64,000 nt of DNA from Rhodococcoides fascians A25f. Lineage in GTDB: Bacteria; Actinomycetota; Actinomycetes; Mycobacteriales; Mycobacteriaceae. Under the pieces are notes generated by a model that had not been told where the DNA came from, ran no database searches, and saw nothing but the letters and a program-made list of their open reading frames with translations. The number at the start of each line of letters is the position of its first letter. Position 1 is the first letter of the stretch. Positions 1 through 64,000 of the stretch are shown here, in pieces. The DNA is taken from positions 1,956,501-2,020,500 of the forward strand of contig NZ_CP049744.1 of assembly GCF_000760935.2 (NCBI RefSeq), in the 5' to 3' direction. A program made the position numbers and the translations under genes.

Positions 1-24
1 AGATTCGAGCGCTACTACCTGTAA
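1..24 (+). CDS. 3' end of a gene entering from the left edge (partial)
   Basis: Frame 1 is open from the first base and ends with TAA at 22-24, giving only seven residues (RFERYYL). This would be the tail of a gene lying to the left and transcribed towards the AT-rich membrane protein. Seven codons cannot identify a family and chance is not excluded. Confidence 0.3.
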   Translation, partial: RFERYYL

Positions 25-32
25 ACGGCGCA

Positions 33-1799
33 TTGGGGTCATACCCACGACTCGACGCAATCTCGTATCGAGAACTGATGGACACGTTGAATTCGCTTAG
101 TCGCGGAGGAAGAATCCCAAGAATTTTAACTATCATTGTTTTTTCGTCTGTGGCAATTGTCTTTATTGGTTTAGTTGTCTATATGGCTCGCGAGTTCGAT
201 TTCTATCTGAAAATTGCTATGTTAGCATTCTATGGCACCGCAACGTTGATGTTGCTGGTTGAAGCTTTTCGGGCAACTGTGTTTGGCCGTGCGTATTTTA
301 AGTCGATTGTGAACCACACAGTTCTCCGTAAGACGCTACCTTTAACGCCGCTTCCGCCGCCTATTGCACCTCCATCCGGCGAGCGATCGTTATTGTCGTA
401 TCTTCTTTTGCCACGGCCGGCTGATCTAGCGAAATCCGTATTCTTTGTGTTGGGAATTCTTACCCTCCTGTCAGTGAATCCGGAAGTGGCTCGTGAGCAA
501 TACTTTTGGCAACGCGCACTTGTTCTGTTCCTTGTGTTGGAAATTGTCGTCTATCAATGCAGGTATCAGTGGAACGACTTACGGGGTCTGGGTGAGGACG
601 CCGCAGCCCCTGCTGCAGTGCAACGCGGTCGAATACCGACGACGGGCCGATCTCTAAGTTTGACGGTGTCTATTGTGCTGGCCGCTATGGGGCTCCGGCT
701 ATTTGTAGCTTTTATGGCATGCGCCTTCGATTTTGTCTCATTCTCGGAACATGTGGTACCAATGGTCATTGGCGTTTTCGGTCTAGGAGCAATTTACGAA
801 TATCTTCGAAATCGCGAGCGGGTGTCATATATCCCAACGGTAGCTGGCCCGCTTACTGCAGCACGTGGAGCAACCATATTTGCGGTATGTGTTGTGGTGG
901 GTCTCGGCTATCCCCTCCGAGCCGCTATTGGGTACTTCATGGGCGGAAGCGCCGTAAATTCGGACCGTGAGGTTCCTTGGGATTGGAAGTGGCCGAAGTA
1001 TTGGGAACTCGATGCACCTTACTTTACGGCTCTGGACTTCAATGCACCTCTTGTCTTAGTTTTGCTGCTATTGTTTTCGGTAGGTATTGTATTTGTATCC
1101 ATGACCTGGTGTTTGGAAGCAGGATCCTTCAGCTCGAATTTCTACCTTTCAGGCGGAAAAGAGAATATTGTTGTTGATCGGGATATTGGCAAGAAGCCCC
1201 ACCTGCTGGCCATGTTCGGTCATACCGAATGGGAGACTCATGTTTTTGGAGATCCGACGCCCCCCTCCGGCCTGCTAGTATCTTTTGACGGTCGTACGGT
1301 GCAATGGATGAAGTATCAAAGTCGTCCACTTGCAATTTGGAATGTTGCCTCGATCAGTGCTTGTTTATTTGGTTTAGGCTACGTTATCTCCATCTGGCAG
1401 GCGAATGCATTCTCGCTTGAGTATTATTTGTCCGTTGGTTTATTCTTTATCACCGCTCTCGCCATTCTTCTCTTGAAAACTAAGAGTCGGAAACTGCGCT
1501 CGACGATCTGGCTAATGTTCATTCTATCGACTCTGGTCATAGTCAAATCCCAAAATGGCAGCTGGCCTCTTGTATGGAATTATGGAGAGTCAATAGGACT
1601 GTCGCTTCCGGCAATGGTCGTCAGATCCTCACTTTCTGTCTGCGCCCTCGTGTGTCCATTGTTGGTTCACGAATTCTTTCGCAATTCGTCATATCGGGAT
1701 CTGGCGTTTCCGAAAATTAAAATCAGAAAATTGGTTACTTCAGCAATGACGTCCTTGGTGATCTTCGTTGTTGGATCCGAGACGGCATCAAGAATGTAG
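33..1799 (+). CDS. AT-rich polytopic membrane protein of unknown function
   Basis: 588 residues from a TTG at 33; an in-frame ATG at 78 is an equally plausible start (573 residues). I recognise no family. About ten hydrophobic segments are visible: two near residues 30-75, then around 135-150, 165-180, 210-230, 285-300 and 340-360, and several more after residue 440. A long soluble loop around 370-440 separates the two membrane halves. The base composition stands out: runs of T and A and codons such as TTA, ATT and TTT are common here, while the following genes are strongly GC-biased at third positions. This suggests recent acquisition. A gene appears to end just upstream at base 24, so the two may be co-transcribed. 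Function unknown. Confidence 0.75.
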   Translation: MGSYPRLDAISYRELMDTLNSLSRGGRIPRILTIIVFSSVAIVFIGLVVYMAREFDFYLKIAMLAFYGTATLMLLVEAFRATVFGRAYFKSIVNHTVLRKTLPLTPLPPPIAPPSGERSLLSYLLLPRPADLAKSVFFVLGILTLLSVNPEVAREQYFWQRALVLFLVLEIVVYQCRYQWNDLRGLGEDAAAPAAVQRGRIPTTGRSLSLTVSIVLAAMGLRLFVAFMACAFDFVSFSEHVVPMVIGVFGLGAIYEYLRNRERVSYIPTVAGPLTAARGATIFAVCVVVGLGYPLRAAIGYFMGGSAVNSDREVPWDWKWPKYWELDAPYFTALDFNAPLVLVLLLLFSVGIVFVSMTWCLEAGSFSSNFYLSGGKENIVVDRDIGKKPHLLAMFGHTEWETHVFGDPTPPSGLLVSFDGRTVQWMKYQSRPLAIWNVASISACLFGLGYVISIWQANAFSLEYYLSVGLFFITALAILLLKTKSRKLRSTIWLMFILSTLVIVKSQNGSWPLVWNYGESIGLSLPAMVVRSSLSVCALVCPLLVHEFFRNSSYRDLAFPKIKIRKLVTSAMTSLVIFVVGSETASRM

Positions 1800-1897
1800 G
1801 ACACCAGTGGTGAGTGGTGAGCATTGCCCCGAATCCCTACTACGTGACTGCGGAGAACTTAACAATGCGGCCGGCGCAGGTTCAATGAGGCCGGGGG

Positions 1898-3016
1898 GTG
1901 GGTGCCATTGGGCAACCACTAGAGGGCATGAGAGTCGTGATCAGCGGCGACACGCACATTCCGCGATTGCGTTTGGCCGCACAGCTCACCGAAGCGGGCC
2001 TGGACGTGATGAACTCCGTCAGCCGGTTCACCAGCGTGGTGGTGTGTTCGGATCCCACAACGGAAAGCCGAAAGATCGAACGGGCTCGCGCCCATGGTTT
2101 TCGGATCATCTCGGAGTCCGAGTTGCTCGACTTACTCCGGGATGTGCAGCCAGGAACGCCGAAAGGTACTCGGCCGCAGACCCAGCCAAAGCCACCCGTG
2201 CAGCAGCCCGATCCAGTCGCCGAGCCCTGGCAGACAAGAAGGGTCTTGGTCATGGGCGGTTCGCATGCTGAGTCGGTACTGATGCGGTCTCGCCTCATCC
2301 AACTCGGGGCCACACCGGCTGTGAATCTGAGCGCAGGCGTCACCGACATCCTGATCCTGGACGGCGGCGACGGAGATCCCCGGATACCGAAGGTGAAAGA
2401 ACGGGACCTCACACTGCTGACACCCGCATCGATCGACCGTGAATTGAAGATCGAGGAGCCTGCTCCGCTTCCGGTGCGGCGGTCGCGAATCGCCCCGCTG
2501 GTGCCGCGTGGTGGTGTCGTCGATCTGGATCCGAGCGTCACCATACTGACCTTGAACAGTTCGTGGCGGGCCGACGAGTCCGAGCGGGTGGGCGTCGACG
2601 TCGTCGCATTCTTGGTCAACGGCGACGAATTGGTATCCAGTGACGAGGATTTCGTTTTCTACAACGCTCCGGCTACCTCGGACGGCGCCGTTTCGATGTC
2701 GATCGACGGGGACAGTGAGCAGGGTGTGCGGATCGATCTGGCACTCGTTCCCGTGGAATGCGCCCGTATCGTCATCGCCGCAGCCATAGACGGCGACAAG
2801 ACATTCGGTGACGTCGGTGCCGTCTCGGTATCGCTCGATGGAGTCGATTCGACGGTCGCCACGGCAGTGCTCGACGCAGCCACGACCGAACAGTCGATGC
2901 TGCTTGCAGAGATCTATCGCCGAGGGGCTGGTTGGCGCTTCCGACCCATCGGTCAGGGCTACGACGACGGATTGGCTGAACTCGCCGTCAGATACGGCGT
3001 CGAGGTCGACAGCTAG
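1898..3016 (+). CDS. BRCT-BRCT-like-TerD fusion protein
   Basis: 372 residues from GTG at 1898, preceded by GAGG; an ATG at 1928 is the alternative. Residues about 10-85 look like a BRCT domain (RVVISGDTH start; LTEAGLDV then a VVVCSDP strand). Residues about 113-182 repeat the pattern (RRVLVMGG, LIQLGATPAV, TDILILDGG) as a second BRCT-like unit, after a Pro/Gln-rich linker. Residues about 205-372 are a TerD domain: VDVVAFLVNGD, SDEDFVFYNAP, VRIDLALVPVECARIVIAA and the C-terminal GWRFRPIGQGYDDGLAELAVRYGV are typical of the tellurite-resistance/stress TerD family, which binds calcium through acidic loops. BRCT domains usually bind DNA-repair partners or DNA ends, so a link of TerD to DNA damage is inferred. 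A stop lies just upstream in frame, so no exonuclease domain is fused here. Confidence 0.85.
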   Translation: MGAIGQPLEGMRVVISGDTHIPRLRLAAQLTEAGLDVMNSVSRFTSVVVCSDPTTESRKIERARAHGFRIISESELLDLLRDVQPGTPKGTRPQTQPKPPVQQPDPVAEPWQTRRVLVMGGSHAESVLMRSRLIQLGATPAVNLSAGVTDILILDGGDGDPRIPKVKERDLTLLTPASIDRELKIEEPAPLPVRRSRIAPLVPRGGVVDLDPSVTILTLNSSWRADESERVGVDVVAFLVNGDELVSSDEDFVFYNAPATSDGAVSMSIDGDSEQGVRIDLALVPVECARIVIAAAIDGDKTFGDVGAVSVSLDGVDSTVATAVLDAATTEQSMLLAEIYRRGAGWRFRPIGQGYDDGLAELAVRYGVEVDS

Positions 3017-3161
3017 CTGACCCTCCTCACTTATAAGCGCTGTCCACGCGGTGGGCCGCACCGCTGGCATTCGCCGTCTCATAGGTCTCAGACGATCAAG
3101 CTGTCAGTGGAGGTGTCTACGCTCGTCACCAATTGATCGGCCGAATGCGTAGGGGGACAAC

Positions 3162-3665
3162 ATGGTGACTCTGTCTGCAGTATCAGCACTGGTAGCGGTT
3201 TGCGTGCCGCTCATCGCGACCACTCTGTGGCGAATGCGGGATGAGAATCTCAGCAGCCGCGCGAGGACGCTCGCCAGGGCTTACGAGCGGAAGGAACGGC
3301 AATTCGTCTTCGCAGAGAACCTGGAAGCGATGGGTTTGCCCAACGAGGCAGCCAGGTCTCGTTACGACGGACTTTATGCGTTCTACCGGGTCGGTGTGCA
3401 ATGGAGCTATCGGCAGTCCAATCCGGCCGAGTTCGTAGCCGCCTTCGCCGGAGGGTTGGCCGTTCTCCTGGGTGTCGGCATGGCACTGATAGCTCCTCGG
3501 TCGTTACTTACATCGGTCCTCTCAGCCGGCCTGGTCTGCGTAGCCGCGGTGGCTTACGTAGCGTGGGGGTGGTTTGCGTTTCGTGAAGTTCGACGAACCA
3601 AGCCTCGAATCGAAGCGTTGGTCACGGATTTCGCATCGGTGTGCGGTTTAAGGGTGTCGCGCTGA
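3162..3665 (+). CDS. small membrane protein, unknown
   Basis: 167 residues from ATG at 3162 behind a good Shine-Dalgarno sequence (AGGGGG). There is one N-terminal hydrophobic segment (about 1-23), a charged Arg/Glu-rich region (about 25-80) that looks helical, and a hairpin of two transmembrane helices (about 90-110 and 114-136), followed by a short basic tail. I recognise no family. It stands alone, convergent with the acyl-CoA ligase whose stop is at 3701; an imperfect stem-loop at about 3683-3703 lies between them. Confidence 0.7.
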   Translation: MVTLSAVSALVAVCVPLIATTLWRMRDENLSSRARTLARAYERKERQFVFAENLEAMGLPNEAARSRYDGLYAFYRVGVQWSYRQSNPAEFVAAFAGGLAVLLGVGMALIAPRSLLTSVLSAGLVCVAAVAYVAWGWFAFREVRRTKPRIEALVTDFASVCGLRVSR

Positions 3666-3700
3666 GACGCAGCGAACGTCGACGTGGGAGAAGTGTTCTC

Positions 3701-5326
3701 CTACACCAACTCGATGACCTCCAACGCTCCGTCGGCGTGTGAGCTACGCAGTCGCTTCTTGTCGTATTTGCCGACACTGGTTTTCGGGACCTCGTCGATG
3801 AAGGTCCAACGTTCGGGCAATTGCCAATGCGCGACGCGACTGTCGAGGAACTCTTTCAGTTCCTCGGCCGTCACCGACGCGCCCTCGCGGACAACGACAG
3901 CCACCAGAGGCCGTTCGTCCCACTTGGCGTCCGGCACACCGATGACCGCGGCCTCCCGCACGGCCGGGTGTCCCATCACCTGGTTCTCGAGTTCCACCGA
4001 GGAAATCCACTCGCCACCGGACTTGATGATGTCCTTGGAGCGATCGGTCAGTCGTAGGTAGCCGCCTTCGGAGATCGTGCCCACGTCGCCGGTCCGCAGC
4101 CAGCCGTCGTCGAACTTGTCGTCTGCGTCGGCGCGGTAGTAGCTACCGGTGATCCACGGGCCACGCACCTCGAGTTCGCCGACGGTCTTGCCATCCCACG
4201 GCAACACCTCACCGGCATCGCCGACGAGGCGTGCTCGCACTCCGGCCACGAATCTGCCTTGTGTGCAGCGCAAGTCGAACTCGTCCTCCGGAGACAGGCC
4301 GGCGTCGGGCTTGCCGGAGGTGCCCAGTGGTGAGGTCTCGGTCATGCCCCACGCCTGCGAGATGTGCACGCCGTACTTCTCGTGGAATGCCTTCATCAGA
4401 CTCGGCGGGCACGCCGCACCGCCGACCACCACGTCACGCAGACTCGACAGGTCCGCTGGGTGCTCGTCCAGGTGAGCGAGCAGGGCCTGCCAGATCGTCG
4501 GAACCGCGGCCGCCGCCGTGGGACGCAACGTCGACATCATCTCCGCCAACGGAGCCGGCTGCAAAAACCTGTCGGGCATGATCAGCGACGCACCGACCAT
4601 CAGCGCTGCATAGGGCAAGCCCCACGACATCGCGTGGAACATCGGCACGATGGCCAAGACCTTGTCGGACTGCGCAATCGCCATCGCGTCGGTCATGCAG
4701 GCCTGCATCGAATGCAGGTAGATCGAGCGGTGCGAATACACGACCCCCTTGGGGTCACCGGTGGTGCCTGAGGTGTAACACATTGCGGCAGCGGATCGTT
4801 CGTCGAGCTCGGGCCAGTCGAACCCCTCCGGCTGACCCGCCAGCAGGTCCTCGTAGCCCAGTACTTCGATGCCGTCGGGTGCAGTGACCTGTGCCGGGTC
4901 GACGCCGACCACGATGAGATGCCGCACGGTCTCGAACGTCGGCAGCAAGGGTGTCAGCAGCGGCAGCAGGCTCGCGTCGGCGATGATCACCTGATCCTCG
5001 GCATGGTTGACGATGTAGGTGAGCTGCTCGGGGAAGAGCCGAATGTTCAGCGTGTGCAGCACCGCGCCCATCGCAGGAATCGCCATGTAGGCCTCCATGT
5101 GCGGGGCGTTGTTCCACATGAACGTGCCGACGCGCTGATCGTCGTCGACGCCGATCGACCGCAGACCGTGCGCCAGTTGCGCTGCCCGCCTGCCCAACTC
5201 CCCGAAGGTGACCGTAGTGGGGCCGCCGTCGGTCCAGGTGGTGATCTCGGCCGAGGAGTGAATGGACGTCCCGAATCGAACCAGCTGGCCGATGGACAGT
5301 GGGGTGTCCTGCATGGTGCTCTTCAT
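3701..5326 (-). CDS. AMP-forming fatty-acid--CoA ligase
   Basis: 541 residues, the usual length for the ANL superfamily. It should activate a carboxylic acid with ATP to an acyl-AMP and transfer it to CoA. Visible motifs: P-loop YTSGTTGDPKGVVYSHRS (about 184-201), WGMTETSPLG, LRTGDVG, the hinge RSKDIIKSGGEWIS and the C-terminal catalytic lysine in PKTSVGKYDKK. The KSGGEWIS form and the NIRLFPEQLTYIVNHAED segment resemble medium/long-chain FadD proteins of actinobacteria. The start at 5326 has a GCGAG-type ribosome site; a second ATG four codons on is possible. Chain length and role are unknown. It is monocistronic or the first gene of its unit. Confidence 0.9.
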   Translation of the reverse strand: MKSTMQDTPLSIGQLVRFGTSIHSSAEITTWTDGGPTTVTFGELGRRAAQLAHGLRSIGVDDDQRVGTFMWNNAPHMEAYMAIPAMGAVLHTLNIRLFPEQLTYIVNHAEDQVIIADASLLPLLTPLLPTFETVRHLIVVGVDPAQVTAPDGIEVLGYEDLLAGQPEGFDWPELDERSAAAMCYTSGTTGDPKGVVYSHRSIYLHSMQACMTDAMAIAQSDKVLAIVPMFHAMSWGLPYAALMVGASLIMPDRFLQPAPLAEMMSTLRPTAAAAVPTIWQALLAHLDEHPADLSSLRDVVVGGAACPPSLMKAFHEKYGVHISQAWGMTETSPLGTSGKPDAGLSPEDEFDLRCTQGRFVAGVRARLVGDAGEVLPWDGKTVGELEVRGPWITGSYYRADADDKFDDGWLRTGDVGTISEGGYLRLTDRSKDIIKSGGEWISSVELENQVMGHPAVREAAVIGVPDAKWDERPLVAVVVREGASVTAEELKEFLDSRVAHWQLPERWTFIDEVPKTSVGKYDKKRLRSSHADGALEVIELV

Positions 5327-5394
5327 CGATCTCGCTCCTGAAGTCTCGGCTTACACGTCGTTGTGCTCCGCGTCACACCATGCACGATACGGAC

Positions 5395-6492
5395 TTACTC
5401 GGACGCGTGGTCGCGGGTACCTCGGATTCGGGCGTCGACCTCGCGAACGGTGTCTCGATAGATGTCCGACGCGGGATCGATGACCGCGAAATGGCCACCC
5501 GGCCCTTCGACATAGTCGACCGAATCCGGGCCGGCAACAGCGGCGGCGTAGTACGCCCGACTGATCTCGAGCAGGTTGGGGTCGTCCGACTCCGCACTCG
5601 CCACCAGATGCGGCACACCGAGCGGAAGCCTCGAGATCGGAGACGATGCCTCGTACGTCTCCTGCGCTCCGGCGAATCGGGCACCGATCGCATTCGACAC
5701 CGCGCCCTCGCCGAGCCAGCGCTCGTCGCCGACCCGCAGATCGAGTACACCGGCCAGGCTGACCGCAAGAGCAGGTGTCACGGGCTTTCCCACGGAATCG
5801 GCCGCGGCTCGCAGTGCGAGCTGACCGCCTGCTGAGTGGCCGAACAGAACTATTCGAGACAGATCCAGATCACCGGGTGCCGTCTCCAACGCTGCGAGCG
5901 CGGATGCGACATCGCCGGTCGTCGCATCCCACCCGTGTTCGTCGGGGCGACGGTATTCGACGTTCCAGGTCGCGAAGCCGCGCTCCGTCAGATCGACGGC
6001 CATCGCGTCCATCAGATCGAACTCCCAGCGCGCACGCCAGTACCCACCGTGAATGAGCACGGCAACGGGAAAGGGGCCATCACCGACCGGCACGCGCAGT
6101 TCGCCGCGTTGCTCCGGGTGATCCCCGTACGACAGGATCGTGCCGGGGTGGAAGCGGTGGAAATACACGCTGTCGATCGCGAATCGCAGACCGTCGAGTC
6201 CGCGGCCGCGAATGTGAGTGCGAATTCCATCGGATCGATCCGGTGCGCACTGCCCGAGGTCGACTCGAACGACACTGCTGTACGACGACGTGTCGACGGG
6301 AATTCTGTCGCCGGGAACAACGATTACCTCATCGGATCCGGTTTCGGCGTCGACGATTCCGCCGGACAGCCCGCGTGCGTCGAGGGCCCTGGCCACCAGT
6401 TCTTGCGCGGTGGCGAGATCGGCGAACACACCGGGCGCGGCGATGATGTCGATGTGCTTCGAGACGTCGTTCATGGGTTTCACGCTACCCAC
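5395..6492 (-). CDS. alpha/beta hydrolase with an N-terminal extension
   Basis: 365 residues. The catalytic part starts near residue 130: AVLIHGGYWR supplies the oxyanion hole (HGG), GHSAGGQLAL holds the nucleophilic serine, and GGHFAVID near the C terminus the histidine. The HGGYWR and GHSAGG combination is that of the BD-FAE / kynurenine-formamidase-like esterase group. The first 120 residues are not a typical hydrolase N terminus: segments such as PGVFADLATAQELVARALDARG look like a separate small domain with a hydrophobic, acidic composition. Substrate unknown. It lies behind the acyl-CoA ligase on the same strand with a 68-base gap, so co-transcription is possible. An alternative start is the second Met (residue 7). 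Confidence 0.82.
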   Translation of the reverse strand: MGSVKPMNDVSKHIDIIAAPGVFADLATAQELVARALDARGLSGGIVDAETGSDEVIVVPGDRIPVDTSSYSSVVRVDLGQCAPDRSDGIRTHIRGRGLDGLRFAIDSVYFHRFHPGTILSYGDHPEQRGELRVPVGDGPFPVAVLIHGGYWRARWEFDLMDAMAVDLTERGFATWNVEYRRPDEHGWDATTGDVASALAALETAPGDLDLSRIVLFGHSAGGQLALRAAADSVGKPVTPALAVSLAGVLDLRVGDERWLGEGAVSNAIGARFAGAQETYEASSPISRLPLGVPHLVASAESDDPNLLEISRAYYAAAVAGPDSVDYVEGPGGHFAVIDPASDIYRDTVREVDARIRGTRDHASE

Positions 6493-6498
6493 CTGGCG

Positions 6499-6535
6499 TC
6501 GACCGAGCCCGAACGGCGAGTTCGGGCTCGGTCGA
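6499..6535 (-). terminator. 16-bp perfect stem-loop after the aldolase gene
   Basis: Arms 6499-6514 and 6520-6535 are perfect reverse complements with a 5-base loop. The stem lies just past the stop of the aldolase gene (6546) and just before the hydrolase start (6492), as expected for a transcription end. No T-run follows it on either strand. Confidence 0.6.
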
Positions 6536-6545
6536 ACGACGCGAA

Positions 6546-7430
6546 TTAGGCGTCGACAGCCTCGTTCAGCTCACGCAGACGGGGCAGTGCGCGGTTGGTG
6601 AGCAGGTCCTCGCGGGTCTCGGCGGAGACAGCCATGCTGTCCTTCCACAGTGACCGCCCTGCCATCGCTCCGCGGGCACCGTTGGCGACGGCGATGCGGA
6701 CCTGCTCGATGAACGTCTCGTGATCGACGCCCGCCGAGAGCACGGCCCACGGAACACCCTGTGCTGCTTCGGTCACCGCGGCACATGCCTCGGCGGAACC
6801 GGGGTAGGGAAGCTTGAGTACCTTGGCACCGCATTCGACCGAGATGCGGGTGGAGTCGGCGATGATCTTGCCGAAGCCGGCCTTGTAGTCCTCGTCGGAC
6901 TCGTTCTCGAGCTGGTAGGTCAGGATCTCGACGATGAGCAGCAGACCCTCGGCCGAGCAGGCCTTGACGAGGTCGCGGATCTCCTCGGCAACACGGGAAT
7001 CGACGCCCTGCTGCTCAGGGCGCATGTAGAACAGCATCTTGGCGACGTCTCCGCCGAGATCACGCACGACGCGGGGGGTCACGCCGTCGACGAAGCGGGT
7101 GTAGCGCAGACCGTCGGTCTCCTCGAAGCCCGAGGCATCCATGCCGACCACCAACGCGGTGTTGCGCGAGAGCACACCGTCGTCGACGATCTTCGGCAGT
7201 GCCACCTCCGGGTCCAGCAGGATCGCAGGCGCGTGATTGCCGAGGTAGCGAACCAGATCGGCCTTGGCCTCGGCGAGCTGCTCGACGGTGATCGAGCCCG
7301 GTCCGTCGGTGGCGTCCTTCATGACGGCCTTCATCCCGTTGCGCTGATCTCCGGCGACGATGAGCATGTTGCCGTCTGCGGTGGAGATGGCAGCCATTCC
7401 ACGACGTTCGAGGGTGGTGAGTTCGTTCAT
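6546..7430 (-). CDS. class I aldolase, LacD/YihT-like (ketose phosphate cleavage)
   Basis: 294 residues from ATG at 7430, chosen because GGAGAAGAAG lies directly upstream; a longer frame to 7469 would run into the operator palindrome. The fold is that of tagatose-1,6-bisphosphate aldolase (LacD) and 6-deoxy-6-sulfofructose-1-phosphate aldolase (YihT). Supporting segments are MLIVAGDQRNGM, the candidate Schiff-base lysine in CGAKVLKLPYP (Lys206), PWAVLSAGVD and the phosphate-binding NGARGAMAGRSLW. The pattern near the N terminus (DQR) and the SAGVD...GRSLW part look closer to YihT than to LacD. It would split a ketose 1-phosphate or bisphosphate into dihydroxyacetone phosphate and an aldehyde. 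It is last in the operon lacI-FGGY kinase-aldolase. An operator copy lies at 7469-7482, so it may also have its own control. Confidence 0.85.
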   Translation of the reverse strand: MNELTTLERRGMAAISTADGNMLIVAGDQRNGMKAVMKDATDGPGSITVEQLAEAKADLVRYLGNHAPAILLDPEVALPKIVDDGVLSRNTALVVGMDASGFEETDGLRYTRFVDGVTPRVVRDLGGDVAKMLFYMRPEQQGVDSRVAEEIRDLVKACSAEGLLLIVEILTYQLENESDEDYKAGFGKIIADSTRISVECGAKVLKLPYPGSAEACAAVTEAAQGVPWAVLSAGVDHETFIEQVRIAVANGARGAMAGRSLWKDSMAVSAETREDLLTNRALPRLRELNEAVDA

Positions 7431-7468
7431 CTTCTTCTCCTGGTGGGTGTTGGGGTCGAGCGCAGTCA

Positions 7469-7482
7469 AGACAACGTTGTCT
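7469..7482. promoter_or_regulatory. LacI-type operator, copy 1 (upstream of aldolase)
   Basis: AGACAACGTTGTCT, a perfect 14-bp palindrome with the central CG typical of LacI-family operators. It lies in the 70-base gap between the FGGY kinase and the aldolase, 39 bases before the aldolase start. The same 14 bases recur at 9917-9930. Confidence 0.75.
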
Positions 7483-7500
7483 CACTGCAGAAATGTGGGC

Positions 7501-8856
7501 TCAGATTTCTATGAGCGTCAGTAGGCGGGCGGCGAACAGTGCTGCACCGTAGGCGGTGTCCTGCGAGCGGGTCGAGACCGAAACGCCGGGCAGTACCTGA
7601 GCTCGTGCGTCTCGCACGCTGGCCATCCCGGCCCAGCCGCCGGTGAGCAATGTCGTCTTGGCAGGCGGCACCTCGGCGTCGAGTGCCTCGATGAGTCGAG
7701 CTACTTCGTCGTTGCCGTGCAACAGAATCGAACGGAACAGCTCCGCTGAATCGATACCGTCGGTGCGGACCGTGATGGACAGAACGCCGTCGTCGTTGCG
7801 GGCACCCGCGATGTCGATACCGCCGTCGGTGAACGGCCCACCTTCAGGCAGAGCGCACACTCGCTGATCCAGTAGATCGCGTCCGGTTCGATCGTTGATG
7901 TCGCACAGCTGCAACGCCCGTCGCATCAGCAAGCCGGTCTTGACTCCGGCAACGAGTACGTGTTGGCCCGGCACCACGTGGCGGACCGAGTTGATGAGAT
8001 GCTCGGCGAGTCTGCTCCGCGCGGCCGTGGTCAAGGGAGCGTCGAGTACCCGCAGCAGAACCTCGGCGGTGCCCATCGACACGTGGTACCGGTCGTGAGG
8101 GATCGCTCCGCCGGACACTGCGGACACGAGATGGTCGTGACCGGCCACAGTGAGGCGAGCGCCGGCGATGGACTCGGGAAGAGTTGCCGCGTCGGCGGTT
8201 CCGAGGTCTGTTCCGGCGTCGACCAAGGGCGGAATGAAATCGGCTCCGACGCCCAAGTGCGTCAACATCTCCGACCAGGGTTCGCCGCTGTCCTGATCGA
8301 GTAGTCCGGTGCGCGAACTCAGCGAGTAGTCGGCCACGGCGCGGCCGCCGAGGGACAGTACGACGAACTCCGGCAGGTTGAACCAGCGAAGCCCGTTCAA
8401 GCTCAGTCCGTTGTCGCGAAGGTGTGCGATCTTGACGACGGAGACCTGCACGCCGACGGGAAGGCCCGTCTTGCCGGCGAACTGATCGCGCAATTCGGCC
8501 GGCAGGTTGTCGACCTGCTGCTGACCGCGCGGATCGAACCAGGCGAAGGCCGGCGCGCGGACAACGTTGTCTTCATCGAGAAGGAAGCCCGTTTCGCCCA
8601 TCCCGGACACTGCGATGGCGGCGATGCGGGCGGCCGGATCGCCGGTGACGTCGGGCAGTCGACGCGCGACGGCGTCGAGCAGCTGCCCGATGGTGGCCAG
8701 CAAGTCCTCTGCGGCGAGGTCGGTGGTTCCGCCCGGGCCGTGCCGCCACGGTGTGGGGCTCTGCTCGATGAGCAGTTCGGTGCCGGCATCGTCGGTGACG
8801 AGTACTTTGACGCCGGTGCTCCCGAGGTCCAGTCCCGCAACAAGTCTGGGGTTCAC
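7501..8856 (-). CDS. FGGY-family carbohydrate kinase
   Basis: 451 residues, slightly short for the family. The N-terminal FGGY domain begins with LVAGLDLGSTGVKVLVTDD (phosphate loop), with FAWFDPRG and the RTGLLDQDSGEPW region further on. The C-terminal domain has GHDHLVSAVSGGAI, which holds the likely catalytic Asp, then MGTAEVLLR, and TLLTGGWAGMASVRDARAQV for adenosine binding. FGGY kinases phosphorylate sugars, ketoses or polyols. With the aldolase directly downstream, a ketose 1-phosphate product is the natural inference. The gap to the upstream lacI gene is 10 bases. An operator-like palindrome lies inside this gene at 8560-8571. Confidence 0.88.
   Translation of the reverse strand: MNPRLVAGLDLGSTGVKVLVTDDAGTELLIEQSPTPWRHGPGGTTDLAAEDLLATIGQLLDAVARRLPDVTGDPAARIAAIAVSGMGETGFLLDEDNVVRAPAFAWFDPRGQQQVDNLPAELRDQFAGKTGLPVGVQVSVVKIAHLRDNGLSLNGLRWFNLPEFVVLSLGGRAVADYSLSSRTGLLDQDSGEPWSEMLTHLGVGADFIPPLVDAGTDLGTADAATLPESIAGARLTVAGHDHLVSAVSGGAIPHDRYHVSMGTAEVLLRVLDAPLTTAARSRLAEHLINSVRHVVPGQHVLVAGVKTGLLMRRALQLCDINDRTGRDLLDQRVCALPEGGPFTDGGIDIAGARNDDGVLSITVRTDGIDSAELFRSILLHGNDEVARLIEALDAEVPPAKTTLLTGGWAGMASVRDARAQVLPGVSVSTRSQDTAYGAALFAARLLTLIEI
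8560..8571. promoter_or_regulatory. LacI-type operator, intragenic copy
   Basis: GACAACGTTGTC, the 12-bp core of the operators at 7469 and 9917, lies inside the FGGY kinase gene. It could serve as an auxiliary operator for DNA looping. It could also be chance, since it sits in coding sequence for ordinary residues. Confidence 0.45.
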
Positions 8857-8866
8857 GGAGTTGGTC

Positions 8867-9871
8867 TCATTTCTGTACGGGTAGGGGGAGGGCGTGCGAG
8901 AGTCTTTCCACCAGCGTGGTGGGCGCGACTTGTTGCTCCGGTTCGAGATACGGATCGTCGAACCGCTGAACCAGGCGATCGAATGCGAGTGTGCCGATGC
9001 GATACGGGTCTTGGTCTATGCAGGTCACCGACGGGCTGACGGCGTCGGCGAGCGAGAAGTTACCGAACGAGACCATCGCCACGTCGGTGCGGTCGATTTC
9101 GTGCAGCACCGACACCACGGCCGTGGCATGTCGCGCATTGGCGACGAAGAAGGCGGTCGGCGGATTGCGCAGTGCCAGTAGCTTCTTGACGACGGGGCGC
9201 ACCGAATCCGCGGCATGCGACACCGGAGGAGCGAGTGCGGCCTCGGGCTTCTGGCCGAGGTCCGCGAGCACGTCGAGGTACGCCTGCCGGCGCAACTGGG
9301 CGGTCTGCAGTCGATCGTCGAAGCCGAGCAACGCAATTCGGGTGTGCCCGCTTGCCATCAACTTCTCGACGGCGCGCTTGGCAGCACCGTAATCGTCCAC
9401 GATGACCGAATCGAATCCCGAGATCGAGCGGTCGATGGTCACCGTGGGCAACGTTCGACGCCGCGGCACGAGGAAATCGCTGTGATCGCCGACCGGCGCA
9501 AGGATGATCCCTCGCACATGTTGCCCGGCAAGAAGGGCCAGCTGATCACGCTCGCGCTGGGCGTCGAACCCGGTGCTGCCGACGATGACCGCGAGACCGT
9601 GTTCGAGCGCACGATCCTCCACGGCACTGACCAGGGATGCGAAGAAGACGTCGTCGATGGAGTCGACGATGATGCCGATCGTGTTGCCGGACCCCGATTT
9701 CAGTGACCGAGCAGCAGAATTGGGAACGTAGTTGAGCGTCTGCACCGCGGCTTCGACGCGCTCACGCAACTCCGGCAAGACCGTGTCCACGCCGTTGACG
9801 ACGCGTGAGACGGTCTTGAAGCTGACGCCTGCCAATGCGGCGACGTCTTTGATGCTTGCGCGCTCGGTCAC
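8867..9871 (-). CDS. LacI-family transcriptional regulator (first)
   Basis: 334 residues from GTG at 9871. This start puts the DNA-binding domain at residues 1-60 (RASIKDVAALAGVSFKTVSRV helix-turn-helix; NYVPNSAARSLKSG hinge helix) and gives the same length as the second LacI protein of the cluster. A longer frame to 9922 would place the start codon inside the operator palindrome. The rest is a periplasmic-binding-protein-like effector domain (TIGIIVDSIDDVFFASLV; ARHATAVVSVLHEIDRTD). It heads the operon with the FGGY kinase and the aldolase and is divergent from the P-loop kinase. It probably represses both sides through the palindrome at 9917-9930, with a sugar or sugar phosphate as inducer (inference). 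Confidence 0.9.
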   Translation of the reverse strand: MTERASIKDVAALAGVSFKTVSRVVNGVDTVLPELRERVEAAVQTLNYVPNSAARSLKSGSGNTIGIIVDSIDDVFFASLVSAVEDRALEHGLAVIVGSTGFDAQRERDQLALLAGQHVRGIILAPVGDHSDFLVPRRRTLPTVTIDRSISGFDSVIVDDYGAAKRAVEKLMASGHTRIALLGFDDRLQTAQLRRQAYLDVLADLGQKPEAALAPPVSHAADSVRPVVKKLLALRNPPTAFFVANARHATAVVSVLHEIDRTDVAMVSFGNFSLADAVSPSVTCIDQDPYRIGTLAFDRLVQRFDDPYLEPEQQVAPTTLVERLSHALPLPVQK

Positions 9872-9916
9872 GTGAACTCTCGATCGGAGGAGTGTGCTCG
9901 CGGTATCAACAGTGCG

Positions 9917-9930
9917 AGACAACGTTGTCT
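9917..9930. promoter_or_regulatory. LacI-type operator, copy 2 (between divergent lacI and P-loop kinase)
   Basis: AGACAACGTTGTCT, identical to 7469-7482. It lies in the divergent promoter region, 46 bases before the lacI start and 3 bases before the first possible start of the kinase gene, the usual place for autorepression and control of both directions. Confidence 0.78.
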
Positions 9931-9933
9931 TGT

Positions 9934-10527
9934 ATGATTCCCTCTATGACTCATGTCTGTCAAGACGTCTCCGTGATCGATCGCGAACGGCTGCCGGTTC
10001 TGGTGGTTGCCGGTGCTGCGGGAAGTGGCAAGACGACTCTCGGTCGAGAGCTTGCCAGACGGTTCGGTACCGCTCTGCTCGACTTGGACACGCTCACCAA
10101 TCCGCTTCTCGACGAACTGGATTCGTTGCTGGACGGCCCACACTGGAACAGTGCGGGCCCACACTCGGAACGCATCCGAGTCGGCCGATACGCCGTACTG
10201 CTCGCTGCTGCGCGGGACCTCGTGGAGATCGGTCAGCGCCCCGTTCTGGTCGCACCGTTCACCCGCGAATTGACTGCCGGCACGGAGTGGGAACGACTGG
10301 TCGCGCACCTGGCCCCCGCTGCATCGTTGGTCGTGCACGTCGACGGGTCGCCGGAGCTGTTGGCGCGCAGGCGTGCTGCGCGTGGGGCGGAGCGTGATGC
10401 CCATCGGCCGGTGGATGCTCCGGCGGCCAAGCCGCTCGTTCCCCATCTGCGGGTCGACGCCGAACTGTCGACCCCACAGCAGGTCGATCTGGTTGCGCAC
10501 GCTCTAGAGGATCAGTCGCAGCGGTGA
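9934..10527 (+). CDS. P-loop kinase (gluconokinase / AAA_33-like)
   Basis: 197 residues from ATG at 9934; ATG 9946 and GTG 9973 are alternatives. Walker A is VAGAAGSGKTT (about residues 26-35). The rest has the layout of small metabolite kinases: LLDLDTLTNPLL after the P-loop, an arginine-rich lid (LLARRRAARGAERDA) and a C-terminal helix. It lacks the PLTDxDRxPW segment of true gluconokinase, so the substrate is open; a sugar or polyol is likely from context. It is divergent from the first lacI gene. The operator at 9917-9930 touches its start, so its mRNA has a very short leader or none. Its end overlaps the convergent second lacI gene by 16 bases. Confidence 0.72.
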   Translation: MIPSMTHVCQDVSVIDRERLPVLVVAGAAGSGKTTLGRELARRFGTALLDLDTLTNPLLDELDSLLDGPHWNSAGPHSERIRVGRYAVLLAAARDLVEIGQRPVLVAPFTRELTAGTEWERLVAHLAPAASLVVHVDGSPELLARRRAARGAERDAHRPVDAPAAKPLVPHLRVDAELSTPQQVDLVAHALEDQSQR

Positions 10528-11519
10528 TCGGTTCCGGGCGTGCAGGATCGACGCTCGATCAGCTCGACGCCGAGGATGTTGCGGCGCTTGTAGCGCTTGC
10601 TCGGATTCTCGATCCGTCCCAGTAGTCGCTCGATGGCCAACCGGCCGAGGCGAGCGGGATTCTGATCGATCACCGTCACCGGTGGCATCACTGCATCGGC
10701 AAGGGGGAAGTCGCCGAATCCGACGAACGCCAGATGTAGCAGATTCATCTGCTGCAGAACAGGCACGCATGCCATCGCCACTCGCGCGTTGGACAGAAAC
10801 AATGCGGTAGGCGGACTTTCGAGTGCAGTCAGGTCGGTCAGTGCCACCCGGGCATCCTCGCGGTCCAACACACCCAGAGCGACGAGAGTGTCGTCGAAGT
10901 CGATTCCGCGCGCCTGCAACGACTCCCGATACCCCTCGAGCCGGTTTCGGCTGGTCGGGATGCCGGCACTGTCGCCGATGACTGCGATGCGGGTGTGTCC
11001 CAGATCGAGCAGGTGGTCGGTGGCCAACACCGCCCCGCCGTGATCGTCGTCGACGAAGCTGTCTGCTTTGAGTCCGTCGGGAGCCCGATCGACGAACACC
11101 GTGGGGGTCTTGTCGATCCAACGCTCCAGATAGGAGTGGTGTGCACCGGTCGGCGCGATGATCAAGCCGCTCAGCTGTCTACGCAGCAGCGACTCCACCA
11201 GAGCCTGCTCCTGATCGCCGTCGTGACCGAGGCTGGTGACCAGAACGGCCATGTCGTCCTGTCGCGCTCGTTCCTCCACCGCGCGTGCAATGGAGGAGAA
11301 GAAAGGATCGTCGATATCAGGGACGGCGACTCCGATGGCTGCCGCCTGACCGTTGCGGAACGACGTGGCCATCGTATTGGGCACGTAGTTCAGCGAATTC
11401 AAGGCCTCGGTGACGCGGGCACGGGTATCGGGGTCGACGTGAGGGTCGTTGTTGTACACCCGTGAGACGGTCTTGGCGCTGACCTTGGCCAGCGCGGCGA
11501 CGTCTTGCATGGTGGTCAT
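10512..11519 (-). CDS. LacI-family transcriptional regulator (second)
   Basis: 335 residues. N-terminal helix-turn-helix TMQDVAALAKVSAKTVSRVY (about 2-21), hinge NYVPNTMATSFRNG, then the ligand-binding core (IGVAVPDIDDPFFSSIARAV, TDHLLDLGHTRIAVIGD). It is related to the first LacI of the cluster but clearly distinct. It follows the SDR gene on the same strand with a 31-base gap, so SDR-lacI is probably one unit read from the promoter region at 12.3-12.5 kb. The likely operators there are the ATGTCA-type palindromes, not the AACGTT type. The 3' end overlaps the convergent P-loop kinase gene. Confidence 0.9.
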   Translation of the reverse strand: MTTMQDVAALAKVSAKTVSRVYNNDPHVDPDTRARVTEALNSLNYVPNTMATSFRNGQAAAIGVAVPDIDDPFFSSIARAVEERARQDDMAVLVTSLGHDGDQEQALVESLLRRQLSGLIIAPTGAHHSYLERWIDKTPTVFVDRAPDGLKADSFVDDDHGGAVLATDHLLDLGHTRIAVIGDSAGIPTSRNRLEGYRESLQARGIDFDDTLVALGVLDREDARVALTDLTALESPPTALFLSNARVAMACVPVLQQMNLLHLAFVGFGDFPLADAVMPPVTVIDQNPARLGRLAIERLLGRIENPSKRYKRRNILGVELIERRSCTPGTDHRCD

Positions 11520-11550
11520 GATCTACGCCCGTCTGTTCGTCATCGTCTCG

Positions 11551-12276
11551 TCAGCGACTGGTGTAGCCGCCATCGACTGGCAACGACACTCCGGTCACCA
11601 TGGAAGCATCATCGCTCAGCAGGAAGGCAATCGGCGCGGCAATCTCGTCTTCGGTGGCCCACCTTCCCAGCGGCATCTGAGCCAGGAACGGCTCCTCGAT
11701 CTCGGGGCGACCCCAGTAGAACGCAGACATCTCTGTCATCACGACCGTCGGGTTGACGCCGTTGACTCGAATTCCGTGTCGGCCGAGCTCGAGTGCGGAG
11801 ACGCGAGTGATGTTGTCCAGGGCCGCTTTCGAGGAGCCGTACGAGATATGGCCGGTGAGGGCGACCAGGCTGGCTTGACTCGAGACGTTGACGATGGCAC
11901 CGGCACCCGCGGCGATCATGGCCGGGACGGTGTATTTGATGACCAACAGTGCGCCGCGCGCATTGATGGCGATGACCTTGTCGAAGATCGAGATGTCGGT
12001 GTCCTGAGGTGTGGCGATCTCGCCGCCGAATCCTGCGCAGTTCACCACGCCGTACAGCTCTAGGCCTTCGACAGCCTCGCGGACGCTGTCCTCGGAGGTG
12101 AGATCGAAAGCCAGAGGCGTTGCGCCGGTCTCGTCGGCCAGCTTGTCCAGGGCATCCACCGATTGGCCGGCCGCGACGACCTCGGCACCGTCGGCCACCA
12201 ACCGCCGCACGGTCGCCGAGCCGATGCCTCCGCTGGCACCTGTCACCAAGATCTTGCGGCCGTCGAACTTCGCCAT
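11551..12276 (-). CDS. short-chain dehydrogenase/reductase, DCXR (L-xylulose reductase)-like
   Basis: 241 residues from ATG at 12276 (AAGG eight bases upstream); GTG at 12291 is the alternative. Classical SDR motifs: TGASGGIGSAT (Rossmann), NCAG, VSSQAS and the catalytic YGSSK. The C-terminal stretch VNPTVVMTEM followed by PLGRWAT and TGVSLPVDGGY closely resembles dicarbonyl/L-xylulose reductases (VNPTVVMT...PLGKFA), which interconvert ketoses and sugar alcohols with NAD(P). In this cluster it probably oxidises an imported polyol, or reduces a ketose, beside the mannitol-dehydrogenase-family enzyme. It heads a unit with the second lacI gene. Confidence 0.87.
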   Translation of the reverse strand: MAKFDGRKILVTGASGGIGSATVRRLVADGAEVVAAGQSVDALDKLADETGATPLAFDLTSEDSVREAVEGLELYGVVNCAGFGGEIATPQDTDISIFDKVIAINARGALLVIKYTVPAMIAAGAGAIVNVSSQASLVALTGHISYGSSKAALDNITRVSALELGRHGIRVNGVNPTVVMTEMSAFYWGRPEIEEPFLAQMPLGRWATEDEIAAPIAFLLSDDASMVTGVSLPVDGGYTSR

Positions 12277-12306
12277 GGGGTCTACCTTCACTGTCTCCGA
12301 ATGGTC

Positions 12307-12322
12307 ATGTCATCGATGTCAT
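12307..12322. promoter_or_regulatory. operator-like element ATGTCATCGATGTCAT
   Basis: Imperfect 16-bp palindrome, 30 bases before the SDR start. It has the same half-site and spacing as the perfect copy at 12491-12506, with mismatches in one arm. Confidence 0.55.
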
Positions 12323-12342
12323 CGACTCTATGGAGTCCGTAT

Positions 12343-12358
12343 ATGTCACCGGTGTCAT
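12343..12358. promoter_or_regulatory. operator-like element ATGTCACCGGTGTCAT
   Basis: Differs from the perfect palindrome at 12491-12506 by one base in the right arm. Its start is 36 bases, about 3.5 helical turns, from that of the first element. Confidence 0.6.
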
Positions 12359-12490
12359 GGACGGTACCCCAGCCCGGTTGCATCAGCGTCGAAAATCGCG
12401 ATATTGCGTATCAACCCAGTTCAGGGACGGTACCTGCCGGTCCGATATCGGCCTCCCGCAGGCACGAAACGGAAGGTGTGGCGCGTGTCC

Positions 12491-12506
12491 ATGTCACCGG
12501 TGACAT
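12491..12506. promoter_or_regulatory. LacI-type operator ATGTCACCGGTGACAT
   Basis: Perfect 16-bp palindrome with a central CG, about 175 bases before the ABC ATPase start. It is the best candidate for the binding site of the second LacI protein on the importer side. Confidence 0.7.
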
Positions 12507-12681
12507 GAATTTTCGCGAAACGCGTGACAATGCGAGTTGTGTGGGTCACACTCGTTAACACAGCGAGCCCCGAAGGGAGCTCGACCTGCTTCGCAGACCA
12601 CGTCCTCGGACCGTACTGCGGGCGCCGGTGGGGGTGTCCATCCCGCACTCGAAGCTTTCTCGATTCGACCTAGGAGTATCC

Positions 12682-13461
12682 ATGGCCAGCGTTGCACCTG
12701 TTGCGACACCGATCCTCGAAGCGAGGGGATTGTCGAGGAGTTTCGGAAACGTGCGCGCCCTCGACGATGCCGACTTCGACATCTACCCGGGTGAGGTCGT
12801 CGCCCTCATCGGGGACAACGGCGCAGGCAAGTCGACGATGGTCAAGGCGCTCTCGGGCAGCCTGGCCGTCGACACCGGCGAGATCCTGTTCGACGGCACC
12901 GCGGTCGATCTCGACAGTCCCACCGTTGCAGCAGAACTCGGCATCGAGACGGTGTTCCAGGATCTTGCTCTCGCGCCGCACCTCAACGCGCAGCAGAACA
13001 TGTTTCTCGGACGCGAACTGCCGGCGAAAGGGCTGCTCGGCCATCTCGGTTTTCTCGACGTCTCCACGATGCGCAAGCAGTCGCAGGACGCGTTGAACGA
13101 ACTCGGAGCCACCGTGCGTAGCCTGACCGTCCCGGTCGGAGCGATGTCGGGTGGGCAGCAACAAGCCATTGCCATCGCGCGAGCCGTCGCCTGGGCCAAG
13201 GGCGTCGTCTTTCTCGACGAGCCGACCGCAGCGCTCGGAGTGGTACAGACCCGCAACGTGCTCGACACCATTCGCCGCGTGGCGGACAGGGGAGTGGCCG
13301 TGGTGTTCATCAGCCACTCCATGCCGCACGTGATGGAAGTTGCCGACCGGGTTCAGGTGCTGCGTATGGGCAAGCGCGTGGCCACCCTCGACGCCAAGAA
13401 CACGACCATGGAAGAACTCGTCGGCGCGATGACCGGCGCAACCACCGGAGCGACACGATGA
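12682..13461 (+). CDS. sugar ABC importer, ATPase (single nucleotide-binding domain)
   Basis: 259 residues from ATG at 12682, five bases after TAGGAG; an upstream GTG at 12628 is less likely. Walker A GDNGAGKST (44-52), signature MSGGQQQAIAIA, Walker B VVFLDEPTAAL and switch FISHSMPHV are all intact. Ribose-type ATPases (RbsA) usually have two ATPase halves in about 500 residues. This one has a single half like FrcA, so it should act as a homodimer. It energises uptake through the downstream permease and lipoprotein. The permease gene overlaps its end by four bases. Confidence 0.93.
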   Translation: MASVAPVATPILEARGLSRSFGNVRALDDADFDIYPGEVVALIGDNGAGKSTMVKALSGSLAVDTGEILFDGTAVDLDSPTVAAELGIETVFQDLALAPHLNAQQNMFLGRELPAKGLLGHLGFLDVSTMRKQSQDALNELGATVRSLTVPVGAMSGGQQQAIAIARAVAWAKGVVFLDEPTAALGVVQTRNVLDTIRRVADRGVAVVFISHSMPHVMEVADRVQVLRMGKRVATLDAKNTTMEELVGAMTGATTGATR

Positions 13462-14555
13462 CGAACCAAACCATCAGCCCCTCCCTCGAGCCGATGCCGC
13501 CCGGAGACACACCGTCTCGACACTCCTTCGATCTCGTCGTAGCGCTCCGTAAGTTGGCCCGAGTTCAGGTGTTCCAGATCGTGCTCGTATTGGCTGCGAT
13601 CTGCATCGTGTTCTCGATCATGGCTCCCGGCAGCTTCCCCGAGTGGGGCAACATCCGCCAGATCATCCAGAACGTATCCATCCTGGCCGTTCTCGGCATC
13701 GGCATGACGTTCGTCATCGTCACCAGCGGCATCGATCTCTCGGTCGGCTCCGTTCTCGTCTTTTCCGGGGTCGTCTCGGCCAAGACCATGGCCGCGATCG
13801 GCGGCGACGGATGGGGAGTCGCCGCCGTCGGAATCGTGGTGGCACTGGGGTGTGGCCTCTGCTGGGGATTGCTCAACGGCTTCCTGATCGGTAAGGCCAA
13901 CGTGCCTCCGCTGATCGTGACTCTCGGGACCCTGGGCGGCGCTCTCGGGCTCTCACAGGTCATCACCGGAGGTGTCGACATCCGCGACGTACCACCGGTT
14001 CTGGTCGATACCATCGGCTACGGCAACTTTCCGGCCACCACCATCCCGTTGATCTCGAGCATCGCTCTGGTGTTGGTCGTCATCTTCGGAATCGTGCTGC
14101 ATCGCACCAAATTCGGCCTCTACACGTTTGCCGTCGGCTCCAAAGAGCAGTCTGCTCGACGTGTCGGCATCAAGGTGGACATGCACCTGGTCAAGGTCTA
14201 CGCACTCTCCGGTACTCTCGCCGGGCTCGCGGGCATTCTGTCTCTGTCCCAGTACGGCACCACCGCCATCGCCGGTCAGTCGCAGACCAACCTCAATGTC
14301 ATTGCGGCAGTGGTCATCGGTGGAACGAGCCTCTTCGGTGGCATCGGAACCATGTTCGGCACCGTCGTCGGACTGTTCATCCCTGCCGTGCTGCAGAACG
14401 GTTTCGTCATCGTCGGAGTCCAGCCGTTCTGGCAGCAGGTCGCCGTCGGTGCTGTCCTCATCGCAGCGGTCTACTTCGACCAGCGTCGACGCGACGCAGC
14501 TAGCCGAGGTCAATCGCCCAGCTCCCTCAAGAAACTCTGGTCCCGAAGTCCCTAG
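13458..14555 (+). CDS. sugar ABC importer, permease (RbsC/FrcB type)
   Basis: 365 residues; the ATG overlaps the ATPase stop. A cytosolic N terminus of about 30 residues is followed by roughly nine to ten transmembrane helices. The segments FVIVTSGIDLSVGS, GLLNGFLIGKANVPPLIVTLGT, AVGSKEQSARRVGIKV (the loop that docks the ATPase) and VVIGGTSLFGGIGTMFGTVVG are hallmarks of the branched-chain/ribose permease family. It should form the homodimeric channel of the importer. Confidence 0.94.
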   Translation: MTNQTISPSLEPMPPGDTPSRHSFDLVVALRKLARVQVFQIVLVLAAICIVFSIMAPGSFPEWGNIRQIIQNVSILAVLGIGMTFVIVTSGIDLSVGSVLVFSGVVSAKTMAAIGGDGWGVAAVGIVVALGCGLCWGLLNGFLIGKANVPPLIVTLGTLGGALGLSQVITGGVDIRDVPPVLVDTIGYGNFPATTIPLISSIALVLVVIFGIVLHRTKFGLYTFAVGSKEQSARRVGIKVDMHLVKVYALSGTLAGLAGILSLSQYGTTAIAGQSQTNLNVIAAVVIGGTSLFGGIGTMFGTVVGLFIPAVLQNGFVIVGVQPFWQQVAVGAVLIAAVYFDQRRRDAASRGQSPSSLKKLWSRSP

Positions 14556-14610
14556 CTCCGGCCAGCTTCGAAAATCCCTCTATCGCAAACCCTTTACAAG
14601 AAAGTCGACC

Positions 14611-15582
14611 ATGATCACATCACGCACCGCCGTCGTTGCACTGAGTGTCGCTTCGGTCTCCGCCATGTTCCTGGCGGGTTGTTCGTCCGACTCCGGAAGT
14701 GGTGGCGGCAGCGGCAACATCGCCTTCATCCAGGGCGTCAGTGGCGACGAGTTCTACATCAGCATGCAGTGCGGAATCGAAGCTGCGGCCAAGGATGCGG
14801 GCGTCACCGTCGACACCCAGGGCCCGGTGAAGTTCGATCCCACCCTGCAGAAGCCGATCGTGGATTCGGTTGTCGCATCGCGGCCGTCGGCGATCCTGAT
14901 CGCACCCACCGACGTCGCCGCCATGCAGGCGCCCCTCGCGGCAGCCGCCAAAGCGGGCATCAAGGTCGTCCTCGTCGACACCACTCTGGAAGACCCGTCC
15001 ATCGCGGTCTCCTCCATCTCGTCCGACAACAAGGGCGGTGGAGCAGAAGCGTTCAATGCGATCGAGCGTCTCAACCCCTCCGGCGGCAAGGTGCTCGTCA
15101 TCTCCACCGATCCCGGCATTTCCACCGCAGACGCCCGAGTGGAAGGTTTCGAGGAAGCCGTTGGGGCCAACCCTGCCTTCGACTACCTCGGCGTGCAGTA
15201 CAGCCACAACGATCCGGCCGAAGCTGCCCGCTTGGTCTCGGCTGCCCTGGCCAAGGACCCCGACATCACCGGCATCTTCGCCGCGAACACGTTTGCAGCC
15301 GAGGGCACCGCGACCGGAGTTCGGCAGGCGGGCAAGCAGGATCAGGTCAAGATCATCGGCTTCGACGCAGGCCCCGCACAGGTGAAGCAGCTTCGTGAGG
15401 GAACAGTCCAGGCTCTGATCGCGCAGCAGCCCGACACCATCGGAACGGACGGCGTGGCGCAGGCCATGGCCGCCATCAACGACCAGCCGGTGACCGCCGA
15501 GATCTCGACCGGCTTCCACGTCATCACCGCCGACAACATCGACGGCGAGGGCGCTCAGTACGTCTACAAGTCGTCCTGCTGA
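14611..15582 (+). CDS. sugar-binding lipoprotein of the ABC importer
   Basis: 323 residues from ATG at 14611. It has an N-terminal lipoprotein signal with lipobox LAGC (Cys about 24), then a Ser/Gly-rich tether and a type I periplasmic-binding domain of the ribose/LsrB/xylitol class (NIAFIQGVSGDEFYISM; RPSAILIAPTD; GIFAANTFAAEG; KIIGFDAGPAQVKQL). It would capture the substrate outside the membrane and deliver it to the permease. It sits 55 bases after the permease. A strong stem-loop follows at 15608-15652, which may keep its mRNA level above that of the downstream gene. Confidence 0.93.
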   Translation: MITSRTAVVALSVASVSAMFLAGCSSDSGSGGGSGNIAFIQGVSGDEFYISMQCGIEAAAKDAGVTVDTQGPVKFDPTLQKPIVDSVVASRPSAILIAPTDVAAMQAPLAAAAKAGIKVVLVDTTLEDPSIAVSSISSDNKGGGAEAFNAIERLNPSGGKVLVISTDPGISTADARVEGFEEAVGANPAFDYLGVQYSHNDPAEAARLVSAALAKDPDITGIFAANTFAAEGTATGVRQAGKQDQVKIIGFDAGPAQVKQLREGTVQALIAQQPDTIGTDGVAQAMAAINDQPVTAEISTGFHVITADNIDGEGAQYVYKSSC

Positions 15583-15607
15583 TCCCTGACGTGTAACCCC
15601 TTGAACT

Positions 15608-15652
15608 GCGGTGGTGCTCCTGGTGGCAGAACATGCCCGGGAGCGCCACCGC
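15608..15652 (+). terminator. stem-loop between binding protein and dehydrogenase genes
   Basis: Arms 15608-15620 and 15640-15652 pair over 13 bp with one G-U pair and a 19-base loop. It lies 26 bases past the binding-protein stop and before the next start, without a T-run, so it fits an mRNA-stabilising or partially terminating hairpin better than a full terminator. Confidence 0.5.
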
Positions 15653-15684
15653 TCACCACGTTCATCCGACCGCGAGGACCTGTC

Positions 15685-17163
15685 ATGATCGAGCTTCGTC
15701 GCACCACATCGAATGATCTGCCTGCGGGCGTAGCGAAGCCCGAGTACGACGCGGACGAACTGCACTGCGGCGTGGTGCATTTCGGGGTCGGTGCGTTTCA
15801 CCGCGCGCACCAGGCCGTCTATTTCGATCGCTTGCTCTCCGCCGGTCATCTCGACTGGGCGCTGTGCGGAGTGGGAGTCCTGCCGGGAGACAAGCGAATC
15901 GGGGAGGTCCTCGACGCTCAGGATCATCTCTACACGGTCGTGACCGTGGACCCCGATGGCCGACGCGATGCGCAGGTTGTCGGTTCGGTCGCAGATTTTG
16001 TTTTCGCACCCGAGGATCCGCAGGGGGTGCTCGACGTGCTCAGCTCACCCGCCACGATGATCGTGTCGCTGACCATCACCGAGGCCGGCTACGGCGTGAA
16101 CGATGTGACCGGGGTGTTCGAGCCGACCGATCCCGCGGTGCTCGCCGACCTCGAGGACCTCTCCACGCCGTCGAGTGTCTTCGGTTTCCTCACCGTTGCT
16201 CTCGCCACCCGTCGCTTCCATGGAATCCCGCCGTTCACCGTGATGTCCTGCGACAACATCGTCCACAACGGAACGGTCACTCGCACCGCGCTGACGTCCT
16301 TCGCGCGCCACCACGACAGCGATCTGGCCGACTGGATCGACGCCACAGCCGCGTTCCCTAATTCGATGGTCGACCGCATCACCCCGGCCACGACGCCCAC
16401 CGTCGTCGACGACCTGCGACGTGACTTCGGCATCGACGACCGCTGGCCGGTCCAGTCGGAATCGTTCTCCCAGTGGGTACTCGAAGACTCCTTCTCGTTC
16501 GGGCGACCACCCTTCGCCGACGTCGGCGTGCAACTCGTGACCGACGTCGCCCCCTACGAGCACATGAAACTGCGTCTGCTCAACGGTTCTCATCAGGCCA
16601 TGAGCTACCTCGGTATCCTCGCCGGTTATACCCATGTGCACGAGGTCATGGCCAGTCCTGACCTGCGCGAATTCGTCGCGTCGTACATGCGTGCCGAGGC
16701 GGCCCCGACGCTGGCACCGGTACCGGGAATCGACCTGGATGAGTACATCGAGCAACTGCTGCAACGATTTTCGAGTCTGGCGGTTCGTGACACTCTCGAA
16801 CGTCAGATCGTCGACGCATCTGTCCGAATCCCGAAATTCGTTCTGCCGGTGATCCGAGACCGCCTTGCCGAGGACCGATCCGTCGATCATGCCGCTCTGG
16901 TCCTCGCCGCATGGTGCGGAGTCCACGAGCGCGGGGACGTTCCGATGGTCGATGCCGATTCCGAACGACTGCAACGATTGTCGTGGGAAGACCACGACAA
17001 CCCCGGAGCGTTTCTGACCAACCGGGCGGTGTTCGGGGATCTTGCGGGCAGCCCGAGACTACGAGGTGCGTACCAGCGAGCCAAGCGTTCGCTGCAGGAC
17101 AGCGGTGCGCGTGGTGCTGTGCGCCGGGTGCTGGAGCAGTCGTCGGCTGGTCAGACCTTGTAG
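15685..17163 (+). CDS. mannitol-dehydrogenase-family polyol dehydrogenase
   Basis: 492 residues from ATG at 15685 (GAGGACC upstream), the usual length for mannitol 2-dehydrogenase and related polyol or hexuronate enzymes. The N-terminal Rossmann segment is VVHFGVGAFHRAHQAVYFD. The catalytic region is EHMKLRLLNGSHQAMSYLG, with the family's Lys...Asn...His pattern. It would oxidise a sugar alcohol such as mannitol, arabinitol or a relative to a ketose with NAD. It is the last gene of the importer unit. The stop at 17161-17163 overlaps the convergent thioesterase gene by 13 bases. Confidence 0.9.
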   Translation: MIELRRTTSNDLPAGVAKPEYDADELHCGVVHFGVGAFHRAHQAVYFDRLLSAGHLDWALCGVGVLPGDKRIGEVLDAQDHLYTVVTVDPDGRRDAQVVGSVADFVFAPEDPQGVLDVLSSPATMIVSLTITEAGYGVNDVTGVFEPTDPAVLADLEDLSTPSSVFGFLTVALATRRFHGIPPFTVMSCDNIVHNGTVTRTALTSFARHHDSDLADWIDATAAFPNSMVDRITPATTPTVVDDLRRDFGIDDRWPVQSESFSQWVLEDSFSFGRPPFADVGVQLVTDVAPYEHMKLRLLNGSHQAMSYLGILAGYTHVHEVMASPDLREFVASYMRAEAAPTLAPVPGIDLDEYIEQLLQRFSSLAVRDTLERQIVDASVRIPKFVLPVIRDRLAEDRSVDHAALVLAAWCGVHERGDVPMVDADSERLQRLSWEDHDNPGAFLTNRAVFGDLAGSPRLRGAYQRAKRSLQDSGARGAVRRVLEQSSAGQTL

Positions 17164-17942
17164 TAGACCACCTGGTGGCTCGTGGCCAACAGACTCCCGC
17201 CCTCGGTCCACAATTCCGCAGTTTGGTCGAAGTAGCCCTGGTGGAAGCGGCGCGCTCGTGCGGTGCCGAGGATGTATCCGTCGGCGTGCTGCTCGAGATC
17301 CTTGGGCGTCGCGAAGTAGTGGGTCGTCAGGGAAATGGTGCCCGCCGGAACGTACGTGCCCAGGCGCTGGAAGATCCGCGGATAGAACACATCGCTGAGC
17401 GAGGTCAGGGCTGCGAAGTCCAGGGGCCGCGGCGGGGTATCGCGGATCCACAGGGTTTCCGTCGAGTCTGCGGATTCCTGATCGCTCAGTGCGCCTGTCA
17501 CGAACCGCATCTCGTAGTTCTGAGCCCACGCGATGGCATCGGGAAACCCGCCCTGCTTCGTGTCGTTGGGGGAGGGAACGATCGGGGCCGTTGCCTCGAT
17601 GTTGTCCCAGGTGTCACGTCGCGCACCGAACACCGCTGTTGCGGTCGTGGCCACCGCACCGTTCTGCGTCAGTTCGAGATACCAGTGCTGGTTGCTGCGG
17701 TTGGTCCGCACCGGGCGGGCGGAGATCTCGAAATCACCCTCGGCAACCGGTCCGGCGAAATTCACAGTCAGTGAGACCGGCGTTCCCAGGCGTTCCGGGT
17801 GTTGTTCGATGGCCCGGATGAACGTCGCCGCGGTGACGCCACCGAACGGGCCGACCATGTTGTTGTACGGCGGCGACGTCTTTCCGTTGTAGGTGCCGTC
17901 GCCGACCACGTCGAGCGCGACTGCCTCTTCGAACGGATGCAT
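17151..17942 (-). CDS. TesB-like acyl-CoA thioesterase (double hotdog)
   Basis: 263 residues from ATG at 17942, which has AGGAGAACC directly upstream; a longer frame to 17975 is less likely. The N-terminal half contains NNMVGPFGGVTAATFIRAIE and PVSLTVNFAGPVAEGDFEI, the typical first hotdog of the 4HBT_3/TesB-like group. The C-terminal half (LDFAALTSLSDVFYPRIF; GTISLTTHYFA; GYFDQTAELWTEGGSLLA) is the second. It should hydrolyse acyl-CoA esters; the substrate is not predictable. Upstream on the same strand is an MFS transporter, 55 bases away, so they may be one unit. Confidence 0.85.
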   Translation of the reverse strand: MHPFEEAVALDVVGDGTYNGKTSPPYNNMVGPFGGVTAATFIRAIEQHPERLGTPVSLTVNFAGPVAEGDFEISARPVRTNRSNQHWYLELTQNGAVATTATAVFGARRDTWDNIEATAPIVPSPNDTKQGGFPDAIAWAQNYEMRFVTGALSDQESADSTETLWIRDTPPRPLDFAALTSLSDVFYPRIFQRLGTYVPAGTISLTTHYFATPKDLEQHADGYILGTARARRFHQGYFDQTAELWTEGGSLLATSHQVVYYKV

Positions 17943-17997
17943 GGTTCTCCTACTGCCTCGGACGGTGTGTGCCATCCGATCGTAGTGTCGCCGGCAT

Positions 17998-19287
17998 TCA
18001 GTCCAGGTCCTGGCCGCGCTTTTCCGGCATCCACACCATCGTCAGGAACGAGATCACAGCGGCTGCCGCGAGATAGTAGAAGAACCAGTCGGCGTGGCCT
18101 GCGTCGGACAATGCGTTGACCAGTAGGGGAGCGGTGCCGCCGAACAGCGCAACGGTGAGGTTGTACCAAGCTCCGATACCGACACCTCGAAGCTCTGCCG
18201 GGAAGGCCTCGGCCAGAACGGCAGGGATGATGGCCGAGCACATCGCGAACAGCAGCAGGCCGACGCAGAAGACGATCAGCAGTTTGACGAACGACGGCCC
18301 GATCAGCTTGGAGAGTGGGATGATCAGAATCGCGAACAGCGCAGCGTAGGTGAGCAATTGCGGCTTGCGGCCGATGCGGTCAGCGAGAGCGCCCATGGGG
18401 TACTGCAACGCGACGAACATCGCTGTCGCGATCGACAAGGCCACGAACACGTCGTTGGCGTCCGCTCCGCGTTGCTTGACGGCGTACGGCGTCATCGCGG
18501 AGAAGAACGTGTAGTAGGCGAGGGTTGCGAGGAGAACGAATCCCACGACCTGCAGAACAGCACGAGGATGGTGTTTCATGGTCATCCACAACGGGTTCTG
18601 CACAGCCTTCGCCTTCACGGCGTTGCGCTCCTGATTGTCGGCCTCGGCCATGCCGCGTCGCATCCAGAGCCCCACTACTCCCAGCAGTCCGCCGATGAGG
18701 AACGGTACGCGCCAGCCCCACGAGTTCAGTTGGGCGTCGTCGAGTGCGAAGGTGAGGTACGCGCCGAGCAGCGAGGCGAGGAGAATGGCTGTGCCGGTGG
18801 AGATGTAGTAGAAGGACGAGTAGCGGCCCCGTCTGTCGTTCGGGGCGATCTCGGCGAGGTAGGCCGACGCATTGGAGACCTCACCGCCCATCGACATGCC
18901 CTGCACGATCCGGGCCAGCAACAGCAGAATCGGAGCAAGCCAGCTTGCGACAGCGAATGTGGGGAGCACGGCGATCGCGAACGATCCACCCGACATCATC
19001 GCGATCGTCAGGATCATCGCTTGGCGTCGCCCCTTCAGATCGGAGAAGCGTCCGATCAACAATCCGCCGAGAGGCCGGAAAAAGAATGCCACCGAGTACG
19101 TGGCCAAGGTGCTCAATAGCGCGAGAGCAGGGTTGTCGCCGGAGAAGATCTGAGTGGCGAAGTAGATCGAGAACGTCGCGTAGACAGTCCAGTCGTACCA
19201 CTCCACCGCGTTGCCGATACTGACTGCCAGCAGTTGCTTCTTGGGCATCACGTGCCGAGTGGACGTCGATTCGGACTTCACTGACAT
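17998..19287 (-). CDS. MFS transporter, metabolite:H+ symporter (ShiA/KgtP/ProP-like)
   Basis: 429 residues from ATG at 19287 with GAGGAGATCGCC upstream. Twelve transmembrane helices can be traced. The family signature is clear: SIGNAVEWYDWTVYATFS in helix 1, FRPLGGLLIGRFSDLKGRRQ between helices 2 and 3, and RIVQGMSMGGEVSNASAYLAE in helix 4. Members of this group import organic acids, osmolytes or shikimate with protons. The substrate here is unknown and no catabolic gene for a typical substrate is adjacent. Confidence 0.92.
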   Translation of the reverse strand: MSVKSESTSTRHVMPKKQLLAVSIGNAVEWYDWTVYATFSIYFATQIFSGDNPALALLSTLATYSVAFFFRPLGGLLIGRFSDLKGRRQAMILTIAMMSGGSFAIAVLPTFAVASWLAPILLLLARIVQGMSMGGEVSNASAYLAEIAPNDRRGRYSSFYYISTGTAILLASLLGAYLTFALDDAQLNSWGWRVPFLIGGLLGVVGLWMRRGMAEADNQERNAVKAKAVQNPLWMTMKHHPRAVLQVVGFVLLATLAYYTFFSAMTPYAVKQRGADANDVFVALSIATAMFVALQYPMGALADRIGRKPQLLTYAALFAILIIPLSKLIGPSFVKLLIVFCVGLLLFAMCSAIIPAVLAEAFPAELRGVGIGAWYNLTVALFGGTAPLLVNALSDAGHADWFFYYLAAAAVISFLTMVWMPEKRGQDLD

Positions 19288-19368
19288 GGCGATCTCCTCA
19301 TCCCGTACCGACACTGGCAGCCTATGCGGCCGGTGCCATCTGGGTGCGGAATCTGGACCCGCGTGTGG

Positions 19369-20415
19369 TCACGGGATGATGCGCTGACCCCTCAGATCGG
19401 CGAAAATTCCGGCGAACATCGCGTCGGTGTCGACGAAACGATGAAAGCCCATCCGGCGCGCCTTGGAACCGTCGGAGATGACGTCGTAGTCCCAGGAGAA
19501 CACGAAATCGCCGAATCCCCAGGAAGATACATCGCGGTAGGGAGTGGGCTTCAGATCGTGCTCGGCAACGATCGAATTCCACAGCGACTCTTTGTCGGCC
19601 ATCACGTCGGCCAACGACATCGGCAGTGGAGTGGCGGTATCCAGACCGAAGAGGTCCGCGATGCGAGGCCACATATCGTTCCAGCGGAAGAGGTCTCCGT
19701 TGGTGATGTTGAACGCCTGGTTCGCGCAGTCGGGAGTGGTCGCGGCCCATACCGTCGCTTCGGCGAGCAGCGACGCATCGGTCATTTCCAACAGCGATCC
19801 GAACGCACCGGGTTTGCCCGGGAATCGCATCGGTACGCCGAGTTTCTTGCACATGGTTGCGTAGACAGCGATGACGGTGGCCAGATTCATCGGATTCCCC
19901 AGCGCCACACCGCACACCACGGATGGCCGAATAGCCGACCAGGTCCACCTCTTGCCGACCTGACGGGTTTCGAGGAACTGCTGTTGGTCGACGTTGAACT
20001 CGGGCGGCATGTGCGGTGGATCGGATTCGCGGGCAGGCGTTTTGAACGGGCCCAGATGCGCGCCGTACACCTTGTATCCCTGCATCAGGCTGACGTGTTC
20101 GAGGTTCGGAGAACTGTCCTCGATCGCCGTGACCACGTTGACGAGCATCTCCAGATTGGGAGGCACGAGCTCGGCCCACGTGGGGCGCTCCTGATACGCG
20201 GCGTAGAAGATGTGCGTGACGTCTGTCAGGTGCGAGAGCTGGCGTCGAGTCTCCTCACCATCGAGTAGATCCACGGCAATGTGCTGGACGCGTCCGCTGT
20301 CGATACCTCCGCGGCGTGATAGGCCGATGATGTCCCATTCTCCGCTTCGCTGCAGGTGGGCGACGAGATTTCCGCCGATCACTCCGTTGGCCCCCACGAC
20401 TACTGCTCGCTGCAT
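19369..20415 (-). CDS. PRISE-like NAD(P)-dependent reductase (extended SDR)
   Basis: 348 residues. Rossmann motif VVVGANGVIGGNLVAHL at the N terminus. The segments MQGYKVYGAHLGPFKTPARE and the conserved WSAIRPSVVCGVALGN stretch fit progesterone 5-beta-reductase/iridoid synthase-like enzymes, whose Lys and Tyr act in place of the classical YxxxK. Such enzymes reduce activated C=C bonds of enones with NADPH; the physiological substrate in bacteria is mostly unknown. It is divergent from an ArsR regulator with two matching palindromes in the gap, so it is probably repressed by that protein and induced by some electrophile or metabolite (inference). Confidence 0.85.
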   Translation of the reverse strand: MQRAVVVGANGVIGGNLVAHLQRSGEWDIIGLSRRGGIDSGRVQHIAVDLLDGEETRRQLSHLTDVTHIFYAAYQERPTWAELVPPNLEMLVNVVTAIEDSSPNLEHVSLMQGYKVYGAHLGPFKTPARESDPPHMPPEFNVDQQQFLETRQVGKRWTWSAIRPSVVCGVALGNPMNLATVIAVYATMCKKLGVPMRFPGKPGAFGSLLEMTDASLLAEATVWAATTPDCANQAFNITNGDLFRWNDMWPRIADLFGLDTATPLPMSLADVMADKESLWNSIVAEHDLKPTPYRDVSSWGFGDFVFSWDYDVISDGSKARRMGFHRFVDTDAMFAGIFADLRGQRIIP

Positions 20416-20432
20416 GAGCTACTCCTATCCGG

Positions 20433-20444
20433 ATATCGCGATAT
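20433..20444. promoter_or_regulatory. ArsR operator, site 1
   Basis: ATATCGCGATAT, a perfect 12-bp palindrome 18 bases before the PRISE-like reductase start. The near-identical site 2 starts 45 bases away. Confidence 0.6.
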
Positions 20445-20477
20445 TACGATGTCCGTGCAAGTAGACCACAGATCGGG

Positions 20478-20489
20478 ATATTGCGATAT
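20478..20489. promoter_or_regulatory. ArsR operator, site 2
   Basis: ATATTGCGATAT, one base different from site 1. It touches the first possible ArsR start codon (TTG at 20489), which argues for the GTG start at 20507 or for autorepression at the start itself. Confidence 0.6.
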
Positions 20490-20824
20490 TGGAGTACGCT
20501 TCGAGGGTGGCTGATGAACTGGACCCCGCGGAGCTTGCGGCAGTGTTCGGTGCCCTCAGTAACCCGGCGCGATTGGCGATCATGCAATGGCTCAAGGACC
20601 CGAGCGATTTTCCGCCGCAGCTCGAACCGGCCGAACAGGTAGGGGTGTGCCTCAAACACATTCAATCCAGAGCGGGTGTCTCACAATCGACGGCCTCGCA
20701 ATACATGGCGGTACTGCAACGCGCCCACCTGGTGACGAGCACCAAAATCGGGCCCTGGGTGCATTACAAACGCAACGCCGAATACCTCGACCGACTGGCC
20801 GAAACGATCAAGACCGATCTGTGA
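20489..20824 (+). CDS. ArsR-family regulator
   Basis: 111 residues from TTG at 20489, or 105 from GTG at 20507, which begins VADELDPAELAAVFGALSN. Winged-helix features: LSNPARLAIMQWL, HIQSRAGVSQSTASQYMAVLQRAHLV (recognition helix) and GPWVHYKRN (wing). A single cysteine (GVCLKHI) is present but there is no metal-binding CxC, so it is probably not a metal sensor. It is divergent from the PRISE-like reductase with two palindromes between them. The last 17 bases overlap the convergent small membrane protein gene. Confidence 0.85.
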   Translation: MEYASRVADELDPAELAAVFGALSNPARLAIMQWLKDPSDFPPQLEPAEQVGVCLKHIQSRAGVSQSTASQYMAVLQRAHLVTSTKIGPWVHYKRNAEYLDRLAETIKTDL

Positions 20825-21209
20825 AGTCTGTGGGCTGTAGGTTCGGCCGGGGCTTTCGTCGGCGGCTCGACACCAGGTTGATCAATCCGGACAGCGCGAG
20901 GCTGCCGCCTGGATACAGGAGTAGCCCGGGAGAAAAGATGACGGGTTCCGATGCGTCCTTCACCATGTAGGCGGCACCGATGCCGGTGAGAACAACTCCC
21001 GCAACGGTGGCAAGCGCGATGGTTCGCCGACTCTGACGGGCCAGCCATTTCGAGATCAATGCTGCGAATCCGGCGAATACGCAGAGGAAGATGGATGCGA
21101 TGAGCAATGCGTCCCACTTCACCACGGTAGCTGCTACGAACATGACTCCTCCGACGAAGAAGAGAGCCAGTTCCGGGACGGGTTGTCGCTGAGGAGGATC
21201 GACAGTCAC
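20808..21209 (-). CDS. small four-helix membrane protein coupled to a DNA methyltransferase
   Basis: 133 residues from GTG at 21209, whose GTGA overlaps the stop of the upstream methyltransferase gene; GAGGAG at 21191-21196 on the plus strand is not its ribosome site. Four hydrophobic stretches (about 13-30, 34-52, 64-82 and 92-112) and a basic tail are visible. I recognise no family. Translational coupling to a DNA methyltransferase makes a shared function possible but does not prove it. Its end overlaps the convergent arsR gene by 17 bases. Confidence 0.65.
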   Translation of the reverse strand: MTVDPPQRQPVPELALFFVGGVMFVAATVVKWDALLIASIFLCVFAGFAALISKWLARQSRRTIALATVAGVVLTGIGAAYMVKDASEPVIFSPGLLLYPGGSLALSGLINLVSSRRRKPRPNLQPTDFTDRS

Positions 21210-22708
21210 AGTGTTCGTCCCATCGCATGATCCACCGCACGGGTGAGCGATGCTGTCTCGAACAGTAGACCGTGCGTAGCCGCGGTCGCGGCGGAACGCT
21301 CACGAAGGGCATCGGGGTCTGTCGCCCGGGCGATGGCCGAGAGGTCGATGCGTTGGAGGAGCTTCTTCGTCACCGGCCGTTTGCTGTCCCAGAATGCCAG
21401 AGCCGCAATGAGATCAGTCGCTTCCGGTCCGGTCAACAGCGCGTGGGCGACTGCACACGTTGCGGGATCCTCGAAAGGAAGCAAGTACGTGGCATCGTCG
21501 AACACCGCTGGTTTGCCGTCGTAGGGGCCGACCATCCTGAACTGCGGAATCTTGTGGAACCCGGAGATCGCAATCTTGTACGGAGCGAACGTGTACGGGC
21601 CGACACCGAAGATGCAGAAGCGAGCCCTCTTGCGGTAGATCGACGACTTCCGCCCGTCGAGCGCAGCGGCGTTGTCGGTCAGGTACTTCCACAGCTTCGG
21701 TGCAGTCGGCGCAAGTAGCTCGGTGTCGTCACCGGTATGCGACTGCGGCACGATCATCCAGCGCGACACCACGTCCAGCTTGTCGCGGTAGACATCGGTG
21801 CACTTGAACAGTGGGAACAGGTAGTCGGGTTCGATGTCCACGCTGCCTCCCAGTTTGTTTCGCGGACCGCCGTTTTCGATCAACTCCATGACGCCGGCGG
21901 CGTCATGCTTGATGCCCTGCCGCCAGGTGAGAGGGCTGGCACCGTCGAATTGCTTGCTGCGCTGGTACGCATCGACGTTCGCGACGAGTTGACCGTCGAC
22001 GACCCCGATTCTGTTGGTTGGTTGTGACGCGTCGACGCTCGGGTATGTCTGCGCGGTGTAGTCGGTCTTGCCCGGCCCGAGTTCCACGGTGAACCAGCAG
22101 GCATCGACCCCCGCGTCGAACCATTTTTTCGCATCGATGATTCGTAGACTCGAACCGGTCACCGGCCGCTGCTGCTGCGCACAGTGCAACAGGACGTTTC
22201 GAGCTACCTGGGTCTTGCAGATCATCGCGATGGTCACCGGTCTATCACTGAACTCGGTGAGGAGTTTGATCCAGATGTATTCTGCGATATCGAAATTCGA
22301 ACTGCCGGTGATCGCGTCGATTCCGCGGGCGTTCTTGGTGTTCGCGCGGGTAGGACGATTGGCGGAATCGAGCACCGATAGTTGCGAGTTGGTCACCCAC
22401 GGTGGGTTTCCGATGACGAGAGTCGGGCCTGGCTCCGAGGTCCAGTCGACATCAGACGCCAGGTCGAAGTCGAAGATCGACGCAGTGACAACTCTGCCGA
22501 ATTGTGATGCATACGAGGCATACTCGGGCTGCACCTCGATCCCGACGCGCTCTGCTTCGGGGTGACTCCGGGCCATCACCGACAGGAAGTTCCCGACACC
22601 GCAGGTGGGTTCGAGAACACGGGTCCATTTGCGACAGGGCAGAGTGTTGACCAACGCGCGCGCCAACTCGATCGGGGTCTGGAAGTCCCCGAACTCGTTG
22701 TTGGGCAT
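21206..22708 (-). CDS. N6-adenine DNA methyltransferase (gamma-type, NPPW), solitary
   Basis: 500 residues from ATG at 22708, placed by GGAGG five bases upstream; the longer open frame beyond is not coding-like. Motif X-like FQTPIELARALVN at the N terminus, SAM-binding motif LEPTCGVGNFL (about 32-42), acidic GIEVQPEYA, and catalytic motif IV VIGNPPWVTN (99-107). The C-terminal half (GIKHDAAGVMELIENGG; PDYLFPLFKCTDV) resembles the target-recognition part of type IIG/Eco57I-like enzymes. No nuclease motif is seen in the protein and none of the neighbours is a recognisable restriction enzyme. It may be an orphan epigenetic methyltransferase or half of an unrecognised defence system with the coupled membrane protein. 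Confidence 0.85.
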   Translation of the reverse strand: MPNNEFGDFQTPIELARALVNTLPCRKWTRVLEPTCGVGNFLSVMARSHPEAERVGIEVQPEYASYASQFGRVVTASIFDFDLASDVDWTSEPGPTLVIGNPPWVTNSQLSVLDSANRPTRANTKNARGIDAITGSSNFDIAEYIWIKLLTEFSDRPVTIAMICKTQVARNVLLHCAQQQRPVTGSSLRIIDAKKWFDAGVDACWFTVELGPGKTDYTAQTYPSVDASQPTNRIGVVDGQLVANVDAYQRSKQFDGASPLTWRQGIKHDAAGVMELIENGGPRNKLGGSVDIEPDYLFPLFKCTDVYRDKLDVVSRWMIVPQSHTGDDTELLAPTAPKLWKYLTDNAAALDGRKSSIYRKRARFCIFGVGPYTFAPYKIAISGFHKIPQFRMVGPYDGKPAVFDDATYLLPFEDPATCAVAHALLTGPEATDLIAALAFWDSKRPVTKKLLQRIDLSAIARATDPDALRERSAATAATHGLLFETASLTRAVDHAMGRTL

Positions 22709-22823
22709 CGGTGCCTCCGGCTGCGGTGCGGTTGGGTGCCTTCTGTGGCACAGGAGCATAGCCTGCGGAGCGACCCACAGACTCAGCACCACACCACTGC
22801 CGGAGGCATTAAAGTGAAGAGGG

Positions 22824-23327
22824 ATGAAGCTTTCGCGCGTTGCCTTACTGCTGTCCAGTCTCGTCTTCATCGGTAGCCTCGTGTGGGTCGCCCTCACCGC
22901 GGGCGACGAGATACCCGCACACGTCGACGGATCCGGTCAGGTGGACCGAATGGACTCGAAGCTGTCCTTCCTCCTCACGATGGGTGGTACCGGGTTCGTC
23001 ATGATCGGGTTGTTCGTCAGTGTCGGCTGGTGGCTGCCGAAGCTTCCGGCTCAGATGGTGAATCTGCCGAGTCGGCGACTGCACGAGTACTGGACTTCCG
23101 CCGAGAATCGACCCGAACTGAATCGCAAGATGTCCGAGGACCTCGATTGGATCGGGGTCGTCACCACACTGCTGTTCGCCTGGATCTGCGTCGTTGCTGG
23201 CACGACCACAGGTGCGTCGGTGAGCGCGTGGGTGTTCGTGGTGCCGACTGTGCTTTATGTGGTGGTGATTCTGGGATATGCGGCCTTCCTGTTCATGGGC
23301 AGTCGATACCGTATTCCGAAGGACTGA
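22824..23327 (+). CDS. DUF1648-domain membrane protein
   Basis: 167 residues from ATG at 22824 (AGAGGG upstream). The N-terminal signal/transmembrane helix is followed by EIPAHVDGSGQVDRM, the DUF1648 signature also found in SdpI-like immunity proteins, then three more hydrophobic helices (about 47-67, 108-128 and 133-155). The family is membrane-bound with no known biochemical activity. A helical unknown protein follows 17 bases downstream. Confidence 0.8.
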   Translation: MKLSRVALLLSSLVFIGSLVWVALTAGDEIPAHVDGSGQVDRMDSKLSFLLTMGGTGFVMIGLFVSVGWWLPKLPAQMVNLPSRRLHEYWTSAENRPELNRKMSEDLDWIGVVTTLLFAWICVVAGTTTGASVSAWVFVVPTVLYVVVILGYAAFLFMGSRYRIPKD

Positions 23328-23344
23328 CTGAGTGGGGAGTGGAC

Positions 23345-24124
23345 ATGGGATGGAACCCGTTCGATCGGCGGTCGAAGGATCAGCGCGCGATCGACGGCGT
23401 TTTGGTCGATCTCGGGAAGCCGGCGTGGCGCGGTGCGCATGGCCACTTCGTCCGAGATGCACTCACCTCCTGGCGTCTTGCTGCCACCTCGACTCTGCAT
23501 GATCCCCCGACTGCGACCAGGCTCGACAGAGTGCGCAAGGTCGTAGATCGGGAGCCGGCAAGTCGAGGACAGGCCGACATCGCCGAACTCGAGAGCCTCC
23601 GTAAGACGGTCACCGGCAGTGTCGTCTACGTCGTCGCCGCTCTGGCCACTGCTATCGAAGGCCTGGCGGCGTGGACGGCGGATGACGTAGCGCATCGGAT
23701 AGTGCGCATCGACCTGTCTGCGGAAGTGGCCTCGGTAGCGCGCAGTGCAGGGCTGCTCCAGGCTGCCTTCGATCGTCTCGGTGGCCCACCGTCGGGTCAT
23801 CTCGCCAAAGATGCCGAGGTGCAAGCGATGTACGCCCGACGCACCGAAGCACTCGCCGATCGCCAGCGCACCCTGATACTGCGATTGACTGCCCTGCGCT
23901 CGTATCTGGACGGACTGATGGATATCGAGAAGGAACTCGAGAAGATGCGGTGGATAGAGCATCACGGGTCTCCGGACTTCGCCGAACTCGAGGAGCGCGA
24001 GAGCGATGAGCTGGCGTCCTTGAATCTCAGTGCAGCGCGTGACCTGTTCGACGAGGCGACCGATCGCATCGGAGTGCAATTGCGCGAGGCGGCAGAAAAG
24101 CTCGGGGATTCCGGGCAGCGCTGA
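23345..24124 (+). CDS. helical protein of unknown function
   Basis: 259 residues from ATG at 23345, with GGGGAG upstream. It is almost entirely charged and helical, with likely coiled coils at about 175-245 (RRTEALADRQRTLILRL; MDIEKELEKMR; ELEERESDELASL). There is no signal peptide; the only hydrophobic stretch is about 92-105 (VVYVVAALATAI). I recognise no family. It follows the DUF1648 gene by 17 bases and precedes the Fic gene, from which the inverted repeat at 24139-24176 separates it. Confidence 0.75.
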   Translation: MGWNPFDRRSKDQRAIDGVLVDLGKPAWRGAHGHFVRDALTSWRLAATSTLHDPPTATRLDRVRKVVDREPASRGQADIAELESLRKTVTGSVVYVVAALATAIEGLAAWTADDVAHRIVRIDLSAEVASVARSAGLLQAAFDRLGGPPSGHLAKDAEVQAMYARRTEALADRQRTLILRLTALRSYLDGLMDIEKELEKMRWIEHHGSPDFAELEERESDELASLNLSAARDLFDEATDRIGVQLREAAEKLGDSGQR

Positions 24125-24138
24125 CGTTGGTATCGACT

Positions 24139-24176
24139 ACCATACCAAACTTTAGATCAGTAAGGTTTGGTATGGT
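24139..24176. promoter_or_regulatory. perfect 12-bp inverted repeat before the Fic gene
   Basis: Arms 24139-24150 (ACCATACCAAAC) and 24165-24176 (GTTTGGTATGGT) are perfect reverse complements with a 14-base AT-rich spacer. The right arm ends 6 bases before the Fic start. It could be an operator for a dimeric regulator, possibly the Fic protein itself through its C-terminal winged helix, or a stem in the mRNA leader. Confidence 0.65.
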
Positions 24177-24182
24177 TCATCG

Positions 24183-25394
24183 ATGACGGATGTTCAGGAC
24201 GCGAGCCGATGGCCTGCGGTCGAATTCGAGCGTCGACCATGGCAGGTGTCCGATACCTACACCTCGCGCGCCCAGCGTCGGCTGCATCAGGGTGACTATC
24301 GCGCGTGCGTGCCGGCGCGTATCGCGGATGCGGATTTGGCGTTGCCCGCGCAGCTGCTTGCGGAATCGGAGGACGCTCTCCGTGAAATCGTCCGCTTCGA
24401 CCAGTACGCCTCGGTGCAACTCGGTCCATCGGTCGAGCTTGCACCGATGAGTTCGATTCTGCTGCGAACGGAAAGCTCAGCGTCCTCGCAGATCGAGAAC
24501 CTGACCGTGGGAGCCAGGGCGCTCGCACTCGCCGAATTGGGTTCGCCCACAACACGGAATGCATCGATCGTGTCGGGAAACGTCCGCGCGATGGAAGCTG
24601 CTCTCGACGTGGGTGCGTCCATCGACGCATCGAGTGTTCTGGCCATCCACCATGCGCTGATGGAGCCGAGTGGCGACCCTCAGCCCGGCCGATGGCGCAC
24701 ACGACAGGTGTGGATCGGCGGATCGGACATCGGCCCGCACCGCGCGGCATTCGTACCGCCGCATCACGATCGGTTGCCGGATGCGCTGGACGATCTCTTC
24801 GAGTTCGCGGCTCGCTCGGACCTCCCGGTCATCCCTCACGTAGCAGTCACACACGCGCAATTCGAGACGCTCCACCCGTTCACGGACGGAAACGGTCGCA
24901 CTGGCCGCGCGATCATCCACGGAATGCTCCGGAGGGCCGAGGTGACCGAGCGAGTGACGGTTCCGCTGTCGGCCGGACTGCTGACCGATACCGCCAGCTA
25001 TTTCAAGTGCCTCGACGCCTATCGGAGGGGAGATGCGGAGGCAATCGTTCGTAGTCTCACCGCGGCGACCTTTCACGCCGTCACCGGCGGGCGACGGTTG
25101 GTCGACGATCTGGCCGCCGCTCGGGCCGAATACATCGAGCGCATCGTGGCTCGCAGCGACTCGGTCATCTGGAAGCTCGTCGACGCGCTGGTGGCGCAGC
25201 CGGTTGTCGACAATGCCTATGTACGAACCACATTCGGAGTCAGTGAGATCGCGGCTCAGCGAGCAATCGACAAGCTGGCCGAGACGGACATACTTCACCA
25301 GATATCGAAGGGGCGACGAAACAGGGTCTGGCAGGCGGGTGAGATTCTCGCTGCGCTGGACCGCTTCGCCGACGGAATCCGGCGGGTTCGGTGA
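24183..25394 (+). CDS. Fic-domain AMP-transferase with built-in inhibitory helix and winged-helix tail
   Basis: 403 residues. The catalytic motif HPFTDGNGRTGRAI starts at His231, giving the full HxFxDGNGRxxR set for transfer of AMP (or another nucleotide group) to target hydroxyls. The N-terminal inhibitory motif SSQIEN (101-106, Glu105) fits [S/T]xxxE[G/N] and precedes the Fic core, so this is a class II self-inhibited enzyme. Residues about 320-395 form a winged helix (VRTTFGVSEIAAQRAIDKLAETDIL), common in DNA-binding Fic proteins. A perfect inverted repeat lies 6 bases upstream, suggesting autoregulation. The target is unknown. Confidence 0.92.
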   Translation: MTDVQDASRWPAVEFERRPWQVSDTYTSRAQRRLHQGDYRACVPARIADADLALPAQLLAESEDALREIVRFDQYASVQLGPSVELAPMSSILLRTESSASSQIENLTVGARALALAELGSPTTRNASIVSGNVRAMEAALDVGASIDASSVLAIHHALMEPSGDPQPGRWRTRQVWIGGSDIGPHRAAFVPPHHDRLPDALDDLFEFAARSDLPVIPHVAVTHAQFETLHPFTDGNGRTGRAIIHGMLRRAEVTERVTVPLSAGLLTDTASYFKCLDAYRRGDAEAIVRSLTAATFHAVTGGRRLVDDLAAARAEYIERIVARSDSVIWKLVDALVAQPVVDNAYVRTTFGVSEIAAQRAIDKLAETDILHQISKGRRNRVWQAGEILAALDRFADGIRRVR

Positions 25395-25400
25395 CCCGCC
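25381..25400 (+). terminator. short stem-loop across the Fic stop codon
   Basis: GGCGGGT (25381-25387) and ACCCGCC (25394-25400) form a 7-bp GC stem with a 6-base loop. It overlaps the stop codon and lies between the convergent Fic and TetR genes. There is no T-run, so termination is only a possibility. Confidence 0.3.
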
Positions 25401-25412
25401 CTCGGTCGATGC

Positions 25413-26660
25413 TCAGTGCGCACCGAGGCCGTCGAGGAGAAGCTCTCCGACGAACGTTGCGTTGTCCTGCGGGCTGTTCTGTCGTCGTGTGAAGCATCGC
25501 ATCAGCAGGGTATTGGTGATGCCTGCTGCGAGATCGATTGGGCTCGAGCTCTTTCGGAATATCCCGCTGTCCTGACCCCGCGCGATGACCGGTGCGATGA
25601 TCGCCGGCAGGTTGAGCTTCTCCTTGATCGAGATCAATCCCTCCGGCTCGCCGTACGTGTCGTGTGCGACGGCGACGAGAAGAGCGTCCATGAATTCGAG
25701 TTCGTCGGCGGCGAGCTGCGCGCACCGCAGCATGTGATGTCGGAGAATCGCGAGCTCGTCCAGGCCCAGTAGCTCGTCGTCGGCTACCGACTCGCGAAGA
25801 CGATCGACTCGATTCTGCAGTGCTGCAACGATAACGGACGGCTTGGTTGGAAACAGCGTCTTGCAGGCCGCCCTCGGCACTCCTGCGATGTCGGCGACGT
25901 CGTCCATACGCGTCATGAAGTAGCCGCGCTTTCCGAACTCGGCGCGCGCCGCGGTGACGATCGCAGCACGCGGATCGCGAGGGAGTGGGCGGTCCTCGAC
26001 CTGTACACCGACGTCCCCCACGACGTCATCGAGGTGCTGATGATGACCCGACGTGTCGACGACGGCCCCGAGGAAGGCAAGTACCGCGTCGGACACCACA
26101 TCGGCCGATACGGATTTGTCGCCCACCTGACTGCGGATACGAAAGCCGTCGATGATGGCGTTGACCGTCACAGCGAACGATCGGGCCGTGAAGGGACGGC
26201 GAAATGCCCCACCGTCGGGATCGAACAGTGCCTCGAATGCGTCCAGCACGGCTTCGTCGCGGACGCGGTAAGCGCTGGCGAGTGTCGGAGAAGAAGGCCC
26301 GCTGAAAACGTGGTCGAGAAGTGACTCGGTGACTCTGTTCCGGTCGACGAGTGCTGGAAAGTAAAGCGCAACGAGCGCCGACACCGTCCCGCGAATCGAT
26401 GCACCGCTGGCCGTCGCCTGCGTGCGAACAGTCTCGTGAACGTCGGTGGGCAGCGGCGTATGGGACAGATGCTCGACCACCTTGTCGAGAAAGTCGGCCT
26501 TGGTGCTGAACTTCCGGAAGAATGTCGCCGTCGACGAGTCGGAGGAGTGGACGACGTCCTCGACACGCACACCGCGTTCGAGAATCCTTCGAGGATCCGC
26601 GACCAACAATGTGACAGCTGCCTCGACAAAATGGGTGGCAGTCGCGTCGAGCTCGTTCAT
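25413..26660 (-). CDS. double TetR-type regulator (two TetR units in one chain)
   Basis: 415 residues from ATG at 26660; the frame continues upstream but without coding character. Residues about 1-55 contain a TetR-like helix-turn-helix (RVEDVVHSSDSSTATFFRKFSTKADFL), followed by an all-helical ligand domain. A second TetR N terminus starts near residue 230 (RAAIVTAARAEFGKRGYF; MDDVADIAGVPRAACKTLF) with its own C-terminal domain. TetR proteins normally have about 200 residues and one helix-turn-helix per chain, so this is a head-to-tail fusion that could act as a pseudo-dimer. It is divergent from a single-domain LuxR regulator. Confidence 0.82.
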   Translation of the reverse strand: MNELDATATHFVEAAVTLLVADPRRILERGVRVEDVVHSSDSSTATFFRKFSTKADFLDKVVEHLSHTPLPTDVHETVRTQATASGASIRGTVSALVALYFPALVDRNRVTESLLDHVFSGPSSPTLASAYRVRDEAVLDAFEALFDPDGGAFRRPFTARSFAVTVNAIIDGFRIRSQVGDKSVSADVVSDAVLAFLGAVVDTSGHHQHLDDVVGDVGVQVEDRPLPRDPRAAIVTAARAEFGKRGYFMTRMDDVADIAGVPRAACKTLFPTKPSVIVAALQNRVDRLRESVADDELLGLDELAILRHHMLRCAQLAADELEFMDALLVAVAHDTYGEPEGLISIKEKLNLPAIIAPVIARGQDSGIFRKSSSPIDLAAGITNTLLMRCFTRRQNSPQDNATFVGELLLDGLGAH

Positions 26661-26832
26661 GGGGACGGACTTTACCGAGGTGAGACTGACCGCGACGGTG
26701 CCGGTGACAGTATTCACTCTCGGTTGAGAGCTACCTCGGTCATTCGACGGAGTGACGCCACGGATCGAGTGCGGTGTCATTGGCCGTATCGCACCGCCGG
26801 GACAGCGGTGGTGCCCGAAATCAAGGATCTCC

Positions 26833-27093
26833 ATGACAGTTCTCGACATCCGCATCGGCGATGCCCCCGATCCACGGCTCAGTGCTCGTGAAATCGAAGT
26901 ACTCACCGCATGGCTCATCTCGGACTCGAAAGCGGAGGCATCGCGCTCGCTCTATTTGGCGATGGGGACCGTGAACACCCACTTGTCCCGGATCCGAGCC
27001 AAGTATTCCGCGGTGGGGCGCAGGGCACCCACCAAAGCGACGTTGCTTGCCCGTGCTCTGCAGGACGGTTTCATCGACATCGAAGACCTGTGA
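26833..27093 (+). CDS. single-domain LuxR/GerE-type regulator
   Basis: 86 residues from ATG at 26833 (AAGGATCTCC upstream). The whole protein is a GerE helix-turn-helix: LSAREIEVLTAWLISDSKAE, MGTVNTHLSRIRAKYSAVGR, with only a short N-terminal arm and no receiver or sensor domain. It should bind DNA as a dimer; how it is controlled is not visible. It is divergent from the double-TetR gene and ends 4 bases before the stop of the convergent dedA gene. Confidence 0.85.
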   Translation: MTVLDIRIGDAPDPRLSAREIEVLTAWLISDSKAEASRSLYLAMGTVNTHLSRIRAKYSAVGRRAPTKATLLARALQDGFIDIEDL

Positions 27094-27097
27094 GGGT

Positions 27098-27751
27098 CTA
27101 CCGAACCTCGACGCGCCTGGACTTCATTTTCTTGACCACGAACCAGGCGATCAGCGCGACAACGATGCCGATGACGATGTACTGGAACACCGAGGCGTAA
27201 TTCTCCACGTAGTGCCAGTTCTCGCCGAGGAAGTAACCGGCGAGCACGAAGATCGAGTTCCAGATCAGGCTGCCCAGAGTCGTGTACAGCGTGAACTGCA
27301 GGATCGGCATCCGTGAGACTCCTGCCGGAATGGAAATGCCCGAGCGGACCACCGGGATCATGCGGCCGAAGAACACCGCCGACCGACCGTGACGGGTGAA
27401 CCAGTCCTCCGCTTTGGTCAGATCCTCGGTTCCGACGAACGGCATCTTCTCGACGATGGCGTACATCCGGTCGCGACCGAGCTTGATCCCGAGCCAGTAC
27501 AGAACCAAGGCACCGACAACCGAGCCCGCCGTAGTCCAGAACAACGCACCGAACAGAGTCATCCCGCCCTGCGATGCGGTGAACCCGGCAAGGGGCAGGA
27601 TGATCTCGCTGGGTAGCGGCGGGAAGAAGTTCTCGGCGGCCACCGCGATTCCGGCGCCGGGGCCACCGATGGCCTCCATCAAGCTGACCGCCCAACCGGC
27701 GATTCCGCCGAGTTCGGTGCTGGTCGCGGCAAGGGTGGAGAGCTCACTCAT
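27098..27751 (-). CDS. DedA-family membrane protein
   Basis: 217 residues from ATG at 27751. DedA/SNARE-associated signature: PPLPSEIILPLAGFTAS, LYWLGIKLGRDR, FFGRMIPVVRSGISIPAGVSRM and GSLIWNSIFVLAGYFLGENW, with about four to five transmembrane helices or re-entrant loops. Members move lipid carriers or polyprenyl phosphates across the membrane and affect envelope homeostasis and drug resistance. The terminal MKSRRVEVR is a short basic tail. It is divergent from a secreted lipoprotein. Confidence 0.92.
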   Translation of the reverse strand: MSELSTLAATSTELGGIAGWAVSLMEAIGGPGAGIAVAAENFFPPLPSEIILPLAGFTASQGGMTLFGALFWTTAGSVVGALVLYWLGIKLGRDRMYAIVEKMPFVGTEDLTKAEDWFTRHGRSAVFFGRMIPVVRSGISIPAGVSRMPILQFTLYTTLGSLIWNSIFVLAGYFLGENWHYVENYASVFQYIVIGIVVALIAWFVVKKMKSRRVEVR

Positions 27752-27838
27752 GACAACGACTGTACGAAATGTATCGACCGGAAATCTGCTCACCAGGACA
27801 AATGCCCGGAAATTGAGACATATGGAACACTCGAACGT

Positions 27839-28870
27839 GTGAACCGAGTCGCTCGAGTAGTCCCTGTTGTCGCCGTCGCCACACTAGTGCTGAGTGCCTG
27901 CGGGTCCTCGGATACGGCGGAACCCGCACCGAGCACCACGACCGATTCGACCTCGTCGGCGGCGTCGGCGTCGCAAAGTTCGAGCACCGCGACGATCTAC
28001 AACCTGCCGGGCACAGGAGTGTTCCCCGAAGGCATCACCGCCGCGGACGACACGTTCTACGTGACGTCTACCTCCGACGGCGCGGTGTTCCGCGGAACCG
28101 TCGGATCCCCGGATGTCTCTGTGTTCTTGCCCGGCGGCGCGGACGGACGCACCGGCGCTGCCGGCATCGATGTGACCGATGAGGACGACCTGAACGATCG
28201 CGCCAACTACTTGGTGATCGCCGGTGGAGCGACAGGCAAGGTGTGGGTGTACGACGCCAACTCCGGTGATCTGGTGGCCACGTTCACCAACGGTCTCGGC
28301 ACCGATGCGACATTCCTCAACGATGTTGCGATTGCCGACAACGGGGATGTCTTCGTGACGGACTCACGCAGCCCCGCGTTGTATCGCATTCCCGTTGGGC
28401 AGATGATTGCCGGCGTGCAAGACGGTCCGCTGGAGACATTCGTGAGTTTCGACGGCAGCCCGTTCGTCTACGGCGAGGGCTTCAACGCCAACGGCATCGT
28501 CGAGAACGACAATGAATCAGCGTTGATCGTCGTGCAGTCGAGAACAGGCAACCTGTACCGAATCGACAAGACCTCAAAGGAGATCACGCAGGTCGATCTC
28601 GGCGGAGCAACGCTGATGAACGGCGACGGGATGGAGATGGACGACAACACGCTGTACGTCGTCCGTAATCGCGACGGTCTGATCGCGAAGGTCGACCTCG
28701 ATGACGACGGCAGAACCGGCGCGGTAACCGGCGAAATCACCGACGCATCGTTCGCCTACCCCACAACCGTTGCCGCAGTGGATGATCGGCTGCTCGTGGT
28801 GAACAGTCAGTTCGACAAGCGTGGGGGAGAACCCGTAGAGCCGTTCACCGTCAGCTCCGTTCCGGAGTAG
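27839..28870 (+). CDS. beta-propeller lipoprotein (ScyD/ScyE or NHL/SMP-30-like)
   Basis: 343 residues from GTG at 27839. Signal peptide with lipobox LSAC (Cys about 21), then a Ser/Thr-rich tether (about 22-55). The rest shows repeated strands of a six-bladed propeller: GVFPEGITAADDTFYVTS, NYLVIAGGATGKVWVYD, FLNDVAIADNGDVFVTDS, ALIVVQSRTGNLYRID, TLYVVRNRDGLIAKVD and TTVAAVDDRLLVVNSQF. The pattern is that of SMP-30/gluconolactonase-like or ScyD-type proteins. It should be anchored outside the membrane; enzyme activity or binding role is unknown. A palindromic repeat follows its stop. Confidence 0.8.
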   Translation: MNRVARVVPVVAVATLVLSACGSSDTAEPAPSTTTDSTSSAASASQSSSTATIYNLPGTGVFPEGITAADDTFYVTSTSDGAVFRGTVGSPDVSVFLPGGADGRTGAAGIDVTDEDDLNDRANYLVIAGGATGKVWVYDANSGDLVATFTNGLGTDATFLNDVAIADNGDVFVTDSRSPALYRIPVGQMIAGVQDGPLETFVSFDGSPFVYGEGFNANGIVENDNESALIVVQSRTGNLYRIDKTSKEITQVDLGGATLMNGDGMEMDDNTLYVVRNRDGLIAKVDLDDDGRTGAVTGEITDASFAYPTTVAAVDDRLLVVNSQFDKRGGEPVEPFTVSSVPE

Positions 28871-28886
28871 GGCGGCGTCGCCGCAC

Positions 28887-28926
28887 GTGCACGGAAAGTC
28901 GTAAAAGACACCGAGGTTCCGCGCAC
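28887..28926. repeat. intergenic palindromic repeat, copy 1
   Basis: An imperfect inverted repeat, GTGCACGGAAAGTCG at 28887-28901 against CCGAGGTTCCGCGCAC at 28911-28926, starting 17 bases after a stop codon. It matches the element at 30723-30762 in sequence, arm layout and place after a lipoprotein gene. Confidence 0.6.
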
Positions 28927-28984
28927 GACGATCGATCGGCCGGATTCGCTGTACACGCGGTGTAACTGTGCGACGGTGGGCCAC

Positions 28985-29542
28985 ATGAAACCCGGCGCAC
29001 GCATGGCTCCCGAAAAGATCGGCTCGATCATCGGAGCCGTTTTCGGACTGGTCTTCGTCTTCGTCAATTCGGATACGTTTCCGACGACGCTGACCGTTGG
29101 GGTGCGCGTCGTCGCAGTGGTGGCGTTGGTCGTTGTGCTTCTCGCGGTGTGGCGAGTCCAGCCGGCCCCCGCTCCTGAGGACGGTGCCCGCGGCGGCTTC
29201 GGCCGCGGGTACTGGGTTGTGGTCGCCGTCGAGGTGGTTGCAATCTTCGGCGGTCTCGCGATCATCAACGGTCCACTCGATGCACCGCAGGCTGCGGTTG
29301 CGTGGATTTCGACGGTGGTCGGCGTGCACTTCGTCGCCCTCGCTCTGGTGTGGAAGCTACGTTTCTTCACCGGCCTCGGCGTGGCGTTGACCGCGCTCGG
29401 CGTACTCGCCCTGATTCTCGCCGCTGCGGGTGCAGCCGACAGCTCTATCGACGCGATCGGTGCAATTTTGCCCGGCTTCCTGCTGCTCGGCTTCGCCCTG
29501 TGGGGGAGCAGTCGAGCGTTGGTCGGCAGCACTCACCGGTAG
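28985..29542 (+). CDS. membrane protein of unknown function
   Basis: 185 residues from ATG at 28985; an upstream GTG at 28976 is possible. It has about six hydrophobic helices (about 9-26, 34-52, 72-90, 96-115, 122-142 and 152-170), a loop rich in Pro, Ala and Gly (about 55-70), and no motif I recognise. It stands between two lipoprotein genes on the same strand, with copy 1 of the palindromic repeat before it. Confidence 0.75.
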   Translation: MKPGARMAPEKIGSIIGAVFGLVFVFVNSDTFPTTLTVGVRVVAVVALVVVLLAVWRVQPAPAPEDGARGGFGRGYWVVVAVEVVAIFGGLAIINGPLDAPQAAVAWISTVVGVHFVALALVWKLRFFTGLGVALTALGVLALILAAAGAADSSIDAIGAILPGFLLLGFALWGSSRALVGSTHR

Positions 29543-29625
29543 CGGATACGACTCGATTGGATCTCGACTCGGTGAAGGATCGTGATCTGAAGTAACGGTC
29601 GGTTCGTGACGCTCGACACCCGGGT

Positions 29626-30702
29626 ATGAAACTACGAGTGTGTGCGGGGCTGGCCTTGGTGGCGTTGATCGTGAGTGGGTGTTCGAGCCCGGACTCTGAC
29701 ACTCCAGGGGCTGAACTTCCTGGGTCCGGCACAACAGCAACATCCACCTCGTCCGCCGCCCCGACGACGTCACCGGGATCGTCGACAACTCCCGGCACGC
29801 CGGTCGGGGGAGGGTCGTCCACCTGTCTCGAAGACTCCGTAGTTCAGGACGCGATCAGCGGCCTCACTCCGTTCATGGCCAGTGCTTGGCAACTAGACGA
29901 GCAAGGCGACCCCTGCGCAACGCTGGCCTGGGCCACCGCGCGCATCGCGGATGCAACCAGCAGCAGCCCGGAAACCGTGCTGTTCTTTCATGACAACACC
30001 TACCTCGGAACCGCGACGGCCGAGCAGTACGCGTTCACGACCGTGGTCGATCAGCTCCCCGACACCGTCGCGGTGTCGTACAAGTGGATCAACCCTGGTG
30101 ACGCGAACGCGAATCCGACCGGCGGACCCGCGCTCGTGCGATACCGGTGGAACGGGTTGTCGGTCGACATGCTCGACCAGTTGCCGCCGGAAGTGCTGAA
30201 CCCGCCGCGCGCGAACCCGGCTCCAAGTCCTGCGCCAGGGCCTGCACCCGTTCCTGCGCCAGGGCCAGCACCCGGTCCTGCACCTGGTGGCACCGTGGAT
30301 CCGGCGACAGGATCGGTGTGCGTGGAGAACTCGGCGCGAGATGCGGCTCTTGCATCGCTCCCACCCTTCGAGGGCAGAGGTTGGGTCGACAGCACGAGCT
30401 CATACCCGTGCTTACCTCTGGTCACCTTTCTGACGCGACCCGAAAGCCGCAACATGTATGACGACCCGTCGTATTTGCTCTTCTTTCACGACGGCCAGTA
30501 TTTGGGCAAGGCCGATGACGTTCCGTATCCGAATATGAGTGTCGCGGACTCCGGCTACGACTTCGTCACCATCGCGTACCGCTGGCGAGTCCCAGGTGAC
30601 GACGCCATCTCCCCGGGTGGTGGGCCGGCCTTGGTGCGCTACCAGTTGAACGGATCCTCCGTCGAGACAATCGGAGCGATTCCGGTCGAGGTGACGGGGT
30701 GA
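29626..30702 (+). CDS. lipoprotein with two LppP/LprE-type domains
   Basis: 358 residues from ATG at 29626. Lipobox VSGC at about residue 19, then a Ser/Thr/Pro tether. The domain occurs twice: about 68-190 (LTPFMASAWQLDEQGDPCATLAWATARI; VLFFHDNTYLGTAT; GGPALVRYRWNG) and about 230-355 (LPPFEGRGWV; PCLPLVTFL; LLFFHDGQYLGKAD; GGPALVRYQLNG). This is the LppP/LprE family of mycolate bacteria, normally one copy per protein. The two copies are joined by a linker of PAPGPAP repeats (about 195-222). It should sit outside the membrane or in the envelope; function unknown. Confidence 0.85.
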   Translation: MKLRVCAGLALVALIVSGCSSPDSDTPGAELPGSGTTATSTSSAAPTTSPGSSTTPGTPVGGGSSTCLEDSVVQDAISGLTPFMASAWQLDEQGDPCATLAWATARIADATSSSPETVLFFHDNTYLGTATAEQYAFTTVVDQLPDTVAVSYKWINPGDANANPTGGPALVRYRWNGLSVDMLDQLPPEVLNPPRANPAPSPAPGPAPVPAPGPAPGPAPGGTVDPATGSVCVENSARDAALASLPPFEGRGWVDSTSSYPCLPLVTFLTRPESRNMYDDPSYLLFFHDGQYLGKADDVPYPNMSVADSGYDFVTIAYRWRVPGDDAISPGGGPALVRYQLNGSSVETIGAIPVEVTG

Positions 30703-30722
30703 GTTGAGCGGCTCCGCCGCAT

Positions 30723-30762
30723 GTGCACGAAAACTCGTCGCAGAGGCCGAGTTTCCGCGCAC
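30723..30762. repeat. intergenic palindromic repeat, copy 2
   Basis: GTGCACGAAAACTCG at 30723-30737 pairs with CGAGTTTCCGCGCAC at 30748-30762 (two mismatches). The surrounding 55 bases, from GCCGCA to TCGGCG, are similar to copy 1. It lies between convergent genes, where it could act as a bidirectional terminator. Confidence 0.65.
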
Positions 30763-30767
30763 CACAA

Positions 30768-31253
30768 TCAGTCGGCGACAATGGCGTCGATCTGGCCCAG
30801 TGCCAGGGCCATACCTTCGTCCATGCCCATCTCGACGAGTTGTTCGAGTTGCTCGAGGGAGTCGAAACGGGAGCGAATGGTCATCCGTGTCCGACCGTCG
30901 AGATCGTCGAGAGTGGCAGTGGCGTGGGTGACGGGCATCGTCGACGACGGATTGCCCGAGTCATCGGCGAATCCGTCGTCGAACGAGAGCGTCGTCGGCG
31001 CGGAGATATTGGTGAAAAGCCACCAGCCGGCGGCCTTCTCGCCGTCCGGCCCGGTCATGTAGTACGACGCCCTGCCGCCCGGAACGAAGTCGTGGCTATC
31101 GAATGTCGCGGGCCACGTCGGTGGTCCCCACCATTTCTCGAGCTGGCGTGGGTCCTCCCAAATCTGCCAGACCCGTTCGACTTTCGCGTCGAACTCGGCG
31201 ACCACGGTCATGGTCAAGTTCTCCGCATCCTTGTGTGAGCTGATGAACGGCAT
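30768..31253 (-). CDS. SRPBCC/AHSA1-domain protein
   Basis: 161 residues. VERVWQIWEDPRQLEKWWGPPTWPATF is the classic AHSA1 start, and LFTNISAPTTLSFDDGF and LEQLVEMGMDEGMALALGQ close the helix-grip fold, which encloses a hydrophobic pocket. It is 3 bases downstream of an ArsR regulator gene. This arsR-SRPBCC arrangement is common in actinobacteria; ligand or activity is unknown. Confidence 0.9.
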   Translation of the reverse strand: MPFISSHKDAENLTMTVVAEFDAKVERVWQIWEDPRQLEKWWGPPTWPATFDSHDFVPGGRASYYMTGPDGEKAAGWWLFTNISAPTTLSFDDGFADDSGNPSSTMPVTHATATLDDLDGRTRMTIRSRFDSLEQLEQLVEMGMDEGMALALGQIDAIVAD

Positions 31254-31256
31254 GAT

Positions 31257-31598
31257 TCAGCCTTTCTCGTCCGTGGACAGAAGGTCGTCGATTCGGTCGA
31301 CCCGGTGTCGCCAGATCTCCTCGTAGGTATCGAGCAGTTCACGAGCTTTCGCGATTGTGTCCAACCGAACTCGCACTATCTGCTCCCTGCCACGCTTGTG
31401 TTTGGTGATCACCGCAGCGCGTTCGAGAACCGCGACGTGTTTTTGTACTGCGGCAAAACTCATGGCGTAGTGAGATGCCAAGTCCGACACCGACTGTTCG
31501 CCCACGGTGACCTTCGCGACGATGTCACGACGTGTCGTGTCTGCGAACGCCTGGAAGAGGCGATCGACCTCCGCATCACTCAACTGATCTACAACCAT
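31257..31598 (-). CDS. ArsR-family regulator (SRPBCC-linked group)
   Basis: 113 residues. Winged helix with FQAFADTTRRDIVAKV, VSDLASHYAMSFAAVQKHVAVLERAAVI and KRGREQIVRVRL. There are no cysteines for metal binding. It is followed after 3 bases by the SRPBCC gene. A palindrome at 31590-31607 covers its own start codon, so binding would block its expression directly. Confidence 0.92.
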   Translation of the reverse strand: MVVDQLSDAEVDRLFQAFADTTRRDIVAKVTVGEQSVSDLASHYAMSFAAVQKHVAVLERAAVITKHKRGREQIVRVRLDTIAKARELLDTYEEIWRHRVDRIDDLLSTDEKG

Positions 31599-31607
31599 GT
31601 GGTTGTA
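31590..31607. promoter_or_regulatory. operator on the arsR start codon
   Basis: TACAACCA-TG-TGGTTGTA, an 8-bp perfect palindrome with a 2-base spacer. The arsR start codon (31596-31598 on the minus strand) lies inside it. Confidence 0.75.
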
Positions 31608-31706
31608 CGTTATTCGTGCCTCGGTCCTTCGTCAAGGGGGCACATCGATTTGTCGGGCAACATGGAGTGTGGACGGCGACCCTCGTCGGCCGAGAGGAGT
31701 GCCAAG

Positions 31707-32396
31707 GTGCGGATTCGACCGGCCATGATCGGCGCGCTGTCGATCGTGTTGGGGGCGCTGGTGGTGCTGGTTCTCGATCTCCACACCGCGTGGCAGACGC
31801 CATCGCATCTGCGTCGCACGATCAGTGAATACGGACTCGGCGCGCAGCAGTGGGTGTTCTCGATCGGGGTCGTCCTGCTCGCCTTCGGCTCGGCGCTCAC
31901 TCTCGCGTCCGCGCTTCGGCATCGACTCACTCGGCCCGCGTCGGCCGCATCGATCTGCCTGACGCTGTGGACAGTAGGGCTCGTGGCCGTCGTCGCTGTG
32001 CCGAAACAGGATTGGTCGAACAACGCCTCACTGAGCCTCGGCGGGTCGATCCACCGGCTCGGTGCCGCTGTGGCGTTCGTGAGTATCCCGATCGCAGTCT
32101 TCGCGTTCTCTCGGCCCTGGATTCGCGACGGCGTATGGGCAGCCCGCGCCCGAATCACACAGGGACTGAGCATGCTGTCGGTCGTGACGCTGCTGCCCAT
32201 CGTGTACGCACTCGCGGTCGGTGCCACAGGCTCGCGACCCTGGTATCGCGTGGTCACCCTCGGATACGTGGAGCGAGTGCTCGTCGTCGCCGAAGTGATC
32301 GCGTTGATCTCGCTCGCCTTGTGGGTGTGGGCAGCTGAACGTAGGAGTCTTGCTTCTGCCGAGTCACAGGAGATCAGAGCCTCGCAGCCCGTCTAG
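31707..32396 (+). CDS. DUF998-type membrane protein
   Basis: 229 residues from GTG at 31707, chosen for GAGGAG eight bases upstream; ATG at 31662 is an alternative. There are about six transmembrane helices (about 5-25, 45-68, 80-98, 115-135, 150-170 and 185-205). The segments RRTISEYGLG, FPKQ-like VPKQDWSN and HRLGAAVAFVSIPIAVF fit DUF998. Function unknown. It is divergent from the arsR/SRPBCC unit. Confidence 0.82.
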   Translation: MRIRPAMIGALSIVLGALVVLVLDLHTAWQTPSHLRRTISEYGLGAQQWVFSIGVVLLAFGSALTLASALRHRLTRPASAASICLTLWTVGLVAVVAVPKQDWSNNASLSLGGSIHRLGAAVAFVSIPIAVFAFSRPWIRDGVWAARARITQGLSMLSVVTLLPIVYALAVGATGSRPWYRVVTLGYVERVLVVAEVIALISLALWVWAAERRSLASAESQEIRASQPV

Positions 32397-32460
32397 GGAA
32401 CCGATCCGGCCGGCGTCGCGTCCAACCATCGAGTGACATCGGTGGCGAGAGGGCGAACGT

Positions 32461-33033
32461 ATGCGGTCAACGGGTAGGCATCTGCTTGCGGCAGCCTGCG
32501 CTTCGGCGCTGTTGCTGACGGGCTGCGCCGCCTCGACGCAGGGGAGCCCTGTCGCGAGTGGAAACTCGTCGACGGAATCGACGACCGTGGCGTCGGGACC
32601 GAGAGAGCCATTCGATCCGTGCACTATCCCCAAATCTGCGGTGACGGCAAGTGGGCTGGACGTGAGCACGGAGAGGCCGGACTTCGCGGGCATCACGACG
32701 TACCCCGGTTGGAAGAACTGTGCGTGGGATGGGCCGACCGAAACTCCGTGGTACTTCCTCATTGTCCAGTCATCGATCAACTCGCTCGATCAATTCTTGC
32801 GCAGTCCGCAGAATGTAAATCAGGTTCCAGTCCACATAGGCCCCCGCGCTGCAGTCCAGTACAACCTCTCCGAGGACGGTGATCCGCCAGAGGGGTGCAG
32901 GATTGCGCTCGATGCAGGCGGCAACCTCTTGATCTTCATCCTTCACAAAATTGGGTCGAAAGACCTGTTGGGTGACCCCTGCGCCGAAGTCAACAAGCAT
33001 GCCGAGGACCTTCAGTCCTACTTGCCGAAGTGA
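32461..33033 (+). CDS. DUF3558-type lipoprotein
   Basis: 190 residues from ATG at 32461. Lipobox LLTGC (Cys about 22). The mature part FDPCTIPKSAVTASGLD, with GWKNCAWDG and GCRIALDAGGN, is a typical DUF3558 pattern with paired cysteines. The family is almost confined to mycolate and related actinobacteria and is secreted and lipid-anchored. It is followed after 13 bases by a small helical protein gene; such pairs suggest a joint role outside the cell or at the membrane. Confidence 0.85.
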   Translation: MRSTGRHLLAAACASALLLTGCAASTQGSPVASGNSSTESTTVASGPREPFDPCTIPKSAVTASGLDVSTERPDFAGITTYPGWKNCAWDGPTETPWYFLIVQSSINSLDQFLRSPQNVNQVPVHIGPRAAVQYNLSEDGDPPEGCRIALDAGGNLLIFILHKIGSKDLLGDPCAEVNKHAEDLQSYLPK

Positions 33034-33046
33034 AAGGCACGCCCCA

Positions 33047-33442
33047 GTGACCGACAAGACGCTAGGTCTGGCCGACAACCTTGCCTATTGGCGGTCGTTG
33101 CGCGATCAGGCCGATGCCGGCGAACTCCACATCGAGGCAGATGTTGCGGTGGCCTGCGACAAGGCGTGTTCTGACTACCTTGAAAAACTGGACAAAATGT
33201 TCGAGATGACCGTCGGCCTGTCGTCGCCCGAATCGTTCGGCGACCTGCCGTCAGCCCAGATGCTCGGTGCCAAATTCCATCGTCTTGCAGTCGGCGAAGA
33301 AGGCTCCGCTCGCTTCGCGATCAAGCAGCAGATCGAGATCATCAAGACGATGCGCGAGTTTTTTCAACACTATTTTGCGAGTGTCGAGGCCGCAGACAGT
33401 GCCACCGCGGCAACAGTCGAAGCGCTGTCGCCACCGCGATAG
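33047..33442 (+). CDS. small helical protein paired with DUF3558 lipoprotein
   Basis: 131 residues from GTG at 33047 (GAAAGG upstream). Predicted all-helical, with no signal peptide and no hydrophobic helix. The segments LADNLAYWRSLRDQADAGEL, ACSDYLEKLDKMFEM and IKQQIEIIKTMREFFQHYF suggest a helical-hairpin fold. Size and composition recall secreted WXG100/ESX-like partners, but the WxG motif is absent. It follows the DUF3558 gene by 13 bases. A strong terminator stem lies 7 bases after its stop. Confidence 0.72.
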   Translation: MTDKTLGLADNLAYWRSLRDQADAGELHIEADVAVACDKACSDYLEKLDKMFEMTVGLSSPESFGDLPSAQMLGAKFHRLAVGEEGSARFAIKQQIEIIKTMREFFQHYFASVEAADSATAATVEALSPPR

Positions 33443-33449
33443 ACGAAAA

Positions 33450-33482
33450 ATCCCGACGACCCAGTTGCTCGGTCGTCGGGAT
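33450..33482 (-). terminator. bidirectional intrinsic terminator
   Basis: Perfect 12-bp arms 33450-33461 and 33471-33482 with a 9-base loop. The A-run at 33446-33450 becomes a U-tract for transcripts of the minus-strand symporter gene. It also lies just after the plus-strand gene, so it may stop both. Confidence 0.85.
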
Positions 33483-33502
33483 CGATCGTTCGAAACGTAC
33501 TG

Positions 33503-34876
33503 CTAGCGGGCCAGTTCCACTTCTGCTTCCTCGTCGACGAAAGGATCGCCGTTTCGCGGAGCGTTGTAACGCTCGAGGTCGAGGATTCCTTCGCGCTTGG
33601 CCACGATGGTCGGTACCAGCGCCTGGCCGGTCACGTTGACCGCGGTGCGGCCCATGTCGACGATCGGCTCCACCGCGAGCAGCAAACCGACACCGGCGAG
33701 AGGCAACCCGAGTGTCGACAGCGTGAGGGTGAGCATCACCGTCGCGCCTGTCGTTCCTGCTGTTGCAGCAGAACCGATCACGGATACCACGATGATCAGC
33801 AGGTAGTCGGTGATGGTGAGGTCGATGCCGTAGAACTGAGCCACGAACAGTGCTGCGATTGCGGGATAGATTGCCGCGCAACCATCCATCTTCGTCGTCG
33901 CCCCGAGTGGCACCGCGAACGATGCGTACTCACGCGGCACGCCGAGGTTGCGTTCGGTCACACGCTCGGTGAGCGGGAGAGTTCCGATCGACGAGCGCGA
34001 CACGAAGCCCAGCTGCGTGGCCGGCCACACTCCCGAATAGAAGTTCCGGACCGAAAGGCCATGGGCGCGAACGATCAACGGGTACACGACGAAGAACACC
34101 ACAGCCAGTCCGATGTAGATCGACACGGTGAACACGCCCAGCGAACCGATCGCGTCCCAGCCATAGGTTGCGACAGCGTTGCCGATGAGGGCGGCGGTGC
34201 CGATCGGTGCCAGGCGAATGATCCACCACAGCACCTTCTGCACGATCGCCAGCAACGAGGCGTTGAACGCGAGGAATGGCTCGGCCTTCTTGCCGACCTT
34301 GAGTGCCGCGATGCCGATAGCAGCGGCGATCACCAGCAACTGCAAGATGTTGAAGCTCAACGATGTGGTTGCGGTACCGCTCTCGGGGACAGTGGTCTTG
34401 GCACCGAGTGCCAGGAAGTTGCTCGGCACCAAACCGGTGAGGAACGACCACCACGACCCGACACTCGACGGATCTCCCGCCGAGTCGGCTCCCGCGCTGG
34501 TTCGCGATCCGGGCTGGGCGACCAGTCCGATGACGATCCCGATGATGACGGCGATGAACGCCGTGATGGCGAACCACCACAGCGTCTGAATGGCGAGGCG
34601 GGCGGCGTTCGTGACTTCACGGAGGTTGGCGATGGAGCTGACGATTGCCGTGAAGACCAGCGGAATGACCGCGACGGTGAGTAGCTTGACGTAGCTCGAA
34701 CCGATGGTCGAGAGGGTGCCGACCAACCAGTTCTCGTTGCCGTCGGCCGCGTCGGGCATGGATCGGGCGATCAGCCCGAATACGACACCGAGTACGAGAC
34801 CGGCAACGATTTGTGGACCGAACGCGGTTGCCCAGGTAGGGACACGGCGCGTACGGGTAGCGCTGGGCGCAGACAT
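33503..34876 (-). CDS. dicarboxylate/amino acid:cation symporter (SLC1/DAACS family)
   Basis: 457 residues from ATG at 34876 (AAAGG upstream); the longer frame to 34933 is less likely. Family hallmarks: the serine-rich re-entrant loop FVSRSSIGTLPLTERV, the NMDGT-equivalent TKMDGCAAIYPAIAALFVAQ, and GTTGATVMLTLTLSTLGLP with VEPIVDMGRTAVNVTGQAL near the C terminus. It would import glutamate, aspartate or C4-dicarboxylates with protons or sodium. It is a single gene with its own terminator at 33450-33482. Confidence 0.94.
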   Translation of the reverse strand: MSAPSATRTRRVPTWATAFGPQIVAGLVLGVVFGLIARSMPDAADGNENWLVGTLSTIGSSYVKLLTVAVIPLVFTAIVSSIANLREVTNAARLAIQTLWWFAITAFIAVIIGIVIGLVAQPGSRTSAGADSAGDPSSVGSWWSFLTGLVPSNFLALGAKTTVPESGTATTSLSFNILQLLVIAAAIGIAALKVGKKAEPFLAFNASLLAIVQKVLWWIIRLAPIGTAALIGNAVATYGWDAIGSLGVFTVSIYIGLAVVFFVVYPLIVRAHGLSVRNFYSGVWPATQLGFVSRSSIGTLPLTERVTERNLGVPREYASFAVPLGATTKMDGCAAIYPAIAALFVAQFYGIDLTITDYLLIIVVSVIGSAATAGTTGATVMLTLTLSTLGLPLAGVGLLLAVEPIVDMGRTAVNVTGQALVPTIVAKREGILDLERYNAPRNGDPFVDEEAEVELAR

Positions 34877-35192
34877 GGTTATGCCTTTCGAAAACGAAGA
34901 AGTGTCGACAGAGGTGTGCGACAGAATGCTCATCGGGCCGACGTGCCCGACGGCGAGGTTGAGGTCTAGAGGACCGTCAACAGGTAGCGCTGGCTTGCAG
35001 ACGCAAGTCGACGTAGCGTCGAGAGGTCAGCAGCGGATTCACTGGTAAGACGGTACTCGTCGGACATCCGGGGCAGCGGGGCAGGGTTCTTCTGAGGGTT
35101 CACTGTGGAATCGATGCGGGTGCGCTGCGGTGTCGATAATGCGCCGTTTTCATCGGCTACGTTGGGTTCTCTGCCGCCGACGAAACGAGATC
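34877..35192. other. 316-bp divergent intergenic region, no gene seen
   Basis: It holds the promoters for the symporter gene (minus strand) and the SanA-like gene (plus strand). TTGACG read on the minus strand near 34975 could be a -35 box. No ORF with coding character, clear operator or riboswitch-like structure was found. Confidence 0.5.
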
Positions 35193-35870
35193 ATGAGTAC
35201 GAAAGCAAAACCCCGAGGACTGGTTAGGCGACTCCTACAGGCGGTGTCTGCCCTCGTTGCAGCACTGGTGGCAGTCGTTCTGGCATCGGCCGGTTGGGTT
35301 GCGTATGCGACGGCGGGCAAGGTCTACGACGTCGACGATGCACCGGATGCGCCCGTGGCGATCGTTCTCGGCGCGCAGGTGCGCGACGGTAAGCCGATGC
35401 GATTTCTCGCCGGCCGCCTCGACGTCGCAATCGCGCTGATGCAAGCCGGAAAGATCAAAGCGATCCTGGTCTCCGGCGATGCAGACGGCAACTCGGGCAA
35501 CGAAATTCAGGCCATGACCGACTACCTGATCGAGCACGGCATCGACCCCGCCGTGATCATCGGCGACGATCACGGGATCGACACCTACGACACGTGCGCT
35601 CGTGCGAAAGAGACGTTCGGCGTCGAACGTGGACTCATCATCAGTCAGCCCCTTCACGTCTCGCGTGCCGTGGCGCTCTGCGAGGACATGGATCTGGAGG
35701 TCGACGGTGTGACTGCTGATTGCATCGACTGCAATACACTCGCGGTGGTTCGCAACTATGCGCGAGAGCTGTTGGCGCGCCCCAAAGCAGTTCTCGATCT
35801 GTGGTCCGGACGCGATCCCGTCGTCGTGTCCCCGCCCGTCGATTCGCTCGCTACCATCACCGGTAAATGA
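35193..35870 (+). CDS. SanA/YdcF-like DUF218 membrane-anchored protein
   Basis: 225 residues from ATG at 35193 (a longer frame starts at 35130). One N-terminal transmembrane helix (about 15-38) and then a DUF218 domain: PVAIVLGAQVRDGKPMRFLAGRLD, AILVSGDADGNSGNEIQAM, GIDTYDTCARAKETFGV and SQPLHVSRAVALCEDMDLEV. In E. coli SanA affects vancomycin sensitivity and envelope integrity. The extracytoplasmic domain may act on a cell-wall intermediate; activity unproven. The next gene overlaps its stop by four bases. Confidence 0.87.
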   Translation: MSTKAKPRGLVRRLLQAVSALVAALVAVVLASAGWVAYATAGKVYDVDDAPDAPVAIVLGAQVRDGKPMRFLAGRLDVAIALMQAGKIKAILVSGDADGNSGNEIQAMTDYLIEHGIDPAVIIGDDHGIDTYDTCARAKETFGVERGLIISQPLHVSRAVALCEDMDLEVDGVTADCIDCNTLAVVRNYARELLARPKAVLDLWSGRDPVVVSPPVDSLATITGK

Positions 35871-36568
35871 GCGTGCCCGACGGCGATATCGCCGTCCCTG
35901 CCGTGGTGCGAGAGTTGGCGGGACCTGACGACATCGAACCTGTGTGGTCGAATGAACTGGGCGGGTTGACTTTTCGTATCGGTGAGGCACGCTACGTCAA
36001 ATGGACACCGGTCGAGAGCTCGGTCGACCTGGAAGACGAGCGGCGTCGTCTGGACTGGGTGAGTCGGTACAGCCCGGTTCCGAAGGTGATCGACACCGGT
36101 TCGGACGCGACAGGTTCCTGGATGGTGACAGAGGCCCTGCCGTGGGAGAACGCCGTCGCCGATCGCTGGATGGAAGACCCGGCCACCGCGGTCCGCGCGG
36201 CGGCAACCGGACTTCGTGCCTTTCACGATGCAGTCCCCGTCGCGCAGTGCCCGTTCGATTGGTCGGTGGTCACTCGTATCGGTGACCGCGAGTTGCCGGC
36301 GGAATCACCAGCGGTCGATCGACTCGTGGTGTGCCACGGCGACGCCTGCATGCCGAACACCCTGATCGCCGACGACGGATCGTGGGCAGCACACGTCGAC
36401 ATGGGCAGCATGGGTGTCGCCGATCGTTGGGCAGACCTGGCACCGGCAATCTGGAGCACCGAGTACAACTACGGCCGGAGCTACTGCAAGGCATTCTTGG
36501 ACGCGTACGGCATCGAACTCGACCGTGAACGCCTCGACTACTACCTGTGGTTGTGGGAGTCCACGTGA
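35867..36568 (+). CDS. aminoglycoside phosphotransferase (APH(3')-like) family kinase
   Basis: 233 residues; the ATGA overlap couples it to the SanA-like gene. The catalytic parts of APH enzymes are present: YVKW (Lys45), the loop VVCHGDACMPN with catalytic Asp159 and Asn164, and the metal-binding VDMGSMGVADRWADLA (Asp178). The SMGVADRWADLA form is closer to APH(3') enzymes than to homoserine or choline kinases. It is shorter than classical APH(3') (about 265 residues). It could phosphorylate aminoglycosides or an unrelated hydroxyl compound; resistance is not established by sequence alone. Confidence 0.85.
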   Translation: MSVPDGDIAVPAVVRELAGPDDIEPVWSNELGGLTFRIGEARYVKWTPVESSVDLEDERRRLDWVSRYSPVPKVIDTGSDATGSWMVTEALPWENAVADRWMEDPATAVRAAATGLRAFHDAVPVAQCPFDWSVVTRIGDRELPAESPAVDRLVVCHGDACMPNTLIADDGSWAAHVDMGSMGVADRWADLAPAIWSTEYNYGRSYCKAFLDAYGIELDRERLDYYLWLWEST

Positions 36569-36657
36569 GCAGCGAATCGGACGATGCTGCGCGCGGCTAG
36601 AGTGGGCGAGCCCGGTTCGACGACTCAGCGGACCCGTGTTTCAGGAGAAGTGAACGC

Positions 36658-38253
36658 TTGAGCTGGATCCGCTTGAACGACGTTGCCAAGGGATACGACC
36701 AGAAGGTGATGCTGCGCGAGGTGTTCTTTCGTCTCGCCGACGGTGATCGCATCGGGCTGATCGGCCGCAACGGAACGGGCAAGACAACCCTGCTGCAGCT
36801 TCTTCTCGGGCGTGAGACACCCGATTCCGGAACCGTCGACGTCACCGAGGGCGCACGAATCGGGTACTTCTCGCAGTTCTCCGAACTGGACGGCGATCGC
36901 AGCATTCAAGCGGAGCTCGAATCGCTGTTCGGCGCTGTCCACGCGATCGAGACCGAATTGGCCGAGGTCGAGGCCGCATTGGGCGGTGACCTGGACGAGA
37001 AGCAGATGTACAAGCTCGTCGACCGCCAAGCCGAACTGCTCGACGCCATGGAGAACAGCGGTGGTTGGACCTACCACCAGCAGATCGACACGGTGCTGTC
37101 GATGCTCGGATTCAACGCCGAACGACGTGAGCTTCCTGTCGATCGACTGTCCGGTGGTTGGCGCAACCGCGCAGCGTTGGCCAAGATCCTCATCGAGGCC
37201 CCGGACGTCCTGCTCCTCGACGAGCCGACGAACTTCCTCGATGTTGCCGGAATCGCGTGGCTCGAACGTTGGCTACGAGATTTCCGCGGCGCGCTTCTCG
37301 TTGTCTCGCACGACCGCGCATTCCTCGAGCAGGTCGTCACCAGCATCGTCGAAATCGAGAACCATCACTTGCAGACGTACGACGGTAGCTACTCGGAATA
37401 CGTTCAGCAGAAGCAGTTTCGACTCAAGAACCTCGAACGTGAGTTCAGCAACGAACAGCAGCTGCTTGCCTACGAGCAAGAAGCGATCAGTGATCGCAAG
37501 GAAGCAGTGAAGAACCCCAGCGGGGTGCTCAAACGTCGACTGGCGAACATCAAGAAGAGCAAGAGTCCACGGCCGGTCGACACGGTGGTCACCGCCATCT
37601 ACGGCGGTCTGCATGTGCACGACAACCTGGCGGAGATCAACGGGATCGCCAAAAGCTATGGGGAGCAACGACTCTTCGAGAACATCTCCTTCACTGTTCA
37701 CCGCGGTGACCGCATCGCCATCACCGGACCCAATGGATGTGGAAAGACCACTCTCGTCGACATTCTCGTCGGTGCCGAGCAGCCGGACAGCGGCAAGATC
37801 AAATGGAAGACCAAAGCGCCGTCGTTCATCTACTACAACCAGGTGCTGGCCGATCTCGATCTCGACGACACGGTGTCGCATTCGGTGAACGCGATGCCGG
37901 GCAGTCTCGCTCTGACGGCGACGAAGAAGGAAGTCCACCGCTTTCTCACGTTGTTGCAATTCTCCGAGATGGATCTCAAGTCGAAGATCGGCGTGCTGTC
38001 CGGAGGGCAGAAGGCACGAGTTGCATTGGCGCAGTGCCTGTTGTTCGGCGCAGGCGTCATCGTGCTCGACGAGCCCACCAACCACCTCGACCTGCAGAGC
38101 ACCCAGGTGCTCGAACGCGCACTGATGGCGTTTCCCGGCGCGGTGATCCTGGTGAGCCACGACAGGTTCTTCGTCGAGAAGGTGGCATTTCGGCAGTTGT
38201 CGTTCGACGGCAAGGGCGGCGTCACCGAAATCGCCGGTGTGCAGATGGCGTGA
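36658..38253 (+). CDS. ABC-F ATPase (translation factor type)
   Basis: 531 residues from TTG at 36658 (AGGAG ten bases upstream). Two ATPase domains in one chain without transmembrane parts: Walker A GRNGTGKTT (first) and GPNGCGKTT (second), signatures RLSGGWRNR and VLSGGQKAR, Walker B DVLLLDEPTNFLD and VIVLDEPTNHLD. The linker region with SDRKEAVKNPSGVLKRRLANIKK is the P-site tRNA interaction motif region. ABC-F proteins act on the ribosome, either as general translation factors (EttA type) or as antibiotic-protection factors; the sequence alone does not say which. It ends 10 bases before the stop of a convergent acyl-CoA ligase gene. Confidence 0.92.
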   Translation: MSWIRLNDVAKGYDQKVMLREVFFRLADGDRIGLIGRNGTGKTTLLQLLLGRETPDSGTVDVTEGARIGYFSQFSELDGDRSIQAELESLFGAVHAIETELAEVEAALGGDLDEKQMYKLVDRQAELLDAMENSGGWTYHQQIDTVLSMLGFNAERRELPVDRLSGGWRNRAALAKILIEAPDVLLLDEPTNFLDVAGIAWLERWLRDFRGALLVVSHDRAFLEQVVTSIVEIENHHLQTYDGSYSEYVQQKQFRLKNLEREFSNEQQLLAYEQEAISDRKEAVKNPSGVLKRRLANIKKSKSPRPVDTVVTAIYGGLHVHDNLAEINGIAKSYGEQRLFENISFTVHRGDRIAITGPNGCGKTTLVDILVGAEQPDSGKIKWKTKAPSFIYYNQVLADLDLDDTVSHSVNAMPGSLALTATKKEVHRFLTLLQFSEMDLKSKIGVLSGGQKARVALAQCLLFGAGVIVLDEPTNHLDLQSTQVLERALMAFPGAVILVSHDRFFVEKVAFRQLSFDGKGGVTEIAGVQMA

Positions 38254-38263
38254 CCAGAGTGGG

Positions 38264-39880
38264 CTACCCGTTGATCTTCGACGCGGACGTGCCCCACTCG
38301 GCGTCGCGCAGCTCCTTCTTCCTGATCTTGCCGGTCGATGTCTTCGGCAGCTCGACGATGAATTCGACGTTGCGCGGGGCCTTGTACGACGCGATGGCCG
38401 ACTTCACGTGCGCCACGAGCTCGGCTTCCGAGGCGTCCGCGCCGGGCACCAGCACCACGAATGCCTTCGGCCGCTCTCCCCACTTCTCGTCGGGCACCCC
38501 GATGACCGCAACATCGGCGACGGCAGGATGGCTCGCCAGCGCCTGCTCCACCTCGATGGTCGAGATGTTCTCGCCGCCGGAAATGACGACGTCCTTGGCG
38601 CGATCGAGTAGCTGAACGTAGCCGTCGGGATGCATCACCCCGAGGTCACCGGAATGGAACCAGCCGCCCGCGAAAGCCTGTGTCGTTCCGGCGGTGTCGT
38701 TGTAATACCCCTTCATGACGTTGTTGCCGCGCATGACGATCTCGCCCATTTCGCCGCCGTCGGGTTCGACGTCGATCAACACTCCACCGGGACCGGGCTT
38801 GTCGCGTACCACGCGAAGACGGTCTGCAGTGAGCATGCCGACTCCCTGTCTGGCCAAACGACGAGCCTGTTCGTCGGCGTCCAGTTCGAGCCACTCCTGC
38901 TTTGCCTCGCACACCGAATAGGGACCGTAGGTTTCGGTGAGGCCGTAGACGTGTACGAGCGTTGCTCCCAATGCTCGAATCTTGGCGATGATCGTCGGGC
39001 TCGGAGGAGCTCCCGCTGTGACGATGGTCAGCGGTCGATCGAGTGAATGTGCCTCTGCAGCAGTGGCGAGAGTGGTCAACACGGTCGGCGCACCGGCAAG
39101 GTGATCGACGCCGTTGTCGATGGCCGACCAGATGGCGTCGCCGCGCACTCCGCGAAGGCATACGTGTGTGCCGGACGCGGCCGTGACCGCCCACGTGGTG
39201 CACCACCCGTTGCAGTGGAACATCGGCAGCGTCCACAGATAGCGGGTGTCGACACCGAATCCCTGGTGGTGCAGTTCGCCCAGGGAATTGAGGTAAGCAC
39301 CGCGGTGGGTGTACATCACGCCCTTGGGTCGACCGGTGGTGCCCGAGGTGTAGTTGATCGTGATGGTCGACGTCTCGTCGTCGACCTCCCACTCCATCGG
39401 TTCGTCCGTGCCCCGTTCGAGGAATGCGTCGTATCGAGTGGTGTGCGGCAGCTTCTCGTACGTGCCGTCCACCGAGGGAGTCTCGACGATCTCGGTGACC
39501 GAATCTGCGATGGGATCTGTTCCGAGGCCGGCCAGCAACGCCGAATCACCCACCAACAGAACCGAACCGGAGTGATCGCAGATGTAGCGAACTTCGTCCG
39601 GTGAGAGCCTGGTGTTGATCGCGACCAGAACGGCACCGGCCAGCGGCACCGCGTAGTGTGCGAACAGTAGCTCCGCCGAGTTCGACGCAATGTAGGCCAC
39701 CCGATCGCCGTGGCCGACCCCCGACGCGCGCAGTGCATGCGCGAGCCGGGTGACGGCGGCGGCGAATTGTTCGTAGGTGAAGGACCGCGGACCATCCTCC
39801 ACGGCGGTCTTGTGGGGATGAACCTCCGCAGCGCGTTCGAGGAAGCGAAGTGGCGTCAGCGGAGTATCCAGACCGGTCAT
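38264..39880 (-). CDS. AMP-forming acyl-CoA synthetase
   Basis: 538 residues from ATG at 39880. The frame continues upstream without coding character. Motifs: TSGTTGRPKGVMYTHRG (P-loop), VYGLTETYGPY, GWFHSGDLGVMHPDGY, the hinge RAKDVVISGGENIST and PKTSTGKIRKKELRD with the catalytic lysine. The NTRLSPDEVRYICDHSG and ISGGENIST forms resemble the AAE1/DmdB-like short- and medium-chain group, different from the ligase at 3701-5326. It should activate a carboxylate via an acyl-AMP. Substrate unknown. Confidence 0.92.
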   Translation of the reverse strand: MTGLDTPLTPLRFLERAAEVHPHKTAVEDGPRSFTYEQFAAAVTRLAHALRASGVGHGDRVAYIASNSAELLFAHYAVPLAGAVLVAINTRLSPDEVRYICDHSGSVLLVGDSALLAGLGTDPIADSVTEIVETPSVDGTYEKLPHTTRYDAFLERGTDEPMEWEVDDETSTITINYTSGTTGRPKGVMYTHRGAYLNSLGELHHQGFGVDTRYLWTLPMFHCNGWCTTWAVTAASGTHVCLRGVRGDAIWSAIDNGVDHLAGAPTVLTTLATAAEAHSLDRPLTIVTAGAPPSPTIIAKIRALGATLVHVYGLTETYGPYSVCEAKQEWLELDADEQARRLARQGVGMLTADRLRVVRDKPGPGGVLIDVEPDGGEMGEIVMRGNNVMKGYYNDTAGTTQAFAGGWFHSGDLGVMHPDGYVQLLDRAKDVVISGGENISTIEVEQALASHPAVADVAVIGVPDEKWGERPKAFVVLVPGADASEAELVAHVKSAIASYKAPRNVEFIVELPKTSTGKIRKKELRDAEWGTSASKING

Positions 39881-39900
39881 GTCAGCCAATGTAGCCCGCA

Positions 39901-41202
39901 CTACGAGGCCAGATCGGATTTGTCGATACGTTCGCGCCCACCGGTCAGGTCGGCGCGTTCGGCGGCGGCCCGGCCGGCAAGCCACCCCTGAGTATTGTCG
40001 CTGCCGAACTTGATCGTTTTCGTCGACGGGTACCGGGCAGCGTAGACACGGTCCACGGCATCGGATCGCTCCGCCATGATCGGCACCAGAGCCGATCCGT
40101 GTTGTTGGGTCGCCGCTGCAGTCGCTCGCGTGCGTGCGTCTTGCAATCGTTCGCCGACTCGGTGGGCGTAGGCGATCAAGAATGCGTGACGGAAGCTGCG
40201 AGTCCGCGAGGTCGCCGATTGGCCGGCCTCGTCGAGTGCGCGTGCCGATTGGACCAGTAACGAGGTGTACAGCAGCTCGCACAGATCGAGATCGACGGGC
40301 AGACCGATCACGGTGGCCAGCAGATACTTCTTCTTCCATACTGTTCTGGCACCGTTGGCTTTGCACACACTGTGCAGCAGAAGCAGTTTGGCCTTCGAGT
40401 ACGGGTTGCTCACCATGATGCGACGACTGATGACATCGTCGATCGAGGTGCGAGAGTTCCCTGCATCGAGAAGTGCGCTGTCGATCGCATATCGCGTCAT
40501 CAGGTCTTGGGCCTTGGCCGAAAATGCCTCGGCTTCCGCGGGGAATTGCGTCGACTCGGCCTTCGCCAGTAGCCCTCGTATCCTGCCGAGCATCTTCGAG
40601 TCCACGGCCTGCCGCGGACCGGCAGGTGTGGTGCGTGTTGTCCATCGAGTGGGAGGGGGTAGGAGTGTCTCGAGGGGCAACAACCATGTTGCGCAGCCGA
40701 GTACGAGTAAAAGGGTGTACCACGACTGCGCCGACGACCGCCGGTTGTACGAACGCCATCGACGAAGACGGTCCGCAGAGGTGCCACCTGCAGATTCGAC
40801 GTTCAGCTCGGACAACTGATCCCGCCAGGATTCCGGAGCAACGCTGTCGGCGGAACTTCGCGCTGCGTGAGCACCGATGGCCTCGACAATGACCACGGTG
40901 CCGTCGCCTCCAGCGCTCTGACGGGTGACGTGTACCAGTTCGGCGGGCTGCCAACCGTTCTCGAAGGCAACGTCGAGTGCGTCGTCGAGTATATTCGCCG
41001 CGCGATCGTGCACCGAATACGTTCGGCTGATGTCTTCCGCAGCCGACAGGCGTTCCGCGATCAGTTGGGTCATGTCCTTCGCGGAGGCCCCCAACTGGGC
41101 GAAACCGATTCCGCTGTCGAGCAATTCGTTCGGGTCAGCACTGTCCCGAGCAGTGGTTGCGCGCGAGTACTTGAAAAAACTGTCCAGATCGATACGACTC
41201 AT
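39901..41202 (-). CDS. DUF2786-domain protein
   Basis: 433 residues from ATG at 41202, with GGAGGGGACGACG directly upstream. The central part KMLGRIRGLLAKAESTQFPAEAEAF followed by SAKAQDLMTRYAID is the DUF2786 signature. The C-terminal region (KAKLLLLHSVCKANGARTV; FRHAFLIAYAHRVGERLQDA) is the helical domain usual next to it. The N-terminal 150 residues are variable. The family occurs in phages and many bacteria; a nucleic-acid role is suspected but unproven. It starts 20 bases upstream of the acyl-CoA synthetase gene, which follows on the same strand. Confidence 0.85.
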   Translation of the reverse strand: MSRIDLDSFFKYSRATTARDSADPNELLDSGIGFAQLGASAKDMTQLIAERLSAAEDISRTYSVHDRAANILDDALDVAFENGWQPAELVHVTRQSAGGDGTVVIVEAIGAHAARSSADSVAPESWRDQLSELNVESAGGTSADRLRRWRSYNRRSSAQSWYTLLLVLGCATWLLPLETLLPPPTRWTTRTTPAGPRQAVDSKMLGRIRGLLAKAESTQFPAEAEAFSAKAQDLMTRYAIDSALLDAGNSRTSIDDVISRRIMVSNPYSKAKLLLLHSVCKANGARTVWKKKYLLATVIGLPVDLDLCELLYTSLLVQSARALDEAGQSATSRTRSFRHAFLIAYAHRVGERLQDARTRATAAATQQHGSALVPIMAERSDAVDRVYAARYPSTKTIKFGSDNTQGWLAGRAAAERADLTGGRERIDKSDLAS

Positions 41203-41292
41203 CGTCGTCCCCTCCACGTCCCCCGGTGTGGTTCCTGAACTTTTCGGTGAATCGCAGAGTAGGGGAGGGGTCCGACAAGTTATTCGAACATG

Positions 41293-42102
41293 TCAGCGAG
41301 GTGCGAGCATCTGCAGCAGTTCTTCGACCGACGGCAGGCCGGGAATCGCGGGAAGGTTCGGAACAGGAGCGGGGGCGGGCGGTGCCGTCAACTCGACGCC
41401 GCCGAGCGCTGCCAGCACGTCGTCGGTCTGGGTGCGGCGCGGGCCGTACGTGTTCGACGCTACGACGAACTCGTCACCGATCGACGCCGACGCCACCACG
41501 CTCGAGCCGTCGTCGGCCCATCCCCACTTGCTACCGGTCACGCCGGGCAAGGTTTTCGTGCCCCAGTCCTGGACGGTTCCGTCCGCTGCCACCGGGGCGG
41601 CGGAATTCATCCAGGCCAGGACGGGGCTGGCGGGATCGGTGCGCTTCTTCGCCGCCAGGAATCGCACGGTGTCGGCAGTGCTGGTGTACGAACTTCCCCA
41701 GAAACCGCCTCGCGAGGTGGAGGTGAGCCCGAACTCCGCCGCAGTCGCATCGATGGCCTGGGGATATTTGTTGTCGAGGACGGAGGCGGCACCGTCGTCG
41801 CTGACCTGGACCATTCGAGCGGCCAGGTCGCGATCACGCGCAGAACCGTCTCCGAAGCGAACGACGTAGTCGGCCATGTAGAGCTTGACCGTCGACAGTC
41901 CGGGACGTGCGGAATTATCCTCCGCGCTGCCCACATATGTGCCCGTCGGCACGTGTTCGTACGAGATCGAGGTGCGGGATGGCACATCGGCCAAGTCAGC
42001 CGGTGTTGGCAAGGCCTGCGCAGGTGCAGCGCAGGTCAGCGCCAACGCGATGCCGACAATTGGGACAGCAGTCCTGGTGAAGATGCGTCGCAGGGCCGGC
42101 AT
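41293..42102 (-). CDS. secreted beta-lactamase-fold protein, probably degenerate
   Basis: 269 residues. N-terminal signal peptide (about 1-30, ending PAQA-L). STVKLYMADYV supplies an SxxK motif like class A beta-lactamases and penicillin-binding proteins. VSDDGAAS stands in place of the SDN loop, and the KTG element is replaced by the non-canonical SKWGWADD. Fold and secretion are likely, but hydrolase activity is doubtful. The tail is Pro-rich (APAPVPNLPAIPGLP). Related proteins occur in rhodococci and mycobacteria without known function. Confidence 0.75.
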   Translation of the reverse strand: MPALRRIFTRTAVPIVGIALALTCAAPAQALPTPADLADVPSRTSISYEHVPTGTYVGSAEDNSARPGLSTVKLYMADYVVRFGDGSARDRDLAARMVQVSDDGAASVLDNKYPQAIDATAAEFGLTSTSRGGFWGSSYTSTADTVRFLAAKKRTDPASPVLAWMNSAAPVAADGTVQDWGTKTLPGVTGSKWGWADDGSSVVASASIGDEFVVASNTYGPRRTQTDDVLAALGGVELTAPPAPAPVPNLPAIPGLPSVEELLQMLAPR

Positions 42103-42181
42103 CTCGTGCTCCTCGAGGTGTTGGCCCGCCGTGAATCGGTGACCGATGACTGTGGCTACCCCGATAGTAGACGCTTCAACC

Positions 42182-42298
42182 TCACGCCGCTTTCCCCAGT
42201 TCTGCGGCCTTCGTCACCTGCATGAATGCGGCTTTCTTGCAGTTGGAGTGACTGGCGGGCGCATTGATCCAGTCAGCGGGCGTGATACCGCCGGACAC
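42182..42298 (-). CDS. possible 38-residue protein after the ferredoxin reductase gene
   Basis: From GTG at 42298 to TGA at 42182-42184, 38 residues, beginning VSGGITPADWINAPASHSN. Third-position GC is about 76 percent, as expected for a gene here. No ribosome site is seen. It could also be chance or a gene remnant. It lies 15 bases after the stop of the reductase gene on the same strand. Confidence 0.28.
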   Translation of the reverse strand: MSGGITPADWINAPASHSNCKKAAFMQVTKAAELGKAA

Positions 42299-42313
42299 AA
42301 GAGGGGCGGGCAG

Positions 42314-43912
42314 TCAGGACCGGCGCAGTGTCGACAGCATCTCTCTCGAGCGTCGCAGTGGCCCCCGACTCGACTCGGCGGGCCAGGTGCTGGGCAACTC
42401 GATCGGGTCGGTCAGGCGACCGGCATTGAAGTCGTCGACCAGATGTCCGACGGTTTCCTGGGCGCAGGACTTGTTGGTGCCGATGAATCCCGAGGGGCCG
42501 CGCTTGATCCAACCGGTGACATAGCTGCCGACCGAAGTCTGCCCACCGGACTCCTGCAATACACGGCCGCCGGTGTTGGGAATGATGCCGCGGCGATCGT
42601 CGAAGGGAACCCCGGGCAGCGCAACTCCGCGGTAGCCGATGGATGTGAGGACGAGTCCGGCATCGAGGGTGTCGACTTCACCGGTAGGAGTGCTGCGCAC
42701 CACGTCGTCACCGTCGGCGGTCAGACCCATCCGCTCGAACTCGATGCCCGTCACTCGATCGGTGCCCAGGATGCGGGTGGGGGAGAGCAGGTATCGCAGT
42801 GTGATGCGCTTACGGTCGTCGCTGTGCTCAGGGGATTCGTCGACGTGGCGAAGAAGTTGTAGCTTCTGCGCCACAGCGTGGGGTAGGTCATCGGTAGCGG
42901 CGAGGCGGACCGTTACCGGGTCGAGCGCGAGTTCGCTGCGGTCGATGGCCAGATCGATATCGGGAACGGTGAGCAATCCGGCGAACTCGGGAACGGTGAA
43001 TGCGGACTGGGCGACGCCGCGGCGGCCGACGACAACCACCTCACGAATAGAGCTGTGGCGCAGGGCGTCCAGGGCGTGGGGTGCGATGTCGGTCTGGGCG
43101 AGCGCGTTCGGATCCATGGTCAGGATGCGGGCGACGTCCAGTGCCACGTTGCCGTTTCCGATGATGACGGCGCGCTCGTGCGAGAGATCGAACGTGCGGT
43201 GTGCGTGATCGGGGTGGCCGTTGTACCAGGCGACGAAGTCGGTTGCCGAACTGCGGCCCGGCAATTCGGCACCGGGAATGCGCAGTTCCCGGTCCGAGGA
43301 CGCCCCGACGGCGTAGATCACTGCGTGGTGGGTGTCCATCAACTCGTCGTGGGTGATGTCCTTGCCGACCTCGACACCGAGGTGGAAGGTGAACCCCTCC
43401 TGCGCAGAGATGGTTTCGAACAAGCGCGATACCTGACGCGTCTTCTGATGGTCGGGTGCGACGCCGAGGCGAGCGAGGCCGTGTGGTTGCGGGAGTCTGT
43501 CGTAGACATCGACTTTCACACCCGGTTGCGTGAGCAGCTCGTCCGCCGCGTACATCGCCGACGGTCCGGATCCGACGATCGCGACTCGAAGGGGTTGACG
43601 ATCACGCGAGACCGATGCCGCAGGCGTGACCGGTGCCAAGATCGGCCGAGGCGGGCGTTCCTGCTTGTAGAAGTCCGCGTTGATCGTCAGGAACGGCAGT
43701 TGAGCCTCGGTCAGTTTTGCTTGCGGCACAATGGCATCGACCGGGCAGGCCGAGACACATGCGCCGCAGTCCACACACGATTGCGGATCGATGTGCAGCA
43801 TCTCCGCCGTCAGGAAGTCAGGCTCGTCGGGGGTGGGATGAATGCAGTTGACGGGGCACGCGTAGACGCATGACGCGTCGCTACAACATGATTGGGTGAC
43901 GACGTGGGGCAT
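42314..43912 (-). CDS. fprB: ferredoxin-fused NADPH:ferredoxin reductase (FprB-type)
   Basis: 532 residues. The N-terminal ferredoxin domain (about 1-75) has cysteines at 9, 15, 19 and 23 and a second set CVDCGACVSACP (46-56), fitting a 7Fe or 8Fe cluster arrangement. The C-terminal part is a glutathione-reductase-fold flavoprotein: RVAIVGSGPSAMYAADELL binds FAD and GNGNVALDVARIL binds NADPH. It matches M. tuberculosis FprB, which passes electrons from NADPH to iron-sulfur partners. It lies directly downstream of the AurF-like diiron oxygenase gene, 37 bases apart, as in M. tuberculosis Rv0885-Rv0886, so it is the likely electron donor for that enzyme. Confidence 0.9.
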   Translation of the reverse strand: MPHVVTQSCCSDASCVYACPVNCIHPTPDEPDFLTAEMLHIDPQSCVDCGACVSACPVDAIVPQAKLTEAQLPFLTINADFYKQERPPRPILAPVTPAASVSRDRQPLRVAIVGSGPSAMYAADELLTQPGVKVDVYDRLPQPHGLARLGVAPDHQKTRQVSRLFETISAQEGFTFHLGVEVGKDITHDELMDTHHAVIYAVGASSDRELRIPGAELPGRSSATDFVAWYNGHPDHAHRTFDLSHERAVIIGNGNVALDVARILTMDPNALAQTDIAPHALDALRHSSIREVVVVGRRGVAQSAFTVPEFAGLLTVPDIDLAIDRSELALDPVTVRLAATDDLPHAVAQKLQLLRHVDESPEHSDDRKRITLRYLLSPTRILGTDRVTGIEFERMGLTADGDDVVRSTPTGEVDTLDAGLVLTSIGYRGVALPGVPFDDRRGIIPNTGGRVLQESGGQTSVGSYVTGWIKRGPSGFIGTNKSCAQETVGHLVDDFNAGRLTDPIELPSTWPAESSRGPLRRSREMLSTLRRS

Positions 43913-43949
43913 GAGGGGTTCCTGACGGCAGTGGCAAGAGGCGAGAGGG

Positions 43950-44969
43950 CTATGCGGCGAACTGGCTCGAGCTGCGATCGGGCTCGCTACGGAAACGTGA
44001 GGCCTTGCCGTCGATTCCGCACATCTTCCACATCAGGCGAGCCGCACGATTCATCATGCCGGTATCGGTGGCCAGCATGCGGACGTCGCCGAAGTAGTCC
44101 TGCAGCGCGTGCTGCGATTCCGGGGTACCCCAGAACAGGTCCTTCTTCACCTGCTTCGGGATGTCGAATTTCGTCCAGAACTTCTTCGGCGGAATGACGA
44201 TGACGTCGCACAGGATGCGCATCGTGATCGGGAAGGCCAGTGAAAGCAAGAACCGTCCGACCTTGGACATCTTGGGGACTCGGCGACGTAGCAGTTGGTG
44301 CGCGAACGAGATGTGTCGCGCTTCCTCGGCAACGTGAATGGCCATGACGCTCTGCATGATCGGGTGAATGTCGTCACCGGACCGCAGGACCGATTTCTGA
44401 ATGTGGTCGATGGGCTCTTCGCCTGCGAGAACGCCGACGAAGAACAGTTCTGGCAGCAGCGTGGCGAACAGTGGAACGAACGGAGACAGCATTTTCATGG
44501 GCCGGCTCATGCCGGGCGCATCGGAACCGACGCGATTGACCATCTCCTGGAACATCAGGGTGTGGTTGCACTCTTCGATCGATTCGTGGGTGCAGTAGCG
44601 CGCCTCGGCGGAGCCGTTGGGCAGTGAAAAGACGTACTGCATCATGCCGCGGATCAGGATGTTCTCGAATTGGAGACCGACCTTTGCGACATTGGCCTGA
44701 CGCCACATGCCGATCTCGATCTGCCTGTCGAGTGGAAGCGCCTGATACCAGGCGTGGCCGCCGATCGGATCGGTTTTGGCAGGCAGGACCCAACGAGGAT
44801 CGTTCGCGGGTACTGCGAACTTCTCGGACTCCCAGTCGATGTCCACGTAGGGGTCGAAGTGCTTGTGCACCGAGCCCTCGGACAGCAATGTGAGCGTCTC
44901 GATGTACTGCTGCTCGTCCGCAGTGTCGGCGTCGACCGAAACGGACGTATTGCTTGTCGTCAGTGTCAT
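43950..44969 (-). CDS. AurF-like diiron oxygenase
   Basis: 339 residues. A helical bundle with diiron ligands in pairs: Glu102 (LQFENIL), EECNH (Glu133, His136), Glu184 region (GEEPIDH) and EEARH (Glu216, His219) with His224. This is the p-aminobenzoate N-oxygenase (AurF/CmlI) superfamily, which activates O2 at a di-iron centre to oxygenate amines or C-H bonds. It corresponds to Rv0885 of M. tuberculosis. It is followed by the FprB-type reductase, which supplies electrons. The substrate is not known. A palindrome lies 27 bases upstream of its start. Confidence 0.88.
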   Translation of the reverse strand: MTLTTSNTSVSVDADTADEQQYIETLTLLSEGSVHKHFDPYVDIDWESEKFAVPANDPRWVLPAKTDPIGGHAWYQALPLDRQIEIGMWRQANVAKVGLQFENILIRGMMQYVFSLPNGSAEARYCTHESIEECNHTLMFQEMVNRVGSDAPGMSRPMKMLSPFVPLFATLLPELFFVGVLAGEEPIDHIQKSVLRSGDDIHPIMQSVMAIHVAEEARHISFAHQLLRRRVPKMSKVGRFLLSLAFPITMRILCDVIVIPPKKFWTKFDIPKQVKKDLFWGTPESQHALQDYFGDVRMLATDTGMMNRAARLMWKMCGIDGKASRFRSEPDRSSSQFAA

Positions 44970-44996
44970 GGCTTCTCCAAACGAAGTGCGAACATA

Positions 44997-45011
44997 GGGT
45001 TAATGTAACCC
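44997..45011. promoter_or_regulatory. palindrome upstream of the diiron oxygenase gene
   Basis: GGGTTA-ATG-TAACCC, 6-bp perfect arms with a 3-base spacer, overlapping the region where a promoter is expected; AGTTAAC follows. It may be the site of a TetR- or MarR-like repressor encoded elsewhere. Confidence 0.5.
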
Positions 45012-45061
45012 GAGTTAACACAAAAGGGAAGCGTGTTGGGGAGACTCTGATCGGCGGTCGT

Positions 45062-46366
45062 CTACTGGTCCTCCGAACGCTCTTCGGACACCTCGGCTAC
45101 TTCGTCGGTCTCGAACAGTTGCAGCTGGATCGCGGAAGGATCGACCACGGGCGTGACCTGGTCGGGAGTGCTGCGCAGCACCTCACGGAGGGCAGAGACG
45201 GCACGGCCCCAGTTGGCCGATTCCCGATCTGCCTCGTCGACGTCGCAGTGCTCGTCGCCCAGATCCGCGGCAACCGCCATCCCACGCCACGACGCTTCTT
45301 GTTCAGCGCTGATCCGCAGATACGACACGACGACATCGCGATCGGACGAGCAGCACTCGAGAACCGCATGCGGGTCGAGCGGTTCCTCTTCGGACGCGGC
45401 GAGCAGATCGACCAATTCGAGCAAACCGTCAGGAAAGTCGTCCGCGTCGACCGTGGGCGGCGTCGGCTCCCCGAGCACGCCTCCGAAATCCTCGGCGAAC
45501 TTGTCGTCGACCTGCTCCCACACGTGACTGAGCATGCGCACCGCCCACAACAGGTGATCGGCGACGAAGGGTGACCCGCTGACTCGTACCTGAGCGACGA
45601 TGCAGTCCTGAACCAGGTGCAGCATCACATCCGGCAGTTGCAGGTTCAGGTCGACCAACAATTCCGCCGCGCGAGTGCGGCCGGACACGGCATGGACAAG
45701 CGTCGAATTGATCTCGACCACCGGTTCGGTGGGTTTGACCGATACGTAGGCGGTGCCGCCGACGAACCGCAGCGGAATGTCGCCGTCGGGGTCATGATCC
45801 GGCGGGAAGCCGAACCACGGCTCGAGAGCGCGATCGACGAGCTGCTGCAGATGCTCTTTCCCCTTGGGTTGAACGCACAGCGGCACCACGTAGACGTCGG
45901 GCTCTGTGACAGCGATGTCGAAGCTCGGTACGTCGTAGCGCCCGGTGGCGCGTGAGCTCAGGAACGACGGGTGTGGCAGGCCCCAGATGTCACGGAACAC
46001 CGCGACGGTCTTCTTCGCCAGATCGTCCGACCACGAGCGATTGCGGTCCACGTGCGGTGCCGCCGGCTCGTCGTTGTGTGAAATGCGGAACCCCAACGCA
46101 CTCAACGCGTCTCGCTGATCGGCGGTGATGGCTCGGCTGCTGTGCAGGTGTTCGTTCGCCGGTATCTCGCAGCGGACCATATCGAGATCCCAGGCATAGA
46201 ACTGCACGCAGGCGGCGGTGTCGGGGACGCCGTCGGTGGTGTCGTATCGCGATTCGATCACCAACGCATCGCCGTCGCGCATGGCGCTGACGTAGTCGCC
46301 GAGCGTCCGCTGGAATTGCATCCAAGCGGCATCGACGTCGAAGTCGAACTCGAGTGAATCGCTCAT
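45062..46366 (-). CDS. TY-Chap (YbjN-like chaperone fold) domain protein
   Basis: 434 residues from ATG at 46366 (AAGGAG seven bases upstream). The first 110 residues (WMQFQRTLGDYVSAM; ACVQFYAWDLDMVRCE) and the part from about 125 (AVFRDIWGLPHPSFLS) fit the TY-Chap1/2 peptide-binding chaperone fold related to type III secretion chaperones and YbjN. The IWxxPHPSFLS segment is shared with the protein encoded at 57551-58372. The C-terminal third is acidic and probably disordered. It starts on the stop of a 32-codon ORF. The family is actinobacterial and its partners are unknown. Confidence 0.75.
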   Translation of the reverse strand: MSDSLEFDFDVDAAWMQFQRTLGDYVSAMRDGDALVIESRYDTTDGVPDTAACVQFYAWDLDMVRCEIPANEHLHSSRAITADQRDALSALGFRISHNDEPAAPHVDRNRSWSDDLAKKTVAVFRDIWGLPHPSFLSSRATGRYDVPSFDIAVTEPDVYVVPLCVQPKGKEHLQQLVDRALEPWFGFPPDHDPDGDIPLRFVGGTAYVSVKPTEPVVEINSTLVHAVSGRTRAAELLVDLNLQLPDVMLHLVQDCIVAQVRVSGSPFVADHLLWAVRMLSHVWEQVDDKFAEDFGGVLGEPTPPTVDADDFPDGLLELVDLLAASEEEPLDPHAVLECCSSDRDVVVSYLRISAEQEASWRGMAVAADLGDEHCDVDEADRESANWGRAVSALREVLRSTPDQVTPVVDPSAIQLQLFETDEVAEVSEERSEDQ

Positions 46367-46461
46367 GTCGGCTCCTTACCCAGATCGCGCTGACGTAACG
46401 CGGACTCGATCACGCTAGCGGCGACCACCGACACGATCTCGGCGCTCGCGGGGGCGATCAC
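46363..46461 (-). CDS. 32-residue mini-protein coupled at both ends
   Basis: GTG at 46461 overlaps the stop codon of the upstream gene (46458-46460); TGA at 46363-46365 overlaps the ATG of the TY-Chap gene. The 33 codons exactly fill the gap. The product starts MIAPASAEIVSVVAASVIES and continues with a charged LRQRDLGKEPT tail, which would form one amphipathic or weakly hydrophobic helix. Double GTGA/ATGA overlap is typical of genuine coupled genes in GC-rich actinobacteria. GAGGA lies about 13 bases before the GTG. It may be a peptide with its own role or merely serve to couple translation of the two larger genes. Confidence 0.5.
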   Translation of the reverse strand: MIAPASAEIVSVVAASVIESALRQRDLGKEPT

Positions 46462-47627
46462 GACGATGCCGAATCCTCGGGCGATCGTGGCAGCGGGTCA
46501 TCGAGAGAATCGTCGTCGAGCGCACCGAAGGGCTGTGCCTCGGCCACGCCGTCCAACACCGCCGGACGTAGAGCGTGCGGAACGGCCAGTACTTCCTCGA
46601 TCCTGACGAGAATGCCCTGTTCGATCAGCGATCGAACACGGTGATCGATCAACTGGGCCGTACGCAGATCCTCGCCTTCCAGATCGGCGTAGTCCTCGCC
46701 CTCGTTGTTGACGGGTAGCTCTTCGGTCATGGCGGCGAGCAACGTCTGCACCGCAAAGGTATTGGCCAGTGACCGCGACACGTCGGGGTCGTCGGCATCT
46801 CCCGACAGCTGCACCCGGACATGCTCGGCAACCAGTTCGTGGACGGTCTCCGCGCCGCGGCCGGCCAGTGAATGCGCATTGTCGCCCGGCCTCGCAGTGT
46901 CACCGTCGATGCGAATCAATTCGGTCGCGATGGCCGTCGACCAGTAATCGACCGTGGCGACGCCCACGCCCACTTCGGTGGGATCGAAAGGAGCCGCACC
47001 GACTGCGCGCTGCAGATGAACATCGTCGGACACTGCCAGCCCATCGGCGACCCGAGCGACTATGTCGTCCAATGCCGGCAACAGTGGCAGCGCCGAGATG
47101 GCCGCCAGTTCCTGTGCGAGAGAGACGTCGGGAAGGTCGATGTCGTCGGCGTCGAGCATGTCGGGCTCGTCGCCTTCGAGGAAGTCCGAGAGATCTTCCA
47201 TGCAGTGCGCGTAGTCCTCGGGCGTGCCGTCCCAGAGATCGGTTTCGTCGAGGAAGGTCAGGTACTGCAGAGACGTGAGCACAAGATTGACCGCGGTGTC
47301 CTCGGCCGTGTCGGACTCCTCCTGGAGGATGCGTTCCGCTGCGTCCACCAGCAGGTGCGCATCGGCCGGCAGCCAGGCGCTGGGGGAGAAGCCGTGACGG
47401 GCTCCGGAAAGCTGGGTCAGCGTCGACGAGACGAGCCGTGAGATCGCCTCCGACTGTTCCGACATCTCGCTCTCGTCCAGCCACTCCACGAACCCGTCGA
47501 TCAGATCGGCGATCCGTTCGCTGTCGACACCGGACGGCGCCGGTCGGGACTGCTGATGACGCCGTTGCCGGGCCTTGGTCTTTTCTGCACGTTTCTGTCC
47601 GCGGTTGGCAGGCCGCTTCGATCCCAT
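46458..47627 (-). CDS. large acidic protein of unknown function
   Basis: 389 residues from ATG at 47627. A basic N terminus (about 1-30, KRPANRGQKRAEKTKARQRR) is followed by acidic helical segments. There is no signal peptide and no transmembrane helix. Sections such as LLVDAAERILQEESDTAED and TAQLIDHRVRSLIEQGILVRIEEVLAVPHAL look like helical repeats. I recognise no family. It precedes the mini-ORF and the TY-Chap gene in one probable operon, which suggests a common complex. Confidence 0.75.
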   Translation of the reverse strand: MGSKRPANRGQKRAEKTKARQRRHQQSRPAPSGVDSERIADLIDGFVEWLDESEMSEQSEAISRLVSSTLTQLSGARHGFSPSAWLPADAHLLVDAAERILQEESDTAEDTAVNLVLTSLQYLTFLDETDLWDGTPEDYAHCMEDLSDFLEGDEPDMLDADDIDLPDVSLAQELAAISALPLLPALDDIVARVADGLAVSDDVHLQRAVGAAPFDPTEVGVGVATVDYWSTAIATELIRIDGDTARPGDNAHSLAGRGAETVHELVAEHVRVQLSGDADDPDVSRSLANTFAVQTLLAAMTEELPVNNEGEDYADLEGEDLRTAQLIDHRVRSLIEQGILVRIEEVLAVPHALRPAVLDGVAEAQPFGALDDDSLDDPLPRSPEDSASS

Positions 47628-47713
47628 GAGTGGCAGCTTATCTGCTGGGATGTCCGGTTTCGTCGGTCCATGCCCTCAGTCGAGCAGGAAGGGCCCTATC
47701 ACCCCACCGAAGC

Positions 47714-48400
47714 TCAACTTTCGCAGGCAACGCCGTCGCTGTTGCCGTCGAGCTTCGGTCGGTAGCCGGGCTCACCGATTCGGATATTGCTGGCTCCCGC
47801 GGCTCTTGCAGCCTTGCAATTCTCGTAGTACACGCTCTCGGGTACTACGGCCAACGGTGCGGGAGCGGTGTAGACGGGCTCCGGTGTGTAGACCGGCTCA
47901 GGGGTGTACACGGGCTCAGGATCGGGCAGTGGGATGTACTCCGATGTCGTCGGAACCACGACGATGGCGTCTACTGCTTCGGTCGTCGGGGCGACGGTGG
48001 TCGTCGTGGTCGGCGTCGGTGTGGTTGTCGACGGCGGCGCGGACGTCGTCGTGACGGTCGGCAAGGCGGGCACGGCCGCGACCGGGGCGACGGCAGGGGT
48101 CTCGGGTTCGGTGGTGGTGGTCAGTCCCATGAAGATCAGGGCAGGGAGGACGGCGATGGCCGGTACCGCCCACCCTCGGCGACCTCGACTGGGCGACAGG
48201 TACAGATATGCGACACCCGCCCCGGCCATCAGTGCGCCCACGAGCAGTGCACCGAACTCGAACGATACGAGTGCGCCGATCGAGAAGATCGCGCCGAAAA
48301 CGATTGCAACCCAGGCGAACACCTTCCCGAACAGGGGGCGGCGTGGAGTCTCGGGCTCGGGTGTGGGGCGCTGGAAGGGTGGCGGGTAGGCGCTGGTCAT
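47714..48400 (-). CDS. membrane protein with excalibur calcium-binding domain
   Basis: 228 residues from ATG at 48400. Residues 1-20 are Pro-rich, followed by three hydrophobic helices (about 25-43, 45-65 and 72-92). A Thr/Pro-rich spacer and the repeats PVYTPEPVYTPEPVYT (about 170-185) lead to the C-terminal excalibur domain YYENCKAARAAGAS...KLDGNSDGVACE, which has the family's DxDxDG-type calcium loop and paired cysteines. The domain should face outside the cell. Confidence 0.85.
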   Translation of the reverse strand: MTSAYPPPFQRPTPEPETPRRPLFGKVFAWVAIVFGAIFSIGALVSFEFGALLVGALMAGAGVAYLYLSPSRGRRGWAVPAIAVLPALIFMGLTTTTEPETPAVAPVAAVPALPTVTTTSAPPSTTTPTPTTTTTVAPTTEAVDAIVVVPTTSEYIPLPDPEPVYTPEPVYTPEPVYTAPAPLAVVPESVYYENCKAARAAGASNIRIGEPGYRPKLDGNSDGVACES

Positions 48401-48569
48401 GGGGTTCGTCCTCGGGTCGCGAATGGTGTCGATACCGCGGAAACGATGTGCCGCGAGACCGGAAGCAACCACTCGATTCCGTCCGAACCGGTCGGTCGCA
48501 TTTCCGCTCACCATGTCGCATTCACGGTGTTTGTCGTTACACCCGACTGCACAACGACAACCGCATCGA

Positions 48570-48920
48570 TCAATAGCGCTCGCGAAAGCCGCCGATCGCG
48601 GTGATGGAATTGCCGTCGGGATCGACAACGGTGCTCAGTCGAACGCCTTTGTTCGCGTCGACGATGTCGCCGAACTCGACCCCTCGTGAGCGCGCCGAAG
48701 CGACGAACGCTTCGAGATCGTCGACCGCGACGTTGAACTGCGACGCGCCTGCTCGCTCGGGGTCGACCGTCACCTGCACCCATGCAGCGGGGGCGGCCTG
48801 CCACTCCACCAAACTCGGCATCGGGTTGTTGTCTGCAGGCCGATCGAACAGCCGGCGATACCAGGCGTCGGCCGGATCTATGTCGCGTACCGCGATCACT
48901 GCAAAGACATGCTCGAACAT
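48570..48920 (-). CDS. VOC (glyoxalase-fold) protein
   Basis: 116 residues from ATG at 48920, preceded by GAAGGAGAACGAC. One VOC domain with FAVIAVRDIDPADAWYRRLFDRP, QFNVAVDDLEAF and STVVDPDGNSITAIGGF. Members include glyoxalases, dioxygenases and bleomycin-binding proteins; no special ligand set identifies the function. It is divergent from the recC gene. Confidence 0.88.
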   Translation of the reverse strand: MFEHVFAVIAVRDIDPADAWYRRLFDRPADNNPMPSLVEWQAAPAAWVQVTVDPERAGASQFNVAVDDLEAFVASARSRGVEFGDIVDANKGVRLSTVVDPDGNSITAIGGFRERY

Positions 48921-49071
48921 GTCGTTCTCCTTCGTGTCGGCAAAGAGGTCACGGATACTGACCGGGATCGGCGGCCGGACTCATCGCGCAGAACCTGTCG
49001 CCAGGCTCGAGTAGGGTCGTCACGAGTCCGGAATCGGGCTCTCGGCTACGAACAGGCAGGGGATCGCAACG

Positions 49072-52000
49072 GTGTTGACGCTCCACCGCGCCGAGCGCGC
49101 AGGAACCCTTGCCGACGCGCTCGCCGATGTCCTGTCCGTGCCGTTGGACGACTGCTTCACCCCCGAGATCGTGTCGGTTCCGGCCAAGGGCGTCGAGCGG
49201 TGGCTCACTCAACGACTCTCGAGCACCTTGGGCAGTCCGGACGGTGACGGCATCGCCGCGAACATCGATTTTCCGAGCCCGGCAAGGCTGGTCTCACGCG
49301 CGGTCGGCGCGGTCGACGATATCGACCCGGACGACGATCCGTGGGCAATGGGCCGAGTGCTCTGGACTGCTCTGAGCGTCATCGACGAGTGCCGCACCGA
49401 ACCGTGGGCGGCGGTGCTGTTCGAGCATCTGGGGGCGGGGTCCGAGGACCACCGTGTAGGGCGTCGCTGGTCGACGGCATCTCATGTGGCAGAGCTGTTC
49501 CGTGCGTACGGTTCTCAACGACCTCAGATGATTCGTGATTGGTTCGCCGGACGATTCACCGACGGCCTCGGCGGCGATCTCGACGACGACCTGCAGTGGC
49601 AACCGCGAGTGTGGAAACTGGTGCGGGAGCGGATCGGCAGTCCCAGCCCCGCCGAGCGGCTGCCCGAGACGTGCGCTCGGCTACGGGATGCACCCGACTC
49701 GGTGGAGCTACCGAGTCGGTTGTCGGTCTTCGGTCCAACCCGATTGACGACCGATCAGCTCGACATACTGGGTGCGCTGTCGGAGCACCGCGAGGTACAC
49801 ATCTGGGTTCCGCATCCCAGCCCGTCCATGTGGACCGCCCTGGAGAACATTCCTGCGGTGACGCGGCGACGAGACGACGCAACGGCCCTTGCCGTCGAGC
49901 ATCCGCTGTTGGCCAGTCTGTCTCGCGACGTCCGGGAACTGCAGGCCACCACCGGATCGGTCGCGGCGCAAGCCGTCCATCACGAGGGTCCCGAGATCGC
50001 GAACACCCTGCTCGGTCGAATCCAATCGGACATCGCTGCCGACGTCTCACCCACTGCCGCAGTGGAATCCGACGACCACGTGACGACGACGGATGGCACG
50101 GTGCAGATTCACGCATGTCACGGACCCGCCCGGCAGGTCGAAGTTCTGCGTGAGTCGCTGCTGCATCTTTTCGCCGGCGACCCCACGCTCGAACCGCGGG
50201 ACGTGCTGGTGATGTGCCCGGACGTCGAGACCTACGCGCCGCTGATTCGCGCCAACTTCGGGCAGGCTGCGCTGGTGCATCCAGGACACCGCCTGCGTGT
50301 GCGACTCGCCGATCGGGGTTTGCGCCGCACCAACCCCGTGCTCGACGTCATCGCGACCGTTCTGGACTTCGCCGAAGGCCGGGTGACGGCGAGCGAGCTG
50401 CTCGACTTCGCTGCCAGCGGTCCGGTCCGAGAGAAGTTCTCGCTCACCGACGACGATCTCGAGCGACTCCGCGAATGGGTGACGACCTCCGGTGCGCGGT
50501 GGGGCTTGACCGTGAGACAACGAGAAGCGTTCGGTCTGAACGGTTTTCGGCAGAACACGTTCAAATCGGCCCTCGACCGGATCCTCCTGGGCGTGGCGGC
50601 CGACGAGACCCACAACGAGTATCTCGACCTTGCGCTGCCTCTCGACGACGTCGACAGCAACGACATCGCCCTCGCCGGCCGTTTCGCCGAGCTGGTCGAT
50701 CGGCTCGCCTCGGTACTGCGAGCTCTTGCCGGTCCGGCGTCGGTGACCGAGTGGATGCGGCAACTGGGCCGCGCACTCGATCTGCTCGCCGACGTGCCTA
50801 CTGCCGACGAATGGCAACTGGCACAAGCACATCGCGAGATCGCCGACGCCACCGAACACGGCGGGTCGGTGGAGCTGCGACTGGCGGACGTGCGCGCCAT
50901 GCTGGCCAGGAGACTGGCCGGACGACCCACGAGAGCGAACTTCCGCACCGGCGAACTGACCGTGTGCACCATGGTTCCGATGCGATCGGTACCGCACCGA
51001 GTGGTGGTGCTCCTCGGGCTCGACGACGAGGTGTTCCCGCGAGTGGGAAGCATCGACGGAGATGACATCCTCGCCCGCGACCCGGCGCTCGGCGAACGAG
51101 ACATTCGCAGTGAGGATCGGCAACTGCTGCTCGACGCGGTGATGTCGGCCGAGGACAAGCTCCTGCTGTTCTACACCGGTGCAGACCCCGTCGACGGTTC
51201 GGTCAAGCCGCCGGCGATTCCGCTGCGCGAGCTCATGGACGTGCTCGAGGTGACCGCGGGTCGAAGCGTCGAACATCGGCATCCGCTGCAGCCGTTCGAT
51301 CCTCACAACTTCGAGGCCGAACGTCCGTTCAGTTTCGACACCGTCGCGTTGGCCGGAGCGGTCTCGCAGCAACGTGCGCCCCAGCCCGTGCCTCCGTTCC
51401 TGCCCGCAGCGCTCCCGCCTGCCGATCGAGGCGATGTGGAACTCGCCGATGTGATCGCCTTCGTCGAGAACCCGGTGCAGGCGTTTCTCCGCCAGCGGCT
51501 CGGATTTCGTGTTCCCGAGCTCGAGGACGACCTGGCAGACAGTCTCGACATCGAGTTGGACCCGTTGTCCCGGTGGAACATCGGCGATCGGATGCTTGCC
51601 GCGGTGCTCGCGGGCGGAGACATCGGAGAATTCGCCGACGCCGAATGGCGCCGCGGAACCCTTCCGCCGTTTCATCAGGGCCGACGCGAGATGTCCGACA
51701 TCCGACAGATCGTCGGAATCATCGCCGACGCGGCCGCGCCGTTCCACGAAGGCCCCGCCGACACCACGGATGTTTCGGTCGATCTCGGCGACGGACGACG
51801 CCTGACCGGAACCGTCACCGGAATTCATGGCGGTGTTCTGGCCCGTTCGTCTTATTCTCGCCTCGCCGCAAAGCATCGGCTGGCCGCGTGGGTGCGGTTG
51901 CTGGCGGTGGCCGCATCCGAGCCGGGGGAGTGGAGCGCCGTCACCATCGGGCGGGCGAGCGGTATGCGGCCTCCTCGTCGATCGCGACTGACGGCACCGC

Positions 52001-52353
52001 GCGATCCCATTGCCACCCTGCGCGAACTGGTGGATCTGCGCGATCGCGGATTGGCGTCGCCGCTGCCGATATCGACCGGCACTGCATCGGCGTACGCGGA
52101 GAAGCGGTTCGGCGGTGGATCCATCGAGGACGGTTACGACTCCGCCAGCTGGGCGTGGCGAGGAGACTTCGGCGACGGAAACGATCGCTCGTTGCGGTAC
52201 GTGCACGGTCCGACCCTGTCGTTCCAGACACTGCTGGCCGCGACCCCGCTCGCCGATGAAACCGACCCGTCCAACGAGACGAGCCGCTTCGGCGTCCTCG
52301 CCCGCACACTGTGGGACCCGTTGCTGACCGCCGAGAACATGGGGAACGCATGA
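49072..52353 (+). CDS. recC: exonuclease V (RecBCD), gamma subunit RecC
   Basis: 1093 residues from GTG at 49072 (AGGGGA upstream). First gene of recC-recB-recD. The N-terminal helicase-like part starts TLHRAERAGTLADALADVL. The sections VERWLTQRLSSTLG, LSVFGPTRLTTDQLDILGAL, MPGRRD-region equivalents (DVLVMCPDVETYAPLI) and FRTGELTVCTMVPMRSVPHRVVVLLGLDDEVFPR are typical RecC. RecC is the catalytically inactive helicase-like subunit that holds the DNA fork and, in E. coli, recognises Chi. RecB starts on its stop codon (ATGA). In mycobacteria RecBCD works in single-strand annealing while AdnAB handles resection; the same is likely here. Confidence 0.95.
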   Translation: MLTLHRAERAGTLADALADVLSVPLDDCFTPEIVSVPAKGVERWLTQRLSSTLGSPDGDGIAANIDFPSPARLVSRAVGAVDDIDPDDDPWAMGRVLWTALSVIDECRTEPWAAVLFEHLGAGSEDHRVGRRWSTASHVAELFRAYGSQRPQMIRDWFAGRFTDGLGGDLDDDLQWQPRVWKLVRERIGSPSPAERLPETCARLRDAPDSVELPSRLSVFGPTRLTTDQLDILGALSEHREVHIWVPHPSPSMWTALENIPAVTRRRDDATALAVEHPLLASLSRDVRELQATTGSVAAQAVHHEGPEIANTLLGRIQSDIAADVSPTAAVESDDHVTTTDGTVQIHACHGPARQVEVLRESLLHLFAGDPTLEPRDVLVMCPDVETYAPLIRANFGQAALVHPGHRLRVRLADRGLRRTNPVLDVIATVLDFAEGRVTASELLDFAASGPVREKFSLTDDDLERLREWVTTSGARWGLTVRQREAFGLNGFRQNTFKSALDRILLGVAADETHNEYLDLALPLDDVDSNDIALAGRFAELVDRLASVLRALAGPASVTEWMRQLGRALDLLADVPTADEWQLAQAHREIADATEHGGSVELRLADVRAMLARRLAGRPTRANFRTGELTVCTMVPMRSVPHRVVVLLGLDDEVFPRVGSIDGDDILARDPALGERDIRSEDRQLLLDAVMSAEDKLLLFYTGADPVDGSVKPPAIPLRELMDVLEVTAGRSVEHRHPLQPFDPHNFEAERPFSFDTVALAGAVSQQRAPQPVPPFLPAALPPADRGDVELADVIAFVENPVQAFLRQRLGFRVPELEDDLADSLDIELDPLSRWNIGDRMLAAVLAGGDIGEFADAEWRRGTLPPFHQGRREMSDIRQIVGIIADAAAPFHEGPADTTDVSVDLGDGRRLTGTVTGIHGGVLARSSYSRLAAKHRLAAWVRLLAVAASEPGEWSAVTIGRASGMRPPRRSRLTAPRDPIATLRELVDLRDRGLASPLPISTGTASAYAEKRFGGGSIEDGYDSASWAWRGDFGDGNDRSLRYVHGPTLSFQTLLAATPLADETDPSNETSRFGVLARTLWDPLLTAENMGNA

Positions 52354-55300
52354 CCACCCTGCACGGATTCGACCTCCTCGGACCGATGCCTACCGGAACC
52401 ACCGTGCTCGAAGCCAGCGCCGGTACCGGCAAGACCTACGCGATCGTCGGACTGGCCGCGCGCTACGTCGCCGAGGGCATTGCCGAAATTTCCGACCTGC
52501 TTCTGGTGACGTTCAGCCGGGCCGCAACCCAGGAACTCCGCGATCGCACTCGCAGCAGATTCGCCTCGATCGCGCAGCACCTTGCAGACCCGGAAGCTGC
52601 TCGTGCAGAACGAGATCCATTGGTGTCGTTCCTGGCATCGGCCGAGGACGCCGAGGTGGAACGCCGTCGCAGAAGACTGCGAAAGGCACTGTCGGACTTC
52701 GATGCCGGGACCATCGTCACCACCCACAGCTTCTGTCAGCGCATGCTCGACGGGCTCGGAATCGCGGGGGAGCGCGAACCGGAATCGACATTCGTCGAAT
52801 CCGTGTCCGATCTACTCGAGCAGGTCGTGGACGACCTGTACCTGCAGATGTTCAGTGGCGACGACGAAGCGCCTGCATTCAGCAGGCGGGATGCGCACCA
52901 GTTGGCCTTGGCGGCCGTGGGCGACCAGCAGTCGATTCTGTACCCCGACACAGAAAATCTCGACGGGGACGACGGTAACCGCGAGCCGGCGCTCCGCGTG
53001 CAGTTCGCCCGAGAAGCGCGGCGGGAACTGGAAGGTCGCAAACGGCTGCTCGGGGTGCGTGACTACAACGATCTACTCGGACTCCTGCATTCGGTGTTGT
53101 CCGATCCCGTGCACGGTGAGGCCGCCTGTGCGCGAGTGCGAGACCGGTTCCGAGTGGTGCTGATCGACGAGTTCCAGGACACGGACCCGATGCAGCGGGA
53201 CATTCTGCGACGGGCGTTTCACGGATCGACGACCCTGATTCTCGTCGGCGATCCGAAGCAGGCGATCTACGCATTCCGCGGGGCAGAGGTGCTCAGTTAC
53301 CTCGATGCGGTCGAATCGGCAGACCACCTGTACGAGCTCACTGCCAACTGGCGCAGCGATTCCGGGCTACTCGATGCGCTGCACCATCTGTACGGCGGCG
53401 CAGCCCTCGGACACGACGACATCGTCGTTCACCGTGTCGAAGCCCGAAACCCACCGTCGCGGATGACCGGACACACCCCGCTGCGGCTGCGCTATCTTCC
53501 GAGAACCGGTGCAGGTCCCCTGCGACAAGGGTTTCCGGCAGTCGATCGACTCCGTTCCAAGGTCGCGGCCGACGTCGCGGCTGACATCGTCGAGCTGCTG
53601 TCCAGCCGTGCCACGATCGACCGACCGGACGGACCCCGGGCGATCGAACCGCGAGACGTCGCCGTGCTGACGCGAACTACCAAGCAGGTGGCGCTGATTC
53701 GAGACGCGCTGGACGCAGTCGGCGTCCCGTCGGTCGTGTCGAGCAGCACCAGCGTGTTCGGCACCGAGAGTGCCCGCCACTGGTTGTGGCTGCTGCAGGC
53801 GATCGAGCAACCGCATCGCACCGACCGCGTTCGACTTGCCGCCCTTACCCCTTTGCTCGGCTGGACTGCCGCTCAGCTCGACTCCGGAGCCGAGGATGCT
53901 CTGGCCCAGGTCAGCAGCCGACTGCGTGAATATTCGATACTCTTCGACGAGGCAGGGTTCGCTGCAGTATTCGAGCGAGTGTCGGCCCAGTCCGGACTCG
54001 ACGCCCGTTTGCTCGCAGTCGACGCGGGCGAACGGACCATGACCGATCTGCGGCATATTGCCCAATTGCTCAATCGCGCAGCAGTATCCGAGTCGTTCGG
54101 CATCACCGCACTCACTCGCTGGCTGACCGACCGCATCAAGGAACCGGCAGCCGGTGGATCCAGCGACCGCAGCCGACGACTCGACAGCGATTCCGCCGCA
54201 GTGCAAATCATGACGACACACGGCAGTAAGGGGCTCGAATTCCCCGTCGTCTACCTGCCGTATGCCTGGGACACGTTGTTCTTCAGCAAGCCGTCGACGC
54301 TGCTGCTGCACGAGAACGGCGACCGGATTCGAGACGTCGGTGGACCGTCGGGAGTGGGCTACGCGGCCAGAAAGATGATCAACGACCAGGAGGAAGCAGG
54401 CGAGGAACTGCGGTTGCTCTACGTCGGCCTGACCCGAGCGGAGAGCCAGATAGTGCTGTGGTGGGCACCGGGCCGCAATACCGCAACGTCGTCGCTGCAT
54501 CGCATGCTGTTCGGCCGCATCCCCGGGATTCCCCAACCGGAGCCGTCGTACAAGGTCCTCGACGATGCAACCACCGCGAACCGGCTTCAATCCTGGGTCG
54601 GGTCCGCTGCCGACATCATCTCCATCGAACCGGTGGGACCGGGTGCACCGTCCACGCGGCATTGGGTCAGACCCGGGGAACCGTTGCTCGACATTGCCGC
54701 CGCGCGGTTCGACCGAACTCTGGACCTGTTGTGGCGTCGAACGTCGTACTCCGCGTTGACAGCTCATGCCCACGACGCGGCGCACGTTCAGCCGGAGGTG
54801 GGGGTGACAAGCGAGGCCGAGCATCCCGAGAAGACCGACGAGCCGGCCGAACCTCAGTCGAACAGTGACTACACAGAAGATTCCAGGTTGGAGGGAATCG
54901 AGTCGCCGATGAACGGCATGCCCGCCGGCGCCGCATTCGGAACGCTCGTGCACGAGGCGCTCGAACACATCGACACCTCCGCTCCCGACTTGCTCGCCGA
55001 GCTCGAACTTCGCTGCAGTGCAGCGGTCGCCTCGCGCATGGCCGAGGTCGATCCAGTGGCGTTGGCCGCAGCCCTTCTGCCGGTGATGCACACGCCGTTG
55101 GGCTTCGGGACGCTTGCCGACATCGCGCCTTCCGACCACTTGGCAGAGCTGGACTTCGAGCTTCCGTTGGCCGGAGGTGACGATCCCGTGACGGCGACAG
55201 TTACCCTGAAATCCGTTGCGCGGCTGATGCGTCGGCACCTCGATGTCGGCGACCCGCTAGCGTCCTACCCCGATCTGCTCGACGGTATCGAAGAAACACC

Positions 55301-55685
55301 CCTGCGCGGCTTTCTCACCGGAAGTATCGACTCGGTTCTACGAGTGCCCGGACCGCGCTACGTGGTGGTGGACTACAAGACCAACCGGCTCGCCCGAGGT
55401 GATCTGACGACAGGCAACTTCACCCGAGAGAAGATGGCTGGAGAGATGATGCGCTCGCACTATCCGCTGCAGGCAATTCTGTATGCCGTTGCGCTGCATC
55501 GATATCTGCGGTGGCGTCAACCGGGATACGACCCGCAGGAACACCTCGGCGGAGTTCGGTACCTGTTCGTGCGGGGCATGGTGGGACCGCAGACCCCTGC
55601 CGGGTGTGGGGTGTTCGACTGGAATCCGCCCGCAGCGCTGGTGGTCGAGCTCTCGGATCTGCTTGCCGGAAAGGCGAATCGATGA
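52350..55685 (+). CDS. recB: exonuclease V (RecBCD), beta subunit RecB
   Basis: 1111 residues from ATG at 52350, overlapping the recC stop by four bases. UvrD-type helicase: Walker A LEASAGTGKTYA (about 20-31), LLVTFSRAATQELRDR, Walker B VVLIDEFQDTDPMQRDIL (about 270), GDPKQAIYAFRGAE and MTTHGSKGLEFPVVYLPYA. The C-terminal nuclease domain has GFLTGSIDSVLR and VVVDYKTNRLA (about 985-1012), the D...DYK triad of the RecB nuclease family, and is intact. It provides 3'-5' helicase and nuclease activity. Confidence 0.96.
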   Translation: MTTLHGFDLLGPMPTGTTVLEASAGTGKTYAIVGLAARYVAEGIAEISDLLLVTFSRAATQELRDRTRSRFASIAQHLADPEAARAERDPLVSFLASAEDAEVERRRRRLRKALSDFDAGTIVTTHSFCQRMLDGLGIAGEREPESTFVESVSDLLEQVVDDLYLQMFSGDDEAPAFSRRDAHQLALAAVGDQQSILYPDTENLDGDDGNREPALRVQFAREARRELEGRKRLLGVRDYNDLLGLLHSVLSDPVHGEAACARVRDRFRVVLIDEFQDTDPMQRDILRRAFHGSTTLILVGDPKQAIYAFRGAEVLSYLDAVESADHLYELTANWRSDSGLLDALHHLYGGAALGHDDIVVHRVEARNPPSRMTGHTPLRLRYLPRTGAGPLRQGFPAVDRLRSKVAADVAADIVELLSSRATIDRPDGPRAIEPRDVAVLTRTTKQVALIRDALDAVGVPSVVSSSTSVFGTESARHWLWLLQAIEQPHRTDRVRLAALTPLLGWTAAQLDSGAEDALAQVSSRLREYSILFDEAGFAAVFERVSAQSGLDARLLAVDAGERTMTDLRHIAQLLNRAAVSESFGITALTRWLTDRIKEPAAGGSSDRSRRLDSDSAAVQIMTTHGSKGLEFPVVYLPYAWDTLFFSKPSTLLLHENGDRIRDVGGPSGVGYAARKMINDQEEAGEELRLLYVGLTRAESQIVLWWAPGRNTATSSLHRMLFGRIPGIPQPEPSYKVLDDATTANRLQSWVGSAADIISIEPVGPGAPSTRHWVRPGEPLLDIAAARFDRTLDLLWRRTSYSALTAHAHDAAHVQPEVGVTSEAEHPEKTDEPAEPQSNSDYTEDSRLEGIESPMNGMPAGAAFGTLVHEALEHIDTSAPDLLAELELRCSAAVASRMAEVDPVALAAALLPVMHTPLGFGTLADIAPSDHLAELDFELPLAGGDDPVTATVTLKSVARLMRRHLDVGDPLASYPDLLDGIEETPLRGFLTGSIDSVLRVPGPRYVVVDYKTNRLARGDLTTGNFTREKMAGEMMRSHYPLQAILYAVALHRYLRWRQPGYDPQEHLGGVRYLFVRGMVGPQTPAGCGVFDWNPPAALVVELSDLLAGKANR

Positions 55686-57544
55686 CGAGCGTGACCACCG
55701 CACTGCGCGGGAGCGGCCTTCTGCGTACGTTCAACGATGCAGGTGTACTCACCGCCGCCGATGTGCACGTGGCATTACGTCTGGGCGCGCTTGCCGGGGA
55801 GTCGTCGGAGCATGTGCTCTTGGCCGCTGCGCTGACGGTGCGTGCCGTGCGATCGGGATCGGTGTGCCTCGATCTGCGACGACTGCAAGATGTGACGGTC
55901 GACGAGGAATCCGACGTCGATCCAGGAGCGCTTCCGTGGCCCGACCTCGTCGAGGTCCTCGGCGCACTGTCGGCCAGTCCCCTCGTCGTCGGCAGTGCAA
56001 ACGGACCGTTGACGCCGCTGAAACTCGTTCACACCGATGAGGGTGAACTCCTGTATTTGGATCGATATCACCTGCAGGAGAGCACAGTTCGTGATGTTCT
56101 CGAGCAGCGATCTCAGTCTCACCCGCGGTCCGATGCCGCCGAGATCAGCCGTGCTCTGACCGAGCTGTTCGTCGACGAATCGGGTGCGCCCACCGTTGCT
56201 CCCGATCGTCAGCGGATAGCGGCAGCCCTCGCGGCGACCCAATGGACCACGGTCATCGCAGGCGGGCCGGGAACCGGTAAGACCCACACGGTGGCTCGGA
56301 TTCTGGCGTTGCTCGTCCGGGAACACGGAAGCGATCTGCGCATCGGGTTGGCGGCACCCACCGGCAAGGCCGCAGCCCGATTGCAGGAGTCGGTGTCCGA
56401 ACAAGCGGGGCTCCTCGGACTGCCGGTAGATCTGAAGGCGATGACCTTGCACCGGCTTCTGGGCTGGAAGCCCGGCAGCAAGACGAGGTTTCGCCACGAC
56501 GGGGAGAACCGCCTGCCCTACGACGTCATCGTCGTGGACGAAACCTCGATGGTGTCACTGACGATGATGTGCCGGCTGCTCGAAGCCGTCCGCCCCGAAT
56601 CACGCTTGATCCTGGTCGGTGACCCGGACCAGTTGACGTCCGTCGACGCAGGCGCGGTGCTGGCGGACCTCGTGGCCCGGCCGGTCACGGGCATCGAGAA
56701 CCCGGTGCTGGCGCAGCTCGTCGACGACGATTTCGCCGCCGCCGAGGATCCGGCAGAGGCAGCCCTGAGCCCGTTCGAGCGAGACCGATTGCGCGGCGGC
56801 GTCGTGCGGCTCAGTCGAGGCAGACGGTTCGGCGGGGCAATCGCCCAGTTGGCTGTGGCCGTGCGCGACGGCCGGGGCGACGACGTGATGGCGCTGCTCG
56901 AGTCCGGCGCAAAAGAAATTTCCTTCCATGGCCCCGACGACGTGGATGCGCTGCGTTCCGACGTGATTCAGACCGCAGCCGACGTCACCGCCGCCGCAGC
57001 AGCCGGAGATGCCTCCGCTGCGCTTCTGGGTCTGGAGAAGCATCGCCTGCTGTGCGCGCACCGCGAGGGCCGATGGGGTGTCGCGCGATGGGATCGCCAG
57101 GCGATGGAGTGGGTGGGAGAGCACAGCGGAACGATTCTCGATCCGTCACTGTGGTACCCCGGTCAGCCACTGTTGGTGACGGCAAACGATCACGAAGCGC
57201 GGATATACAACGGCGACACCGGCGTTGTGGTGTTGGGAGACAACGGAAACCCGATGGCAGCGTTTGCCCGCGGGCACGGCCATGTGCTGATCCACCCGAA
57301 CGTGCTCTCGTCGGTTCACACGGTGTACGCGATGACGATCCACCGCAGTCAGGGCAGTCAGTACGACACCGTCTCGGTTCTTCTCCCCGCCGAGGCATCG
57401 ACGCTGCTGACCCGAGAGTTGCTCTACACCGCAATCACTCGCGCACGATCGCACGTGCGGGTTATCGGCACCGAGGATGCCATTCGCGCGGGCGTCGAGC
57501 GTCAGGTGTTACGGGCGAGCGGTCTGCGACGAACGATCCTGTAG
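55682..57544 (+). CDS. recD: exonuclease V (RecBCD), alpha subunit RecD
   Basis: 620 residues from ATG at 55682, again an ATGA overlap with recB. SF1B helicase: Walker A VIAGGPGTGKTHTVARIL (about 193-210), GLAAPTGKAAARLQES, VIVVDETSMVSLTMM (DEAD-like motif II), LVGDPDQLTSVDAGAVL and the C-terminal YAMTIHRSQGSQYDTVSVLL, with LYTAITRARSHVRV. It moves 5'-3' as the fast motor of the complex. It ends 6 bases before the stop of a convergent TY-Chap gene. Confidence 0.96.
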   Translation: MTSVTTALRGSGLLRTFNDAGVLTAADVHVALRLGALAGESSEHVLLAAALTVRAVRSGSVCLDLRRLQDVTVDEESDVDPGALPWPDLVEVLGALSASPLVVGSANGPLTPLKLVHTDEGELLYLDRYHLQESTVRDVLEQRSQSHPRSDAAEISRALTELFVDESGAPTVAPDRQRIAAALAATQWTTVIAGGPGTGKTHTVARILALLVREHGSDLRIGLAAPTGKAAARLQESVSEQAGLLGLPVDLKAMTLHRLLGWKPGSKTRFRHDGENRLPYDVIVVDETSMVSLTMMCRLLEAVRPESRLILVGDPDQLTSVDAGAVLADLVARPVTGIENPVLAQLVDDDFAAAEDPAEAALSPFERDRLRGGVVRLSRGRRFGGAIAQLAVAVRDGRGDDVMALLESGAKEISFHGPDDVDALRSDVIQTAADVTAAAAAGDASAALLGLEKHRLLCAHREGRWGVARWDRQAMEWVGEHSGTILDPSLWYPGQPLLVTANDHEARIYNGDTGVVVLGDNGNPMAAFARGHGHVLIHPNVLSSVHTVYAMTIHRSQGSQYDTVSVLLPAEASTLLTRELLYTAITRARSHVRVIGTEDAIRAGVERQVLRASGLRRTIL

Positions 57545-57550
57545 CTCCGG

Positions 57551-58372
57551 TCAGCGGCACGCGTGCCGGGCCTCGTTCATCGCGGCGTCGATGCTTCGTG
57601 CGACCGAAAGCCAGGTGCGAGCCAGGCTGGACCACACAGCCACCGAGTCGTCTCGACCCGCGCCGGCCGCCCCCCGGGCCTGCGTGGCAGCCGAGCGATG
57701 GAGGGCCACGGCACGAGCCTTCAGATCGTCGAGGTCACTGTCGACGCAGACGGATCGAACGGCGTGTGGGTCGACTCGACGACCTGTCAACTGACACAGC
57801 GCCTGCAGCGAGCCCAGCTCGGCAGGAATCTCGGAGGGCGTCTCGGAAGAGTCGGCCGACGTGGCGGTCTCGGCCGCAGAGGCGACGAGCCCCCGCTGCA
57901 GGTCCCTCGGCCCAGATGACACGCCATCGGCTGCGACGCCCCACACACTGAGGAACGAGGGGTGCGGAACGTTCCAGATCTCGCGGAACGCAAGCGTGAT
58001 CATCTCGGCAACGAGCGCGGCATCGGCTCGTGAGTCGGTTCGCGTGAGATCAATGACCGATCCGTCGGCGATCGGCTTGCCGCGGTTCAGCCATCCGAAC
58101 TCGACCAACTGCACGTCCATGGCCGACGTCTCCGGGGCGTCCGGGTAGAGCAGCGAAGGAATCGCCGCAACGGTGACCAGGACTCCGGTGTCCGTCGCCG
58201 CCACATCGATGTACGGCCGCAAACCACGTTCGCCGGGGCTGGCCTGAGCGGCCGTGACCGTGACGTAGTCACGTCTGGGCAGGGACCGAAGGCATGCGTG
58301 CAGATTCTCGGTGAACGTGGCCCACGCGAGCGCGGTAGTGGAGTCGAAATGGCCGTTCTGCAGTGCGTTCAC
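57551..58372 (-). CDS. TY-Chap domain protein, paralogue of the one at 45-46 kb
   Basis: 273 residues from GTG at 58372. It shares FREIWNVPHPSFLS with FRDIWGLPHPSFLS of the protein encoded at 45062-46366, and the same general layout (an N-terminal strand-rich domain about 12-120, the second domain from about 125). Its C terminus is helical, with a conserved-looking cysteine pair spacing absent. It is convergent with recD. The pair of paralogues on either side of recCBD suggests an old duplication or a shared partner. Confidence 0.75.
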   Translation of the reverse strand: MNALQNGHFDSTTALAWATFTENLHACLRSLPRRDYVTVTAAQASPGERGLRPYIDVAATDTGVLVTVAAIPSLLYPDAPETSAMDVQLVEFGWLNRGKPIADGSVIDLTRTDSRADAALVAEMITLAFREIWNVPHPSFLSVWGVAADGVSSGPRDLQRGLVASAAETATSADSSETPSEIPAELGSLQALCQLTGRRVDPHAVRSVCVDSDLDDLKARAVALHRSAATQARGAAGAGRDDSVAVWSSLARTWLSVARSIDAAMNEARHACR

Positions 58373-58452
58373 GGTGCAAACCCTCTTCTCGGACGAGAAC
58401 TGATGCCGGTGGGTTCAGACGGTAGCGAGGGGGTCCGACAAGAACGCGGGTG

Positions 58453-59658
58453 TCAGTAGACGTCCCGCAGGTAGCGCTTGGTCTGCTTGAGTTCGTTGAC
58501 GTAGTCCTCGGCGGCGTCGGGGGAGCGGCCGCCGTGCTCGGCGACGATCTCGTGCAGTGCTTCGTCGACGCCCTTCGACATACGGGCCGCGTCGCCGCAC
58601 ACGTAGAGATGCGCACCTGCCTCCAGCCAGCTGTACAGCTGCTTGCCTGCTTCGATCATCCGGTGCTGCACGTAGATCTTCTCGTGCTGATCGCGGGAGA
58701 ACGCCACATCCAGTCGATTCAGCAGACCGTCGCGCTCGAACCCGACGAGCTCGTCCTCGTAGAGGAAATCACTCGACCGATGCTGATCCCCGAAGAACAG
58801 CCAGTTGTCTCCCGCGGCACCTCGCGCGCGCCGCTCGTGCAGAAATGCTCGAAACGGTGCCACTCCGGTTCCGGGCCCGATCATGATGATCGGGGTGTCG
58901 TCGTCGGGCAGGCGGAACGACTTGTTGGCCGACAGGAACACACCTGCCTCGTTCCCGTCGCCGACTCGATCGGCGAGGTACGTCGAACAGACGCCGCCGC
59001 GGTCGCGCTCGGCCGACCGGTATCGGACGGTGGACACCGTCAGATGCACGGTGCCTTCGTGGGCGATCGGTGACGACGAGATCGAGTAGACACGATGCTG
59101 CAGTGGACGCAGCAAGCCGAGGAATTCGGCGGGATCGAAGGCAGGCGACCGGTCGAGATCGAGAACGTCCACGACGTCACGTCCCCACGTCCAGGCGTCG
59201 AACGATGCTCGGTCGCCGTTCTGCAGGACGTGATCGAGTTCTGCGTCGCCGGCGTGTTCGGCCACGGCCTCGATCAGGTCCATGGACGGGATACCGATTT
59301 CGTATTCCGTCGTCAGCGCCTGTGCGAGCGTGATCTCACCGGACTTGGTGTGCACGGCGGTGTCGGCGGGCACTCCGAGCCGGTCGACGACGGCCGCGAC
59401 GAGTGCTGCGTCGTTGACGGGTTTGACGGCGAAACCATCCCCGGCCTGGTAGGCGATACCGCTGTCGCCCAGCGCGATCGCGAAGTGCCGAACTTCCTTG
59501 GCCGACGCGGGACCGGACAGGCGTCGATTACTCAGAATCTGTGCGCGATAGGGATTCTTCCGATTCCACGGTGATCGCTTGGGCGCGGCCTTGGTGGTGC
59601 CGAGATCGCCGGTTGCAGCGTCGATGTCCTGTACCTGCCTTGCAATTGCCGTCGTCAC
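58453..59658 (-). CDS. diflavin-reductase-type FAD/NADPH protein without FMN domain (CysJ-like)
   Basis: 401 residues from GTG at 59658; the start is uncertain because no good ribosome site is seen. The FAD part has RVYSISSSP and GGVCSTYLADR, and the NADPH part has MIGPGTGVAPFRAFLHERRARG, WLFFGDQHRSSDFLYEDEL and LYVCGDAARMSKGVDEAL, ending with the aromatic YLRDVY. This is the FNR half of sulfite reductase alpha subunit or cytochrome P450 reductase. The flavodoxin (FMN) domain is absent, so it must pass electrons directly or through another carrier. No sulfite or nitrite reductase subunit is adjacent. Confidence 0.88.
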   Translation of the reverse strand: MTTAIARQVQDIDAATGDLGTTKAAPKRSPWNRKNPYRAQILSNRRLSGPASAKEVRHFAIALGDSGIAYQAGDGFAVKPVNDAALVAAVVDRLGVPADTAVHTKSGEITLAQALTTEYEIGIPSMDLIEAVAEHAGDAELDHVLQNGDRASFDAWTWGRDVVDVLDLDRSPAFDPAEFLGLLRPLQHRVYSISSSPIAHEGTVHLTVSTVRYRSAERDRGGVCSTYLADRVGDGNEAGVFLSANKSFRLPDDDTPIIMIGPGTGVAPFRAFLHERRARGAAGDNWLFFGDQHRSSDFLYEDELVGFERDGLLNRLDVAFSRDQHEKIYVQHRMIEAGKQLYSWLEAGAHLYVCGDAARMSKGVDEALHEIVAEHGGRSPDAAEDYVNELKQTKRYLRDVY

Positions 59659-59695
59659 GGTCTGTGACGGGTGGAGGGTCGAACCTTCTGAAACC

Positions 59696-61156
59696 CTAGT
59701 GGGGACCGCTCGAACTGCGGTGCAGGACCTCGATTCCGTCGGCCGAGTAGGCGACCTCGTACCCGTCGGACAGCGCCCGATCGATTGCCTGACGGTCACC
59801 GGCCTCGTCGGTCGGCCAGCCGGCAGGCCTCGCCCGATTGACGACGATCCAGTCCGGGACGGTCGAATCTGTGGCGCGTTGGGGAAAGACCGAGACGTCG
59901 TGATCGGCGACGAGTTGGGCCACGAGGTTGTTCGACGCTGCAACCTGGTCATCGGCGGGAATCCACTCCGAAATCTCCCGGGCGGTCGCGGCCTGCGGAT
60001 CGATCGTCCATTCCTGTGCGTGCACCATGCGCGCCATCGGTAGGAACGGCAACGCCACGACTGCGAAGACGGCTACGAACGCGAGGATGAAGTGACGACC
60101 GCGTTCGGTGAGCTGACCGTGTCGGTGACTGCGTGCGAACGCGTCGAGCAGAGCGATGAACACGATCACCATCAGGATTGCGTTGTAGTGGTAGATCGGC
60201 TTCCAGAAGTTGGTGTTGTCGCTGAGAAAGCGCCATGCGACCGTCGGGACGGCGATCAGCAGGAGCGGCGAGCGCAGGGCGAAGAATCCGGTGACCGCGA
60301 GCAGCAGAAAGGCTGTGGCCGCCCGAGAATCGCCGGCAACCAGGCCGTGTGCGGTGTCCGCGATGCCTTCACCCAGCGGGGGCAGCTTCGAGCCCTGGTC
60401 GTACGAGTTGTCGGAGCTGAGCATCGGGATGATCACCTTGACGGCGAGAATCACCCAGGTCAGGCCCCATACGGCTGTCAGTATCCCGAGGATTCGGGTT
60501 CGTCCGCCGGCCCACAGCGCCACCAGTGCGCCGATCACGACGACCGTCAGACCCATGTCCTCTTTGACGAAGACCAGCGGCAGAGCCCAGGCCAGAGCGG
60601 GCAGCCAACGCTGACGAACGAGGGCGACCATCGACATCGCCAGCAGCGGCATCGCGAACGCCACTTCGTGGAAGTCGAAATTCAGCGCCGCCTGAACGCC
60701 CCAGGACAGTCCGAACGCCGCCGCGATCACGGCACCGGTGGCCGCCCCGAACTTCTGTGTCGCCAGCCTGCTGATGGGGATCACGGCCAACGCGAACAAC
60801 ACGGCTTGGGCGATCAGCAACGTCTCGGCGTGTGGGAACACCCGATAGACGGGTCCCAGCAGCGCGGTGATGGGCGAGAAGTGATCACCGAGCGTGTTGT
60901 AGCCGGTACCCAGAAGATCGGAGGTCGGTGCACGAAACTGCGAGTACGACGCGACCTGTTGGACGAATATCCCCAGGTCGAATCCGGACGTGCGGAGTTG
61001 CCGATGGCCGAGCACGGACATCGTCGCGTACAGCGGTGCCAGGACGACGTACGCGAGAGCCGGCACGATCGTCTCTGCAGTGCGGATCCTCGTACGCCAG
61101 TCGAGGGGTGCGGTGTCGATGTCGGTGACAACCGTGGATTTCTCGATAGTGGTCAC
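59696..61156 (-). CDS. DUF2079 polytopic membrane protein
   Basis: 486 residues from GTG at 61156. About eleven transmembrane helices. The segments TSGFDLGIFVQQVASYSQF, LGDHFSPITALLGPVYRVFP, NFDFHEVAFAMPLLAMSMVAL and FVKEDMGLTVVVIGALVAL are typical of DUF2079, a family resembling GT-C glycosyltransferases. A lipid-linked sugar transfer role is possible but unproven. The soluble C terminus (about 400-486) is periplasmic in that model. Confidence 0.88.
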   Translation of the reverse strand: MTTIEKSTVVTDIDTAPLDWRTRIRTAETIVPALAYVVLAPLYATMSVLGHRQLRTSGFDLGIFVQQVASYSQFRAPTSDLLGTGYNTLGDHFSPITALLGPVYRVFPHAETLLIAQAVLFALAVIPISRLATQKFGAATGAVIAAAFGLSWGVQAALNFDFHEVAFAMPLLAMSMVALVRQRWLPALAWALPLVFVKEDMGLTVVVIGALVALWAGGRTRILGILTAVWGLTWVILAVKVIIPMLSSDNSYDQGSKLPPLGEGIADTAHGLVAGDSRAATAFLLLAVTGFFALRSPLLLIAVPTVAWRFLSDNTNFWKPIYHYNAILMVIVFIALLDAFARSHRHGQLTERGRHFILAFVAVFAVVALPFLPMARMVHAQEWTIDPQAATAREISEWIPADDQVAASNNLVAQLVADHDVSVFPQRATDSTVPDWIVVNRARPAGWPTDEAGDRQAIDRALSDGYEVAYSADGIEVLHRSSSGPH

Positions 61157-61206
61157 GAGGACCGATGTCTACAGCACGGACGTGAGATGTTCCTGAGAAC
61201 CGCAGG

Positions 61207-62187
61207 TCAGCGCTTACGCTTCTTCGCTGGTTTGCGACGCGGCGGCTGTGAGGTGAGGTGGTAGTAGAGAGCGTCCTCGGAATCCTCGACGACCACATCG
61301 ATGTAGTCGCCCACCTCCAGATAATCGTCGACGGCAATTCTGTCGGTCGAGCCGATGACGGCTTTCACCGAACGGGCGGGTACCAGCCCTCGGCGTCCGT
61401 CCGGACCGACTGCGAGGGCGTACCGGGGACCGGTGCGGGTGACCCGGGCACGAATGAAATCCGGATCCTTCGGGATGGGGTCGGCCGCGAGGACGTTGCC
61501 GTCCTTCGATGCGGCGGTCAGTGAATCGAGCTGTGCCGCGAGATCGTCGGCCATTGCATCCACCTGGTCGAGCAGGTGGGCCATGTGCGCGGCGTAGTCG
61601 GTGTGCTTCTTGGTGGGCTTGAGAGCCTCGCCCGGCTTGTACATGTCTTCGTGAGTCAGCTCGCCCCACGCGTCCTGCAGGCGTGTCTTGACCTGTACTT
61701 CTACTTTCACATCGAGGTCGCCCTGATGCGTGGCAACTCGAACGACCAGCACAGCGTGGTAGGCGCGGTAGCCACTGGGCTTGGGAAAGGCGACGTAATC
61801 GGTGGGTGGTTGCGCAAACCGCACCGAGCATTCCGGGTCGTTGCACGCACGCTCGAGCGCTGCGACGAACGTCAGTTGATCGCGCGGGGTCTTGCACAAC
61901 ACCTTGACGCCGACCAGATCGGGAAGGGCTTCGGCAACGGCGTCCGCGTCGGTCGGTTCCGTGATCCGGCCCTCGGAGAGATAGCGGCGCAATTTGTCGG
62001 CGGATCGTCCCGGGTCCTTGATGCGCGCCGTCTGTGCGTTCAGTCGATCTCGATCGACGTCTTCGAGTATCTCGTCGGCGATGGTTTCGAGGAAGTTCTG
62101 CGCGGTGACGAGAGCGGCTTCCCACGCCCGGCGGCGCTGCAGGTACAGCTCCTCGACCAAGTCGTCGATGCTTGTTGCCGATGTCAC
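61207..62187 (-). CDS. RSH-type alarmone synthetase with C-terminal OB/S1-like domain
   Basis: 326 residues from GTG at 62187; the longer frame to 62280 would overlap the divergent sigG start. The RelA/SpoT synthetase domain (about 30-190) has TARIKDPGRSADKLRRYL, DLVGVKVL, FPKPSGYRAYHAV and VEVQVKTRLQDAWGELTHE, the motifs for GTP/GDP binding and pyrophosphate transfer. No HD hydrolase, TGS or ACT domain is present, so it is a small alarmone synthetase-like protein. Residues about 235-315 (FIRARVTRTGPRYALAVGPDGRRGLVP; DRIAVDDYLEVGDYIDVVVED) look like an S1/OB nucleic-acid-binding fold. The tail is very basic (PRRKPAKKRKR). Product and trigger unknown. Confidence 0.82.
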   Translation of the reverse strand: MTSATSIDDLVEELYLQRRRAWEAALVTAQNFLETIADEILEDVDRDRLNAQTARIKDPGRSADKLRRYLSEGRITEPTDADAVAEALPDLVGVKVLCKTPRDQLTFVAALERACNDPECSVRFAQPPTDYVAFPKPSGYRAYHAVLVVRVATHQGDLDVKVEVQVKTRLQDAWGELTHEDMYKPGEALKPTKKHTDYAAHMAHLLDQVDAMADDLAAQLDSLTAASKDGNVLAADPIPKDPDFIRARVTRTGPRYALAVGPDGRRGLVPARSVKAVIGSTDRIAVDDYLEVGDYIDVVVEDSEDALYYHLTSQPPRRKPAKKRKR

Positions 62188-62278
62188 GATGCCGAGGTTA
62201 ACCCAGATATGTGGGCAAACCTTTACGTGGCGCGCATTCGAGCTGTGAGGCGTCTGCCTCCGGTCTAGGCTGTGCCGC

Positions 62279-63253
62279 ATGACCGTGGCTTCCGTGCAGC
62301 AGGACGACTTCCTCGCGCAGTTCGATCCGTTCCGTCGAGAGCTGCTCGCGCACTGCTACCGCATGACCGGATCGATTCACGACGCCGAGGATCTGTTGCA
62401 GGAAACGTACATTCGCGCGTGGCGTGGGTACGAGAAATACGAGGGGCGCTCGTCGCTGCGCACCTGGCTGTATCGAATCGCCACCAATACCTGTCTCACT
62501 GCTCTCGACGGTCGGTCGAAGCGTCCGCTCCCGACCGGCTTGGGGGCACCGAGTTCCGGCCCTACCGACGAACTAGTACAGAACAACGAGGTTCCATGGC
62601 TCGAACCGATCGCCGATTCGGATCTGGCCGACTCGAGTGATCCCGCCTCCATCGTGGTGGCGCGTGAATCGGTGCGCCTCGCCTTGGTGGCGTCCCTGCA
62701 ACATCTGTCTCCCCGGCAGCGGGCGGTCTTGTTGATGCGCGAGGTGTTGCAGTGGAAGGCGTCGGAAGTCGCCGAGGTTCTCGCCACGACGACGACCGCG
62801 GTCAACAGCTTGCTGCAGCGAGCCAGGGAGCGCCTCGACGAGATTGCGCCCGAACTCGACGATGTCGAGCCCATCGGATCCGACGAGCTGCAGGAACTGC
62901 TGACGCAGTATGTGGAGTGTTTCGAGAACTACGACATCGACCGCTTGGTGACTCTGTTCACCTCGGATGCGGTGTGGGAGATGCCGCCGTTCGTCGGGTG
63001 GTACCAGGGTGCCGAGACGATCGGATCACTCATCCGAAACAATTGCCCGGCCAACGGCGCGGGCGACATGCGGATGAGGCCTACCCGTGCCAACGGCCAA
63101 CCCGCGTACGGGCTGTACATGCTGGGTGAGGACGGTGTGCACCGGCCGTTCCAGCTGCACGTTCTCGATGTCGACGCCAGAGGGGTCGGGCACGTGGCCT
63201 GCTTCTTCGATCTGACTCTGTTCGATCGATTCGGCCTGCCCGACCGCCTCTGA
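62279..63253 (+). CDS. sigG: ECF sigma factor SigG-type with SnoaL-like C-terminal domain
   Basis: 324 residues from ATG at 62279. Region 2 ELLAHCYRMTGSIHDAEDLLQETYIRAWR, the linker RPLPTGLGAP, region 4 LQHLSPRQRAVLLMREVLQWKASEVAEVL, then a SnoaL-like domain (ENYDIDRLVTLFTSDAVWEMPPFVGWYQGAE). The sequence closely follows M. tuberculosis SigG. It belongs to ECF groups where the fused SnoaL-like domain replaces an anti-sigma factor and sets activity. Target promoters are unknown. It is followed by a convergent VOC gene. Confidence 0.92.
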   Translation: MTVASVQQDDFLAQFDPFRRELLAHCYRMTGSIHDAEDLLQETYIRAWRGYEKYEGRSSLRTWLYRIATNTCLTALDGRSKRPLPTGLGAPSSGPTDELVQNNEVPWLEPIADSDLADSSDPASIVVARESVRLALVASLQHLSPRQRAVLLMREVLQWKASEVAEVLATTTTAVNSLLQRARERLDEIAPELDDVEPIGSDELQELLTQYVECFENYDIDRLVTLFTSDAVWEMPPFVGWYQGAETIGSLIRNNCPANGAGDMRMRPTRANGQPAYGLYMLGEDGVHRPFQLHVLDVDARGVGHVACFFDLTLFDRFGLPDRL

Positions 63254-63264
63254 ACGACTGCCGC

Positions 63265-63672
63265 TCAGCTCTGGGGAACCGCCGACGGGTCCATCCACAT
63301 CACTTCCCAGACGTGGTTGTCGAGATCACGGAACGCTCGGCCGTACATGAATCCGTGATCCTGGGGCTCCATCCACTTGGACCCGCCCGCAGCGATCGCT
63401 GCGTCGGTGAGCGAATCCACTTCGTCTCGGCTGTCGGCGGAGATGCACATCAGGACCTCGCGAGCCGAGCTCGTGTCGCAGATCGAATCGGAGATGAAGT
63501 CCTCGAAACGCGATGTGGCCAGAAACATCACCGTCGCTTGGTCGCTGACGATCATGGAGGCGGTGTTCTCGTCGCTGAAGACGTCGTTGAAAGCGAACCC
63601 GAGTCCCTCGAAGAATGAACGGGTGGCGACGACGTCGCGAACGGGCATGTTGGCGAACAGCATACGGGACAT
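63265..63672 (-). CDS. VOC (glyoxalase/extradiol-dioxygenase fold) protein
   Basis: 135 residues. FANMPVRDVVATRSFFEGLGFAF, FLATSRFEDFI, MEPQDHGFMYGRAFRDLDNHVWEVMWM fit a VOC domain of the lactoylglutathione-lyase-related group. No catalytic residue set identifies a reaction. It lies convergent to sigG, 11 bases from its stop; VOC genes are often near SigG-like ECF factors. Confidence 0.9.
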   Translation of the reverse strand: MSRMLFANMPVRDVVATRSFFEGLGFAFNDVFSDENTASMIVSDQATVMFLATSRFEDFISDSICDTSSAREVLMCISADSRDEVDSLTDAAIAAGGSKWMEPQDHGFMYGRAFRDLDNHVWEVMWMDPSAVPQS

Positions 63673-63782
63673 GGGTACACCTTCTCTGCGGGAACAGCTG
63701 CGTGCGACCGTCGAACAACGGTCTTGCTTCTACTGACAGCAGTCGGTGCCAAAAGTCACCGGCGCACACCTGCAGACACGAC

Positions 63783-63815
63783 GCGACCCCGCCGAGCGAT
63801 GCTCGACGGGGTCGC
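63783..63815 (-). terminator. 15-bp stem-loop at the end of the rightmost gene
   Basis: Arms 63783-63797 and 63801-63815 with a 3-base loop. On the minus strand the single imperfect position is a U-G pair, so it folds better in transcripts of the minus-strand gene that ends at 63849. There is no T-run, so termination may need other factors. Confidence 0.55.
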
Positions 63816-63848
63816 GGACAGCGAAGCTGAAAGGGGGAGTGTGAAGAA

Positions 63849-64000
63849 CTACCGCGTCATCTGTGCAAGACGGGACAGCATCCGTGAGAACACGTGGCCG
63901 TCGTTGCCGAGATCGAGGTAAGCATCGGCAACGGAATCCGACGTTGTGGTGTCGGAAGTCGCCGCAGCGAGGGTGCGCGCCATGCGCGTGCGACGCTCGA
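63849..64000 (-). CDS. C-terminal part of a gene running off the right edge
   Basis: The minus strand is open from the window end to TAG at 63849-63851, giving 49 residues, ending LDLGNDGHVFSRMLSRLAQMTR. Third positions are strongly GC-biased, as in a real gene. Its downstream stem-loop at 63783-63815 supports the strand. The family cannot be recognised from this tail. Confidence 0.6.
   Translation of the reverse strand, partial: ERRTRMARTLAAATSDTTTSDSVADAYLDLGNDGHVFSRMLSRLAQMTR

Follow-up and report, generated by a model that had tools for sequence, protein, structure and literature searches.

The gene cluster at positions 6546 to 17163 of the window (the whole stretch of 64,000 nucleotides of Rhodococcoides fascians A25f DNA that was analysed) is a real unit, since the adjacency of its kinase and aldolase genes and the co-distribution of four of its genes over 16 of 37 congeners exceed chance. 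Judged by sequence, it most likely takes up an unusual plant sugar or forms it from a polyol, phosphorylates it, and cleaves it to ordinary metabolites. It would best be read as an actinobacterial version of an already published prediction for mannoheptulose catabolism. There is about an even chance that the cluster is dedicated to a ketose of lyxo/manno configuration, D-mannoheptulose or D-tagatose, with an optional polyol arm; the corresponding polyol would be perseitol/volemitol or one of the galactitol/talitol type. In this way, the vague "polyol cluster" of a first-pass annotation is narrowed to a short substrate list and to assays of single proteins.

Gene content and cohesion of the cluster

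The gene calls were checked with Pfam and NCBIfam profiles, which bear out the inventory of the first-pass annotation: an ABC importer, a short-chain dehydrogenase, a member of the mannitol-dehydrogenase family, an FGGY kinase, a P-loop kinase, and a class I aldolase. Two LacI regulators and five operator-like palindromes, absent from that inventory, are also present.

6546..7430, minus strand: ALD, class I aldolase of the DeoC/LacD family, distinct subfamily (PF01791)
7468..7483, no strand: palindrome type B, operator-like, AAGACAACGTTGTCTC, between the KIN stop and the ALD start
7501..8856, minus strand: KIN, FGGY-family kinase, complete two-domain model (PF00370)
8867..9871, minus strand: LACI1, regulator of the LacI family, assigned to palindrome B (PF00356, PF13377)
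9916..9931, no strand: palindrome type B, operator-like, GAGACAACGTTGTCTT, between LACI1 and PLK
9946..10527, plus strand: PLK, small P-loop kinase (PF13671, AAA_33)
10512..11519, minus strand: LACI2, regulator of the LacI family, assigned to palindrome A
11551..12291, minus strand: SDR, short-chain dehydrogenase of polyol/ketose type (PF13561, 185 bits)
12307..12322, no strand: palindrome type A, operator-like, ATGTCATCGATGTCAT
12343..12358, no strand: palindrome type A, operator-like, ATGTCACCGGTGTCAT
12491..12506, no strand: palindrome type A, operator-like, perfect, ATGTCACCGGTGACAT
12682..13461, plus strand: ATP, single-NBD ATPase of the CUT2 importer (PF00005, 107 bits)
13458..14555, plus strand: PERM, CUT2 permease (PF02653, 123 bits)
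14611..15582, plus strand: SBP, sugar-binding protein with a 5dkv-like pocket (PF13407)
about 15676..17163, plus strand: MDH, polyol dehydrogenase of the mannitol-dehydrogenase family (PF01232, PF08125; 1lj8 at 426 bits)

The likely start of ALD is ATG 7430, which is preceded by the ribosome-binding site AGGAG, and not TTG 7469.

Of 43 related loci, 40 have KIN immediately upstream of ALD, and four of the 43 encode the two as a single fused protein. An ALD domain is likewise carried by 19 of the best 120 listed KIN homologues. In the surroundings of three Arthrobacter loci, KIN was not found. ALD, KIN, SBP, and PLK are distributed identically, occurring in the same 16 congeners, and the cluster's own copy of MDH is found in 15 of the 16 congeners having ALD. 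PLK is present for 41 of the 43 loci or their genomes. Within these loci, which are of limited length, SDR is found at 60% identity or more in 18 and MDH at 45% or more in 30; in Herbiconiux and Plantibacter, the parts absent beside KIN-ALD were found about 18 kb off in all four regions examined.

The two palindrome types follow the two regulators. All 16 loci with LACI1 have palindrome B, which the 27 without LACI1 lack; of the 40 loci that have LACI2, 39 carry palindrome A, which is missing from the three others. Genome-wide, palindrome B has just two sites with at most one mismatch, both inside the cluster, and it sits in the gap between KIN and ALD in the related loci L003–L011. In L082–L085, LACI1-like genes of 48 to 49% identity are present, with no B site within the stretch examined. 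In Rhodococcus, palindrome A precedes SDR and the importer; in Microbacterium, Herbiconiux, and Plantibacter, it precedes KIN-ALD, and in Arthrobacter the entire kinase–importer–MDH–SDR–PLK–ALD run. LACI1 would control the kinase–aldolase part via palindrome B, and LACI2 the importer–dehydrogenase part via palindrome A. The first-pass annotation had proposed a single pathway, in which the kinase passes a phosphorylated ketose towards a class I aldolase that forms dihydroxyacetone phosphate (DHAP); fusion, adjacency, operators, and co-occurrence support it.

The aldolase and the sugar-binding protein

ALD belongs to the DeoC/LacD class I aldolases (PF01791, 72.2 bits, cut-off 23.8). Herein, it stays below the cut-off of the PRK12858 subfamily of tagatose 1,6-diphosphate aldolases (NF009498, 150.6 bits against 184) and far below that of the LacD equivalog TIGR01232 (60.3 bits against 432.2). 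Its identity is 44 to 46% to the two rhizobial relatives measured, 31.6% to the DUF2090 protein 8tnf, 25.1% to Escherichia coli YihT, 24.6 to 26.0% to two LacD proteins, and 19% to LsrF. Aligned by eye, the Lys of the motif KLPYP shares its column with a Lys in the rows of YihT, LacD, and DUF2090, and it is kept in every row of the ALD alignment; we take it to be the Schiff-base lysine. The Arg of "DQR" is also kept and may act at the distal anion.

The aldolase had initially been described as looking closer to YihT than to LacD, a ranking that is not supported. Identity is about 25% to each. In a phmmer search with ALD, 8tnf scores 95 bits, and YihT edges LacD by score (72–80 bits for YihT chains, 54–68 for LacD chains). 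In the tree, ALD shares a clade with the aldolases of five rhizobial loci that have an importer of the same kind (support 98/98). YihT is the nearest named neighbor of this clade (94/90), but its branch is very long (3.48) and its position therefore unsure. A sulfosugar route, with ALD as a YihT-like sulfofructose 1-phosphate aldolase, would draw on the shared Pfam family, the slightly higher scores, and this tree position. Against it stand the 25% identity, the long branch, and the scans of the genes around ALD, in which nothing like YihS, YihV, or YihU turned up: neither a sulfoquinovose isomerase nor a sulfofructose kinase nor an enzyme acting on sulfolactaldehyde was found there. A special closeness to YihT or to the sulfoquinovose pathway is hence not borne out, and the sulfosugar route is very improbable.

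The substrate list derives from SBP homology. Its top structure match is 5dkv, with 39% identity overall, and all 12 pocket positions checked are identical, in contrast to the ribose-type pocket of 2ioy. The C3–C4 stereochemistry is the same in mannoheptulose and tagatose, and the title of the 5dkv entry reportedly names tagatose. Avi_5339, the protein of 5dkv, is cited as binding mannoheptulose in one paper, which gives an unpublished observation as its source (PMC5507952). Two more distant binding proteins, both in clusters without KIN or ALD, keep 11 and 9 of the 12 pocket residues. Their surroundings look mannose-related: in Embleya (L070), ORF reading suggests an AGE-type epimerase together with a PfkB-type kinase, and Deinococcus (L071) has GH125/GH38; the pocket therefore leaves the sugar unfixed.

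The five rhizobial-type loci combine the importer and ALD with a ROK protein whose chain extends into a PLK-like domain. All three of their binding proteins tested match 5dkv at 538 to 566 bits and are near-orthologues. SDR matches are distant and confined to two of the five loci (29% and 35%), and an MDH relative was found in none of the five. The polyol arm proposed earlier thus looks real, given the 15 of 16 congeners with MDH, yet optional.

The absence of MDH from these loci also speaks against a pentitol route, in which D-arabinitol or a related polyol would give D-xylulose or a similar ketose and ALD would split xylulose 1-phosphate to DHAP and glycolaldehyde. The best NCBIfam match of MDH is D-arabinitol 4-dehydrogenase (342 bits, below the cut-off of 600), and one locus (L019) has an additional xylulokinase-like FGGY gene beside SDR and MDH (350 bits, cut-off 380), which hints at pentitols. 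As the pocket is of the 5dkv and not the ribose type, and PLK would be left without a role, this route is improbable.

Kinases and the site of phosphorylation

KIN matches PF00370 (FGGY_N) with 74.4 bits, has full-length VIA matches, and contains the FGGY kinase motifs DLGSTG, GHDH, and GGW. All seven scores listed against named equivalogs, XylB, FucK, RhaB, GlpK, and LsrK among them, are far below the cut-offs, and in the tree KIN forms a clade of its own (100/99), apart from the six FGGY kinases of E. coli that were included. Many relatives have PLK as the N-terminal half of a larger protein that also includes a HAD phosphatase. By hhalign, PLK matches the P-loop domain that follows the ROK kinase in the rhizobial fusion protein (97.1%, score 72.6), with GntK at 43.9 and CysC at 37.8 for comparison.

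For the preferred reading, a lyxo/manno-configured ketose, the following steps may be proposed. SBP–PERM–ATP would import the sugar or polyol, as suggested by SBP homology; MDH and SDR would oxidize the polyol to the ketose; KIN, whose family is established, would phosphorylate the ketose at a position discussed below; and PLK would add a second phosphate. ALD would then cleave between C3 and C4 by its Schiff-base chemistry, giving DHAP plus erythrose 4-phosphate from the heptulose or glyceraldehyde 3-phosphate from tagatose. Since PLK is so regularly present in the related loci or their genomes, ALD is no less likely to act on a ketose bisphosphate than on a ketose 1-phosphate. Tentatively, and at somewhat less than an even chance, KIN may phosphorylate the distal carbon (C7/C6) and PLK the C1 position, which would present ALD with a 1,7- or 1,6-bisphosphate.

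The fusion of KIN to ALD speaks more for a ketose 1-phosphate than for a bisphosphate, as it suggests that the product of KIN is passed to ALD. In such a route, resembling liver fructolysis, KIN would be a ketose 1-kinase, and ALD would split the ketose 1-phosphate into DHAP and unphosphorylated erythrose or glyceraldehyde, an aldose that PLK would then phosphorylate. FGGY kinases next to aldolases exist by annotation in FucK and RhaB, both of which phosphorylate at C1. We know of no small P-loop aldose kinase of the PLK kind, and the rhizobial PLK-like domain is fused to the ROK kinase and not to ALD. YihT, from the same Pfam family as ALD, is described as cleaving a 1-phosphate (PMC9594981). 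Overall, this route is less probable than not. Its specific form for plant C7 sugars, a heptulose fructolysis of perseitol/mannoheptulose with cleavage of heptulose 1-phosphate and PLK as an erythrose kinase, is unlikely.

Comparison with known systems

The closest counterpart is the mannoheptulose pathway predicted by Leyn et al. (2017) for Rhodobacteraceae bin08, which leads to DHAP and erythrose 4-phosphate (PMC5507952). By its published description, it shares with the cluster an ABC importer whose binding protein resembles Avi_5339, two kinases, and a COG3684 (LacD-type) aldolase (PMC5507952). The putative counterpart of this aldolase is ALD (PF01791; same clade as the ALDs of the five rhizobial loci, 98/98). 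The small kinase of the pathway is assigned to COG0529 (PMC5507952); its putative counterpart here is PLK, related to the rhizobial P-loop domain by hhalign. Unlike in the cluster, the first kinase is described as ROK (PMC5507952) instead of an FGGY kinase that is aldolase-fused in some relatives, and a pair of polyol dehydrogenases and a pair of LacI regulators set the cluster apart from the pathway as described. For bacterial breakdown of C7 plant sugars, this prediction and no biochemistry was found in the literature searchable here. To this the actinobacterial version adds a polyol arm, two sets of operator-like palindromes, and, among some of its relatives, a natural FGGY kinase–aldolase fusion; it would also name kinase, aldolase, and P-loop kinase families now annotated only generically.

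Other systems share single traits. The tagatose 6-phosphate pathway, whose kinase LacC is of the PfkB type, resembles the cluster in its PF01791 class I aldolase, its product DHAP, and the tagatose-type C3–C4 stereochemistry, but has PTS uptake and another kinase among the lac neighbors, and LacD is 25 to 26% identical to ALD. Sulfo-EMP (YihV/YihT) also pairs a kinase with a PF01791 aldolase to form DHAP, but differs in its PfkB kinase, sulfonated substrate, neighbors, and an aldolase of 25% identity. An FGGY kinase as the partner had been called unusual, which is true for class I LacD-type aldolases; FGGY kinases do adjoin other aldolases or aldolase-like enzymes by annotation (FucK/FucA, RhaB/RhaD, LsrK/LsrF). 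FucK/FucA and RhaB/RhaD likewise combine an FGGY kinase with a DHAP-forming aldolase, but FucA and RhaD are class II enzymes of the Aldolase_II type, and KIN falls outside the E. coli kinases in the tree. LsrK/LsrF unites an FGGY kinase, an importer of the CUT2 type, and a related barrel enzyme at one locus; its substrate, however, is AI-2, and LsrF is a thiolase and no aldolase, with 19% identity to ALD.

The gene set occurs in plant-associated soil bacteria.

Composition and borders of the cluster

The enzyme classes named in the first-pass annotation are all borne out by Pfam and NCBIfam, which add two LacI regulators (LACI1 and LACI2). The cluster, in a 5.9-Mb genome, consists of ALD, KIN and LACI1 on the minus strand, PLK on the plus strand, LACI2 and SDR on the minus strand, and ATP, PERM, SBP and MDH on the plus strand. 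Herein, ALD is a class I DeoC/LacD-family aldolase, KIN an FGGY kinase and PLK a small P-loop kinase; SDR and MDH are dehydrogenases, the latter of the mannitol-dehydrogenase family, and ATP, PERM and SBP are the ATPase, permease and binding protein of a CUT2 importer. Since the gap between KIN and ALD contains a stop codon, a palindrome, AGGAG and ATG, the start of ALD is placed at 7430.

Features in and beside the cluster (window positions)
3701-5326, flanking acyl-CoA ligase
5395-6492, flanking esterase
7430, minus strand, start of ALD
7468 and 9916, palindrome B (RAGACAACGTTGTCTY), in the KIN/ALD gap and the LACI1/PLK gap, respectively
9946-10527, plus strand, PLK
12307, 12343 and 12491, palindrome A (ATGTCAYCGRTGWCAT), three copies between SDR and ATP

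With ALD as query, 43 loci were found. At 96-99% identity (genome contigs searched), the closest relatives of ALD come from nine loci of Rhodococcus/Rhodococcoides (L003-L011), one of them R. fascians NBRC 12155; these nine are labelled here the "R. fascians group". Among the 43 loci, the esterase and the ligase are conserved only in this group, save for a 27% ligase match in L019 (a Pseudonocardiales MAG); neither gene is counted as belonging to the unit.

Coupling of the kinases to the aldolase

KIN lies directly upstream of ALD on the same strand in 40 of the 43 loci, with 22-202 bases between the aligned ends; the exceptions are three Arthrobacter loci (L032, L034 and L042). Fusion of the two into a single open reading frame of 746-757 aa is seen in four loci (L012-L015), and an ALD domain is present in 19 of the best 120 of 873 KIN homologues (partial in three). 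ALD, KIN, SBP and PLK each occur in the identical 16 of 37 genomes of the genus. The cluster's own MDH (at least 63% identity) is found in 15 of the 16 congeners having ALD, and a paralogue near 50% identity in 36/37. Because the genes are neighbors and the genomes related, this co-occurrence shows that the genes were inherited together and does not count as a series of independent events. Across 396 genomes sampled evenly from the phylum, ALD was found only in the window's own genome and KIN in nine, eight of these at 34-39% identity.

PLK is present at 40% identity or more in 33/43 loci, and the three Arthrobacter loci have a more divergent copy (31-33%). Five Herbiconiux/Plantibacter loci have no PLK beside KIN-ALD and carry it elsewhere in their genomes; four regions fetched around it (L082-L085) contain SBP (73-74%), PERM, ATP, a LACI1-like gene (48-49%), PLK and MDH, and three of them also SDR and a separate LACI2-like gene, the fourth stopping at a contig end. 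PLK was not found in the 3.7-kb contig of L035 or in L036, a MAG labelled Pseudomonadota, which gave a weak match only. In L012 and L017, Pfam detects a HAD phosphatase as the C-terminal half of PLK, and the length of the gene implies the same for 21 more loci; PLK of the window and of the R. fascians group is without this half. Eight loci have a PRK09270-type kinase ahead of the importer genes (L041:3410-4132; L032 near 3253-3900) that is absent from the window.

Palindromes and regulators

Both palindromes are operator-like and CG-centred. Genome-wide, allowing one mismatch, A has two extra sites and B none; as controls, the patterns read backwards gave no match for A and one per strand for B. 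With up to two mismatches in the window, the observed site number was reached in 0/100 shuffles for either type. At this threshold, B occurs in 16/16 loci with LACI1 (at least 55% identity) and in 0/27 without, L019 and L035 requiring both mismatches; A occurs in 39/40 loci with LACI2 (at least 50%) and in 0/3 without, the single miss being L012, whose sequence ends before that promoter. The loci are related, so Fisher values for these associations are not usable as probabilities. Against the link between LACI1 and B, the regions L082-L085, with their LACI1-like genes at 48-49% identity, lack any B site at up to two mismatches, and an A site is also missing from L084.

In Rhodococcus, palindrome A precedes SDR/importer; in Microbacterium, Plantibacter and Herbiconiux, it stands in front of KIN-ALD; and in Arthrobacter, it heads the run kinase-ATP-PERM-SBP-MDH-SDR-PLK-ALD. 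With its position shifting in this way, import, oxidation, phosphorylation and cleavage seem to be covered by one regulator family, with operator binding predicted. This is relevant to whether the aldolase would be induced along with the importer.

A weak third B site (8558-8573; two mismatches) lies within KIN, with a site at the corresponding place in L003-L011. In Plantibacter (L037:3249-7147), a rhamnulokinase-like FGGY gene, a class II aldolase and two SDRs stand ahead of KIN-ALD, with palindrome A before KIN; L038-L040 and L045 are alike by gene order. In Rhodococcoides trifolii (L012:2504-7570), a set inserted between PLK and LACI1 contains mannonate-dehydratase-like and deoxy-rhamnonate-hydrolase-like genes (NCBIfam, below cut-offs) and GntR-, SDR- and SMP-30-like genes (by reading).

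Aldolase family, binding pocket and candidate substrate

The pathway's reactions are all putative, the observed part being gene content, fusion, co-occurrence, palindromes and domain families. ALD shares 44-46% identity with two rhizobial relatives (42-46% over five by tblastn), 31.6% with the DUF2090 protein 8tnf, 24.6-26.0% with two LacD and 25.1% with YihT. In the tree, 11 rows (10 actinobacterial and L036) and five rhizobial ALDs form one clade (98/98), separate from LacD (100/99) and DUF2090-like rows (99/97). The branch of YihT in this tree is very long. A sulfosugar substrate is a rival reading given low weight. By eye, the alignment retains the lysine, DQR motif and Ser-Gly and Gly-Arg segments known from this family.

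Five rhizobial-type plasmid loci (L055-L057, L068 and L069) combine the same importer type and ALD with a ROK protein extended by a P-loop domain (identified by Pfam in L055 and aligned in all five). This domain matches PLK by hhalign at 97.1% (score 72.6) against scores of 43.9 for GntK and 37.8 for CysC, a modest contrast as these controls are single sequences. An MDH relative is absent from all five loci; distant SDR matches occur in L056 (29%) and L069 (35%). ROK kinases usually phosphorylate at the far end. This habit, the ROK-PLK fusion and the near-constant presence of PLK tentatively favor a ketose bisphosphate as the substrate of ALD. A ketose 1-phosphate, favored by the KIN-ALD fusion, is possible and somewhat less probable. 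A pentitol route is likewise a rival of low weight; some weight is left to it by the match of MDH to D-arabinitol dehydrogenase and by a xylulokinase-like FGGY gene in L019 (10897-14537) that adjoins SDR and an MDH relative beside KIN-ALD.

A prediction already in print (Leyn et al. 2017, PMC5507952) matches the rhizobial form. There, one Rhodobacteraceae bin holds an importer, a COG3684 aldolase and two kinases, one ROK and one COG0529; Avi_5339 is stated, as an unpublished result, to bind mannoheptulose, and the proposed route runs from mannoheptulose 7-phosphate via the 1,7-bisphosphate to DHAP and erythrose 4-phosphate. The term FGGY is absent from the covered text of PMC5507952. Among the matches listed from open-licence PubMed Central papers, none describes the actinobacterial variant, which combines an FGGY kinase (fused to the aldolase in some species) with polyol dehydrogenases and two sets of palindromes. 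Avocado is rich in mannoheptulose and perseitol (PMC6606701).

Rhizobial SBPs match structure 5dkv, whose title names Avis_5339, at 538-566 bits (3/3 tested). Its ligand is presumably alpha-D-tagatopyranose. The window SBP is 39% identical to 5dkv overall and agrees at 11/11 ribose-type contact positions (12/12 with one more), as do 4/5 rhizobial SBPs, the four from L082-L085 and, among the 43 loci, all 22 SBPs whose alignment spans 280 residues or more; controls reach 6/11 (4wut), 4/11 (5dte) and 5/11 (2ioy). SBPs of Embleya (11/12) and Deinococcus (9/12) come from loci without KIN or ALD that look mannose-related, and the pocket agreement is therefore not to be over-read. A manno/lyxo ring, common to D-mannose, D-tagatose and D-mannoheptulose, would fit the Embleya and Deinococcus cases as well as the others that share the pocket. 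The Deinococcus region L071:5721-15658, with an importer, a related binding protein and GH125, GH38 and ROK genes, is probably a mannoside locus.
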